Assembly: GCA_030295235.1 (NCBI GenBank)
Contig: AP026134.1
Coordinates: 310,001-374,000, forward strand
Source: Fistulifera solaris
Taxonomy: Eukaryota > Bacillariophyta > Bacillariophyceae > Naviculales > Stauroneidaceae
Length of the DNA stretch: 64,000 bases
Reading direction: 5' to 3'
In this document: positions 1-64,000 of the stretch, one piece after another
How positions within the stretch are numbered: position 1 is the stretch's first letter
How the letters are laid out: each line of letters opens with the position of its first letter
The notes under the pieces: model-generated
The model's database searches: none
What the model was told of the DNA's origin: nothing
What the model saw: the letters and a program-made list of their open reading frames with translations, nothing else
Program-made: the position numbers and the translations under genes

Positions 1-1947
1 TCTCCCGACGCCAAAAACGCGACCTGCCGACCGCCACACGGCCGTCGTCTAGCAAAAAGCCCAAAACACCCACATTGCAAAGTAATGTCATTAACTTACA
101 AGGTTTAGTACATGCCATGGAGAATAATAATAATACCGAAGGGACGGAAGCCGCATTAGCGTTCCGTGTCGAACGATGTCAGTTGTTGTGGAATCAAGTC
201 GCCGAAGAATTGCAACGGGTCGATCCAGAACATTATCAATCCTTGCAACAACGCGTCCAGAAAGTCTGCCAGGGCAGTAAACCACCTTCTATTCCTCCTA
301 CAATTCAACGAATCTTCTTGGACTCCTCATTTAACCATACTCCGGCTATGGAAAGTGAACCGAACGATGGGACCGATCTGAGTCAAGATAACGACATTTT
401 GGAGACGATTGAACCACTTCGACCCAAGAAGGCCGTCGTCGATGTTTCCGAAATGCAAAAACAACAACACGAACAAATGCAAGAAGCCATCTCACAAATG
501 GCGTCACAACTGAAACGAGAAACGGCCCGCATCCATTCGACCTTACAACAACAAACCGATCAATTGGACGAAATGGAAGATCTGGTGACAGAAAATGCTA
601 CCAAAGTCACGGATTTGACGAAAAATGTCCAAGAGCATGTGGAGAAAGGATGGAGAAAAACAATTGGGACATGGACCTTGGTGTTCACCGTGGCGGGAGC
701 GTTTCTGTTCTGTATGGTGACGATTTCTATGGTACCCAAACGACAAGGGACGTGTTTGTTCTTTTGTGCGAAAACAGACGATCAATATTGTCGGATCTTA
801 CCGGGAGGACGTCAGGAATGTATACCGGTCGCGGAAATCAATGTTGGAAAACAACAAGCCAGCGAATGTACGGTGGATGGCGAGTGCATGGAAAATCATA
901 AGGAAACAAATCAGCGAGACGCACGATCCGCTGTCAATGTATTCGCCGAAGAAGCGGCCATCGATGAAATTGATCCAAATATTCCCTTCTACAATGGCCG
1001 ACCTTTTTCGGGAAAAGAAATACGCAAAGCCGCTGCGGGGGTGATTTGCGAGCCTTGTCGGCCATGGTGGAGATGAAGCCAGAATTCATCGATGCACAAG
1101 ATTCGAATGGATGGTCGGCTTTGCATCTTGCGGCTCGATCCGGTCATGAAGACATTGTGCTCTACTTGTTAGACCATGGATGTAATGCGGTAGTGGAAAC
1201 CAGCAACGGGCGCACTGCACTCGATATTGCCTACGGAAAGCACGGAGCGGATCATCCCGTATCCAAATTGCTCGAGGAACTGTTCGAAAGTGGTTCCACT
1301 CCGAATGGCCAGCGTGAAGCCAAACAGCCACCAACGGGGAGGACATTCGGAGCGCGTCACAGACTGGAAATTTATCGCAACTGATGGAAATGCTTTTGGC
1401 TGCCCCCGATCTCATCGATGCGCAAGATAATAACGGCTGGGCCGCGATTCATCTTTCGGCGCGGGCTGGTCATACACCTGTCATTCAGTATTTGATAGAA
1501 GCTGGTTGCCAAACGCAAATCAAGACGAAGAGTGGTGAGTCTGCACTAGCGATTGCTGTTCGGGCGCTGGGCCATGATCATGCTATTGTGCATATGCTAG
1601 CGGCACGTCCGGATGCCGAACCAATGGTCCAGGGACGAATTTTTACCGAACATGATGTTCGTCTCGCTGCACAGCAAGGGAATCTAGAGCTATTGAAAGA
1701 GATGGGCGCCATCAAGCGAAAGTGGCTAGAAAGTCATGATGAAAATAAATGGGCCGCGTTGCATCAGGCAGCCCGAAGTGGGCACCTGGAGATTGTTGAG
1801 TATCTCCTTGAGCAAAGATGTGATCCAAACGCGCTAACGAAAAGTGGCAGCACGGCTTTGGATATTGCTAAAAATCTTCATGGAGACGATCATCCTGTTG
1901 TTACCTTACTTATGGAAAGCCAACGATTCCAACATACGGAATTGTAA
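1..1947 (+). CDS. USE1/Sec20-like SNARE with C-terminal ankyrin repeats, 5' partial
   Basis: The reading frame is open to the left edge, so the true start lies outside the window. Bases 450-645 encode a Gln-rich heptad coiled coil ending next to one hydrophobic segment (about 655-725, core WTLVFTVAGAFLFCMVTI) followed by VPKR. This layout matches tail-anchored Qc-type SNAREs of the USE1/Sec20 group, which act in ER-Golgi traffic. Unlike those, the protein continues with a Cys-rich stretch (about 740-890) and then three tandem modules of about 95 residues. Each module opens with an EIR/DIR/DVR-type helix followed by ankyrin motifs such as GWSALHLAARSGH. The frame changes near 1035 (in a G run) and near 1335, one missing base each. 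The tandem modules align perfectly across both sites, so I read one gene. The ankyrin identity is certain; the SNARE assignment is inferred from layout and local resemblance only. It could instead be an unrelated coiled-coil membrane protein. Confidence 0.72.
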
Positions 1948-2065
1948 ATGCAGTTGTGAATAAGAGTTAAATGTGACATATTAATAAACGGATATCAAGG
2001 GAAAAAAAGCATTTGATTTTTTCGGGTACTACAGAATAATATTCCGTCGTCCGTTTCCAGACGCA

Positions 2066-3388
2066 TTATGCGGTAGACAATGTTGTCACTTTCCGCTGTT
2101 CTGCGTTCCATCGGCGTCCTCCCACGATTTTGCCGGCGAGTAGCTTTTGCGCCACGTTACACCGCATGATCAAAATGTTGCCGTCTAACTTATTTGGATG
2201 CAAAAGTGTGTCAGCATTCTTCCTCCAGACGACCCAACGTCGACAAGTCGGATGTCCTGGGGGTCCCGATCGATCGTTCGCTCGATCTTGACCTTTCGTT
2301 TCTTTGTAGGCACATTTGAGGCAGCAAGGTGGTTGTGCGTATCCTAATCGCGCAAAGAAGCACATTTCGACAAAAAGTTCCTGCAGTTGCTGTTCGTCAA
2401 AATCGACAGCGCCATTCCATAAATCTTCTGGTTCAAGGATGCCATGTGACTTGTCACCGGATCTAGCCGTATCCGTATTCTTAGTTTCGTCATCCGAAAA
2501 CTCGATAGGTAGAGTTTCGATTTGGTTACTGCCCCAACTCACTCGACCCTTCGAATGACTCTTTTTTCGCCCGCTCACAGTTGTTTCGGTCATGATGGAA
2601 TTCGCGTCTCGATCGACTATTTGCTTTATCTTACTTTTCTTTCGATGGGCAATGTCGTCCAAGTACTTACTGATTCTTTGTATGTAAAAGTCGGATCTGT
2701 ATTGTTTCAGAAGCTGTTGAAAATGCTGATAATCTTTTTGACTTAGACGTCCCTTCTTTTGAAAATCGTCCAGTCGCTGAAATAAGGCTAATACTTCCTG
2801 ATGTTGTAGTAATCGGGGGTCTTCCTTCCAATGGGGTCGACTGGTTGGCGAGTTGGGTAGGCTGGTTGTTGGTGTTTCGACTTGAATGGGATCGCTTTGG
2901 TAGTCTCCTGTGTCTTTCTCCAAATAATTTGTTTGTTGGACAGAGGCCGACTTTACTGACTTGGAAGAAAACGACCTGGCTGCTGGTAGACTATAGATTG
3001 TTGATTTCGGGGTTCCTTCGGTGAATGATTGATACGATGAACTCGTGTCGCTGTCAAAACTGGATAGAACGTAGAGGTCCGATATATCCGAATAACTCTT
3101 TGCTGACGGAATTGACACTTCTTCTGACGAATCAAAGGAAGATGCTAAAGTGCTGCTGTCCTTGATGACGATTTCAAATACGTCTGGACTAGGACGATGC
3201 ACGAATGATTTATGGCGCACTTCCTTCGGCTGATCCTCTTCTTTCAATGCCGCTTCTTCGACACTTTCCTCAACTGACAATCTCCGGTCTTTTCTCCAAA
3301 AAGGAACTATTATTTTCTTTGCCAAAGGACGACGTTCATGGATCACCAACAAGGAGGACTTGCCATTGCCACGGGTTTTCCGGACCAT
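2066..3388 (-). CDS. Diatom hypothetical protein with conserved-looking C-terminal basic/Cys region
   Basis: Intact 440-residue frame starting at an ATG with an in-frame stop six codons upstream. The N-terminal half is low-complexity and rich in Ser, Asp and Glu. A middle helical part (about residues 190-245) is rich in Gln, Arg and Lys. The C-terminal 110 residues look folded: a PPCCLKCAY motif, then HPTCRRWVVWRKNADTLL and a basic KIVGGRRWN segment. The arrangement of an acidic disordered tail and a compact Trp/Arg/Cys end suggests a nuclear or nucleic-acid-related protein, but no named family is recognised. It is transcribed away from the next gene across a shared 375-base spacer. Confidence 0.6.
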   Translation of the reverse strand: MVRKTRGNGKSSLLVIHERRPLAKKIIVPFWRKDRRLSVEESVEEAALKEEDQPKEVRHKSFVHRPSPDVFEIVIKDSSTLASSFDSSEEVSIPSAKSYSDISDLYVLSSFDSDTSSSYQSFTEGTPKSTIYSLPAARSFSSKSVKSASVQQTNYLEKDTGDYQSDPIQVETPTTSLPNSPTSRPHWKEDPRLLQHQEVLALFQRLDDFQKKGRLSQKDYQHFQQLLKQYRSDFYIQRISKYLDDIAHRKKSKIKQIVDRDANSIMTETTVSGRKKSHSKGRVSWGSNQIETLPIEFSDDETKNTDTARSGDKSHGILEPEDLWNGAVDFDEQQLQELFVEMCFFARLGYAQPPCCLKCAYKETKGQDRANDRSGPPGHPTCRRWVVWRKNADTLLHPNKLDGNILIMRCNVAQKLLAGKIVGGRRWNAEQRKVTTLSTA

Positions 3389-3763
3389 GTCGATCAGGTT
3401 TTTTCAAACTGTCAATGCGAGCAAGGAAAGCCTTTTCCAATTTCCGTTGGCGATGATCGAATACAACATGCTAGTTTCTTCCATTGGACTTCTACAAGAA
3501 TGTATACTTTTAAAAGAGACTTTGAAGTACATAAACCGAAAAATTGAACGGACATTTTGCACGTTTCATGAATAAGTAACGAAAAACCGTTCAATCTTGT
3601 GAACGGATTTCATTTTGATACAAATGCGATCCGAATAACCACTCGGTTCGCATAATACTCGGGTACATAGCACCTTCCGTCATCGCTATTCCATCGCGAA
3701 CAGCGATTTTCGTCTAAGTGTCTTGCAGTATTATGGAGGGTCGCGCTTGGTGTGAAGAATAGA
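3389..3763. other. Spacer between divergent genes
   Basis: 375 bases between two divergently transcribed genes, so it should hold both promoters. Short open frames here show no protein-like composition. No clear TATA box or repeat was seen. Confidence 0.4.
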
Positions 3764-5858
3764 ATGATTTTAGAAGGCACATCCGATCCGACGTTCCGTG
3801 GCCACCATCATCAAACAGTCATTGCCTCAAGAACTAGTTACGAGGAAGGCAACCAAAAAGCCGACATGATTGTTGCCTCGCAGAAATCGCCTGTGAAGGC
3901 TTCTCCAGTGCGTCTGGATGCTGGCAAAGCATTCACGTTTGATGGAGCAAATGCCGGTGGTTTTCATTTGTCTGCCGAGTCAGATGTACGTACATAAATA
4001 TGTTTTTGACAATAATCCGGTCACCCAAATACCCACTTTCTAATGCTCTGTATTTTTGTTTCGTCAAGGACTCGAAAATTGACAAGCGTCAGGTTGACGT
4101 CGATCAAGGCGAGTATCTATCAAACAACGTGAGCGGTCTTTCGTCGGGGTGGGAAGAGAGAGATGGTAGTGTCGAACACAGGGAAGGCTGGGCCGATGAT
4201 AACGCTTGGGATCGCAAACAGGAACGCGACGCTCCTCCCATTGCTCCGGCTGCCAGTGATGCTCTAGAGAAAATTCGGGAAATGCGTCAGATTTTGGAGG
4301 CCGATCCGACTCTGAAAGAATCTTTGTCCAAGACTGAGAGTATGACGCTGTCAAAGAATGACTCCAACCCGGAGCTTTATCCGTATGTCTTTCGCAAAAC
4401 ATCGAGCAATGCTTTGGACGCCCTGCGAGCCGTACGAATGCAATTGGAGGCGAACAAAGATGTCGCCAAGGCCGTCTCCGAAACTATGCATGGTACACCT
4501 CGTAAGGGTTTACCCCTCGTTCTCCTGCCAAACATTTGGCAGACCGCTCCTTTCCGAAAAGTAACGGCACTGATGCTTTGCAGTCTTTGCCGGAATCCTT
4601 GCCTCAATCGGCTCGTGAAAAGGAGTATGACCAAGATGGTGGGGAAGATGAAGTTGCTGACGATCGAAGTGTTGCATCTCTAGTCGGTCCGCCACCACCA
4701 CCCCCGCCCATCGACATGAATCGGTCCGAAGGAAGCGTTTTCAAGGAAAGCAGTCTGGTGCGCATTCCCATTGAGCCTATGTCGCCTTCCGCGGGTGTAA
4801 ATACTACACGTGACGAGCAAAGGCTCGTGAGTCCGCGTAATGTTGAAGAGCAGGGCACTGTCGACCCTGAATCAGATGTACGCCCTCGATCCAGTAAGCC
4901 AGGAAGAGGGAGACTATCCATTAAAAAGTTGTTCAAAAAGGGTGTGGTTAAAGCGGAACCAGAGGCGCGGTTGCTATCCCCGGATCCGACTCCCAGTGAT
5001 GAGAGCAATCAACAAGAATTGAATGCGGCAGAGGAAGAAGATGTTCAAGATCCAAGTGTGGAGGTTATTCTAAAAGGATATGTCGCTCCGGAAGAGATTG
5101 AAGAAACCTGCCATTCGAGAATCCGTCGCCGAGGCGTCAAAAGTCTTTTCAAGAAATTGGGAAGGAAGAACAGAGCTGAAGTGCCTGATAAAAGTCCTGA
5201 GACAGTCAGTGGAAAAGAAGAAACTACGAGTGGTCAAGTGGACAACGGAGAAAGTTCCCAGCGCCTGTTTTCGTCGGACTCCTTTATTAATGAGGGAACA
5301 GTGAACATGGACAACCATAGGGTCGATGCCGTAGATGACGACGACTCTGTCGGACCGGCACCTTATGGCGAATCCTCTGGTGTCGGGGACCGTAATAAGG
5401 TGGTAGAAGCCGACGAAGATCCCTTCCAAGAAATTATCAACAGACACAGACCGACGTTTGCCCCTGTCGAACCAGAATCGGTCGACACCTTCGACATTGT
5501 TAACGACCTAGATTTTGAATCTCGTAGGCTGGACATTGATGTTAGAGAAATCGAACGTAAGATGAAGCAAAAGCGTGCCACTGATGCGTCGACTTCATCT
5601 TCGCGGGTACCTGTGGCGTTGGCCGGTACAGCGGGTAAGAAAGTGGGGCATATGCCAAGTACAGCCAGTGTGAAATCATCTCGAACGACCAAGAACACCA
5701 GAACTAGCAAAAACCGTCCCACCCCTAACATGACACCGAAAAAGCCTGCAGTCTACTATAGTGGTAAACTTGCAGGGAATGCAGGAGCTACACAGAGAGG
5801 AGACCGAGGAAAGTACAGAGATGATCATATGTCGTTTACACGATGGCCTCAAGAATAA
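3764..5858 (+). CDS. Hypothetical charged, mostly disordered protein
   Basis: Start chosen at ATG 3764, the first ATG in the frame. Exon 1 ends at 3985. A clean intron GTACGT...AAG spans 3986-4068 (83 bases, phase 0). The second part contains two related helical units, SDALEKIREMRQILEAD and SNALDALRAVRMQLEAN (about 4255-4480). Later come a poly-Pro run (seven Pro, about 4690-4710) and two basic repeats, IKKLFKKG (about 4920) and VKSLFKKLGRK (about 5138). The rest is acidic and Ser-rich, with no transmembrane segment. The frame changes near 4502-4542. Either a G is missing from the GGG run at about 4506, or a 41-base GTAAGG...GGCAG intron lies there; both restore the frame. The basic LFKK patches could bind membrane or nucleic acid, but that is a guess. 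Function unknown. Confidence 0.6.
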
Positions 5859-6030
5859 TCTCTCACATTAGACTTCTGAACGAAAAAAGTAAATACATTA
5901 CGTAGTCTTCACCCTCTATAGGATGTAATATATTCCGTTTCCCAGGAGAATATCTGGTTCATAATACAATCATGCAATTAGAAATAAGAAAATGTGACCT
6001 TAAGCACTATTTTATCTACTCCGTATAAAT

Positions 6031-9000
6031 TTAATCTCCTAGACACAACACATATACACGCCCAAGTCTTTCCAGCTCTTCGATTCCTGCTAATCCATCT
6101 GGGCCATCTCCTTGGTAGTCTCGTCCTCGTCCGGCTTTTGAACTGACCATGTGAAGCGTGGAAGCCAATAATTCTCGAGCCTCTTCACCGAGAAATTTCT
6201 TCAACGTTGAGCGCAGAAAATCGAGCTCGTTGGCAAGACGATCGGCCTGCCGCACCCTTAACTTCATGCGTCGCTTAGAAATTTCATCACAAATACCCTC
6301 AATGACACCATTTGCAACAGTTTTCATCGCCAAGTGCTGGTATTGTAAGTTAGCTGCCTTACGTATTTTCTCCCCGACAGCTTGCTCGACTTGGGCGCGG
6401 CACCGCACGATAGCTAATAGCGATGCAGAAAGGTATGCGGGAAAAGCGTCTTCTTTGTCTTCTTCCTCTTTATCGAGCCATCCAACCTTAACGCTTTTCG
6501 AAACGGTGTGCTTGATGCTGTCGAGGTATTCGTCAAACATTACATTCTCGAGACCGGTGATCTCCTCTCTCATTACTTCTTGTAAAGTATCGGTATTTGG
6601 TGTCAAAGGCATACTTTCGCGGACAACATCATCGAGACGATCTGCCAGCACATCAGCGCATTCAGCCACAGCAATAAGGCGAGCCGCATCGCCTCTATCT
6701 CTAACGTAAGAGGCTAGACCTTCACAACAGCGCCTGATGACAAGTTCGCAACCCTTCTCTACCTCCGAAGCACACTGATCAGGCCTTGAAAGCTGTTCGC
6801 TCAAGTTTTTCAAACACTGCGACAAAGTGTCTGTATCAAACTTGCCACTCCCACTGGCGCGATTCGAGCAAGCGCGGGCACATACATCAAACGCGTAAAT
6901 GCACCGACGTTTTTCAATCGTCACGACAGCGCTATCACCAAGCGACTTACAATCGTCAAGAAGACTGAGTGTGAAGACGCTCGTGGTGTTGTTTTGAAGT
7001 GCGCGTGCACTGCCTGAACTTTCGGAAAGGAGTGTGACAAGATCTGCCAATTCTTTGCCTACCTTAGTGCTTTGAGAGGGTGGCAACGGCGATCTTATTA
7101 ACGCATGTAACTTTTCGTTCGCACTTTGCCCAAAAAGTCATCCGAACATCCTTGGCACCACTCCTCGTATTGCTACCTATCGCACAGAATGTCGCATGTT
7201 CAACGAGATTTTTTAAGGGTGGAGAGATATCACGGACAAAGACATCGAGAGCAGTCATATTTGCCGTCTTGGTACTGTTTCGGCCTTTGGCAGCCCGGCG
7301 CTTTTCCTCTTCCCGAGCTGCCTGAGCAACAGCCAACAATCGTGGCAACCAGCGTCGTGCTAACGTTACTGCTTTCATTGTCGCTACGACGCGAGCATCA
7401 AGGACATCATACTTCCATTGGTTTCCTTTTTCGCATCATCACTATCATCAGCGAAAATTCGTTGACAGGCGTCATCCGTATTGTTGATTACTTGTTTCAC
7501 TCCTTGAGAAAAGTACGCGGCTTGCAGCAAAAGGCAAGAAAGAGCGGGATGATAGTCTCGGACCTGGATCTTAGTTCCTCCGATATCAAAACACCCATCT
7601 AAAGTAGGATCAAGGTCACTTTCCGATGAAGGGGGTAATGTTGGAACGTCTAGTTCAAGCAAATCACTCAAATCCCGAATGCCGCCCATGAGATCATCAA
7701 TCGATACTGTGTCTTGAGCAAGTCGTAACTCCAGGTCACGTCTAGCTTCTAGAACACATTGCTCAGCTTGCTTCTTGACGTGGTTCAACAAAGCAATTTG
7801 GCAGTTATCCCCAACCACAAGAACGCGACGAAAAGTCTTTAGAGCCTGTGAGTAGCGTCGATTTTCCAAGTGCTGACGCATCAAAGAAGGAACTTGTAAA
7901 ATTGGCGCAACTCGGTGCAATACAGAAATGGCACTTTGCACCTTGCGGACTTCAGACGTATTATCAAGCAAAGGCTTGAAAGACTTTTTGGCTTGAAAAG
8001 CACATGATTCTGCAATCGCTTCAAGCTTTCCGATTCGTTCGTGAACGCCCATTCCTACCTCGTTCTCACTGTTGCGCCGAAATTCTTCAAAGCCCTCCGC
8101 GCATCGTACAAAGAGTGGAAAATTCTCCCTCACGAGATTTTGCAGCTGTTCGGCTTGATTTTCCGTTTTACCTGCGGTGCAGTAGTTACACGACGAAATG
8201 ATTAGCAGTGTCATCGACGAGAAAGAAGGAACGAAATGACGATGTATACTTACTTGAAAGACGCCCCATCGAACCCATCAAAGCGTCGTAAGAAGTCTTC
8301 CGATGCACTAGAGTTAAAAAGAGCAGCGGATCGAATTTGGGGTGCGACGGTAAAACCGAATGTGTGGCATTCTGTGGGTTCTCCATCATTTCCAATCCCC
8401 CCATTCGTTCAACCAATGCCTCCAAACTCTCCTTCTGTGCGGCTGCCGTACGAACCAACTCTTCACTGCCAGCCGACTCGGCCTTTTGTATCTCTTCTTG
8501 TAAATCATGTAGAGCCTGCTCCATTTGTTCTGCCATATTTAGTTCAACTTGTCGTAGATCAAATTCTTGGTCATTGATAAGGCCGAGCGGATCTTTTCCG
8601 ACCAGCTTATCTCTCACTTCCTCACGTTCGGCCGCTTCCTGGGCCGCATCTTGGGAATCGCGGACGCTCTGATGCTGTCCCGCTCGATTCGCGGAAGCCG
8701 CCCAGGCGCGCTGTTCACGAGCCAGCTGACTGTCTTCCCATCGAGCGGCAACCCCTGTTTGGCGCGGATCTCACCACGACCTTCCGCTTGCTTCAATTCC
8801 TTCCGTAAATTCTTCTGACGTTTACGAAACGCCGCCATGATATCATCCGAGTCACCATAATCCTGATCACTGCCTTCCGATCCATCGTCTTTCTCGTGAT
8901 CGGACTCGGCGGCATCACTGTCGTCATCATAATCTTCCTGTACACCACCCCCGAGTGCCTTGTTTGCAAGCATGTCTTGACGTTGCTGCAGGGCGAGTTC

Positions 9001-9764
9001 GGCTTGACGGGCCGTCGCACTCTTCTTAATTTTTTCTTGCACCGACGCCGAAGTCGAGTTGGCCAGCCAAATTTCGAATTCTTGCTGCGCGATCGGTCTG
9101 GTAATCAATTCTTCCATCATGAGTGGTTGGGCCTTTTCTCCATCTTCGGAACGATGTTCCGTGAGAATGAGGACAATCACTTGACACGCTTCTTCTTTCG
9201 CACCACCTCGATCACCTTTGCGATCGTCACAATGAAAATCCAAGCCCATGTATTGATACTGCTGCGGATTGAGACACAAGAAACTGGTCTTGAAGGGATT
9301 CGGTGCATCGGAATTTTTGTTCCAATCCAGGAGCAGCCATTTGAGCAACGTCATGGCGTGACGCGCGGATCGTTTGAGGGTGCCGTCGTGTTCACCAGAC
9401 GGTGTTCCGCAGGCTTGTAAGAGACCGTACAACCCCGCGAGGATTTCTACATCGTCCGGATCATCGAGAGAAGCGGCCGGAGCCGCGCTGCCCAAGAATA
9501 ATAAAGGAATATCATCGTCGTAAAATTCGGGAGTGGTTCCTTTCTGTGAAAGGTTTAGTTTTGAATAATCATTCATTAGTGATATTCGGAGAAAGAACGA
9601 CAGGAAGAATGAATATATTACAAATTACTTACATTGGAAATGTAATTGCGGAAACGATTCAAGCGACGAATACGATCTTTGTGGTTGCCCTTATCGGGAT
9701 GGAGTTTGCGCACTAACTGTTTGATTTCGATCGACGAGCGGTCGGCATTCTTCTCTTCCGCCAT
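6031..9764 (-). CDS. SEC5: Exocyst complex component Sec5 (EXOC2-like)
   Basis: Sec5 is a subunit of the exocyst, which tethers secretory vesicles to the plasma membrane. The family signature is visible: a KDPLGL motif, then FDPLLFLTLVHRKTSYDAL (about 8310-8370), then a helical rod with KSFKPLLDN, LQVPSLMRQHLENRRYSQAL and LARRWLPRLL. This follows the order in plant and animal Sec5. Exon 1 is 9764-9633; intron 9544-9632 (89 bases, GTAAGT...CACAG, phase 0). Exon 2 runs to 8254; intron 8172-8253 (82 bases, GTAAGT...CGCAG, phase 1). Exon 3 ends at 6031. The predicted length is about 1187 residues. The frame slips near 8755 (one G short), 7425 (one A short) and 7085 (one C extra). An unusually long N-terminal extension, with HPDKGN near the start and a very acidic Asp/Glu/Ser stretch (about 8830-8940), precedes the Sec5 core. 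Confidence 0.85.
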
Positions 9765-10407
9765 GATGTTGTTAAAGACTTGATAGAATTGAAATGAAGA
9801 AAGTTACTATTGATAAGGAAGCAATGAATTGAAATGTTTGAGATGCGTTTGAACTCCCTCCGCAAAGAATAAACAAAAACACAACGCAGCCCGATAAAAA
9901 GCAACGCGGCACTTGGTTATAAGCTTTTTAAAGTACTATAGTCTAAGGTGTAATCTCACCTTTTCCAAGACTGGATTTTAGTCATGAGTCATGAGTAAAT
10001 TTTTTACGTACGTCGATTATTAGGAGGAAAAACTGGCTGTAAAGGTCAGTCACTTCAACAACATCATTAACATAACGTTAGAGCAGTAGTAGCACCAGTA
10101 AAATCAGAATGAATATCGCTTCATTGGTTGAAATCATTGGTTGACAACCATCGCCGAGGTCCTTCTATTGTGATGCGACGTGATCCATCTGTTCCGGGGC
10201 TGCATTCCATTTGAGTCGTCACCCAACGGAGAACCTACACTTTACCCTAGTTTGCGAGTTGCGGAAGGACACTCTTCGGACGCGATTCGGCGCGGATTCG
10301 TTTTTGCTCGTTACAAGTTACAAAGCAAGAAAACAATCTACGAAAGGTGCTTTGCTTTCACATTCTTTCCTTTATTCGACTTGTGCCTCTTTCCATCTCA
10401 AAGGAAC
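9765..10407. other. Spacer between divergent genes
   Basis: 643 bases between Sec5 (-) and the HAD phosphatase (+), presumably holding both promoters. A tandem 7-base repeat CATGAGT occurs twice at about 9983-9996. No other gene or RNA was seen. Confidence 0.4.
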
Positions 10408-11378
10408 ATGTCTTGGAGAATAGCTGCGTTGTTATCTGTAGCTATTTCTTGCAGCGCCTTCTCGGGTCGACAAACCTTCCTTCCACAACGATGGACGTAC
10501 GTCATTCGTTTGGTATTTCCGCAAACTAATCTTACTCCTTCTTCACACTCTTACTTCTCTCCTTTCACATGCCTCCTTTGTTGCTGTTTGTATTTACTGC
10601 TGCATGATATATGCAGAACTTTGTCGTCTTCGACTGGCTTGTACGCCGACTTGCAAGCCATTCTTTGGGATATGGATGGTGTTTTGGCGGATACCGAGCG
10701 CGATGGTCATCGTTTGGCGTTCAATCAAGCCTTTGCGGAAAACAATTTAAAAACAGAATGGGATGTGGAACGGTACGGAGTTTTGTTGGAAGTCGGGGTG
10801 GCAAAGAACGCATGACGGCGCATTGGAATGAAGTTGGTTGGCCCGCCATTCCGGAAAAGAGTCGGCAGGAAAAAGTGAAGGAATTGCATTTGCGGAAAAC
10901 TGATATTTTCATGGATATGATTAATGAAGGACGAATTCCGCTGAGACCGGGAGTTTTGCGGGTTATTGATGAAGCGATTGCGAATAACATTCGTTTGGCC
11001 GTGTGCTCGACGAGCAATGAAAAAGCCGTGACCAATTTAGTTCAGACATTAATGGGCCCCGAGCGAGCGGCTCATTTTCGAATCTTTGCGGGAGACATGG
11101 TGCAACGGAAAAAGCCGGCTCCCGATGTGTACAATATGGCAGTCGAGCAAATGGATTTGGATAAATCGCGCTGTGTAATTGTTGAAGATAGTGGCATCGG
11201 TCTCAAAGCCGCACTGGCGGCCGGTATTCCGTGTATTGTGACGAAGAGTTCGTACACGGCTGGAGAAGATTTCACAGGAGCCGCCATGATTGTGGATGAG
11301 CTGGGCGATGATCCGCGGACGGGTGTGACTCTGGAAACATTGGCAGGTCTACTTGTTGCTGGCTCTCCTTCTAGTTGA
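10408..11378 (+). CDS. HAD-superfamily phosphatase, CbbY/beta-phosphoglucomutase type, plastid-targeted
   Basis: Start at ATG 10408. The N-terminus MSWRIAALLSVAISCSAF is a signal peptide ending in an SAFS site, like the diatom ASAFAP plastid motif, which implies import into the secondary plastid. An intron at 10497-10616 (120 bases, GTACGT...GCAG, phase 2) separates the presequence from the enzyme. HAD motif I is WDMDGVLADTE (nucleophile Asp and acid/base Asp). Motif II is the VCSTSN region. The motif III Lys is in KKPAPDVY. Motif IV is VIVEDSGIGLKAALAAG. This class (CbbY, xylulose-1,5-bisphosphate phosphatase, and beta-phosphoglucomutase) acts on sugar phosphates; the exact substrate cannot be told here. 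One G is missing from the run at about 10795, where the frame should read EVGGGKERM. The core is otherwise complete. Confidence 0.85.
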
Positions 11379-12209
11379 ATCGGACCATATAGAACTTCGA
11401 TATGAAGATGAATATTTAAAGCTACAAAGTATACATTCTTTTCTTATATTGAAATACCTGGTAGTGTCGCGCGCTTTGATTTTTCTGATTGGCGCATGTG
11501 TGAAAGTTTGTCGTTGAAAATAAGTCGACGGGAGGAGGCAAGTCGGATATGATGCACAAGAATGAAGTATTGCAAATGCCTCGTCTTGGTAGCTTGCCAT
11601 AGAGGCATAGAGGGAATTTCTTCTTGTTTCATCCAGTACGCTAGAGACTTTGTAGAGTACCGGGTAGTCGTATCCCTAGCTACTAGCTATGAACCAAAAA
11701 TTACGTGCAACGGATAATCGTGAAAATTCCATGGAGGAGGTACGCGCCGGCGCAGCTTACAGGACGAAGAAGGGGACGCAGTACTTTCTGATGTGACAGT
11801 CAAAAAGTGGACTTAAGCAGTAACTCGTCACAGAGAGATTTCATTTAGGAGTTTGAATAACACGGCGAAACTGTTTGAAATGAAACGTTAAACCCATGTA
11901 CATCACTGTTATGCCTGCGTGATAAGGCACTATCCCTTTTGAAGTATTTTGGTTTACTTCATCTTCATGTCCGTAGTATCTTATCCAGGATGGCGCTCCA
12001 ACGAATTGGTAAGTGAGGCTCTTGCACCACGCAGCCGCCGTGGATAAAATTATTCACCAACGTTGCACTGTTGCACCGCTGCCTTTTTGTCGTTTTCTTT
12101 CACCACACAACCCAACAAGAAAAATAGTTCGACCTCACCTTTTTCCTTCAAGACGGTGATAGATTCGACAGCAACAAAAAATTCTTCAAGTAGAAATATT
12201 TAAGCAGCC
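11379..12209. other. Intergenic stretch
   Basis: 831 bases between the HAD gene and the myosin start, including the likely myosin promoter and 5' UTR. Short open frames on both strands have no protein-like composition. Nothing else was recognised. Confidence 0.4.
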
Positions 12210-15200
12210 ATGGAGGTTGGCGCTCAAGTGTGGCTTCGAAGAGAGGAGTCTCACTGGGGTTGGGTTCCAGCCATCATTTCGAAAAAAGAGACAATTGTAA
12301 TTCGTGGCGTTGAGCTCATTAATCTTACCCTCAACGATGACGCGAATATCGAGGACACAATGCCATCTCCTGCGGTCAAAAAGTTCGGCAGGAGCGACTC
12401 TAGCCATTATGGCGAACACAGCCAGTTTGAAGTTGTGATTACCGTGGACCCGGAACAGCTCAAGACGGCGGACCATGATGATATCAAACTGCGAAATCTT
12501 CCCTCGTCCTATCATCTTTCCGGAGAAGACCCCGAGGCCCACGTCTTGGCGAGTCCTAGCACTCATACTAGCTCTCGAATTGTTGGAGGAGTAGATGATC
12601 TGATTGGATTAACACATCTTCATGAACCGGCGATCTTGCACGCCCTCCGATTGCGTTACGATGCGAATATAATATACACAAACACGGGCCCGATTCTCAT
12701 CGCTGTCAATCCTTTCAAAAAAATGGATATTTATTCGGACGCAATCATGGCGCAATATTGTCTGCAAGGTGAGACGGGCTCCGCGAAGCCCAACGCGAAT
12801 GCCTACAAAACACCCTTCCGACACCGCCCGAGCGGCACACTGCATACTCCTGGACTCGCCCAAGCGTCGGATAAACTACCGCCGCATGTGTATCAGACAG
12901 CTGACGATGCTTATCGAGCCATGCTGCGTGGGTTGGAAAACAAAGAACTGATGAAGACTCCTGCCTCTATTCGACGAGGCGATAGTGGGCTTGATCAAAG
13001 AGGTGTTCCAACCAATCAAAGCGTTCTAGTGTCCGGTGAAAGCGGGGCTGGCAAGACGGTTACCACGAAGATCGTCCTGAACTATCTGGCGATGCTTTCG
13101 AAGAGGCGTGGGTCTGACGCATGCCCACCTACTGATTCGTCGCGCCGAAGCTTTGATACGCACTCCATTGAACAACAAGTGCTTCAAAGCAATCCTATCC
13201 TTGAATCGTTTGGAAATGCTAGGACGATCCGGAACGACAATTCTTCTCGCTTCGGAAAATACATTGATATCCGCTTTTCTCGCGCTGGAAAGCTTTCGGG
13301 TGCTTCCATTGAAACCTATTTGCTAGAAAAGGTTCGATTGATTCATCCTGGTCAAAACGAGCGAAATTATCACGTCTTTTACCAGCTTCTTTCGGGTGCC
13401 ACTGGTGAAGAAAGACGTGAGCTTCTCTTGGGAAACATGCAAGCGAAGGATTTTAAGTTGTTGTCTCAAACAGGAACGTTTGGACGGCGCGATGGCATTG
13501 ATGACCGAGAGAATCACACCGAGATGCTGGATGCGATGGTAAGTCGTCTCTTGAACTTGTGTTTCCAAAAGCTATTACTATTGCTAATATGAAACTTGCT
13601 TGTCAGATTACCATGGGTTTTCCACCCTCGCTAATACAATCATTTATGAGGATGGTTGTTTGTATTCTCTATGGCGGCAATGTTTCCTTCACGGCGGCAC
13701 GCGACGGTGAATCCTGCCAGATGAATAAAGATAACGCTGCTCTTCTTTTGCCGAACTGTTGGGGCTGCAATACGAAGACCTGGCGGCAGCACTGACAACT
13801 CGCGTGCTCTTAGCTGGTGACGAAATCGTACATCGGTCACTGACAGTCGAGGCTGCGACGAAAGCCCTCGAATCGTTAATGAAGACGCTTTATGGAGCCA
13901 TGTTTGATCTGCTCGTCGAGTTGGTCAACGCTTCGATTACCAACGAAGGTGACGGCATGAGTACTGCATCTATTGGTGTTCTCGATATTTTCGGTTTTGA
14001 ATCCTTCGAAATGAATAACTTCGAGCAACTTTGCATCAACTATACGAACGAGGCTCTACAGCAGCAGTTTAACAAGTTTGTTTTCAAGCTCGAACAGCAA
14101 GAGTACGAGAAGGAAGGCATCATGTGGAAATTTATTTCTTTTCCTGATAATCAAGACGTTCTTGATCTCATTGATCAGAAGCATTCCGGAATTTTGGCTT
14201 TGCTCGACGAACAGTGTATACTTCCTAGTAGCACCGACGAAAAGTTCACGAGGTATTTGTACGCAAGATGCGACAAACATCCGCGTTTCCACGCGTCATC
14301 ATCACAGCGTGTTCGCTATGTCTTCAGTGTTCAGCATTATGCCGGACATGTTGAGTACACGACCGATACATGGCTCGAGAAGAACAAGGACGAACTTCCT
14401 GCCGCCTCGTCAGACCTTCTCAAATCATCTTCATTTGGTCTGATCAGCGAAGTTCAGCGTTACATTCGAGCGGAAGAACGTGGAGGTCGAGGAACTGTTG
14501 CCACCAAATCCGTCAGCTCGCAGTTCTCATCGCAGCTACGTGTTTTGCGTGCTCGCATTGAGCAAACGGTCCCGCACTACGTACGTTGTCTGAAACCCAA
14601 TGACGACCTTGCGCCTGATTTCTTCGAACCGAAAAACATCGTAGAACAACTTCGTTGTGGGGGTGTCCTAGAGGCTGTTCGTGTCAGCCGTGCCGGTTAC
14701 CCAACCCGTTATCCTCACGATGTTTTCTTAGCGCGTTACTATATTCTCAACGACAGCAGGGACAATTCACCTCAGAGCCCTGCCTTCTCTCCCGGAAATC
14801 AAACCCCAAAGATAGACAATCTAAAGAGGCTCATATCGAAGATCGCATATGATCTTTGGTACGCAGATCATCAAATGCTCACCGCTCTTTTGACTGCTGA
14901 AGCCGAACAAGATGAGGATAGGAAGTTGGAATCTCAGCAAGTCACCAACGTAAGTATTCTGTCGATTTGTTGAGCTTTGTGCTGGATGATTATCTGACAT
15001 TCTTCTCATTTGTTCTTGCTATAACAGCAAGTCGTTCACCGCAGCTCCTTGAGCGCGCTTCAGAAAAAGGTCAAACTGCACAATGGTCCACGGGGTCCCA
15101 ATGTTAATCTTGTCGTAGAAAGCTCAGTTATCAGTCCTGAAAATGCGCGTCGCAGATCTCAGAAAGATCTTCCGACAGCCGTCTTGCGGGAGAGACGAGA

Positions 15201-18200
15201 GCGCTCAACTGTTATGCGTCCTGAGAATGCGGCAGAATTCTTGTCATTAGACTTTGCCTCTCGGTGCGCAGTAGCTGGCTTGCAACTTGGTCGTACTAAA
15301 GTATTTCTTCGCCGCGAAGCCTTTGATCGCATTGAAGCTCTTCGTTCTGAGCGCTTCTTCACTGCAGCGGCCACGATCCAAAAGATTGTCCGCGGAAAGA
15401 TTTGCCGAGAATATTTCCTAACTCTACGAGCTGCAGCAATCAAGATCCAATGCATGTTCCGAATGAAATTATCTGTATTCAAACTAGAAGGACTCCGAAT
15501 CCTGAAAGCGATCATTATGATTCAATCGAACTGGAGACGGTACATATCGAATGTCATGGTGTCTGACTTCATTAAAGCTCGAAACGCCGAACGTCGCTCC
15601 AGACAACCCAGTGAGGACGATATTCTTAGAGCTGTCATATCTATTCAAACGAAGCACAGAGGAAGAATTGCCCGCCGATTGATTTCACACCTAAAATTGG
15701 AAGCTTCTAAGAAAGCTCGAAGATCTTCTTTACGCGAAATGGAAGAACAGAAGAAGAAACGAGAGGAGAATGAGCGTGCTGAGAGAGAGCGTCTGCTCCA
15801 ATTGCAGCAAGAGAAGGCCCGAAACACGAGATTAGTTACGCAATCTAGCAGTCCCATCCTGTCAGAACTCTTCAAAGAAATCCAGAATGAGAACTGGGCT
15901 ACTGTGGAAAGTATACTCGACAAGCACCCTGAATTGGTGGAAGCTGCTGATCTCAAGTCAGGAGAACTTGCATTGCATAAGATAGCTCGGCATGCAAATG
16001 CGTGGACGCTGCTTATTGATATGGTTCTCGTTCTCTATCCAAAAGCCCTAGTCCATCGCGATAACATGGGTGCGCTTCCGATTCACCACGCATCTGCTCA
16101 CGATAACTTGGCTGCGTTGGAGATCATCTACACTGCATACAAAGAAGGAATAAATGAGCACGACAAAATGGGCCGTCTCCCTATTCATGTTGCGGCCTAC
16201 TACGATGCTGTTGACGCGACGAAATTTCTCCTCTCAAAGTTTCCTGATGGCGCCTACACAATGGTGTATCGTCCTCCGCCAGACTCGGGTGGCGGTCTTC
16301 CCTTACACGTAGCTTGCAGTAACCATGCCTCCATCGGTGTAATAACTGCGCTGCTTGCAGAGAACTTTGCCTCAGCCAAACGCGCCGACGAAAATGGGGA
16401 TCTTCCGCTCCACCTCCTTCTTCGTTGTGGCGAAGTCGTTGACCCTGTCGTCGTCAAGACACTTTTAACGTGCTTCTCAGGCGCTTTATCGAGAACTGAT
16501 ATGAACGGTGATCTCCCGCTTGCGATAGCACTTAAACATCAGTGCAGATCCCCCGTCGTTAACGCGCTGCTCATGCAGTATCCGAATGCAGCAAACGTTT
16601 TGAACGGAGAGGGTCACAGCCCTATCTTCCTTGCCTTTAAGCACAACGCCGATGACCGAACCATAATGGGTTTGTTAAACCATGCACCAGAACTTGCCAC
16701 TGCCGTTGATAAGAAAACAGGTCTTCTTCCTATCCAGATTGCTACCGAGAACGAACACTCTCACTTCATTGTCCACAATTTGCTCAAACGAGATCTACCA
16801 ATCGACATCCATGAAAAAGTGAGAGCCCAGCTCATTCCCCATCATTATTCATGGAATCATGTCGTATCAAACACTGAAGACCTTTACCACCAAGTGGTCA
16901 CGAAGATTCTTCAATCTTGCACGCAACCTCAAGTGTTGGCTTTAGCTCATGTTGAAGGTCCGGACGGGAGAATCGCCCTCGCATCGGCTACCCCTGTTTG
17001 CAAACATGAAATGCGAGTTATGCTCCGCCTTTTTAACACTCTTGAGGTTGTGAACCAACGTCCTGCCTACACGAACCCAACCAGCGACACGCAAATCTTC
17101 TACGCTTTGCGATATGAGCCACCTCCTTCGTCCCACGGCGCATATACGATCATCCATGACGAGAAGAAAGACGGTGGAGACAATGACTTCGTAGAAGAAT
17201 ACGATGATCATTCCATTGTTTCTGCTGTATCTCGTGCCAGCATGAGATCCACTCTCACCAGTCGATCACAGCAAACAATCGAGGACAAACTTCGTCACAT
17301 CCGCAAGGAGAAGGGACAACAAGTCATCGCAAAATTGACTTCTCGGTCGGACGTTGTAGAACGGGAGCTCAAAGTTCGCAAAGACCATCACCTGTCACGC
17401 CATTACGTCCCAGCAATCATCAGTGTTCACCACACAGTGCAACACGCAGCCTATGCAGAAGCAATGGCTGAACCAGGGTACTGCATCACCATGGAAGGTG
17501 CTGATACGACGGCCGAAAATCTTATGCTAGACTTAAGAAAATCCGGCAAGACGTTCCCTATCAAGCCATTGAAACGAATCGGCATCTCTCTTTTGCATAT
17601 GCATGAACATGGTGTTATTCACTGTGATTTCGGAACACACAACATTGGTAAATTTGGAAGCAGGTGGAAATTGCTTGGAGTTGGTGGTAGTGTACCGATT
17701 GGCGAACCAACAGACCCGAATCGAGGCTTTTACCACCCGCCCGAAGCGATCGTAGTGGAAAACAAGAGAGTATCTATCGGCAAGAAGAATTGCACAGCCG
17801 ACATAATTTCCGTTCCAGCCCATCCGACTTATGATATTTGGGCATATGGGATTGTTGTTTACGAAGCTATCGCAGGAATTCCCCTGTCACCTTACGCTTG
17901 TCGTGGTAAGCGGCAGATGACAATGGCCGAGGTATACAAGATTGGTTCATGGGACGAAAGTAACCTCAAGAAAGCACTTCGACACGTTAACGATGACGAT
18001 GTCGCCAGAGATTTACTCAAGCGACTGCTCCATCATGACCCCCAACAACGATTTTCGTCGATGCGCGATGTTTTGGAGCACCCTTTCTTTACAGGAGGCA
18101 GTCTACAAAAAGATGCAACAAGACAAAGCACCTCGCCCGTGGCAGCACCTGTGAGCAAGAACCCCTCCCCACCGACGGAGATGAATAATGTTCGTTCATC

Positions 18201-18399
18201 GAAAGGAAGTTCGCACGATAAATATGTTTCATCGGTACGTTTGTCCCAGTCCAGTGACAATAGCATTGAAAATCGTGAGAACAACAACACGAGACGGCGA
18301 CCCCGCATCTTTTCCTCCGATTCTTCCGTCAGTTCCGAAAAGTCGTCTCGAAGTGCCCGAAGCTTTCGATTCCTGCGCCGCCCGCATCTCCAAGGTTGA
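12210..18399 (+). CDS. Myosin heavy chain with IQ motifs, ankyrin-like repeats and C-terminal pseudokinase-like domain
   Basis: An actin-based motor of about 2014 residues. An SH3-like N-terminus (VGAQVWLRREESHWGW) leads into the motor: P-loop GESGAGKT (about 13035), switch I NDNSSRFGKY (about 13233), switch II DIFGFESFE (about 13985) and converter LGRTKVFLRREAF (about 15290). Three or more IQ motifs follow (IQKIVRGKICREY, IQSNWRR, IQTKHRGRIARR; 15370-15690), with a short charged helix. About eight ankyrin-like repeats (LPIHHASAHDN, LPIHVAAYYDA, LPLHVACSNHA; 15870-16800) come next. A protein-kinase-like C-lobe (17560-18090) ends the protein. Introns are 13539-13606 (phase 0) and about 14950-15027 (phase 0). 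One T is missing near 13748. The kinase-like part keeps the catalytic-loop Asp (VIHCDFGTHNI) but has LLGVGG where DFG should be, and shows no glycine loop or VAIK lysine. It therefore looks inactive. The tail suggests cargo or scaffold binding. Confidence 0.9.
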
Positions 18400-18814
18400 T
18401 AATCACGTAAACTAGTAAAAAGTAAAAGACTGACTGAAGGATATTGAGTAGTTGAGAATTCTATTATGATTATCACATTAATGGCTACGCCTAACGTGTA
18501 GACGGGACGATGCTTCTTTCGACGGCATTTCCGTCATGACGTTTTTTCAGCCCAACTGCTACTGGCGAGCTCTATATTCATGTCGCAAAATCGCCTGTGG
18601 ATTGTTGTCTTTTTTTTTTTTTTTTTTACGATAAAAAGTTCGTCACGACTCATACATTCCAGTCATGAGTCGTCCTCTTGGAAGCATGCATGGATGATGG
18701 ATGATGAATGATGAATAATGATAAAAAAAAGGCGAAGGGATCGTTTTGCGAAAATGTCTTTTTTTGTATTATTTTGACGTGTGTTTTTTTGTTTTTGTTT
18801 GATAGGAAAGAAGA
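18400..18814. other. Intergenic stretch with poly-T run
   Basis: 415 bases. An 18-base T run lies at about 18610-18627. An exact 8-base inverted repeat (CGACTCAT...ATGAGTCG) lies at 18646-18653 and 18665-18672. ATGATGG-type short repeats follow at about 18690-18720. These may be UTR or promoter elements. Confidence 0.4.
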
Positions 18815-19982
18815 ATGCATGAAAAAGGCTATTATTGTTTGCAGAATACGTTTTGTCATGGTCGACGACGTCCTATGAGAAGGACGACAGCAATCCTACG
18901 GTGCCTTTGGAGGATCATGATTGGTCTATTCTTCTATTCCATAGGGTCGTTGTTGTTGTGGTGGTGGTGGCGGTGGTGGACCCTGTCGTATGAGACATGG
19001 GATCCTCCATCATTGACAACAACAACAACAACAACAACAACGAATTGCGAAAAACCATGGTTTCGTCTACTTTCCGATGCGGGAATGAGTCGGAATTGTA
19101 CCGGTCTTCCCTCGTGGCAGCAAATTACCAGTCTTTACGGAAATGAACCAATTATTGTGGGTCTCGAACGGTGTGAAACGTACCGTCAATGGGTGGCTCG
19201 TGATGATGGTGGTGTTGTTCCTCGCATTGCGGGACTTTACAATACCGGAACCAATGCACTCGCAAAATTGTTGGATTTGAACTGGGACACCGAACAGATG
19301 GTGTGGATGTTAAAAGGTTCTTATTTCAAGTGGGATGTTCCCTACGGCAAACACGTTCCGCTGCACCAAAAGACAACATTACCGTTCCGGCCCGGAATCC
19401 GACACCCAAAGATCAAGTATTACCGATTGTTTTGATCAAAGACCCCTTCTGGTGGATGCAATCCATGTGTCGGAATCCCTACGGAGTCAAATGGCCTCAC
19501 CATCCGGATCATTGTCCCAATCTCGTCGTCAACGAAATCGATCAAAAGCATTTCGGGGGTGAATGGCATACTGCCATTGCCGTCACGACCAAATATACCT
19601 TTGGGACACCCAAAAGAACAATGTACAGAAATTACAAATACATTCGGCTTCGTTGGTCCATTTGTGGAATGATTATTATCGAGAGTATCTGGACAGCACC
19701 CAACCGCGTCTCATGATTCGCTATGAAGATCTACTGTACCATGGACCAGCCGTTTTGACCGCGATTTCGACGTGTGTTGGTATGGCGTTATTGCCCCAAT
19801 TTCGGTATGTGACCGAAACCAGCAAAACCCACGGGAAGGGTGCGACCGATTTTCGCCAAGCGTTGGCAAAGTATGGCCATGCCACAGCACGCCTCACACC
19901 GTTGACCGCCGTCGATCAACAGTTTGCTCGTCACATGCTGGAGGAACGACTCATGAAGACTTTTCAATATCAATATCCGTAA
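18815..19982 (+). CDS. Membrane-anchored sulfotransferase-like protein
   Basis: Predicted type II membrane protein of about 389 residues. A short basic N-terminus is followed by a signal anchor (RIMIGLFFYSIGSLLL) that ends in an unusual WWWWRWW run, then a Thr-rich stem (nine Thr). The catalytic part has a P-loop-like PAPS-binding site (IAGLYNTGTNALAKLL, about 19225-19270). Next comes IVLIKDPFWWMQSMCRNPYG, typical of lumenal carbohydrate sulfotransferase relatives. A second region, LVHLWNDYYREYLD and RLMIRYEDLLYHG, corresponds to the 3'-phosphate site. The predicted role is transfer of sulfate from PAPS to a glycan in the Golgi. Two frame slips, near 19372 and 19590, are each one A short in an A run. 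The TGG and ACA trinucleotide runs at 18957-18980 and 19018-19041 make the stem length likely to vary. Confidence 0.75.
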
Positions 19983-20070
19983 CAACATAATAACAAGGTC
20001 ATATGTAGAAGGAAAGAAATAATAGAATCACTCAGTTTTTTTTTATTCAGCTTGTTCATTTCATTTTTTT

Positions 20071-22541
20071 TTAGTAGAATCGTTGTGCCGACTTGTGGAG
20101 AATGGCGAGTGCAATGAGTCGAAAGACCACAAACTGTCCGATCAGAATGCACCAGTACCATAGCACTTCGTCGGGATCGGCTCCGGTATTGTCCAGTAGC
20201 GACTGGCAATAAATTTGGGACAAGAAGCTTTCCTCGCAGGTTTGAAATTCGGCAACGAGCAAGATGCGGGTAGCGTAGGTCATGGGACAGATGTATTGGA
20301 TCCAGCGCAACCATACGGGGATCAACTCGGGCGACACAAAATACCCCACAAACAGCATTTGCGGTAGCAAAACAAGTGGAAGAGCCGCTGTGGCAATTTT
20401 CGAGCTGCTGCCCGCGGCCGCTCCTAAAATCACCGCAATGGCCGTACTGCCCATGGCTAACGTGAAGCAAGCCCCGTAATAGTTGATGAATGAACCCCGA
20501 AAGTCAATGGCAAAATAGCAAATCAGAGTAGTCAACAGAGACTGCAGTGCGCCCATCATGGCTTCGATAGATAAGCGTGATAAGAAATAAGAACTGACGG
20601 AGTAGTGCTTTGTGGAATATTCACGAAGGAAAACCGGTCGTTCGTCAGGAAACGACAAAAGTCTTTGGGAAGAGGAATACAAAGAGTTAAAACGCGAATC
20701 ACCAGTCAAAGGATAATGGAAAAATAAACCACGAGAAACTTACGCAGCTTGAGCTGGTCCCATCATAATAATCGTGGCAACCATGATGATAGCTCCAAAA
20801 TGGCCCTGTAAATTGCTGACGGAGTCATTGGGAGCATTTCCAACGTCAAAGAAAATAAGACCAATGACGGATGCCAGAACAATGGTCTGAATAATCCTTG
20901 CCACCGTCACAGATTTCGCACGACGGATGTGTACGAGTTCTCGCCAAACCAACATGGAAATCTCCGTGGTCATGGTTGGCGGTTTTTCTTGCCTGAGGAA
21001 TGCTTTGGTTGCGTAGGATCAAAAGTTCCGATGTATCTACCTCATTTGTCACCGTTGCCTTTCGTTCATCCTTCGGAAAAAATCCCGCTTCTTCAAGCTC
21101 TTGAATCGGAACCTTTTGGGCAACCTTCATTATCCAGTCCGCTGGGTTGTAATTGCGAGGACACGGGTGTCCGCGCGCACCAAAATAATCGGCGATTGTA
21201 CTGACCGGTCCCTGGTACATGACGCGCCCTTTGTTCAAAAGAATCAGCTGATCAAACTCTCGGAAAATACGGGAGGATGGTTGATGGATCGTAAACATGA
21301 CACTGGCACCAACGCGAGCTACTTTCTTCAGCAGCTGACAGAGCTGAACGGCCGAAAACGAGTCCAAGCCACTGGTGGGTTCGTCGAGAAACAGCATGGC
21401 CGGTTTGACCACCAGTTCTACCCCCACACTTGTTCGTTTTCGTTCTCCCCGCTGATACCCTTAATCAATGGCCCACCCACGATCGTGTCCGCGCATGCGA
21501 CAAGTCCTAGTTCATGCAACATGCACTGGGTCATGATATCCAATTGATCGTCCGTGAGGGATCGTCCCAGTCGTAACTTAGCCGAAAATCGAATCGCTTC
21601 TCGTGGGGTAGCCGTCACTTGCAAGGAGTCGTCCTGTGCAACGAAAGCAATCATTTGCCGTACGCCAATCTTGGTAGGATCCGCCGGCACATTGTCCAGT
21701 GTAATGTTTGCTTTCACTTGAACGTTACCACCGCTAGCCGTTCTTCCCGATAAAACGTTCATTAACGACGTCTTTCCGGCTCCGGACGAGCCCATAATCG
21801 CGGTGGTCTCTTTTTTCGGAACCTCACCCCATACATTTTGTAAAATACGACGGTCCAGTATTTTGCCTCTACCTTTCTGTTGTAAGAGCAACAAATGATT
21901 GAATTGAGATAATGTGAAGAAAAAAATAATAAAGGCTGGCACTTTCCAGTAGGAGAGTAGTAGTGACTTACCACCGTCAAATTCACATCCTTCCAGGCCA
22001 AAGTCATACCTTCACGGATCGCAAATGGGTCGGCCTCGGGAGGAAGTGTTTCACGTATCGACTCGGGAAACTTGTCAGGGAAACCACGGAACGAAGCTGC
22101 ACTATTACTACTACTACTCCGCTGGCTGTCATCGGCCAATTCGGATGGCAATCCACAATATTGTTCGGGGGCATGCTTGACGGCTAATTGTATTATGGGA
22201 CGTTCTGGGGGTACTTCCGTAGCTACCTGGTAGTCCGCAGGGACGGACAACGACAACCCCTCGTTCATTGACAACAAGTTTTCACCTTTGTTTTCCGATT
22301 CGCGGATGGATTCGTCCACCGTGCGGAGCATTTCGGAAACGAGTTGAATGAGTTGAGCGCCGGTATTCGTTGCGGCGTTGTATTCTTCTGGTGTTAATAT
22401 GTCACAATTATACAGCGCTTCGGCGGGCATGCAAGAAGGAATATCAAAAACACCTTCGGCCGTCGTAGCATCGGCGATTACCGGCGTTGCGGTCGACGCA
22501 CTTTCACTTTCGTCTCTTGGTGCAGAAGAATCATCGGTCAT
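20071..22541 (-). CDS. ABCG-family (White/BCRP type) half transporter
   Basis: ATP-driven exporter with the ABCG order: nucleotide-binding domain first, then six membrane segments; about 764 residues. The N-terminal 190 residues are acidic and Ser-rich. Walker A is MGSSGAGKTSLMN; the Q-loop region is FVAQDDSLQVTATPREAI; the signature is ISGGERKRTSVG. Walker B with the ABCG hallmark is MLFLDEPTSGLDSFSA; the switch is FTIHQPSS. The membrane part includes ERPVFLREYSTKHYSVSSYF, typical of the subfamily. Introns are 21877-21971 (95 bases, GTAAGT...AACAG) and 20663-20743 (81 bases, GTAAGT...AAAG). One G is missing inside the signature motif (about 21457), and the frame needs one base fewer near 20993. 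Half transporters of this type dimerise and often move lipids, sterols or xenobiotics; the substrate is not readable here. Confidence 0.88.
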
Positions 22542-23190
22542 TTTTCTTGCTTATATACAAAAAGCTCGGCTCCAGCAGCTTTCAAACTTAATTGTGGACC
22601 AGATATTGCCTAAATAATACAGGGCAAATCGTAGAAAAAGGAATGACTTGTTTCTTTAATTGTCAATGATGGAACAAAACAAGCGAAAAAAAAAGGACCA
22701 GCCAAACACGTTATTGAGCGATAGCTGTTTTGTATACTGTCCAACTGTACTGGGTCTTGCTATTGCCGTTTCCAATAAAGACGAGTGTTGATTTTGTTAG
22801 TTAATGAAGTTGGCGTTGGTACGACATCAGGGTGCACGACTTTGATATATTTTTAGCTTTTGCGGAAAAAACCATCAATGGTCAATATTACAGAACGCCG
22901 TACAGACGAGCTGGTAAGACTGGCTTGAATGCAGTCGTGGCGAAAACCAGTCTACACTAGATACCTATAGTGCAATCGTCCCGTCATCTAGCGAGAGAGA
23001 CGTCTTATCTTCTGATTTCCTCGCGACAAATAAAATAGAATACTCCAGTGAACTGAGTCCTTAGGCTAATACGCTATTTAACTGTCCCTTTTATGCGAAA
23101 AATTTCGTCTCAATTTTTAGTTTTAGTGTCGTGATCATTGAACTGATTTCAAAAGCAGGAAACTGAGAGGAAAGGTTCAGACGGAGCTTG
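22542..23190. other. Intergenic stretch
   Basis: 649 bases: the promoter side of the ABCG gene and the 3' side of the CIA30 gene. No gene, RNA or marked repeat was recognised. Confidence 0.4.
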
Positions 23191-23907
23191 TTAGTATGCT
23201 CGTATCTCTAGAATCTCAAGATCCACATCCCCTATCGCGAATTTGGGATTCAGTTCTCCGCCGTACTCAAACTTGGAATAAATTAGTTGTATGCCAACCA
23301 CATTGCTTCGATTCAGTTCAACACCATTCACGACTGTCGCAAACTTGGTGGGCGTCAGTTTGTCAAAGGGGACTCGTATCTTTTTGGTGGTCGTGGGTAG
23401 GTCGAAACTGGCGGCCCACACCAAGCCATTGAAATCGGTGCTATCGCGAATACCGACTTTGAAGCGGCTTACCGATGGGCCCGTCCTTCGACGGAGCGTC
23501 AGTTCCAAACCCCGACAAGAACTCAGATCCCAGTTAAAGTTGGGTGTATTGCGAATGCCGATAAAGCCACCATTGTTCGCATCCGTCACGGTGCCCTTCC
23601 ACACACCATTCGCGAAAGGTAGACGACGAGGCTCCTCCCATGACGACATCATCGAGCCGGTGCAAAGGTAAAGGTCGGTGTAGAGGCTTTCCACAGTACA
23701 TCATTCGGTCTCACGAGCTGCTTGGACGCTTTGGAGGAGAATGGAGTAGGAACGAACTTGGAGGACTGGGACACGAAACGAAACACGTCCCAGGGCTTGC
23801 GTTCCTTGCTGGCCAAAGCTGTCGACGACTGTACGGCACGTTTCTTATTCGGGTAGAAAAGCCCGAGTCGAAGAGGCAAGAAATAATATTAAAAGGAAAC
23901 GGTTCAT
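23191..23907 (-). CDS. CIA30 (NDUFAF1-like) domain protein with plastid-type presequence
   Basis: CIA30 proteins help assemble respiratory complex I in mitochondria; plastid and other homologues exist. Start at ATG 23907: MNRFLLILFLASSTRAFLP is a signal peptide followed by a Phe site like the diatom ASAFAP plastid motif. The CIA30 fold is recognised from DDVVMGGASSSTF, then FANGVWKGTV, GGFIGIRN, the RGLELTLRR strand and a C-terminal LIYSKFEYGGELNPKFAIGD segment. The mature protein is about 220 residues. The frame appears to carry one extra base at three places within 300 bases (about 23868, 23655 and 23618), the densest cluster in the window. These could be assembly errors or, less likely, early decay of the gene. 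The retrotransposon lies only 51 bases upstream of the start codon, so the native promoter is probably displaced. Confidence 0.75.
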
Positions 23908-23953
23908 GATGGTATACATCTCTTCGCCGGGTGGCAAATGCTGTGAGTTTTGT

Positions 23954-23958
23954 GACGG
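23954..23958. repeat. Target-site duplication, left (GACGG)
   Basis: GACGG directly abuts the left LTR and is repeated exactly after the right LTR at 29692-29696. A 5-base duplication is what Ty1/copia integrases leave. Confidence 0.85.
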
Positions 23959-24131
23959 TGTTGATATCTATAAAATCAAAGTCAGCAACAAAAGTGTTCT
24001 ACGAATTAATGAGCATAATGTTACTCGATTGCGAAGGCGAAGGAAGTGAAGTCCTGGATTCGAGGATATCTGGGATTGCCTGAGGCGCTCGTCACTTATG
24101 GGTGTCGCAGTGGCTACAGGCATAATCAATA
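23959..24131 (-). repeat. 3' LTR of the copia element
   Basis: 173-base terminal repeat beginning TGTTGATATC and ending ATAATCAATA on the plus strand. It matches the copy at 29518-29691 almost perfectly, differing only by two short length changes. Confidence 0.9.
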
Positions 24132-27100
24132 CACCCTCACCTCGAATCGCAGAGTCGGGAACGGATATAGCAACATCCTGATGAGGAGAGATGGCTTCGT
24201 AATAAGACGTAGATGAATTGTCTTGAAGATACATTGGACGCATTGTGCGATGATGGGAAGTAGCATGATGCTTAGTGAAGTAATCCGCTTTGTTTCCAGC
24301 GCCAGCCTTCCAGTACACATGAAATTGACCTTGGCGAACACGGTCGCTGAATCCAATAGAATCGCATATCCATAGCCTTGGAGCGCTTTTGTTTGACTTT
24401 GTCATTGACAATGCCCGCAGCAGTGCTGTTGTCAGTTTGGATTGGAGTGGCAGGTTGGGGATGGCCCATTTCCTCCAAAGCGACACGTAAAGGACATGCA
24501 TTTTGGCGATTGAGAAATAACGCACCAAGTTCGGCTTCGGCTGCACTTGATACCACATGTTTCATGATTTGACAATAAACGGTGATGGCCATTGATGGGA
24601 GGAGAAGTCGGATCAGGAAGTTTGGTGGGATCGGAACTCAAAAAATAATAACCAGCCGCACGGGACCTCGCCCGGACACACTGAGATAAGAAGCATCGCT
24701 GTCGATCCACAATACCATGTCACTTGCCCGATAGCGAACAACGCCAGATGGGTGAGATGCACAATAATTTAGTAACTGCGTTAACGTCTCCATGGTCTTC
24801 ATTGTAGGCTGGGCTTGACACGCTGCAATGGAACCCAACGCCGGTAACATTGTGCAGTCGATGGCCCGAGCATAATATAATAGAACGCCAAGGATTTGTT
24901 GCAACAAATTAATGTTCTTGGCATCCAAGTAAGGCGTGTTGTCAGGGGCTTCTGCATACTGCGTTTTGGCCCCGTCGTAGGCTGCTGCCACGGGTGGGGC
25001 GAATCCTCGGGGCGGCCGGTTGGCGTGGGGTGTTGAAAACGAGTCAAGGCTCGTTCGATGTACCCAGGCATGGACAAGTCGACAGTGCGGTTGTTGTAAT
25101 CCCAATCAAGATTCAAGCCGACGTACCGAGAACCAGACCAATCTTCGGATAACCGATAACCAGTGTCGCTGAAGAGTTTGAAGGAGCCGATGGACATCGC
25201 GATCATCCGTGTATTTGACGGCAAAGTCATCCACAACTAAGGTGAAGGTTAGATCCGAACGGGAATCACGCCACAAGCCATGAGTATGTGGGACTGGATG
25301 ATACCCATGAGGAGCTAAGCGGGCAATAAGTTGATCGTTAGCCAATTTGCCGGCTTGGGGAAGTCCATACATGCCTTTGCTGACTGCAGCATACACGAAT
25401 CCATTGTGTATCAGTGGTTCCAGATTGTAGTGATCGATGATGTGCTGGGACAAAATGCTAACGGGAATGCGAATGTATTCCAAATTGCCCAAGATGGTTC
25501 CCAAATAATAGTCTTTGAGGTCCAAAGTCATCATTTTAGCCCCGGGTGTGGACAAGACACTATTGAAAAACAACTTGGCGGTTTCCAGCGCGGCGGTTTT
25601 GGTAGATTTGTCTCCGGCAAAATATATTTGATCGCCACCAATACACCAACGGACGCGGAAAGGATTTTCTTTTTCCGGACGGTAAGCACACACCACGAAC
25701 GTACGCTGCACGCATACCTTTGGGGATATCCTTGATGGAGATAAAATGAATAGTGTTGGACCCCCGGAATATGGCGGAAGCCTTGGGCTAAACGGTGAAC
25801 CTCTTCGTCGTTGCCGTTGACCCATTGTGGACCATCAGACGACCGACTTAGCTCAGGAAACTCAGCGACCTTGCCAGTGTCCGGGTTGAGCGCATTGCCA
25901 TGTAAAGCGTGATGAAGAAAAGATGAATCAACATCGGGTGGGCCAAGGAGAGTGGCAGAAGCTGCAAGTTCAACGGTCTTATTGGCTCGAGTGCCGTGAT
26001 GATGTTGGGGGCGCCTGACGGTGATTGCGATGAGGTTTGGTCTTCGTCTTGTGGCGTGGGCGACGACGGGTTACCGTTTTGAAGGGAGTGTCAACCGACC
26101 GGAAGTGTTGGGGCGATGCGGCAGGGTCAACTGGGACATCCGGGGGCGAAAGTAACGGATTTGCGACGGGGTGCTGGTGGAGGCATGCTGGGTGGTGAGC
26201 ACGGCGGAGACGGCCGAAACAGGGACCACAGAGGGGGGCTCCCGATAAGGCGTCGACCAGAGTTTTTAATTCGGCAACGTGGCTATCGGTGGTAACTGGA
26301 AGAGGGGAAGTGATGGATGTAGTGCGCAACGCCCTGAGTGACATCGCGGGAGGCCGGCCAAAAGAAGATCGGAAGCCGAAGGCGGTGGGCATGGTGACGT
26401 GTTCCGGGAACCATTCCAAGGTGTCGGTAATGCGTTCCATTTTGGTATCCCATATCCAGACGCTGAAAACACCGATATGACTCGAGTGCAGGCCCAAGAT
26501 ACCAGCCCTCGACAGCATGTGGCGCCCAAGTGGTACGTTGTCCTGGCTTTTCGTGAACCAATACCTTGGTGCCTGGGGGCCCAATTGGGGTTCGATCGAA
26601 ATTGAATGCACCATAGACTTGGGCATAAGCTGAAAGTTTATGATTGATTCGAGAAGTGCGAAGAAGGTTGAGGGTAAGTAGCGCCTGGGGCAATAACCGA
26701 TCCCAAAGATGAATGGGGAAGTTGCGGTCTGTGCTGCACAATCCCGCAATGAAATGATTTTGAAAAGTGCGGATGGCACGTTCGAGGCGTTGCGGCGATG
26801 CACATGAGGCGGCGTAAGTTGAAAATCAATGCCAGCGTCCGCCATGAACTCTTTCAATGAAAGGTCACATTCGTTGTCCAAGCGATGTAAACGGGGCTTA
26901 AGACCGGCACGGCATAAGGTAGCGTGGACGGTTTTGAAAGCTGTTAAGATATCCGAAGCTTTGCGACTGGCGATGGGCTCAGCGAAGATGCAGTTGCTGT
27001 CATAATCATACATGACGAACAGATAGTTGTTACCGGTGCTGGAGAGGGCCGGAAAACGTCCGGTTTGGTCGCTATATGTCTGGCCAGTGGGCTGGATTAT

Positions 27101-29517
27101 GCCGGCATAACAATGGTGAGAGCGCTCCGCGTCCGGTTCCGGGAGGGGGAAAAGCGTCATCGAGCACGGCTGCCTCATTATCTGCAGGGGCGGACAAAAT
27201 ACCAGGGCTTAGTGGAGCGAAGGTTTTTTCGCGAATTTGGTCCATATGTCCCTTAGCTGTGGCAACAGAGATGGGCGGATGCCGACGAAGCGCGTCGCGC
27301 GAAAGACCAGGGAAATGAGGCAATAAATCGCGTTGGAGAGCAACATCCAAAGTGGATAATGCCGGAGAAAAGAGTGCCGCATGTGCAAACGCCACCAAAG
27401 AGGCGGGAGTGGTGATGGAAACGCTGGCGTTAGCCGACTCGGAAAGCGAAGCCGAGTCAACCGGAACTGGAGTCACGGGTGACGTGTCAGCACCCTCAGA
27501 CACCGCCAAAGATAGGGACGGTGACGAGGCACCCTCAGACATGGGGGCAGATGAAACGTTGGGACACCGCTCACACACAGACAGAAACGGGCGACCATCA
27601 CATGGCGTAGGGTGCGACACACCCTCAGACACCGCCACAGGGGACAGAGCAGAGGAGCACGGCACATCCACCGACACCGCCAAAGCATCGGTCAGCGGAG
27701 ACGGGGATGGGTCCCCCACAGACACCGCCAGGGTGTTAAGGGCAACGGCGGTGCACGGGCGCACCCCTCAGACGTCGGGAAGGGGAGGAAAGAGGCAACG
27801 TCCACAATTTAGTGATGGGGCGAGCGCAAGCCAGACAAGATAACTGCATTGTTGTAATAGACATGAATAGCCTGCGCGAGTGAATTCGACATGACAGCCG
27901 GCATCGCATAACTGCCCAATAGACAATAGTGGTTTCGTGTGCAGATCGGGGGACAATGTGGGCCCGCCGAGCAGAGAGTGGCAAACCTGGTAACGAAAGG
28001 ATTGCATCATGAGTGGAATGCATGAGCGTACCATTGGGATTGGCAATGGTGATGGGGTTGGCTGTTGGCAAGCATGATTCGACAGGTGTGTCAATGGGCA
28101 AAAAGTGACTGGTGCACCCGGAATCGGCAATGCCATCAGTAACAGGGGGAAACGAGGGCGGGAGGACCTACAGTAGAAACATTAAAGGCAGACTCAGATG
28201 GTTTAGTATCTTTATCGTTCTTTGTAATGTGTACCGTAGGCTTCCCCCATCCCTCATGCTTGAGCAGTAGGAGCAACCGGCGTGGGGAGAAGCCCGGCGG
28301 CCACCGATGTTGATCTTGTTGCTGCCCTTGGTATGCTTGGCGGACTTGAGTGTGGCAGAGTGAATGTGTCCGTCCGCAGGGTGGTTGCATGTCTTGCTGG
28401 TATGTTCGGCGTTCATGCCAAGGCCATGCGTCCAACAATAATACATGCGGAATCCGCCTTCAGCGACCACTTCGTACGGATTCGTAGGTGCGGGAACCGT
28501 GGCACTGGCAGCGGCTAACTGGGGAACAACCGCAGGTGCCGGTGAGACCCCAGGAGGGATCACACTACCGGCCGAATTGGCATGATGATACCCAGCGACG
28601 GAGGTGGTAAGATGTTCCTGGAGGGCCTCATGTTCCTCAGTAAAGTAGTTCATGAAGTTGTCATATGTCTTCTCCGCGGCCGGCAGCCAAGCGTCGCAAG
28701 CGGACTGAAGAGTGCCGTGACCTGCAGTTTGAAAGAGAAGAAGGGTTTGATCCATCACGAGACGATCAGACAAAGGCTCCTCCGCAGCAATGGCGAAATC
28801 CCGGATCTCGACATGACGATTCCACAATGCCTGAATAGGCTGATTCGGTGTCCAAGCGGAGGCGAGACTGAGTCGATTGGCTTCAATCTCGGCTGCAGTG
28901 ATCTTGGTAAACTTATCTTTCAAATAGACTACCATCGCGTAGGCCGACACCCGCCCTGTTTCCAAATTGACACGGCCCAATCCAATCTCGGTGCCACGAA
29001 GAGACATCATGTAAATGGGATCGACGGCGGCGATGATTTGTTGGCGGAGCAGCTGATGGACGTACTCCTGGCGCAAGTAATCTTCAATCGCCGTGTCGTA
29101 GGCGATTAGCATCTGCACGCTGTGCACTTGTGGCATTGGCAGGGTAGGGGACAAGGGTGCCCGGATGGGTGAGAGGTTGAAAATCATGCCCGGTGAGTTC
29201 GCGAAACTCCTCACCAGAAAGGAGAAGACCGACATGGCCATGAGTGCCGCCCCAATGCGTAGACGGGACGGACAAAGCGTTGGCGATGACCTCGCTGTAT
29301 AAGCGATCGACGGTGGCGTAGGATGGTTTGCCCTTGATGGGAGTGAGATGCTCGTGTGGCACTCGAATGGAGGCAGATGAAAAGTCAGTCATGGTGATGA
29401 CACGGAGAGCACGCTTGTGCGGGATAAGAGAATGCGACGATGGCACCGGTGATAGCGACGCTGGCTAACCGAGAGAATACACTGAACGTGATGATAAGAA
29501 CGGGAATTCAGTAGAAC

Positions 29518-29691
29518 TGTTGATATCTATAAAATCAAAGTCAGCAACAAAAGTGTTCTACGAATTAATGAGCATAATGTTACTCGATTGCGAAGGAAGC
29601 GAAGGAAGTGAAGTCCTGGATTCGAGGATATCTGGGATTGCCTGAGGCGCGTCACTTATGGGTGTCGCAGTGGCTACAGGCATAATCAATA
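29518..29691 (-). repeat. 5' LTR of the copia element
   Basis: 174-base terminal repeat, near-identical to the copy at 23959-24131. As the element is in minus orientation, this copy is upstream and would contain its promoter. Confidence 0.9.
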
Positions 29692-29696
29692 GACGG
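29692..29696. repeat. Target-site duplication, right (GACGG)
   Basis: Exact copy of the GACGG at 23954-23958, immediately after the right LTR. Confidence 0.85.
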
Positions 29697-30008
29697 ATGA
29701 TGATGCAAGAAAACGGACGAGAAAAAATCGCGAGGATGAGTCATGTACCATCGTACCGGTTTTGTAATTACAAAATACCAACTACTGTTTGAGTACGATC
29801 AGACATCTAAGCTTATTCTACATGTCCGCGTATTATCAACAACTAATCACTCCCAACTTCAGGTCTAAATACAAGGTACTCCGAGTAACTCGATTCTCAA
29901 TATTGACATCATATGACGGGAAACCGATTGCTCTGATCACGGAGTCAACCATTAAAGATCAATTTCTATCGCTAAAAGAGATGTTTCTATTGACTCCGTC
30001 GACATTAT
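29697..30008. other. Intergenic stretch
   Basis: 312 bases between the retrotransposon and the 3' end of the dehydrogenase gene. An 85-codon plus-strand open frame is present but has no recognisable features. No other signal was seen. Confidence 0.35.
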
Positions 30009-30969
30009 TTACCACGGAATTTCTAGTCCATCCTCGCAATTTCTGAATTTGCCCGATTTTTCCATGGTGAGCTGGATCGTTTCGTAGAGAACACGTTTGG
30101 CTCCGACCGGAGGATCCACCGCGCCTTCCGACTCCCAGGTATCCTTTAGTTCCAAAGTCATTTCCGTCTTTTGAAAACCAGGATGGAAAATACCAACCGC
30201 AATTCCCCGATTCTTGACTTCATTCGCCAACAAGACAGACAACATGTTGGCACTCGCTTTCGACATCTACATCATAATAATGAGTTTCGGATTGGTGTGG
30301 CTTTAACGTGACACAATCTTCGACTTACATGGTGCCCATAATTGCCGCCATTGGGAGACTGAACCTCTCTCCAACCAATGGAGCCGGCTTGTGACGTGAT
30401 CATGATTACTTTGGAGCCTTCCTTCAACAGATCTAAGAGAGCGGAAGTAACACGAAGGTGTCCACAGGCACTTATATCGATCGTTTTAATCTGCGTGGGA
30501 AAGTCAAGACTATCTAGCTTCTCACCCTCTTTTTCAGGAACCCAACGTTGTTAATCAACTGATCGGCGAAAAGAGAAGAGCATTCGTTAATATCGTAAAC
30601 ATTTACCAAGAGCGACTAAAATTAGTGACTTACAATGTCAATGGGACCACCGTCGATGTGTTCGCTTAAACCAGCACACTTCTCATCATCCGTCACATCA
30701 ATGCCCGAAACAATCTGTCGAACACCGAGTCCTTCTAGTTCCGACGAAGACGATCTGACAATGGCAATGACTTCGGCACCAACATGAGTCAGCTCCGCGG
30801 CCAAGGCCAGGCCTAGACCCTTGTCTGCTCCGGTCACCGCGACGCGTTGGCCCTTGAGGGAAGAGGGATCATAGACAGTGGTAATATCCAGGTAGCGCCG
30901 GTTGTTTTCACGTTTCGCGCGGGCAAAACGAGCCTTCTGGTCAGCGATGCTGTAGCGTTCGTCTGGCAT
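30009..30969 (-). CDS. Short-chain dehydrogenase/reductase (SDR)
   Basis: NAD(P)-dependent oxidoreductase of the Rossmann-fold SDR family, about 273 residues. Start at ATG 30969. The cofactor motif TGADKGLGLA is the TGxxxGxG signature. LINNVG is the NNxG motif, MITSQAGSIG holds the catalytic Ser, and the active-site region reads GGNYGHHMSKASAN. PGFQKTEMT follows, as in many carbonyl reductases. Exons are 30969-30634, 30558-30329 and 30266-30009, with introns of 75 and 62 bases, both GTAAGT-type and phase 0. One base is missing near 30550, where the frame should read LINNVGF then PEKEGEK. The Tyr-to-Lys spacing is longer than the usual YxxxK because of an inserted His-His; this segment spans a splice junction. 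The substrate is unknown. Confidence 0.82.
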
Positions 30970-31990
30970 GACAAGTATGCAGTGCTGATAAAAATGGAGG
31001 ATAAAATGATAACCTGGTAGATTGGTTGATTTTAAAGAAGCGACAGAGATGAGCCGACTCGGTGTATGAAGAAAGGAACACTTCTCCAGTGATCGAACTA
31101 TTCTCATAATTTCATAGGATTCCGTAGGATCTCCGTTTCTCGTTCCTCCTTTCATCGAAAGAAAACGAGTTCTCTGACGCACGGATGAGAACGTCGAGAA
31201 TCATCGTTTAAAAAATGCCGATTAAGCGCCAACTTCTGCCGATGCACTATTCTGGAACAAGAGCATTGAGGTCCGTTTTTCAAGCAAATCGTTAAGAAAA
31301 CTGTTCGGAGCAAGGACAAAGACAAGAGTTGTGTTATTAGGCTTCTTGTCTATTTCATCATTATTTTGTCTGTTTCGTGTAACTGTTGTTGTTCGAACGT
31401 TGTATGACGTTAAATTCATGACTTAACCAGTCGCGACGACGTACAGCCTACATAATAATGCTATAGTAATCTTTAATGCAAAGCCTTTGGACTTGCGAGC
31501 GTTTGACCTTAACGATGGAAAACTGCATCAAAATAATGACCAAGCTAGTAAGCCGTGCGAACCATAATGAGACATTCTGTTTTCACAGATTTGTACATGG
31601 TGACGAAACTAATTGGAAAATGAATATTCACATTCAAGCTCGAAGCAACATATGTGGTTGACGAAACTGGAGGGGCAGTTCAATTCGGTGGTCGGTCGAT
31701 CTTGGCGTTCAGCGCTGTAGATGAGAGTCTTGAGACGACCGGTGGTCCCCAGACAGGAGCCCCGTTACTCACCAGGTGGATTTCATCCACTGGATCCGTT
31801 GTGTTTCTCTAACTAGTATTAGGGATTCAGTTCTCTCGCAGAGATGGATAGGACGTAGCATTAGTGAATTCTAGCCTTTTTTCGAAGCATTTCCTTTTAG
31901 GCGATTGATGCTAAAGCCAAATAATTGATGAAAGACTGGTCGACCAACACAAGAAGATAATAAAATTGTTAAAAGCTCCTTGCAAACTCA
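30970..31990. other. Intergenic stretch
   Basis: 1021 bases between the dehydrogenase start and the 3' end of the acetyl-CoA synthetase gene. An open frame upstream of 30969 has no usable ATG better than the chosen start. A small hairpin (GTGGA-TTTCA-TCCAC) lies at about 31775-31789. No RNA gene was identified. Confidence 0.35.
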
Positions 31991-34192
31991 TTACTTGTTA
32001 AAACTTGCAACCTTTTCGATCAATACATCCACAATAGAAGGGTCAGCAAGCGTGCTGGTGTCGCCTAAACTGTCAACTTCATGACAAACAATCTTGCGTA
32101 GGATACGTCTCATAATCTTTCCAGATCTCGTCATAGGCAAGGAGGGCGTCACCAATATCATGTCCGGCGATGCGAAACCACCAATTTCCTTTCGAACCAA
32201 ATTCTTCAACTCATTGACCAACGCCTCAGACTCAGATTGTCCTTCGACCAGCATGACGAATGCCGCAATGCTTTGTCCCTTGATTTCATGCGGCTGCCCA
32301 ACAACCGCAGCCTGCGCGACGGCTCCGTGAGCCACCAAAGCGCTCTCTACTTCCGCGGTTCCGATGCGATGACCAGAAACGTTGAGAACGTCATCGACAC
32401 GGCCAATAATCCAATGGTATCCATCTTGATCCAAAATGACTGAATCGCCTGTGAAATAATATCCCTTATAAACGTGGAGGTAAGTCTTTAGATAGCGTTG
32501 GTGAGCATTGATGCACGTGCGGGCCATTCCAGGCCATGGTTTCGAAATGGCCAGAACTCCTTCATAGTGACCTTTTTCATCCGGTTCTGTGACGGGCGTC
32601 CCAGCTAAAGGATCCAATACGGCGGTTGCGATACCATAACTCGGCAACGTACAACTACCAGGTTTCATCGGCGTAATACCGGGGAAATTGGTAACGACAT
32701 GTCCTCCGGTCTCCGTCTGCAACGAACGATCAGTATGATGAAAGTAGGTCCACTGCTACAGTGCTCAAACCGCTCGTACGTACCTGCCAATAAGTGTCAA
32801 CAACCGTGCATTTGCTTTTACCCACAACCTCAAAATACCAACGAAAGGCTTCCGGATTGATGGGTTCTCCGACCGACCCAAGAACTCGAACAGTCGAAGT
32901 ATCATATTTGGTGGGGTACTCATCACCGTATCGCATCAACAGGCGAATGGCGGTAGGAGCCGTGTAAAATTGGGTGATTTTGTGACGCTGCACCATATCC
33001 CAGTACCGACCCGGATCCGGGTAGACCGGTGTCGATTCAAAGAGGAATGTGGTCGAGCCATTGAGCAACGGACCATAAACGACGTACGTATGACCCGTAA
33101 TCCATCCACAGTCCGCGACGCACGCAAACAAATCACCTTCTCTCAAATCGAACGTATTTTGGGTGGTGAATGCCGCATACAACGCATATCCTCCCGATGT
33201 GTGCATCAATCCTTTGGGTTTTCCGGTAGAACCAGCTGTTCCAGTGATGCAATTCAGAAAAATGAAGGATTACAAACACATTACTTCGAGTCGAGCACTT
33301 ACACGTATAGAGCAAGAACAAACCATCTTCGGAATCCATGGTTTCCGGAGGACAGTAGGGCCGCTGTTCCGCCACCAACTCGTCCATGCGCACATCCTTG
33401 GGCATCCGTTCGTACGGTAGTTCACTCTCGGGATGGTAAAAGCGCTCAAATACGAGGACTTTTTCTAACAATTCTTCACAATCTAACTTTTCCCGCGCCG
33501 CGTTGGCAATGTCCTTGAGAGGAATGGATTTTCCGCCGCGTCGTCCTTGATCCGCGGTAATCAAAAATTTGGAAGCCGCCGCCGAAATGCGTTGCGCCAA
33601 AGCTTCGGCGGAAAATCCGGCAAAGACGACCGAATGCAAGGCTCCAATCCTAGCACATGCTAGCATGGTCATGGCCAATTCCGGAATCATGGGCAAATAG
33701 ACCGTGACGACTTTTGGATGGACGTTGTTGTGAGCACGGCATCGAACGAGAAGGAGGCACTACAAAGAAGCGTGTACGTACCATCACCTTTCCGGACACC
33801 CGACATTTTGAGTGCATTCGCGATTTGCGAAACTTTTCGTTGCAGCTCCAAATACGTAATTTTGCGAATATCTGTCGGTTCGTCGCCTTCAAATACCATG
33901 GCCACTTGATCTCCGTTGCCATTGAGGACGTGTCGATCGACGGCGTTGTAACAAACGTTCAATTTGCCTCCCGCAAACCACGTAACATCTCCGGCATGAA
34001 AATCTCCCGCGAGACCTTGTGAGAAGGGCGTGAACCAATCCAAACGTTTCTGCGCTTCCGCCGACCAAAAAGCGGATGGATCGGCGATCGACTGGGCGTA
34101 CAATTGTTTGTAGTCGTCCAGCGACATGGCTCCTTCACCCAATGGGGCAATTTCTTTGGCAATCACATGGGGAGCCAAGCTTTTTCCGTCAT
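31991..34192 (-). CDS. ACS: Acetyl-CoA synthetase, AMP-forming
   Basis: Makes acetyl-CoA from acetate, ATP and CoA. Full ANL-superfamily enzyme of about 665 residues, the usual length. The N-terminal ACS part includes [17 protein letters not shown] and [17 protein letters not shown]. The AMP-binding P-loop is [11 protein letters not shown], assembled across an intron. DTYWQTETGGH is motif A5, YYFTGDSV the A7 region and [20 protein letters not shown] the hinge. [11 protein letters not shown] holds the catalytic Lys that is acetylated in the family. Introns are 33711-33781, 33236-33302 and 32717-32783 (71, 67 and 67 bases). The start is taken at ATG 34192 ([13 protein letters not shown]); one A is missing from the run at about 34180 between that ATG and the main frame. 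No signal or transit peptide is seen, so a cytosolic location is likely. Confidence 0.93.
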
Positions 34193-34510
34193 TTTGTTGC
34201 AGTCACTGTTGTCGAATGACAAAAGAATGGGATGTATAACTTTAGGATCAGCAACACAAAGCGAATAATGAAGGCAGCGATCGTTTCGTTGTCATGCTGT
34301 CGTCCGCCTCTGATTTTGGATTTACCGTGAACCCCCCGGGGTACTATTTTACTATCGATACTGGAATCGCGCATGTACGCGCGCATACGTCATCTCAAAA
34401 CTTCAACCGCATTCTAACCTTTTAAGAAACGTCTAGAATGTCGCAGCAGTTATCAGCAATTCGAGTTACTCTAGGTTTACAGAAGTAATAGTACCAGTAC
34501 GCATTCATTG
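34193..34510. other. Intergenic stretch
   Basis: 318 bases upstream of the acetyl-CoA synthetase start and downstream of the aldo-keto reductase stop. Probably the ACS promoter. No distinct motif was recognised. Confidence 0.35.
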
Positions 34511-35605
34511 TTACAGTATCTCGTGAGGATTCGGTAAACCCCAACCTCCATCGGGTCGATTCAAGGAATCGAGAGCCTTCATTTCAATATCCGAAAGTTC
34601 AAAATCAAATATATCACTGTTGGAGACCATGCGTGTCTCGGTATTGGTCAAATAAACAATCGAGTAGCCCAGTTGATACAAATAGCGCAAGGCAATTTGC
34701 CCACCGTCCTTTCCATACTTGGATGCTAATTCAAAGACCAAAGGCGGCATCTCTGCGTATCCTCTGCCAAAGGGAGAATACGCCTGTGGAATAATGTCGT
34801 GGGCTTGACAGTAGGAAAGAATTTTGGGATACTGCAAGGTAACACTGGCTTCAAATTGATTCACCATCGGCTGTATCCTAGCTCCATCCTCTTTTAATTG
34901 TTCCAAATGATCCGGCGAAAAATTGGAAACACCAATCGACCGCACCCAACCCTTTTCGTACGCATTCTCCAAGACTTTCCACGCCGCGCTGCGACGCTGC
35001 CGATTGTCGGCTGCGGTACCTTCATTCCATCCAGCAGGCCAATGCAATAACATCAAATCGACATAGCCCACACCCAATTCAATTAAATTGGCTTCAAATT
35101 GTTTCTGCGCTGTGGTAGTGACTTGTTCGGGCGTCATGTGGGGCATATCCGCCATTTGATTCGTCGCAAAGGTGGAGGCGGTCGCGTCCGGGTGAAAGAT
35201 TTTCGTAGTGATCCACACTTGATTTCGATTTTCCAATCGTTGTGTCCGAAGCCACTCCCCCAGGACATATCCCATGGATCGTGGCGTCCGGTATATATAA
35301 GCTGTATCAAAGGCTCGCACACCCTTTTGTAAAGCCAATTCGATCTGTCGATACCCTCGTTCGGGGAGCATGCCCCGAAACGTCGAATGAACCGTCGGAT
35401 CTTTGCCGGGAAACGCGACTAGTTGTGCCGTTCCAAGTTGTAACAGAGGCATTTCGACGCCATTGTGGAGTGTGACGGTGGGGATGGCAAGAGGAGGAGG
35501 AGGAGGAGTATCGTAGGACGAAGCACAAGCTCCTCCTTCTTCAGTGACCGCGGGGCGTACCAGCAAAGCAATGACGATGCAGCACTTTTGAAGTTGTGTT
35601 CGCAT
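34511..35605 (-). CDS. Aldo-keto reductase with signal peptide
   Basis: Intact, uninterrupted 364-residue NAD(P)H-dependent carbonyl reductase. MRTQLQKCCIVIALLVRPAV is a signal peptide, and a Pro-rich linker (PPPPPLAIPTV) follows. The core starts TLHNGVEMPLLQLGTAQL. The catalytic tetrad is visible: Asp and Tyr in FDTAYIY, Lys in VWITTKIF, His in LMLLHWPAG. GWVRSIGVSNFSPDHLEQL is the classic AKR motif. The C-terminal cofactor loop is less typical, with STVYL-like IVYLTNTETRM where many family members have a Lys/Arg phosphate clamp. The signal peptide suggests the ER, a secreted location or the outer plastid compartments. The substrate is unknown. Lack of frame problems here contrasts with most neighbours. 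Confidence 0.88.
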   Translation of the reverse strand: MRTQLQKCCIVIALLVRPAVTEEGGACASSYDTPPPPPLAIPTVTLHNGVEMPLLQLGTAQLVAFPGKDPTVHSTFRGMLPERGYRQIELALQKGVRAFDTAYIYRTPRSMGYVLGEWLRTQRLENRNQVWITTKIFHPDATASTFATNQMADMPHMTPEQVTTTAQKQFEANLIELGVGYVDLMLLHWPAGWNEGTAADNRQRRSAAWKVLENAYEKGWVRSIGVSNFSPDHLEQLKEDGARIQPMVNQFEASVTLQYPKILSYCQAHDIIPQAYSPFGRGYAEMPPLVFELASKYGKDGGQIALRYLYQLGYSIVYLTNTETRMVSNSDIFDFELSDIEMKALDSLNRPDGGWGLPNPHEIL

Positions 35606-36043
35606 AATTCAGTTTGTTTGACTTGGATGTTTTTGGTTGTTGTGATATACTACAAAAGAAGGAGGAGCTGTTTTGTTTCTGTGGATAGATCTTTTTTTCT
35701 TTGGGTCGGAAGGCGGAAGGCGGAAAATCTGTTCGCAAAAGATACCACAGACCCTTTCTGTAGACGAGAGTACAATGTAGCTCTCGGTACGACAATGATC
35801 AAGTACCGGTACCGTACCGGATACGAAACTTCTACCGCCACCGCGCGATCGGCGATCGCATCTCTCGCATACCCGAAAGGAAACAATTGCATCGTACACA
35901 ATTACTTCTAAAAGCTTTGTATATTTACTTCGTTTGTTTAGGGTACACAACGAAAAGAATACACGTTCGAACAAGCAACTGCAGCGTCAAAAGTCGAGAC
36001 GCAATCCTCCATCTTGGTGAAATCAACAGCAATCGAAACGACA
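35606..36043. other. Spacer between divergent genes
   Basis: 438 bases between the aldo-keto reductase (-) and the small membrane protein (+). Likely holds both promoters. It contains GTACCGGTACCGTACCGG (about 35802-35819), a local palindrome-rich patch. No gene was seen. Confidence 0.4.
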
Positions 36044-36454
36044 ATGCGGCGGAAGCAAAACTATGTATTCTTCTTCGTGTCCTTATTTTCTTTTTTATTT
36101 GAGACAGTGCAAGGAACCGAAATCAAATGGAAAGGGACGTCGCAGGATGGCGACCCGGCCAAAACTGCACCCAAATCACAGCGCTATTGGGACCAACACA
36201 ACATTGCGCGACCCGACTATGCCAAGACGGATGCCGAGATAGCAACGGAACGCGGTGATGCCAACTATCCAGCAATCGTCATCTTGATCTTAATATTTGT
36301 AATAAGTGCCGTCTACTTCTTTCGAATGAAACACAATGGGCAACGTCTGGGAGGAACGAATGGGATATTATCACCATTTTCGCAACGAATGGATGAAGAA
36401 CGGGCGAGGGAGGCTCGATTAGCTCGTTTTGAAAAGCAGAGCAAGAATGATTGA
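36044..36454 (+). CDS. Small type I membrane protein, unknown function
   Basis: 136 residues from ATG 36044, chosen because the hydrophobic N-terminus then forms a proper signal peptide (MRRKQNYVFFFVSLFSFLF, cleavage near VQG). An earlier in-frame codon at 36014 is not ATG. A short polar lumenal part follows (WKGTSQDGDPAKTAP, AKTDAEIATERGDANYP), then one transmembrane helix (AIVILILIFVISAVYFF). The cytosolic tail is basic and Arg/Glu-rich (RMDEERAREARLARFEKQ). A single-pass topology with a charged helical tail resembles small ER adaptor proteins, but no family is recognised. Confidence 0.6.
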   Translation: MRRKQNYVFFFVSLFSFLFETVQGTEIKWKGTSQDGDPAKTAPKSQRYWDQHNIARPDYAKTDAEIATERGDANYPAIVILILIFVISAVYFFRMKHNGQRLGGTNGILSPFSQRMDEERAREARLARFEKQSKND

Positions 36455-37372
36455 TTTACTTTGGATGCAAGTAACCGCTCACAATCGCACCGACGACAAA
36501 GCCTTTCATCGATCTCACACTTGTGAGTAACGCTGTCTTTGATATTGATGAAGCGGTCCATGAGGGGGAAAGTTGATCATGCCCGCTCGCCGCTATGGTC
36601 TTCGCGAAACTGATTTCATCCAATTCAAATGACCGAGTTTTGTCGTTATATTGCCGATCTTTTGGGTAGTTACTCACGAATGGGGTATAAATAGATCATC
36701 AAGAATCTTGTTACGGTAGCTGGACGGCTATAAATTGCCTGACGTAGATGTAGATGTTTAGACGAGAGGACAGCTTTGGCGAGAAGGGTCTACCACTACC
36801 AGGTAATGATGATTGATGATGATGGGAAGATAATGTGGAGATGTGAGATGCCTCGAATCTTCTATACATCGCACCCTTGAAGTTATAGGTTAAAACTGTA
36901 TTACGTAGTGCAATTGTTCACAGTTACAGTTACAGTACCAAAACCAGATATTGTACCGTTAGCTCGCATTCCACATTCCACGGAACACGTAACAGACTGT
37001 ACAAATCCAATAAGTACGTAGTACTTTGAAGTGTCTCGGTAGTACGTAGTACGTTTAGTCCAAAGAAACCGATGGTTTCGGTTTTGGAGTTATTTATTAC
37101 TATCAATCCAGTACCGGTTACTTTCCCCGACTTCAAAGGTTATCTGGAATCTTGGTCGGAAAAGTGCTCAAACTACGTCACGCGAAACGCGAGCGAATGA
37201 GAACGGAGAATGGTGAGTTCCGACTTACGACGTTTCGACCGAACAAACGAAACAAAGAGAAAAATGGCGTCTGGGTCTGGGAGAAAGCTGATGCATATCG
37301 ATCAAGGATTTGATGTTCGAAAACCAAAGCTAACGAAGTATATTCTAAAAGTAACATTGACCCTCTCCAATA
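36455..37372. other. Intergenic stretch with short direct repeats
   Basis: 918 bases. The 12-base sequence AGTACGTAGTAC occurs at 37013-37024 and again at 37041-37052. GTTACA repeats lie at about 36919-36935. A 73-codon minus-strand frame at 36456-36677 lacks an ATG start and is not called. No RNA gene was identified. Confidence 0.4.
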
Positions 37373-37960
37373 ATGACACTACGTCGAATTCAGAGTTTTT
37401 TCGGTAGACATCAGAATTGCTCCTCGACTCTGTCAGACCCCGAAATCTCCATTCTCGCCCACCACGAACAATATCCTTCGTGCTCGGACAAACCAAAACT
37501 GCATTCTACACTAGAAAACTCCTTTTCTACAGTAACTACACGAAAGCAGAGCTCCGTTTGCTTCTCGACCGTCCAAGAGCGTCAATACAATCGAATTCTA
37601 GGTGACAATCCCTCCTGCGAATGGCCTTTATCTCTGGGCTGGCACTGGGTGGAAGGAGCGCCCATTCCTCTACAGCAATACGAGTTGACCAACCATGAGG
37701 CCAATCCTACGTACACAGACGCGAAACGATACGAGGCACTCACTGGGGAGGAGCGTAAACTTGTATTACGCCATTCTACGGGGCTATCCGAGTCGCAAAT
37801 ACGACTGGAAGAGCGGAGACGGCGAATGCAATTGATCTTGGAAGTGTTTTCTTCTAGCTCATCTAAAACAAGTGCCAGTGCCTGTTCGGTTCTTCCTGCC
37901 AACGCGGAACGGCTGCTCGTCCGATACTCTTGCGAGCGAGGATTAAAGATTGGGAAATGA
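37373..37960 (+). CDS. Diatom-type hypothetical protein (ILGDNPSC motif)
   Basis: Intact 195-residue frame from ATG 37373. The middle holds YNRILGDNPSCEWPLSLGW followed by VEGAPIPLQQYE, a motif I associate with a family of diatom proteins of unknown role. A helical, Arg/Glu-rich part follows (GEERKLVLRHSTGLSESQ, RLEERRRRMQLILEVF). The N-terminal 60 residues are Ser-rich and basic, without a clear signal peptide, and could be a mitochondrial presequence. No catalytic residues are recognised. Confidence 0.6.
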   Translation: MTLRRIQSFFGRHQNCSSTLSDPEISILAHHEQYPSCSDKPKLHSTLENSFSTVTTRKQSSVCFSTVQERQYNRILGDNPSCEWPLSLGWHWVEGAPIPLQQYELTNHEANPTYTDAKRYEALTGEERKLVLRHSTGLSESQIRLEERRRRMQLILEVFSSSSSKTSASACSVLPANAERLLVRYSCERGLKIGK

Positions 37961-39034
37961 CCCCATGCGTTTTCTTTGAACAATCATGACAATGATTCAT
38001 TCATACTTTAGAACTTTATCCCCAGTGTATCCTGTTTACTTAAGGACACCTGGATTGCATTATGCGACGACAGCCAAGATTCGAAAGATCATGCGGATGC
38101 TTTGCTCAGGAATTACACTTTTGTGAATTGTAAGCACTCTATTTATTTTGATACTACATTTTCGATTATCTAAACCTTTTATTGGAACGAATAATATGTG
38201 TTATCACCGATAAGGAGCTTTCATGTAGGCTTAATGAAAAGAGTTTCACAAAAATTTTCAGCTATAGCTTTCGATGACCTGACCGCGATAAACCGTCAGT
38301 AAGTACCGGCACCTGGTAACGTAGCGTTCGTCGAGGAACAGGATTATGCTATCAATTGAGGAGGAGGTTTGTTGTTTCGAGGATCGGTGGGTCGAACCGA
38401 TTTTCCCATTGCTTCGTTGGAGGATTTATGGTCAGTCTAGTGCGATTGTATGATATATTTGCAGACGAGTCGATCGTACTCTCGGGACATACTACCCCTA
38501 CAACACTTGGGACGGAAAAACAATCCAATTTTTTGTACATAAAGCTTTGAGTATGTCAAAAGAGGAGTCGTCTTTGGAGTCGCTGATCGCTGATGCATAA
38601 AATGGGCTGAAACTCGTGGCAGGACTTTAGCTTTATTGGCTTTTTGTCGCTACGCAGAGTTTGCATTCAGGAGTTCAAGTTACCATTATGCTCAAACTAA
38701 ATGCTGCATTATGTAGTTGCAGATGACAACGCTAGAAGAACAAATGGCAAATAGCGAGCAAAGACTATTGGATTTTTTTAGCTTGAGGAATTTGATTTAT
38801 GACTGAAGTCCAGTCGTGATTTTCGAAAACTCACACTTGGGGTGATAGTGATAAGAGAAACTTACGACTGGAATTTCAGTCATGAGAAAAGGTCGTGTAC
38901 ACTTGGACCTATAGTACATAGTAAATAATGTCGCGAGCGATGATAACAGAAAAGCAACTACTGGCAAGCCGCAAAAGCATTTCATTCCGATGCAAAACAA
39001 GTTTCCATTTTCAAAAAGATAAACACTTATAAAA
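37961..39034. other. Intergenic stretch with an inverted repeat
   Basis: 1074 bases without a recognised gene. It contains an imperfect inverted repeat with arms of 21 bases at 38799-38819 and 38863-38884. Small open frames around 38352-38550 on both strands have no protein-like features. Confidence 0.4.
38799..38884. repeat. Inverted repeat, 21-base arms
   Basis: The left arm, ATGACTGAAGTCCAGTCGTGA, pairs with the reverse complement of the right arm with only a few mismatches across a spacer of about 43 bases. Each arm also contains a small internal palindrome (GACTG...CAGTC). It lies about 150 bases upstream of the hydrolase start, so it could be a regulatory site or the remnant of a small inverted-repeat element. 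Confidence 0.5.
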
Positions 39035-40126
39035 ATGACAGATGAAGAAGGAGGGAAACGAATTCTGCAGTACCGCCGGATCGCACAGCGTCCATGGGGG
39101 GCGCAATTGTGGGAAGACGTGCAATTGCTGTCACCCTTGACCTGGAGAGGAGCCGCCAGTATCGGAAAAGTCCAGTGGGAATGGAAGAAATTACTCCAAT
39201 CCGCTGCAGCCCTTGTATTATTGATTCCCCTTGCGTTTAAGAGGGAAAACTCAATGCCACAGATTCTTCCGCGTTATTCTGTTATCAGTCTGTCGTCGAT
39301 TTGGTCCGTGGCGTGGTTGTGGAGGGGAACTACCGGTATTCGAACGGTCTGGCACAAAACGTTTACCTTCAGTCGATGGTCGGAGATGTTGGGTCTTCCA
39401 TCGACCCGGTCAGTGGCCGAGGAAGATGCGTGGCGTGTCTTGTCGGAACGAATCACGCAACAACGTGCCTATCGGACGCGGAGGTATGATGTCTACTTGC
39501 CTCCACTATTGACGGGACGGGCGCTGGAAGCGATTATGTTCCTTCCTGGGTTCGGTGTCGAACATGTGGCGTATGCCGAGTCGGCGGCGCGATTGGCGGA
39601 TGCCGGATGGGTGGTGGTTGTCGTGTCGGCGGAGCCTTTGCGGATTGCCTCGAAAGGACTGGGGTTTGCCTCATCGAGAATACGAGATATTCCGTATCTT
39701 GTTTGCAAAGAATTGAATGTACCCCTATCGTGGAGTGTCATCGGACACTCGTTGGGGTCATTCACGGCGACACATGTTTCCTTGGAGCTCGACATTCCTC
39801 GAGTCGTTCTTTGGGGCTCAGCTCCTATGGATGATCTCATTGCTGATTTATCGAATTTGAACAAAAGAGTTCTTGTCTTGCAAGGTTCCGAAGACAAGGT
39901 CATTCAATTTATGGTACCGGATGAACAAGTCCGGCAACAACAAACAGATAACTTTTACCGTAAATTGCCGACAAACACCATTACCAAAATGATTGAAGGA
40001 GGAACTCACAAAGGTTTTGGAAGCTATACACCTGCGTTCTCGATTGAAAAGTCATCAGGAATACCTCGGAGTGAACAACAATTTCAGGCAGTAGCGTTAA
40101 CTGTTGATTTTTTGCGAAATGTTTAA
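39035..40126 (+). CDS. Alpha/beta hydrolase, membrane-anchored
   Basis: Intact 363-residue protein. A hydrophobic segment near residues 52-68 (LQSAAALVLLIPLAF) may anchor it. The alpha/beta-hydrolase core begins at AIMFLPGFGVEHVAY (oxyanion-hole region). The nucleophile elbow is VIGHSLGSFTATH (Ser near residue 238). The acid is probably the Asp in VLQGSEDKVIQF and the base the His in IEGGTHKGFGSY (about residue 323), giving a full Ser-Asp-His triad. The family covers esterases, lipases and related enzymes; the substrate is not readable. The frame has no break. Confidence 0.8.
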   Translation: MTDEEGGKRILQYRRIAQRPWGAQLWEDVQLLSPLTWRGAASIGKVQWEWKKLLQSAAALVLLIPLAFKRENSMPQILPRYSVISLSSIWSVAWLWRGTTGIRTVWHKTFTFSRWSEMLGLPSTRSVAEEDAWRVLSERITQQRAYRTRRYDVYLPPLLTGRALEAIMFLPGFGVEHVAYAESAARLADAGWVVVVVSAEPLRIASKGLGFASSRIRDIPYLVCKELNVPLSWSVIGHSLGSFTATHVSLELDIPRVVLWGSAPMDDLIADLSNLNKRVLVLQGSEDKVIQFMVPDEQVRQQQTDNFYRKLPTNTITKMIEGGTHKGFGSYTPAFSIEKSSGIPRSEQQFQAVALTVDFLRNV

Positions 40127-40233
40127 TGCTTATAAATAATGGTGTTTGCAATCGTAATGTCACATTCGATTTGTCTATTTGCAGCATTCTACTTCTACTT
40201 CTACCGACCAATCATTTTCGACTTCGAGTCAAA

Positions 40234-41479
40234 TCACTTGTCACGGCAGCACTGTCGAATGTCGTTGATAAAGTTGGTGGCCGCTTGCAACCCGATACGC
40301 TTTGCAATCATCATAGGCACGAAAGGTGACCGAATATGGTTGACGGCAATCAAAAGACAGCGCCGATCGTCTCCAGGGATTCGCCATATGACATTGATGC
40401 CCAGTAAAATCTCTGATTTCAATGCGGTGGCCGATCCGAAGGGAGATTCGACCGCGCGAGTGACCAGCTTGTATCCAGCCTCCGTTTCACGAGCGTGCAT
40501 CAAACTGGTGAATTGCAACGTTTTGCGCATAATTGTCGTTTGGCTTGTCATCACCTTAGTAATTCCTCCAAAAGGACCATCAGAACTGAGAGATTCCTGT
40601 AAAATGAGCTCATCGGTCCGCCCCAAACTGAGTTTATTGTATTCATGTACGCGATTGGAATCCACCAAAAGTTGCATCAAGTCTTTGGCGGACGTGGGAA
40701 CGATCCCTGCCACTCGAACGGCCGGTATTTCACTACCGTACCCACCTCCACTGAAGGTGGTTGACCAAACGAATATACGATCGTCTTCCGCTGATCCAGC
40801 TTGGGGAAAATTCTTCCATACGCCGTTGGCATCGTCATTCGGTGATTTCCAAGTACATTGATCCCAGCCATTTTCATTTTGTTCAATCCACTTTGCCGTA
40901 CTCGCATCGGGGAGTCCATTTGGATGCGGATCCCGACAATTGATGCGCCGATTGCACCAGCGCCGCGACCGCAAAGGGAGCAATCGGAGCGTGACAGCCG
41001 TCCCCATTGTCCAGCGCAATCCACTGCTCGCGAGGATCATGTGATACTCCCGGTGGCGGATCTGCGGCAGGATGATGAAAATTTGGGAAAGAGTCTTCCG
41101 AACAGTGTTGTTCGTCCAGTGTCTCGGAAGAAGAGGACATGCTGGGGGCGCTGCCTTCGATGTTGAGATCGGAGACTCTTAAAAAAGAAGAAGAACTTCG
41201 AATGAATTTCGGGGGCTTCGATGGCGCGCTTCCATTACTATCTGTATCAGGTAGGGATATATTCTCTAGAGCCTTCGCTACTAGATCCGTCTCCTCGTTC
41301 GCAGACTGTCGTTGCGTCGGACTCGGAGGGTTGGACGAAGAAAAGCTCTCCACGGCCTCACAGTCCAGCGTCAAACCTCCCGATCCTAGCGACATACTAA
41401 TTGATGCTCTGGTTATCTCTGAAGGACCCTTTTTCTTTGATGTAAACAATCTCATGGACTTCATTCCGCTCGTTCTCAT
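40234..41479 (-). CDS. START-like lipid-binding domain protein
   Basis: About 414 residues from ATG 41479. The N-terminal half is Ser-rich and disordered (SSSSFLRVSDLN, SMSSSSETLDEQ). The C-terminal half, from about 40870 down, looks like a START-type domain: DRIFVWSTTF, VRVAGIVPTSAKDLMQLLVD, SNRVHEYNKLSLGR, and a final long helix AKRIGLQAATNFINDIRQC. START domains hold a single lipid and move or sense it. The frame needs one base fewer near 40950, where APFAVAAL joins CNRRINCRDPHPNG. No signal peptide or membrane helix is seen. The START call rests on motif order and length, so it is moderate. Confidence 0.62.
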
Positions 41480-41982
41480 ACACCAGTGAAACAATGAACT
41501 CCACCGTCTCGCATCTCCATGATTTTTTTCGCATACACATCAGAAAAGGAAACGTTGGCACGGTCGAGCCATAAAGTAGGATCTAAACGGAAACGCGGAA
41601 CATACAAGTAGTACCAGGTAAGAGACGCAGTTTTTCAAATTTTCTGTTGCACAATGGAGTGTCTTTTGAATTGTAGATTTTCTTTGAAATGATACCGGAC
41701 AGACAAATGGTGTTCCTCACTGTGTAGACCTGTATTGTATCAGTGATCAGTGTCTTTTGAATCAGACTCACTTGGAATGTGACATGTGACCCGTGACTGA
41801 GCGGATCTTATCGTGACTGGAACGACGACCTGGTGTGCGACACGGCGGAGCCGGAAAAAGCAAAGGGGTAAGTTTTATTGTTGTAGTAGTAGTTGTCGCT
41901 CATTTGCTCCGACAGGAGAGTCTTTTCATGTAAACTCGGCAAAAGAGCGCATCAGAATAGCAATTAGTCAATAACGACAAAA
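41480..41982. other. Spacer between divergent genes
   Basis: 503 bases between the START-like gene (-) and the UBR1-like gene (+). Likely holds both promoters. TGACATGTGACCCGTGACTG (about 41780) is a cluster of TGAC half-sites. No gene was seen. Confidence 0.4.
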
Positions 41983-44900
41983 ATGGAGACGCCGGAAGAA
42001 ATTGTCATGGATGAGGATCAGTTGAAGGCGTATCATGAAGCCAGCGCTATCCTGCAAACGACGACTAGCTTTTTAGCTCCTCTCTTCTCGGTGGTACCCG
42101 TCCAGGAAGGGATTCCCTCGGAAGAAGCACCAAGATCTCCATCTTCCGATGTACGACGTAGAAGTCCGTTTCGCCTCGAATCGACAACCGGCAGTCCGGC
42201 ACGCCCTTCGTGGTTCAATGATATGGGAAACTTGACTCGAAATCAGCCTCTGCAAGATGCTTTGAAGCAGCTGGAAGGACTCGAAAAAGAAGAAGCTTGT
42301 TTAGTCGAACGGTCCGACCTGAGTCGGAAGCTCACTCAGGTCCTTACGGACGAATTGTATCAAGATACGACCGAAGCGTTGCGTCGCCTGACCGTCTTGG
42401 GCGAAGCTGTACCGCGACGTGTCTGTCAGCACCCTTTTCGGAAAAACGATATTGTATGGGTGTGTCGCACTTGTCAAGCGGACGAAACCTGTGTTCTCTG
42501 TCATACTTGCTTCTCTCAGTCGGACCACGCTGGTCACGATGTGAATTTCTACCACGCTCAAGCCGGAGGATGTTGCGATTGCGGAGATCCGGATGGTAAG
42601 TCGCTTTTCGAAATAATGTCTCGAGTCAACTGAGAGCGCGATGACTCACTCTTTCTTAGCCTGGGATCCCGCTGGCTTTTGTCCTTTCCACGGACCCAAC
42701 GCCGCGTGTTCTTCGTCGGATCCAGGAGCACTACCACCCTCGTTGGTCAATCGAGTGCGCGGAGTGGTGCCGGCGGTGGTCGACTGGCTCGTTCTTACCA
42801 TTGCCGAAAATGCCGAGAAAGCCTATGCTCGTGTCAACTCTGGGTTGCCACTCGACACGGATATGGAAATTATGGATGTCGATGATATGATGGTTTCCCC
42901 GAGATCGCACATTTTTTCTCCAACGGCCGCATCAACGAACCGATCGCAGAGAGATGAGTTGTCTTTGTCTGCAAACAATGAAGTTGCTCATTCCATAGGG
43001 CAGTTGGGTTCCACTGGTCGTGGATTATTCCTTGTACTGCATGCGGATGACATACATGTGAAGTCACAAGTTGTAGAAGCGTTACGTCATTTCTGGGGCA
43101 CTAGTATGTTTATTTCCGATATGCTTCTCAATCGAATGGTCGATGCACTGAAACAATATGGCCAGTTGGTCATTTGGGGGACGTCAGATGTTTGCGCGGG
43201 GTTGACTTCAGCTCAAGCGCACCTTTGGATGGACGGTGACAAAGTGGCGTGTACGAGAGTGGGCGAAATCATGCTGGAGCGGGCATATCGGCTCTTGCGA
43301 CACGGCATGTTCTGCAGTATAGTGACGTACGATGAATTGCTGCTAGAGCAACAGGCTGTGGGAATCTTACAGTGGCTCTCCATTGTTGCTCGAAGCTGTG
43401 ACCCGCTGTGTGTAGAAGTCGCTGAATGCATTCTGCCGAACAGACATTTAGTACCTTTGCTTCGGTCCGATTTCAAGATGAGCTCCCGCGTGACGAAGGC
43501 TTGGTATGCTTTGCTGCTTACATTATTGGCTGTCCCTACTTTTAAATCCCATCTTGCGGCAGCGTACTGCGACACGTATGCTGATGTCACCTCGAAGTAC
43601 GCGCGTGGGATGGGCGTTTTGGAACGCAGCGGGTACACCCTCTCCGTTCAATTCCTCAACCGTGTAACCTATGTCATTGATTTAGTTCAAAGTCGAGATC
43701 TTTTAGGAAAACTCGGCGAGTCGCTTTTGGAAACGATGAAAGTCGCGACAAAATCGCAACAGTACAACGGGCGACTGGATCCTAATCATTTTGTCCTTGC
43801 CCACCGTCGCTATTCGCCATGTGTTTCGGATCTGAAGTGTGTACTTAATGTTGCTGGTATGCCCCGCGTTGCTTGTTGCGCCAAAACCACATTTCTCAAA
43901 GACTGGGTTGCGACTCTCGCCATCGCCCAGTTCATGGATCCCCAGTCTTGGAGAAACTGGAACCAAGGCCATGTTGAAGACGAATCCAGAGGCTGGGTTG
44001 GAGCGTTCAACGCAAGTATATCCTTAGGGAGTTTGTTTGAACGCTTGCTAGGGTGGCAGGATGACGATGAATGCCCTATCAAAGATTCTAATTCACCGCT
44101 CTCGAAGGACTTGATGACTTTCGTCGACTTGACATTTTATATCGTCGTGAAAGGTATAGGACCGTGGCAGCTCAAAGAAGCAGAATCGTATCAAGCTACT
44201 ACGCTGTCGTCGTCGATTCCACCACACAAGCGGTGCTCCCGCAGTCTCCCCCTTTTCGACGATTGCTTCGAAGAGAGGAACACCCCTCGCTATGCGTCAC
44301 TTACCAGTGTCCCAAATGACACCATTCAGTTTCCATCTGCCTCTTCACCGCTTTGCGGCGAGTGCGATGCGAGAATTGTGTCTTCGAAAAGATGATTCCA
44401 ATTCCGGCATGTACAATCTCATGCAGCGCCTTCGCGCAGAGGTTCAAGATGATACAACGGATCATCTCTTTTTGGGGCTAATGGAGTTTCCGTTGCTTGT
44501 TCTTTCTAGAGTTGCCCAAATTAGATCGGATTTATGGAGGAGGAACGGTCCGAATTTGACCGATCAAGTACTTAACTACCAAGAGCCTCCATTTTGTCGA
44601 AATATGAGGGACAATGATCTTTTATTGGTCCAATTTGCTGTTCTTGGTCGGAATCGATGCCTTAGTCGATTGATTACACGAGACAACTCAGAGGTGGGGA
44701 TGGGGTTTTTGACGAACTTGCTGCTCCACCGATTGGGTATCTTTGATTTTGTAGGCTTTTTCATGGCCCCAAATAGTGACACAGAGAAATATAAACAAGA
44801 AGCAGATTCTGGCCTCTATCCTGGGGAAGAAGCTGTACCAGACGCATTTTCAAAAGATACACCACTTCCGTGGACGTATAGCCCCGCTAGAGACATTTCG

Positions 44901-47900
44901 GCTCGGATGAAACTTCTTGAAGAATATCTTCATTTTATGATCGTCTTTATTTCCGAGCTGCCCCCTGTGGTGCCCAAGAACAAGGCTGAACAAACAGAAC
45001 AGGCGAAGCACAGGCTTTTCAGGGAAGTTATTCATAGGCTAGCTTCTGGTCCGAAAACTCATAGTGAACTGTCGGAGGTGCACCACGTACTATCGCATTG
45101 GGATAACGTATTGTTGAGCGAAGAAGGGAAGTTAGTTAACCCTGATGACGCAACGGGTGCTGCTCTCGCGGCTGTGTTAAGCGACGTAGCTGATCGGAGG
45201 GTGAGCCGAGGAGGAAAACCGGAACCAGATAAGTGGGAGCTTAGGAAGACTGCTTGGGCTGCTTATGATCCAGCCTTCTTTCACATAAGTACTAGGCATC
45301 ACCAAGTTGCCGCAGAAAGTAGGCCAAAACCAAATCTTGACCCGTCTGGCCAGTACAAATGGGAAGCTGCGCCTTTTTCTCCGATACCTGCTAATACCCA
45401 CCAGTGCTTTACTCGACTTCGAAGAGATGCAACGGCGGATGCGTGCGTTTTAGCATTGGCCTATAAGGTTTTGCATCTTCATTTCCGGAGTGACTCTGGG
45501 AAAGAACTTTCAGATCTCAGGGGTAGGGAGATGTACGAGGATAAGGAAATGAGTGAAACAGCTGTAGCTCGTGTGGTGCATCTGCTGACCTTGGCTGCGT
45601 ATGCTTGGGATGGCGCTGACAGCTCAAACAAAAAGTGGAGAGAAGAAGGAGGGGGTCCGCTGGCAGCATTTTCTTCCATTGGCAAGCAGAAACTGCACCG
45701 ACTGTCACTGATTGGATAAACGATTACCTTCTAGAGGATCCTAGTGTACTCCTTGATTGTGACTGGTATAAAGGTGAAGAAAGCGCATTTGTGCTTTTGC
45801 AAAAACTCGCTAAAAGCGGAGGTGAAAACGGTTCGTTTATCGCTCAAGATGCATCGCTGAGATCCGGCGCAGCATGGATATGCTCTTTTGCTTCGAGGCG
45901 GTCAAGGCGAGCCGCTTCCAATTTACTAGGTAAAAATTCAAGTGATGGATTGATTGGTAAAAAGGAGAACGCAGCACTTGACATTGAGACGAGAAAGAGA
46001 CTAGCAAAGGAAAAAGCGCTTGCCAGAATGAACGCACAAGCAGCCAAGTTTGCCTCTATGATGGATGTCAAGCTGGGAGATAACGAAGAAAGCCCAGATC
46101 AATTTATGGGTATTGATAACAACGCGTCTGCGTCTAGCCCAGTGACTCCCAATAGACCCATTCGAGCAGGAAGTTTTGGCTCTTCTCTTAGTTCTGCGTC
46201 TAGTATGAGTTTGACGTTAGGGGACAGCGATGGCCCCAATGTACCAAATTTTGTCTCCCTTGCTTCTGATGTGCGAAATATTGATTTGGCAACAATTCCT
46301 CAGCGTTTGCTTCAGTGTCGACCGCGCTGCATTATTTGCAATGACGAAGAACACGTTGAAGCCAGACAATTTGAGCGAGTCAATCTTGATGAAAATGACG
46401 ATGGAGAGAGCCAAAGGAAAAAGAGTCGTCGACGTGGTGATAACGCTCTTGGTTTCGTTGGATACGCGCAGGCAAGTACCGTATTGAAAGGTGGAGGAGG
46501 CCCCCCTCCAGGGCTAGACTTAGCAGAGTCTGCTGTACGCGGGTTTGTTGGAACGCACGTTGCTTTATGTGGCCATGCAGTTCATTTTGAGTGTTGCGAA
46601 TCGTACCTTGCAACAGTGTCGCACAGAGAAGATCGAGCGATTGGAAAGAGAGATGAATTTCGTTGTCCACTTTGTCAGCGCCTGAGTAATTGTTTGGTTC
46701 CATTCATAGATGTTGGGGTTGACTGGATCGAATCCCCTACGATTGACCCGTCTGTGGGCGAGCCCAAACATCAGCAATCACCTATGATCGACTACTGTTC
46801 TCAGGATCCCATGGCGATTGATAGTACTTCCCACCAAGGAGTATCGCGTCGCACATGTCTGAATGATTTCTTGGAGTGCACCAACTGGTGGGTGTCGAAG
46901 CATAATGCGCACTATGGATGGGATGGACATAGCGCGTTTGTCGATAAAATGGCTCTCTTTCCGACAGTGTCCGATCATCCTGAAAACCTTTTCAAGAAAC
47001 CGGCACGAAAGCTCAGGTCACTCAAAAAGAAAGATCTTTACGCCGCTTGGAATGCAATGATGAGAACTCCACGATACGTCAAACGTAGACTGCGCCCTCG
47101 ATCGGCAACGTTACGAAACGAAGAAAATTCAAGCATCCATAGTTCAGATATCGCGATTAGTGAGGAATCGTCTGGAGAAACAGTGGTTTGGCGGCGATTT
47201 CTAGATCAGATCACTGATATCGGCTACAAAGCGGATAGTAGACGTTTGGGGGAGGAACAGTTTCAAAGGTTATTTGGAGAATTTCGACATTTTGTCGCTG
47301 AAAAGCATGCCTATAATACGTTACGAAATGTTGGGACCAACAGAGAAACAAGAGATGTACGTTGTTTCAGTTGTCAGCTCGCTTGTTCCTCATTTTCGTC
47401 TAATCTTGCCTCCAAAAGTGGCCATCCTGCATGTTTGAGGAACCTCTGTCAGACCAAAAAAGGCAGGAAATGTCTAGAGAAAAGCTCTTGGCGAAACTTT
47501 TTATGACAATTCAGTCTTTTGCGTATAGTGCGTGTTGCGAGATGCATGATGCGAAACGGGCTTACCAAAGAAGCCAGTCTGTCAGAGAATTAAGACAGAA
47601 CGTGGGCATCGAATCGATTTTCGCTCGATATGGAATCAGCCGAATCGACTGCGCAGGAAATTTTGTCCTGCTTCCTCTTCCAACAGCCGTCAAGGACTCC
47701 GGGGAGCAACCCTTTGAAGGTCGCTTAGGAAAACTTAGATACTTAGCATTGGCGATTATGAGTGCTGCAGGTGCGGTATCAGCCGATCTGATTCAATTAT
47801 CTTTGGGATTCCCTACCGACTCTGCATTTGAAGCGGCTTGCCAAAAGGATTACCGATGAGAGCTCCGATTGTGTACCCTCTTTGCTGGGCCATGTAATGA

Positions 47901-49340
47901 CGCACGTAGTCGCAGCCATGTTTGCCACATGTGGAAGAGCGCGAGCTCTCGGTGACTCCATCGAGACATGGCAAGTTCCGGTGCATGGTGAAAGTATTGC
48001 TTTGTCGTCGTCACTACCACATAGCGACACAAAGCGTATTGACACGGTAGTTGACGACTGTGAAAACTTCATCAAACTAGGCATGCTTGCGCGCGTACAA
48101 CAATTCTTGTTTGGTAAACTCGAGTTTCCGGTCCGTGGAGCCTCTAACATCGAGTCTTTCTTAAAAGCCCTCGACTCTTCACTGAATGCGCTTGTTAAGG
48201 AAACACCGGATCTTGAGAGAGAATGGATGAAGCTGTGTGTAGATATAGTGCAGATATCTTTGAAAGATACCACAACGCGTTCTTCTGAGGAAGTAGCTGC
48301 ATTGCCAACTCCTCAACAATTGAAGAACGCTTGCCATTGTGCCTGCGATGTCGCTTGCTCTTTCGTTGCTGAGCTCTGTACGATTCTCCAGCTTCTCGTT
48401 CCTGGCATATCCGTAAAATACAGTGGATATAGAACGGGAGAAGGTATTGAGATTGAGGCGACCCCATTCAGTATGATGGATGAATTACGAAACCGAATAG
48501 GTTTCGAGCGGATGAGCGAAATGATTGAAGGAAAGCTGGTGCAACAAATGATAGCGTTTTGGTACGAGTCTGCGAATGACTTTGCGCTCGAGGCGATCAA
48601 AGCAAATGTTGCTGCGACTCCGGAACTTGCTGCTTATTTGCGTAAAACACAAGGCTTTCGTCATCTCGACTGGCCCTCGGTTTGCTCTCTTGATTCCTCC
48701 GAAAGTAGAAAAGCATTCACAGCAGCGAAAGGAATCGAAAGTGTGGAATCATCCAACGGGCAGCCACAGTTCACTCTGCCCTCGGAATCTGAAGAATTGT
48801 TAGCCCGGTTGAATAGTCCTGTGTATGATCCGTATCGCGAGTCTGGGCCAGTCCTAGTCACATTTAGCTCGAAAAAAGCGTTCCCCTCCTCGGCGGAGTC
48901 AGCATGGACGCTACCAAAGCTTTCAAATCGCCCAGAGTAGTAGCGCTACCAACTTCATACACCGACTTATACGCCGAGCTGGGATCGATCATGCCAGATT
49001 GCGAGCAAACTGCGGTGTGCCTAATTTGTGGATTAACCCTTAACGCCGGCGGAAAGGGTGAATGTACGCGCCATTCGTATCACTGCGGCGCCGGCGCCGG
49101 AATGTTCTTTTGTTACAGGAATGCAGTGGACTGATTATGCACAAGTCCAAGGCAGCCTACATCCATAGTCCCTATGTGGACAGTCATGGAGAAACGCCTC
49201 AGTACCGTGGACGTCCGCTGAACCTCGACTTAGATCGGTATAATCACCTGGGTGAAATTTGGTTCGGTCATGGTGTCCGGCAACAAGTTGTCGCCGAGCG
49301 AGGAAGCTCCCGACAGGTCATTCTTCCCGATTTTTACTAG
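41983..49340 (+). CDS. UBR1: UBR1-type N-recognin E3 ubiquitin ligase
   Basis: Recognises N-degrons and ubiquitinates proteins carrying them; about 2410 residues, larger than yeast and animal UBR1. The UBR box is complete (about 42415-42690): CQHPFRKNDIVWVCRTC, CVLCHTCF, HAGHDVNFYHA, GGCCDCGDPDAW, CPFHG, with the zinc-binding Cys/His set. SFHLPLHRF (about 44330) is the conserved segment after the winged-helix region. A RING-H2-like part (46320-46690) has CIICND, CGHAVHFECCESYL and CPLCQR, separated by an unusually long insert. The C-terminal autoinhibitory (UAIN) domain has CLICG, HSYHCGAGAG and YRGRPLNLD (48960-49330). Introns are 42596-42659 (64 bases, phase 1) and 47357-47418 (62 bases, phase 0). 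Frame slips occur near 44332 and 47842 (one extra) and near 45670, 48882 and 49110 (one short, in T or C runs). Confidence 0.9.
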
Positions 49341-50454
49341 CTTCTATCGACATTTTATCATAACCAAGGAAACAACAAGCATTTCATTTTCAAAAAAAGT
49401 ATTAGGAATCTTGTGACTAATAAAAATCCTTCAGCAAAGCAGATCCTAAATACCTGGGACTCCTTTCTGCAGATAAATTTTCCCGTATCTGTTACGTGAA
49501 ACTTACGTCGACATTAGAAACGTTGCATCTTTCATATTTTACAGTATGAAGTGTAATTGATGTCGGTTATCGCTATTTGGTAGAAAGGTTCGGTGTTGAT
49601 GAAAGTGACGGAGAAATCAGGGTAAGGCAGACCTATATGAACATTGATAAAGGTCATACCACAACATCCGGGTATCCCCACTGTCGATACATTTCCCTAC
49701 GAGAGCTACGTGAAAATCTACGTCTGCATTCAAAGCATTGCATCTTTCATTTATATTTTACGTTTTGAATTCAATCGGATGTTGATTATTATTAACGTGT
49801 ACGAAATGTTTCTGTCGACAAGAGTGACGATGACATTTGGTGCAAGGCAGGCCCACAAATCGATGAGGTCGAACTTACTCAATACAAAGTACGGTACCAG
49901 TACCTTTTTCTCCGACTCAAAAGCGATTTCAGTCCCGGAACTTGTCATCTCGCCCTGTGCAATCTATTTCTGCTCACGGAAGTCGTTGCGTTGATGGAGG
50001 TCAAGCTGCCTTCCACTAATCCAGTCATCAAATACGAACCAACAATTAATGGTCAATAACACCATTCCCGTCCCATGCTAAACGTCTCCGCCTCATCGGG
50101 TGTCATGCGTCAGCCACAAGACCCGATCGCACGTCGGTCGTCGTGGGTCCCATTTGCAAATCCAGGAAAGACAAGAGAGAAGAAATTGACCATGAACGAA
50201 TCACGCCTTTCTCAACAATCAACGAAATGTCTCCTTCAAGCAATCGAGTTCGGCTGCTTTGTTTTGTCCAAGTAGTGAAGAAGGCGTGAGACAGAAGTGG
50301 CATGGAGTATCATTTTTATTATGATGAGAAAGAGAATTCAAAAAATGCAAGTCACTATTATTTTTTACTTCTGTTTTCAATGGGAAAAATGGACTCTCTC
50401 GGTGCTACATAAACTGATATCAAAACGAACGAAGCCTTCTCGCTCTCTCCGGAA
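49341..50454. other. Intergenic stretch with a diverged direct repeat
   Basis: 1114 bases between the convergent UBR1 and ABCC genes. A direct repeat of about 150 bases is visible (see separate entry). Small open frames have no recognisable features. Confidence 0.45.
49494..49860. repeat. Diverged direct repeat, two copies about 215 bases apart
   Basis: Copy 1 is about 49494-49640 and copy 2 about 49708-49860. Shared blocks in the same order are ACGTGAAA, TTGCATCTTTCAT (49523 and 49738), a TATTTTAC stretch, GTGACG and AAGGCAG(A/G)CC. Intervals are conserved within a few bases. It looks like an old tandem duplication of non-coding DNA or the remains of an unrecognised element. Confidence 0.5.
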
Positions 50455-53400
50455 TCAATACACAACATTGGCTCGAGCACGAGCGGCCAAGACTTCGAAC
50501 TGGGCCCGGCCGGTATTCATGCACAATTCATGGAAAATCGAATCGGTCTTCTCCAATAAGTTGTGCGGGGTATCAAATTCGGCTACCACACCGGCATTCA
50601 TCACCAAGATACGGTCGGAATCAATGATCGTATCCAAACGGTGGGCAATGGTGAAGATGGTGCGGTGCGAAAAGTGCTCTTGCAAGACCTGCTGCACCGC
50701 CGCGTTCGTATCGGAATCGAGAGCGGCCGTCGCTTCATCCAACAACAATACACGGGAAGGATTCAACATGGCACGCGCCAAGCAGATCAACTGCTGGGTA
50801 CCAAGCGAAAAGTTGGAGCCCATCATTTCGACGCGAGCATTCAGACCGTCCTTGTTTGCGCGAACGACGGGGCCCAACAAACACTTACCCAAAAACATCC
50901 CAGAGGGCGTCGTCAGTGTGCTGGTTGAAGGGGTCCAAGTTGTAACGGAGTGTACCAGAGAACATGACGGGTTCTTGGGGAATAATCGCCATGCTGCTAC
51001 GAAGCTTGTGCAAGTTGACCATGGAGCAATCGACGTTATCGACACGGATGCGACCTTCGGAGATCTCGGCCAAGCGGTACAAAGCTACAATCAACGAACT
51101 TTTGCCGGCACCTGTACGTCCGACGACACCGATCTTTTCACCTTCATTGATGGTAAAGTTGATTCCCTTGAGCGTCGGAGGCTGGCCGGGCAAGTAGGGC
51201 ATGACCACAGCTTCGAAGCAGATTTCTCCCTTGGACGGCCAGTTGGCCGGGGGCTGGACTTCGTGTTCGGGTTCTTGTTCGGCTTCCAAGTTGCAAATCT
51301 CACGGGCCATGTTCACGGACTTCATGTTATCGTGGAAGTCACCCATCAATCGAGACATGATACTAAAGAAGAGGAGAATCTGGAACGAGTTACTGACAAT
51401 CAACCCGGCAATAGGAGCATCCATCGAGGTATCAACTACGGCCAAAAGGCAACAACCCAACACCAACAAAGCACCGATCAAGTCAACACGGAAGGCCAAC
51501 CACAAGGACAAGTTGGCAATCGAAAAGGTAGCGACGGCCGACTTGGCTTGCAATCCAACGTTCTCGTTCACGAAGCGTTCTTCCATACGGAAGGCACGGA
51601 CCACGGCCAATCCGCTCAAAGTCTCGGCGGTGTGAGCGACGACGTGACTGCCCGACTCTTCCGCGGCGCGCATGAGGGGCACGGAAGCTTGAATGTAGTT
51701 GTAGACAGTGTAGATGTACACAACGGCCAAACCGGCGACAATGACCAAGAAAAAGATCAAGTTGTAAGCGACGACACCGCAGGCCATGATGAAGATCCAA
51801 AACATGATCTGAAACATGAGCACGTTGTCAACCAACTGATCGTCAATGATCTCGACATCCTTAGAGAAGAACGCCAACAATTTACCGACAGGTGTGACAT
51901 GGAAGAAATGCATGGGGGCCTTTAGGGCGGCAGCAAAAGCCGCGTCGTGAATGTTCATGGCACCTACTTTGCCCGTGCGGAAGTAGAAGAAGGCACGCAA
52001 GAAGGACATGCACAAGAAGACAAAAACCAACAAGCCGTAGAGACCGGCATAGAAAGAATCGGCAGTGCGCTCCGGCTCGTACTTGCGCTTGGTCCAGACC
52101 GAAACCCAGTTGTCGCTGTACACACGGAAGATTTGGCCGACAACGAAGATCAAAGTGGCGGTGGTGAACAAGCAGACTCCAATCTTCTGGATGTACCACA
52201 AGTAAATGCTTCCCTCTTGGGCATGGTCGTTCACCTTGGTAACCAGCTTCTTGGTGGAAGGGGTCGGAGTCATGGGAGCATGAGGCTTGAGAGGGACCAA
52301 GGCATCGTGTGTCACCTTGACGGAATGATCAGGGTGTTCCAAAATGTCTTGTGAACCGGTGTGCGGATCCGTCGGCTTGGGGTGCTTGACGGTTTGGGAA
52401 GAACCGGGTGCGGTGCTTTCGGCAACTTCATCGCCGCAAAAGTTGGGGAACAAGTGCTTGATGCCCTTGAAGGAGTACTTGGCATTGTAAGCGACCTTGT
52501 TCTCTTTCATCACGACCAAGTGATCCGACATGGCGAACAACTCCGTTTGATGCGTTGCTAAGACGACCGTTCCACCACCAGCAATCATCATGTCCTTGAT
52601 GCAGAGCTTGAAAATGTGTTGACACGTGTACATGTCGACGGCAGACAAGGGCGAGTCCAAAACGTAGAGCTTGGCGCGACTGTAGGCAGCACGAGCAAGG
52701 GCGATACGTTGCTTCTGTCCACCGGAAAGGTTGCCTCCGCGTTCTCCGATCCAAGTCTGGTCCCCAAGGGGCATCATCTTCAAATCCGGTTCCAAGGCAC
52801 AGGCAAAAATGACCTTGCGGTAGAAGGCTTCTTCAAAGGGCAGACCGAAGACAATGTTGTCTCGCACGGTTCCCAAAGCTGTCCAAGGGGTCTGAGGAAC
52901 GTATGCCTTGGATGCCGGAGAAAGACACTGGCCGCTACGGATGGTCATGTCACCGAGGATCGCTTTCAACAAGTTCGACTTTCCAGAGGCGACTGGTCCA
53001 GCAACCATTACAAGGGAGCCTTGTGGAATGGTCATGTTGACATCGTTCAACAAGATAGCACCGTTCATTCCGTACGACATGCAAGCATTTCGGAAGGTGA
53101 TGCCTTGGTAATTGTAGGACGTATCGCTCTTTTTCTCTGCAATACTCAGTTCGGGCTCGAGCAAAAGGCTTGAATACGCTCCATGCTAGATATGGCATCG
53201 AGTACATCACGAAGACTCTTGGGCAATTTGGAGAAGGGCACACGGAGCGTGTTGAAGAAGGACATGGCGGTAAAGACAACGACCGATTCTATGTCACCCA
53301 TCGCCTCCTTGGTACCAAAGATGACAACACACAACATGGGAGGCAAACTGAAAATCAATCCAAGGATGGTCGACTTGTAGTTGTTGATTCCGTCAGCCAA

Positions 53401-54315
53401 GCGACTCTCCTGCGCGCGAATGTCGTTGAGGTTCTTGAAGAAGGAGGCTTCCCAACCGTAGATCTTGATGAGCTTGATGCTGCGCATGATTTCCTCCATG
53501 AGAGAGATGCGCTCGTCCGAGACCGCAGCGAGATCTTTCTTACGATAGGCTACAACCATACCCATGTAGTACTGGAGCGGCATGAAGATAGCCATCATAG
53601 CGACACCGGGAAGGATCGTGGCACCCAACAGAATCAGCGTCACCGCAAAGGCGGCGAGCGTTTCGAAGATACCGGACCACAAGTACTGAAGACTCAAGCA
53701 TGCTTCGGCGAGCTTCTCCACATCCTTGGCGACGAGAGCGACGATATCGGCCTTGGATCCGTATGGATCACGAACAATCATCTTCTTGTAGATCTCGGTA
53801 GTGAGTGCAGTCTTAACCTTGGAGCCCAAAATCGACGAGTAGATGCCCATCTGTTGGATTCCAATTGACAACACGAACATGGTAGCAAAGAAACCAGCAC
53901 AGAGGTAGAACTCGTAGTTCTCGCCCTTGTTGATTGGAGTTCCCTTATCACGTTTGTTGATGAAGTCAAGGATATCGAAGACAAAGTAGTAGATCGACCA
54001 GATGACGAGGACCGACCACGTGAGCTTGGCGATGAAAGCCTTGAAGAAATCGACGCGGAAGGACTTCCAGAGGCAGCGCAATAGCATCTTGTAAGGTTTC
54101 TCGTTCGGGTCCACCTTCTTCTTCTCATGTTCCCAGTTGGAGATGAAGGACTTGTGCGCATCCGGCACGCTGATGAAGTTCTCGAAGTCCTTACAGAACT
54201 TCTCGACCTTGTCATCCTTGCGGGACGACGGAAGACAGGGCTTGCACAAGGCGGCCTCCTGGTTCACCACCTCGGAGACGCGTCCTCCCGTAATCGGAGC
54301 GAAAGGACCAGGCAT
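50455..54315 (-). CDS. ABCC-family (MRP-type) full transporter
   Basis: ATP-driven exporter of organic anions or conjugates, about 1286 residues, ordered TMD1-NBD1-TMD2-NBD2 without the extra N-terminal TMD0. TMD1 includes WSVLVIWSIYYFVFDIL and FYLCAGFFATMFVL. NBD1: Walker A GPVASGKSNLL, signature LSGGQKQRIALARA, Walker B LYVLDSPLSAVD. NBD2: Walker A GRTGAGKSSLIVALYRL, signature region NFSLGTQQLICLARAM, Walker B VLLLDEATAALDSDT, His switch TIAHRL. The NBD2 signature is degenerate (SLGTQ), a known tendency in ABCC proteins. The linker between NBD1 and TMD2 is rich in Pro, His and Thr. No introns are seen. Frame slips occur near 53165 (one T short) and 50892 (one T extra); both sites read perfectly across. 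Vacuolar or plasma-membrane location is likely but not shown. Confidence 0.92.
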
Positions 54316-55394
54316 GATTACAGCTTTGTAACCAACATTTGCGATAGACGACGATGTTAATCAGAATGCTCGAGTGTTCGACTGTTCGACTCGAGAGATT
54401 TGTGAGAAGACGAATTGTTGATGGTGATAGATGTTGTTTGCGGGTGTTGGCAGTTTTCACGTAGACGTGCGTAGCCTGGTACGTAGAGCCCACGTCAGCA
54501 TACGTGGCAGAGTTCACTTCAACATGACGTTTTGCAGAAACAAAGGTTCATTTTCTGGTTCTGCGTGATATCGTTGTACAGTTTCACTATACTTCATTTA
54601 TCACTGACGTGGTAATCTTGTTTGGAACGATTCATTCTGTTCCTCGGAGTACCGGTACGGTTACCAGTCAAGTAAGGCTTACTCCGACGACCTCCGAAAT
54701 GATGTCAAAATAAATTTGAACTTACTCAGAAAATTCGACCATGACGTTCTATCGTCGCATCACCCCTTGTTTCCATCGATTGCAGGCTACAAAAGGTTCT
54801 ATTTCATGTTCAGACGAGGGTCGCGATGCGTAGGGCAGGATCACAACCACTGAAGAGTCTGACGAGCACAACATGAAGTGCAAGACGCGACATTGGTTCG
54901 GTTTGTCAATCGCGAATTGAATGGTGGATACAGTCTAGCTTTTTGCTTGTTTCAAAAATCAGATCGTGCAGTTGGAATCCGCTTTGTGGGGTCGATGGCG
55001 AACGATCGATTGTCAAGCGCAACAGAAAGGAATCGACCAATAAAATCATGATCTATCAAGTGGAGGCAATCAAAGCAACCGCACAACACGCTAAGTTTGG
55101 GCTCCAGTTACCAGCGCAGTGAGTGCTTTCGTAAAGGAGGGACTGTCGTTTTAAGAGAAAACTCAGAATGAATGCTAAGCTTTTCGAGAGGCATCGGATC
55201 GATAAGAAGAATCGTTAAAGTAAACTACTAAGGGACTGTAAGATTGGTACGTCATAATTTGAAAACGTATAACGTATACTCAGTATTATGTGGACTTTCG
55301 TTTCAAACATCTTCTTCCATTGTTTCCGATACTATCATCACAATAGGATGACTGCGCACATTAAGAGGACAAACGACAAACGGTGAAGGTGAGG
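54316..55394. other. Intergenic stretch
   Basis: 1079 bases upstream of the ABCC gene and downstream of the secreted Pro-rich gene. Part is the ABCC promoter and 5' UTR. No gene, RNA or clear repeat was recognised. Confidence 0.4.
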
Positions 55395-58319
55395 TTAAAG
55401 CGACTCCAATTCAAATGTTCGCGATGCACTGGTTCTTACGGATTTTGATTTCTTTGACTGATTGGTGTCGCCTGTGTCGCTTGGGGTGGCCCCTCGCACT
55501 GCGCTGCTCTCCGTTGAAGGCGGAACAGGAGCCATATCGGTAGTGCTAGTACTGACGGGAACCGAGCCAGAAGACGGCCCAGCGAGCGTGGAGAGGGGCA
55601 CCGCGATTGGTGACGGCATGGTCACACCCGTTCGCTTGCCACTGATAGGACCCAAAACAGGTGGACTGACAGGCGTCGGTACTGAAACAGGTGAACTGAC
55701 AGGCGTCGGTACGGATACAGGCGAGCCCGAGGGAGGCTATGAAAGTAGTTGATGAGTCGAAGAAACGCTTCAGTTTGAAAAGAAATATGATAACAACACT
55801 TACCACTTCAGTGGTTCGATCAAAATCAATGCATTGGGCTTCGCTGGCGCTGCTCGCTGAAGCAGCAATGAACTGGCAAGGAAGACCATCATCTGCAGTC
55901 CCAAAATTGTTGGCAGCGCTCACAGACCCTCCATCTAAGACGACAACGGTTCCTACTCCTGTGAAATCATTGCCCACGAAGTTTGTGTTTGAGACTTCAA
56001 CACTACTTCCTTCAACAGCCAAGATTGCGTATCCAAACCCCTCCGCACTGTACGTGTTGTCTTCGAAGCGGGAATTCTGCACAATGATGTCGTTGTAGCC
56101 GGATGAGGTCGTGACGACGCCGCGCGACTTATCAGTCACAGGTAATCCTTGAGCGTTATTTCGGAATGTCGTTTCGACAAGACGTACTTGCTGGCGCGGC
56201 AAGGAGGGATCAATCACAGGAGTTGGGACCGCGGGGGTGGGTAGAACAACAGGCGAAGAGATAGGGGTGGGTAACGCCGGGGTAGGGATCGTGATAGGGC
56301 TCGCAACGGGGGTGGGGAGTGCCGGCGTAGGTAACGCCGGGGTAGGGAGCGCAGGAGTAGGCAATGCCGGGGTAGGGAGCGCTGGGGTGGGCAAAGCTGG
56401 GGTAGGCAAAGCTGGGGTGGGAAGCGCCGGGGTCGGAATAGCAACAGGGCTCGCGATGGGGGTTGGAAGCGCTGGGGTTGGTAATGCAGGAGTCGGAATA
56501 GCGACAGGGCTCGCAATGGGCGTTGGTAGTGCAGGTGTGGGTAAAGCAGGAGTGGGCACCGGAGCCGCCACTGGCACAGGTCCAGCAATAGGTGGCGCAA
56601 CCGGAGTAGCCACAGGTGCAGCGACACAAACGTCATCACAAACATTGTTGAAGATACTGTCAAAACCTACCGAAGTACAGGAGCAATCACCAACCATATC
56701 TCCACAAGCATCGTTGCATCCTTTGACGCGACAATCCGTGAACGTATCGCAGTTGTTTCCACTGCACACAGACGTAACCGTGTAAGTGAAATCCCTACCG
56801 GTTCCACAGTACCCAGGGCAAAAGATCTCATCCATGAAAACCGCATCCGTATGCTGGAAGGAATAGGAACAGCCCGGAGGAGTCACGGAAGGTGGGATGG
56901 AATGGTTTTCGTTAACAAAGTCTTCCTGTAGACCGCGACCATGCGGGTTTTCACGAATCTTTTGTTGACGAACGCTTTCCATGACCGTGCCCATGTTGTT
57001 CATTACTACCTGAACGCTGTTCGTCGCTTGTATTTTGCGTACACGACGAGTTGTGGGGGCTGCTACGGGGGAAAGGGGTGGCTCTGTCGAGGTAACCGTG
57101 GGATCCCACGAAAGCAACATTGGACCAATGTTGGTGTGATCCTGGTCATTCGAACGAAAAATGCAGCAAAGTGAGCTCGATGAAAGACACATCTTTATCA
57201 AAAATGTCCGATCCAGCGAATGAACTTTGACCTTACCTCAAAGATGCAATCCTGGAAGGTAATGTCACCCGAGTTATCCAGAACGGCGCCCGCTTGTTGG
57301 GCCATCGCAAAGGTGAATCCTTGAAACCGAGCATTGGTAGCCGGCTGCTGATACAAACTAAACGCCGATATCACTTGCGTTTCACCACCAGTGAGCACAC
57401 AATTGTTACTGACATCTCCATTGGCACCACAGATATAGTGCGTGTTGGTGCGTGCCGTCAAAGGAGCCATGCCGCCCACTAAAGAAGTGCTTCCCGCAAT
57501 GTTGGTAAGAGTTCCAATGTTGTAGACGCGGTTGCTGCAGAGCGAATACGTCGTGACGACTGCCGGATTAGCATTCACAACATCTTGCAGTAACAGCGTG
57601 GTGTCGCTGTAGCAATTGGGAACGTCAATTGTGGGCGTCACCACCGTCGGGACGGAAGGCACGGCGACAGGAGTCGTAATGGGAGTCGAAGGCACCAGCA
57701 CAGGCGTGGTTACGGGCACTGATACGGGGCCCGCCAGAGGAGTCGGCAATGCCACTGGTGCAGTAACGGGGGTCATCACCGGAGCAGGGACAGGGACCGT
57801 CACGGGAGCGGGAACCGGAACCACAACAGGAGCGGGCGCGACGGGAGCCGGACCATCACACAAAATTTCGCAAGCTTCATCGAGAGCGGTGTTAAAGTCA
57901 ATGATTTCCAAGGGCGGACATTCAAGCAACCCGGATGTACATCCAGTAACACCACATTGAATCACCGAACTGCAAACGGCGGTAGCGTCGGTGTACGGTT
58001 TATCGCATTGCGTCGCAATTCGCAGCGTAAAGTCGCGGCCGGTTCCGCACCGACCCGGGCACACCATTTGATCAATCGGATTCGTGGATGTGGGAGTATG
58101 ATTCAAGTCATCGTAATCGCATTCGCTAGGAACAATAAAAGAAGGTAAAGTGTGACCTAATCGACGAGCTTTGTACGAAGCGGTCATCGTTTCTTTGAAC
58201 TCCTCAAAAGCGTTCAGGCGATTCTCCCCCTTGCTGTATTCGGAAAAGGATTGCGTGAATTGTGCCGCATCTGCCGCCGCTCCTAGCCAAAGGCTCAAGT
58301 ATGCGGCCTTCATCTTCAT
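55395..58319 (-). CDS. Secreted Cys-rich, Pro-rich repeat protein with beta-helix-like segments
   Basis: Predicted extracellular protein of about 920 residues. MKMKAAYLSLWLGAAADAAQ is a signal peptide. Two copies of a Cys-rich module occur: CPGRCGTGRDFT...CEILCD (about 58065-57870) and CPGYCGTGRDFT...CDDVCV (about 56830-56620). Each is followed by a Pro-rich linker, PAPV/VPAPV in the first and PTPALPTP in the second. After each linker come segments with the regular inside-outside pattern of right-handed beta-helices, e.g. FQDCIFEDH and IIVQNSRFEDN. The tail is Ser/Thr-rich and basic. Exons are 58319-57237, 57141-55804 and 55736-55395; introns are 95 bases (GTAAGG...CCAG) and 67 bases (GTAAGT...ATAG), both phase 0. 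No frame break occurs. A cell-wall, mucilage or adhesion role is plausible for diatoms but is inference. Confidence 0.8.
56215..56575 (-). repeat. Coding tandem repeat (PTPALPTPA linker)
   Basis: About 360 bases made of short GC-rich units of 15-18 bases that encode PTPAL/PTPIASPVAI repeats in the secreted protein. The units are imperfect copies, and a higher-order block with SPVAIPTPALPTPAL recurs. The length is likely to vary between strains. Confidence 0.75.
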
Positions 58320-59104
58320 AGTTGCTTGTTTGGTGGGTACTTGTAGATAGCACCCGACAACTCTTCGTGTCTAATAATGCCTTCTCGGTTGTGTTTGGAT
58401 TTCGAGGCGATACGAAGGACCTCCGCAACTCCGTTCGATGGAGGACGTAAGTCTAGAATAAGTGCACCCAAGCTGTTTCTTGCCTAGACACACTAGTAAT
58501 TAAGCGCCCGATAGTTCACTTCAGTACTATACTCAGCTTCTGCTTTCCTAAATAAGCGACTTGCAACGGAAATCAATCGGGACAAAAATACGCCAAATTT
58601 TCATTCCGCTTTGGATTTGATACGAGAGAAACAATTCCCGCCTTTCCATTATCGATCCAAGAAAGTACTTCCATGACGTCTGTCACGACATAATATTCAA
58701 TGGAATGTACTAAGACTTGTTAAGTAATTTCCCGACTTAAAGGTAACGGAAAGGCCTGGCGCACCATCCTTGACCGTTTCCATTATTCAAACTTTCACGA
58801 ACAAAAATGACCCTCCCTCCGATGAATTCAGGGCTGCCGCCGAAAAGCCCTTGGATCCATCGGTGATGTGATCGGTGATGTATCTTGATAAGAAGAAATA
58901 GTTTTAAATCACTCTTCGATAATATCGATGATGTTTCGGAGGAATGCGATAATGATTGCTACACGATTGGATGACACTGCCAACATCACGAAACATAAAT
59001 CACCAACGATCGGGGTTCCCGATCGGGTCCTCGACGCTTTCAATGTACTTTTTATAGTAATTGGCTATCCTTTCAGGCTAATACTTCACCGGATTTAACT
59101 GTTA
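58320..59104. other. Intergenic stretch
   Basis: 785 bases upstream of the secreted protein gene and downstream of the carrier gene. A 12-base tandem duplication (ATCGGTGATGTG then ATCGGTGATGTA) lies at about 58859-58882. Nothing else was recognised. Confidence 0.4.
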
Positions 59105-61998
59105 TTATACGATAGGTGCCGATAGTTTCGGACGCGTGACCCACTGCGCCAATTGTTCGTACGCCATCAAGGAGATGCCAAATTGCGGAGCGAGACGAAG
59201 AACACGTGCCGTGCCTCCACGAAAGAACGATCGCCATCCCTCTTGGTGATACATTTTTGTGACGCAGTCTCGTATGCCGCTGTAATAGTAGAGCACTTCA
59301 CCGTCCGGACGAGTAGATTGCAAGCGAGTCTTAATGACATCGGCTGGAATCGTGAGGGCGGCGGCCGGGATCCCGGCGCACGTACCCGCTAACCAGATAT
59401 TGACATTAGTTGGTTGATTAATTTCGGCATCTAGAAAGTGACGGATTGCGGAATACGTAGGAAAGTAAATGGCACTGAACGGTACATCGCGCAATAAGCA
59501 TGCGGTAGCACCGCGAAAGACTCCCGGTAGACCCATTTGCCGCACGATCGATCGGAGTGAAGCTGGTTCGATTGGCGGAACACCACGTTTCTCCAAAAAG
59601 CGATTAGTTTCCCCTTCTAATTGCATATGAATTTTCGTTACTTCCATTGGATTGGTCACGAGCAACTGACAGGCACCGGCGCATGCACCCGCTACCACTT
59701 CGACCCATAAACTAGGTTTCGTGGAGATGCCATTTGCTTCATGACTTTCCCTGTGCGGATCCAGAACTTGCTTGATCAAATCATTCACCTGAATTTTAAT
59801 CAGTTTTTCAGGACCTATTCCGATGAGCTGTGGAGTGAGTCCACGGTAGAGACCAAGAGCTGATTCATGCTGCACGACACTGCGTAAGCAGTGCATCCAG
59901 CTCGATACGATGCTTGTCCTCCTTTAGGCACTGCTTCATTCATCATTCGTGTCTTAGCAAGATCCAGCGGATAAAGGAACAGAGCCCCCATGGAGCTTGC
60001 TACTGCTGTCAGCCAAAAATGCTGTACAAAGTCTTCCATCTTCGCCCTAAAGCTCTCTTCCGTTTCTTTCTCCATACTGACTCGATCATCAAGATGAGCC
60101 GCAGACGAGGCGAAGGTGAGCTTCCCGTCTCGACCAGGTAGCGCTTCCAAGCGTCGCACAAAATCCATTCCACAAACTTCAATAGCATCTTGCGAAGAGA
60201 TGTAACCATCATTATTACGATCAAACAGCGCAAAATGATTTCAACCTGCCTCCGACTGAGCCGTCCACCCATTCCTAGTGCCCGATTCGCTACTTTGAAA
60301 TCATCCGGAGATATGGCACCCTTTTTAATCTCTTCTGCTTGGTCAATTAAATTGCAAATACCCGATAGATTTCCAAGTATTTCTTGAAAGGCGAGAAAGT
60401 CGCCGTATGCAAAGTAGCGCACGCCTGTAATCGTACCAGCGTCGATGTATTGCTCTGAACTACTAGCATTCGTTGAAGGGTTGACTGCACTTTCGGGATT
60501 GATGCTTTTCTCCGCTTTTCTATATATTTCATCCAGTCGGTCTGCGATGCCTTGGGGTAATCGCCATCCACAAGCAGTCGTCAACACCTTGATAAACTCG
60601 TCTGGATCCAAATGATCTTCCACAGAACCTCGCTTCTTCGTATCGATAGCGCGAAGAAACGCTTGCTTTCCGATTTCTCGCTGGAGGTCCATCAAAAACT
60701 GCGAAAAGTGAACCTGACGGATGGATTGCTTCCCGTCTTTACCAAAATATCGTTGAAAGAACTGCGAACTAAGGTCCAGATCAGGGAAAAGAGGCTTGAC
60801 AAAAGAAACAAGATCAGAAAGCATGATCTGACCCTTCTGTCGTTGATCCATCAACAAAAAAGCTACATCTACTTCCGGGTCGGGTCGATCCATGAGCATG
60901 TGGTAAAAGCAAAAATCCTCCAAGTAGACGCGCGGTAGTTCTTCGTAGTCTTTCTTTTGCCTTCTCCTTAAAAAGACGATGTAATGAATTTACAGTTCGT
61001 AAACTGGACATAGGATCCTCGTTTAAGGTACTGGTCGAGTTCCATTTGCGTCGAGATTCCACGAACTCTTCCATGGTCATGTAAAGAACACCATTCTCAT
61101 CAGATCTGGTGGCGCATTCCACGAACCAGCGACTCATCACTTCACTCGGGAGAACATATTCCCAAAAGGCCGTAAAATCGACCACCCAGCACTGCAAATT
61201 CGATCCAGTCTCTGCTTGCGTGGATGCTACGACCGACGCGGAATGCTGTCGCCCGAACAAGAAACCGCCTTCACCAAACAAAGTACCGGGGCCCAGCGAC
61301 GCCGGACGAAAATTTTGTGGCTGATACCACACATCGGCTTTACCGTCGCGCACTACGTACAAAGAGCGTTTGATTCCACTCCGTGGAGACACGGGAGGAT
61401 CTTCCAAAAAATCCGCCGATAAGAAAGTTGTCGCAGCCTCCCGCGCGCGAAGGAAAGGGTTCTTCCACGAACTATCCATGCCACCAAATACAGTCGACAT
61501 TGAATAATCGGATGGCCTTTTTTCATTCTCATCGGGTGACTCGGCCTCGTCATTGTTCGCTATCCGATTTTCCGTCACATCTTTCGTTCTGCTCTCCTCG
61601 ACAGGGGCATTACTACGTTCAAACGACTTGGCATAAATTTCTTCCTCTTCCACATCCGCAGGATCTATTTCAGAGAAGATTTTGGTGGAAGTCCGTTGCG
61701 GTTTTCGATGCAAATCATGTGAACCGTTGTCAGCACGATCTTGTAGGTCGTCATCATCCACACAACCTTCTAAAATAACAATATCTCCCGGATGAAACTC
61801 TTTCAATTCGGCGACCGAGATGAAACGCTCTATTTGACTTTCATCTAAGCAAGCGAAGAAGGGAGACTTTTGAATAGCGAGACGAATCAGCTCTCGATCT
61901 TGTTGATTTTTGAAATGAGAAGGAAAGTAACGCGTTCGCTTGCGCGTCTTGGGCTTCGGTTGCATTTCTCTTTGGGGACTGTTGTTTGCGTCCGTCAT
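59105..61998 (-). CDS. Mitochondrial carrier (SLC25) with EF-hands and N-terminal cNMP-binding fold
   Basis: About 965 residues. The C-terminal third (60020-59105) is a complete SLC25 carrier with three signatures: PLDLAK (about 59965), PMEVTK (about 59650) and PADVIK (about 59330). The middle (60920-60150) is an EF-hand region like the Ca2+-sensing half of aspartate/glutamate carriers. One canonical loop, DRNNDGYISSQDA, lies near 60200. The N-terminal third (61998-61140) is a cyclic-nucleotide-binding fold: SPFFACLDESQIERFISV, FHPGDIVILEG, LYVVRDGKADVWY and FGEGGFLFGRQHSASV, with an acidic insert of about 130 residues inside it. The Arg that binds the cyclic phosphate in active family members aligns with His. 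Frame slips near 60960 (one T extra), 60228 and 59900 (one short) are bridged by continuous homology. The family exchanges metabolites across the inner mitochondrial membrane. Confidence 0.83.
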
Positions 61999-62444
61999 GT
62001 TTAGCCTTAATGAGCGTCAAAATAAATCCAGAATGTGTGCAGGTAAAGATGAGCTTTAATCAATGTTCGTTGTGAATAATATACAACACTCTGTTGGAAC
62101 CTTTTGCCTCGACGCATTTTTGTGTTTGACTTCGAAGTCTTTTACACCTTGGCGGATGATGATGATCCGGATGGAAAAACATAATTACCGGTACGACTTT
62201 GTCGAAATTTTGCTCATCGAAAAGATCCTGAGTACAGTATAGTACAGTGTGGGAACATATATTGGCATTAGCGAGGTGAAACGGCTCTAAATAAATAGCA
62301 CAATAACATCCTCGCGCCATGACGAGGATTAGGATGAGGATGAGGACGACGAGGACGAGTTTTTATTTCTTGCGCATCATTGGATGGCCTGATCTTGCTT
62401 TTCTTGTGAATAAATCGTATAACCTGCATAAACATCTCTTTAAA
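61999..62444. other. Spacer between divergent genes
   Basis: 446 bases between the carrier gene (-) and the secreted protein (+). A GAGGA-rich purine patch (62322-62358) lies 90-120 bases before the start codon. The upstream open frame to 62319 begins at an earlier ATG but would bury the signal peptide. Confidence 0.4.
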
Positions 62445-63317
62445 ATGAATCTGAACACACTGAAACTCCTTTTCGCCGCAACTATCGGGGCCAACGCTTC
62501 TCTCGTCGATGTTATTGACTTCAAAAGCATTAACAGTCAGCTCCAGAACGAACAGAGAGACTTGCAAGGTATTTGCGACACCATTCTTCGAAATGTCCCC
62601 ATTTTTAAAGGGTGCACCTGTGAACTGCAGTTCTTACAAAACACCGCCACAATCAGTTGTGACGATAAATGCCAGGGCTGCTCACGAACCGAAGACGTTT
62701 GTGTGGTGGGCTCGTTCGACGCGACGATCGCAGTGACTACTCTCGAAGTGCAAAGAGTTGCCTTCCGGGTTGAACACAGCGGAGATGATAGTAGTCAGCG
62801 CACGTTGCGGCTTGAAATAGTTGAAGGAGCAAACCCTGGTTGCAGCACATTCATCAATAATGTGAAATGCTCGTCCTGTACCTTGAGCACCACCAACATT
62901 GATCTCAGTGCCAACTGCATTGATGCCGTCCATGACTGCCGTAACATTGGTTTTGGCCGCGTGGATGGATGCGACTTGACTGCTTTGCGAGCTCTTCCTT
63001 CAGAAAATCCATTCAGCGTTTTGACGAGCGATGTCCTCTTTCCTCTAGAGACTTGTCTAGCTCAGGATGGCGCGCCAGCTCCAGCACCAGTTCGAGCACC
63101 CGTTCCAGCTCCGGTTCGAGTCCCCGTGCCCGTTCCTGCCCCTGTTCGACCACCCGTTCCAGCTCCGGTTCGTGTTCCGGCACCTACTCCCACATTATCG
63201 GGAATTCCGCCAAAGAAAACTCCGCCAACTAACAAGGAAAAAGATCAATTGAAGCTTTTCAATTTTGATGCCGATAGAGGTGGCCTGAAGCGCAAGCTCA
63301 AGAGCGCTCGGGGCTAA
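62445..63317 (+). CDS. Secreted Cys-rich protein with PAPV repeats
   Basis: Start chosen at ATG 62445 because MNLNTLKLLFAATIGANA is then a proper signal peptide; 290 residues. The body has about 14 Cys in pairs (CDTIL, CTCELQFL, CDDKCQGC, CSSCTL, CDLTAL), consistent with disulfides outside the cell. The C-terminal part is a PAPVRAPVPAPVRVPVPV linker (about 63075-63190) and a basic end rich in Lys. The linker type and Cys-rich head resemble the larger gene at 55395-58319, so the two may belong to the same cell-surface set. No frame break and no intron. Confidence 0.75.
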   Translation: MNLNTLKLLFAATIGANASLVDVIDFKSINSQLQNEQRDLQGICDTILRNVPIFKGCTCELQFLQNTATISCDDKCQGCSRTEDVCVVGSFDATIAVTTLEVQRVAFRVEHSGDDSSQRTLRLEIVEGANPGCSTFINNVKCSSCTLSTTNIDLSANCIDAVHDCRNIGFGRVDGCDLTALRALPSENPFSVLTSDVLFPLETCLAQDGAPAPAPVRAPVPAPVRVPVPVPAPVRPPVPAPVRVPAPTPTLSGIPPKKTPPTNKEKDQLKLFNFDADRGGLKRKLKSARG

Positions 63318-64000
63318 TCTAATAGATACAGCTTTCCAAGGGGAAGGTTCAATGGCCGATCATCATATTTTTGTATGCGATTATAGCATAAAGCGGTATT
63401 AACAGTATTATTTAGTGTTCCTTGTGACGGAATCCACTTTCAAACTCTCTAAGGAAAGCAGCATAACACTGACTTGATTTTGAAACTAAACTTATCAAAT
63501 GCTTTATGCTAAAACGCGTTCAAGGTTTTTTCTTCCATGCTTCATCAAAGACCGATGCAAATTTAACATTTTAAGCGAAATATAAGCATTTATCATTTTT
63601 GTGTTATCGCTATTTTTATGGAGCAAAGCGCATTACCTGGTAGTGGTAGGTGTCCATCACCATCACCCATCATGATCGAGTTTAAGTGTACAAGGACGAC
63701 TTCGAATCAAAATTATGTCAATCCCGGACAATCTCTCACAAATCCTTTGTAGAAAGATATTCTGGTTTTAAACTTTATTGTATTCCAATAAGAATAAGAA
63801 AAGGGGCGTGTCATCTGCTTCCATTCTTGTTGTCGCTGTGGATGACTTAAATGCAACACAACGCATTACTTGTAGATGTCCAGTATGATTTGACTCCGGG
63901 GTGTTTTTGTTAATGTGAATTGTTTCAGTCCCGGATATTATTCACGAGTGTAAATTAATTACGGGGTACTCCGTATTATTTATCTCTAACCGCATCGCTA
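63318..64000. other. Intergenic stretch at window end
   Basis: 683 bases without a recognised gene. CGCATTAC(C/T)TG...TGTCCA occurs at about 63630 and about 63862. A CCCGGA-containing motif recurs at about 63724 and about 63931, in the same order and at a similar distance, so a degenerate direct repeat may be present. Confidence 0.35.

Follow-up and report, generated by a model that had tools for sequence, protein, structure and literature searches.

The minus strand between positions 59105 and 61998 of the window raises the question of whether a mitochondrial carrier, EF-hands and a cyclic-nucleotide-binding (CNB) fold are joined in one protein of the diatom Fistulifera solaris and, if so, which input such a protein would sense. 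The window is the whole stretch of 64,000 nucleotides that was analysed; it corresponds to C14:310001-374000 in a genome set of 51.7 Mb and 61 contigs. A counterpart of the window was found on contig C13, with the same order along most of the window and ∼76–91% DNA identity. F. solaris is described as an allopolyploid whose chromosomes form 42 homoeologous pairs (PMC5935921, excerpt), and the pairing of contigs C13 and C14 fits this allopolyploidy.

One reading frame encodes a CNB fold, EF-hands and a mitochondrial carrier

Read along the minus strand, the gene at 59105–61998 presents the CNB fold first, followed by the EF-hand region and the mitochondrial carrier. In the window it consists of four open pieces in three frames (60814–62016, 60009–60989, 59815–60240 and 59105–59923, all on the minus strand), and the three frame changes are located within ∼60952–60989, 60230–60240 and 59896–59923. 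The C13 counterpart (L009:2158-5040:-, P0001) is intact, being a single ATG-started frame of 960 codons without a stop or an intron. The protein analysis was based on this C13 copy, with the window pieces serving as comparison. Within the one C13 frame, Pfam matched all three parts, which bears out the sequence-only reading that the CNB fold, the EF-hands and the carrier belong to a single chain.

Conceivably, the three frame changes within one gene could mark the window copy as a decaying pseudogene, leaving the C13 copy as the only working one. The matched pieces of the window copy, however, contain no internal stop and few amino-acid changes, and the distribution of gaps between the two contigs fits sequencing noise on both. 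In well-aligned stretches with long frames, 32 of the 57 gaps between the contigs were single-base gaps; of the frame-breaking gaps (n = 39), the window had 20 and C13 had 19, a rough count, as the long frames are not all genes. This even spread makes assembly or sequencing noise the likelier cause of the breaks in the window. We therefore regard the window frame breaks as probably due to assembly noise, and decay to a pseudogene as rather unlikely.

That two adjacent genes or an assembly joint stand behind the three frame changes, and that the fusion protein does not exist, is highly improbable, since the frame on C13 is unbroken, the first window frame spans the CNB together with the beginning of the EF-hand region (residues 1–345), and none of the three window breaks lies at the CNB/EF border. 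Likewise, the idea that the CNB part is a gene of its own, ending before the EF-hands, appears to be contradicted by the uninterrupted C13 frame and by the window CNB frame, which extends to approximately residue 345, well inside the EF-hand region. The fusion of CNB, EF-hands and carrier is real.

Other genes of the same assembly may be broken in a similar manner, by single-base length differences on both contigs. Silicon transporters, which identify the source as a diatom, were detected in the same genome (PF03842, best 3.5e-222), and several of their copies were likewise in pieces or contained stops. Long Pro-Val/Ala repeats occur in the proteins encoded by both neighbours of the fusion gene, at 57198–58319 (minus strand) and 62319–63317 (plus strand); the reading frame of the latter is open throughout in the window and is interrupted in its C13 copy. 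No Rfam match was obtained within 58000–64000.

The carrier domain looks like an aspartate/glutamate carrier

The carrier, with its three repeats, occupies 59123–60024 on the minus strand (residues 655–955), and Pfam Mito_carr (PF00153) matched the C13 protein in three stretches (3.4e-61). In an alignment to the ADP/ATP carrier 1okc, contact point II was occupied by RD and contact point III by Arg; two Lys were assigned to contact point I only through an alignment to a human AGC1 sequence. The residues at all three contact points were the same in both copies. This is the set given for the aspartate/glutamate carriers AGC1 and AGC2, namely two Lys (I), RD (II) and Arg (III); the glutamate carriers are without Arg at contact point III (PMC6769469, excerpt). 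When compared with the carrier domain of human AGC1, the diatom carrier displayed 42% identity and scored 244 bits, and the best carrier in the PDB, UCP1, scored 84 bits. The next-best carriers of the genome showed ∼31% identity and at most 66 bits; thus, no second AGC was seen among the 48 of 108 candidates that were scored.

The carrier and the EF-hand region together look like the aspartate/glutamate carrier type, which goes beyond a generic calcium-sensing carrier. Aspartate and glutamate would then be the candidate substrates to be exchanged, and the protein would presumably reside in the mitochondrial inner membrane in the corresponding orientation. The amphipathic-helix domain at the C-terminus of animal AGCs was absent from the frame, which has just 8 further residues beyond the last carrier match. 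Since neither this domain nor the calcium site of EF-hand 2 (see below) was found, the protein should not be filed as a three-domain animal AGC.

A single canonical loop is retained in the EF-hand region

The EF-hand region, which is related to the N-domains of aralar and citrin, spans 60037–61116 on the minus strand (residues 291–650), and two of the frame changes of the window copy fall within this region. Pfam EF-hand_8 matched an EF-hand pair on the C13 protein (6.3e-10). A PDB search with the EF part returned the citrin/aralar N-domain structures 4p5w (4.1e-9) and 4p5x (1.4e-6) as the best two of 39 matches. This match was strongest over EF-hands 2–5 and weak beyond, and the alignment to aralar/citrin was gapped over EF-hand 2. 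In aralar and citrin, EF-hand 2 is the sole calcium site (PMC4250520, excerpt). The corresponding loop of the diatom protein is degenerate, the best one there fitting 4 of 6 canonical positions, as judged from the sequence of the C13 copy only. The sole loop that fits all 6 positions comprises residues 589–600 (60187–60222, minus strand), is present in both copies and is situated late in the EF-hand region; a 6/6 loop was obtained in 0.35% of shuffles. Its last position is Asp, not Glu, so that it may bind magnesium.

At the other end of the region, the CNB passes straight into the helix that matches EF-hand 1. The last CNB helix (residues 282–291 in the model described below) corresponds, in the aralar alignment, to the helix preceding the EF-hand-1 loop; the pLDDT of this joining helix was only ∼57.

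The N-terminal domain is predicted to adopt a CNB fold

The first half of the CNB lies at 61750–61899 (minus strand; residues 34–83) and the second half at 61117–61377 (minus strand; residues 204–290), the latter including the PF00027 match and the phosphate-binding cassette (residues 237–252). Both halves aligned in register with 14 further CNBs from the same genome. Pfam cNMP_binding (PF00027) matched the C13 protein with 3.2e-6 and 27.5 bits, which is exactly the curated cut-off (27.5), and the CNB piece of the window scored above this cut-off with 29.6 bits. In a PDB sequence search, the CNB part matched single CNB chains with values down to 1.9e-5 (3ocp, PRKG1) and multi-CNB kinases with E-values down to 1.2e-13, the latter being sums over repeated CNB domains, with an i-E of 0.012 for the best single stretch.

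Between the halves, in the loop connecting beta strands 2 and 3, lies an acidic insert (61378–61749, minus strand; residues 84–203) that is predicted to be disordered. On C13 it has 120 residues, including 26 D+E and 16 K+R; with slightly wider bounds its length is 125 residues for C13 and 129 for the window copy, which contains 31 D+E. The insert noticed inside the CNB fold in the sequence-only reading was thus confirmed, at 120–129 residues depending on bounds and copy.

To model residues 1–330, a 16-row alignment of CNBs that we had chosen ourselves was used, which biases the model toward a CNB fold. The core was predicted with confidence (pLDDT 85–94 over residues 31–80), and the insert had a pLDDT of ∼38–52 over most of its length. 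When Foldseek was run with this model, the best matches were CNBs of PKG I (8.8e-9), target TM values of 0.85–0.90 were reached with single CNB chains, and the best 50 of 1252 matches comprised structures of PKG, PKA regulatory subunits and HCN. A model of residues 1–650 made without an alignment had a mean pLDDT of 34.8 and was set aside. The modelling predicts that the N-terminal domain adopts a CNB fold.

The CNB is under selection

The two gene copies were compared codon by codon. In the predefined CNB halves, 2 codons were changed and 29 were silent of 137, as compared to 66 changed and 127 silent of the 797 other codons counted (Fisher p = 0.0012). In the insert, 16 codons were changed and 17 were silent of 120 (p = 0.0002 versus the CNB halves), and in the carrier 14 were changed and 54 were silent of 296, the difference from the predefined CNB halves being not significant (p = 0.087). 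Both changes in the CNB halves affect the helix that joins the CNB to EF-hand 1, at residues 287 and 289. The CNB core (residues 34–83 and 204–286) showed no amino-acid change in 133 codons, with p = 0.009 versus the carrier for a core boundary that was chosen after the two changes had been seen. There were no residue differences between the copies in the cassette region. The low share of amino-acid changes in the CNB halves (2/137 versus 66/797) indicates that the CNB is under selection. On this codon comparison, the constraint on the CNB is no weaker than that on the carrier, which disfavours the idea that the CNB is a useless relic.

Candidate ligands of the CNB

Within the cassette, G238 and E239 were invariant in the 16-row alignment, and the Gly-Glu pair is thus retained. 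Residue 248 (codon 61243–61245, minus strand), which takes the place of the phosphate-binding Arg of most CNBs, is His. This alignment of His with Arg had already been pointed out in the sequence-only reading and was found to be the same in both copies. Pfam detected 55 CNB stretches in the genome. According to our own reading of the residues, the 38 stretches that were fetched from the 53 other matches listed comprised 24 with Arg, 3 with His and 11 with another residue at this position. That 14 of these 38 were without Arg suggests that ligand-free CNBs may be common in this genome, and the 3 with His indicate that the Arg-to-His change is not unique to the fusion. His in place of Arg also occurs in CNBs on contigs C17, C18 and C54 (L040, L042 and L065), and on C17 and C18 this CNB adjoins one with Arg.

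The genome is rich in class III nucleotide cyclases, with 72 matched PF00211 stretches, and in Phaeodactylum the cAMP level is reported to change with CO2 (cited in PMC3727952, excerpt). A cyclic nucleotide is, tentatively, a plausible candidate for the ligand of this CNB.

A loss of the ligand, after which the CNB would have stayed on as a constitutive part of the carrier with a structural role or a role in binding other proteins, is quite possible, if short of likely. It would be in line with the Arg-to-His change in both copies, with the insert within the fold and with the above-mentioned number of Arg-less CNBs, three of them with His. In the CNB-A domain of PKG I, the R177Q exchange abolishes the response to cGMP. 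A solved structure of this R177Q variant (7mbj) was among the Foldseek matches. However, the Gly-Glu of the cassette that contacts the ribose was kept, the cassette region is identical in both copies, and His is still able to carry a charge.

We consider it unlikely that the ligand is of another kind than a cyclic nucleotide, as it is for the CNBs of trypanosomatid PKA, which lack the Arg and bind purine nucleosides (PMC10959531, excerpt). Like the diatom CNB, these CNBs carry polar residues in place of the Arg, but the critical change described there is from Ala to Glu at the positions equivalent to RI-alpha 202/326, where the diatom CNB has Gly (PMC10959531, excerpt). A nucleoside-type pocket of the known kind, for which Glu is required at this position (PMC10959531, excerpt), was accordingly rejected.

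A proposed mechanism of regulation

Among mitochondrial carriers, regulation by calcium is described as confined to the AGCs and the ATP-Mg/Pi carriers (PMC6283063, excerpt). In animal AGCs, EF-hands 1–3 form a mobile calcium-responsive unit that opens and closes the way to the carrier, the switch is completed by the amphipathic C-terminal helix, and the N-domain faces the intermembrane space (PMC4250520, excerpt). Returning to a CNB with a ligand, we lean towards the view that the diatom protein is an AGC-type carrier (SLC25A12/13 type) with a regulatory region rewired to the CNB.

Specifically, the CNB appears to be fused onto the EF-hand-1 part in such a way that its last helix is also the first helix of EF-hand 1, and we infer from this arrangement that the two are coupled through the shared helix. 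A ligand bound to the CNB would then move this helix and, hence, the mobile unit of EF-hands 1–3. In this manner, the CNB would take over from the lost switch formed by EF-hand 2 and the C-terminal helix. If the N-domain is located in the intermembrane space as in animals (PMC4250520, excerpt), small ligands from the cytosol would be able to reach the CNB. The late canonical EF-hand could provide a second input, for calcium or magnesium. The suggestion of the sequence-only reading that metabolite exchange would come under two second-messenger inputs is conjectural, as there is only one canonical EF loop, the EF-hand-2 site is degenerate and the Arg of the CNB is missing.

As a speculative extension, which we deem less probable than not by a wide measure, diatoms may have swapped the calcium switch of the AGC for a CNB switch. 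A nucleotide-type ligand, for example one tied to CO2 and cAMP, would be sensed in the intermembrane space and would gate the malate-aspartate shuttle directly, with the helix shared by the CNB and EF-hand 1 serving as the lever. The analysis suggests a metabolic gate that is controlled differently from that of the animal AGC.

An AGC-type carrier with an EF-hand scaffold, a degenerate EF-hand 2, no C-terminal helix and a conserved CNB would imply that the regulatory region can be rewired to respond to a different input. With such a protein, the gating of an SLC25 carrier by a CNB could be tested directly, and the coupling between signalling and the redox and nitrogen metabolism of diatoms would become easier to study.

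Comparison with known carriers and CNB proteins

The analysis of the fusion covered one species. Collections of prokaryotic genome contigs and of viral contigs contained no relative of the whole protein or of a 64-residue carrier stretch. Among the open-licence PMC papers listed, none was found that joins a mitochondrial carrier, a CNB and an EF-hand, although domain-architecture databases may list the fusion.

The closest counterparts on the carrier side are human aralar (AGC1, SLC25A12) and citrin (AGC2, SLC25A13), with which the diatom protein shares the contact-point residues and to which its EF-hand region is related. It differs from both in the extra CNB at the N-terminus and in lacking a canonical EF-hand-2 loop. 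The ATP-Mg/Pi carriers (SCaMC/APC) are also described as a gene fusion of an EF-hand domain and a carrier, and have four EF-hands (PMC6283063, excerpt); by contrast, the best PDB matches of the diatom EF-hand region were AGC N-domains, and the carrier domain of the diatom protein has contact residues of the amino-acid carrier type. The regulatory subunit of trypanosomatid PKA resembles the diatom protein in having a CNB without the phosphate-binding Arg, but the Glu of its ribose pocket is Gly in the diatom CNB (PMC10959531, excerpt). The best matches of the N-terminal domain, in sequence as well as in predicted fold, were the CNBs of PKG and of PKA regulatory subunits. In contrast to these, the diatom protein carries an insert of ∼120–130 residues and His in place of Arg, and has a transporter instead of a kinase.
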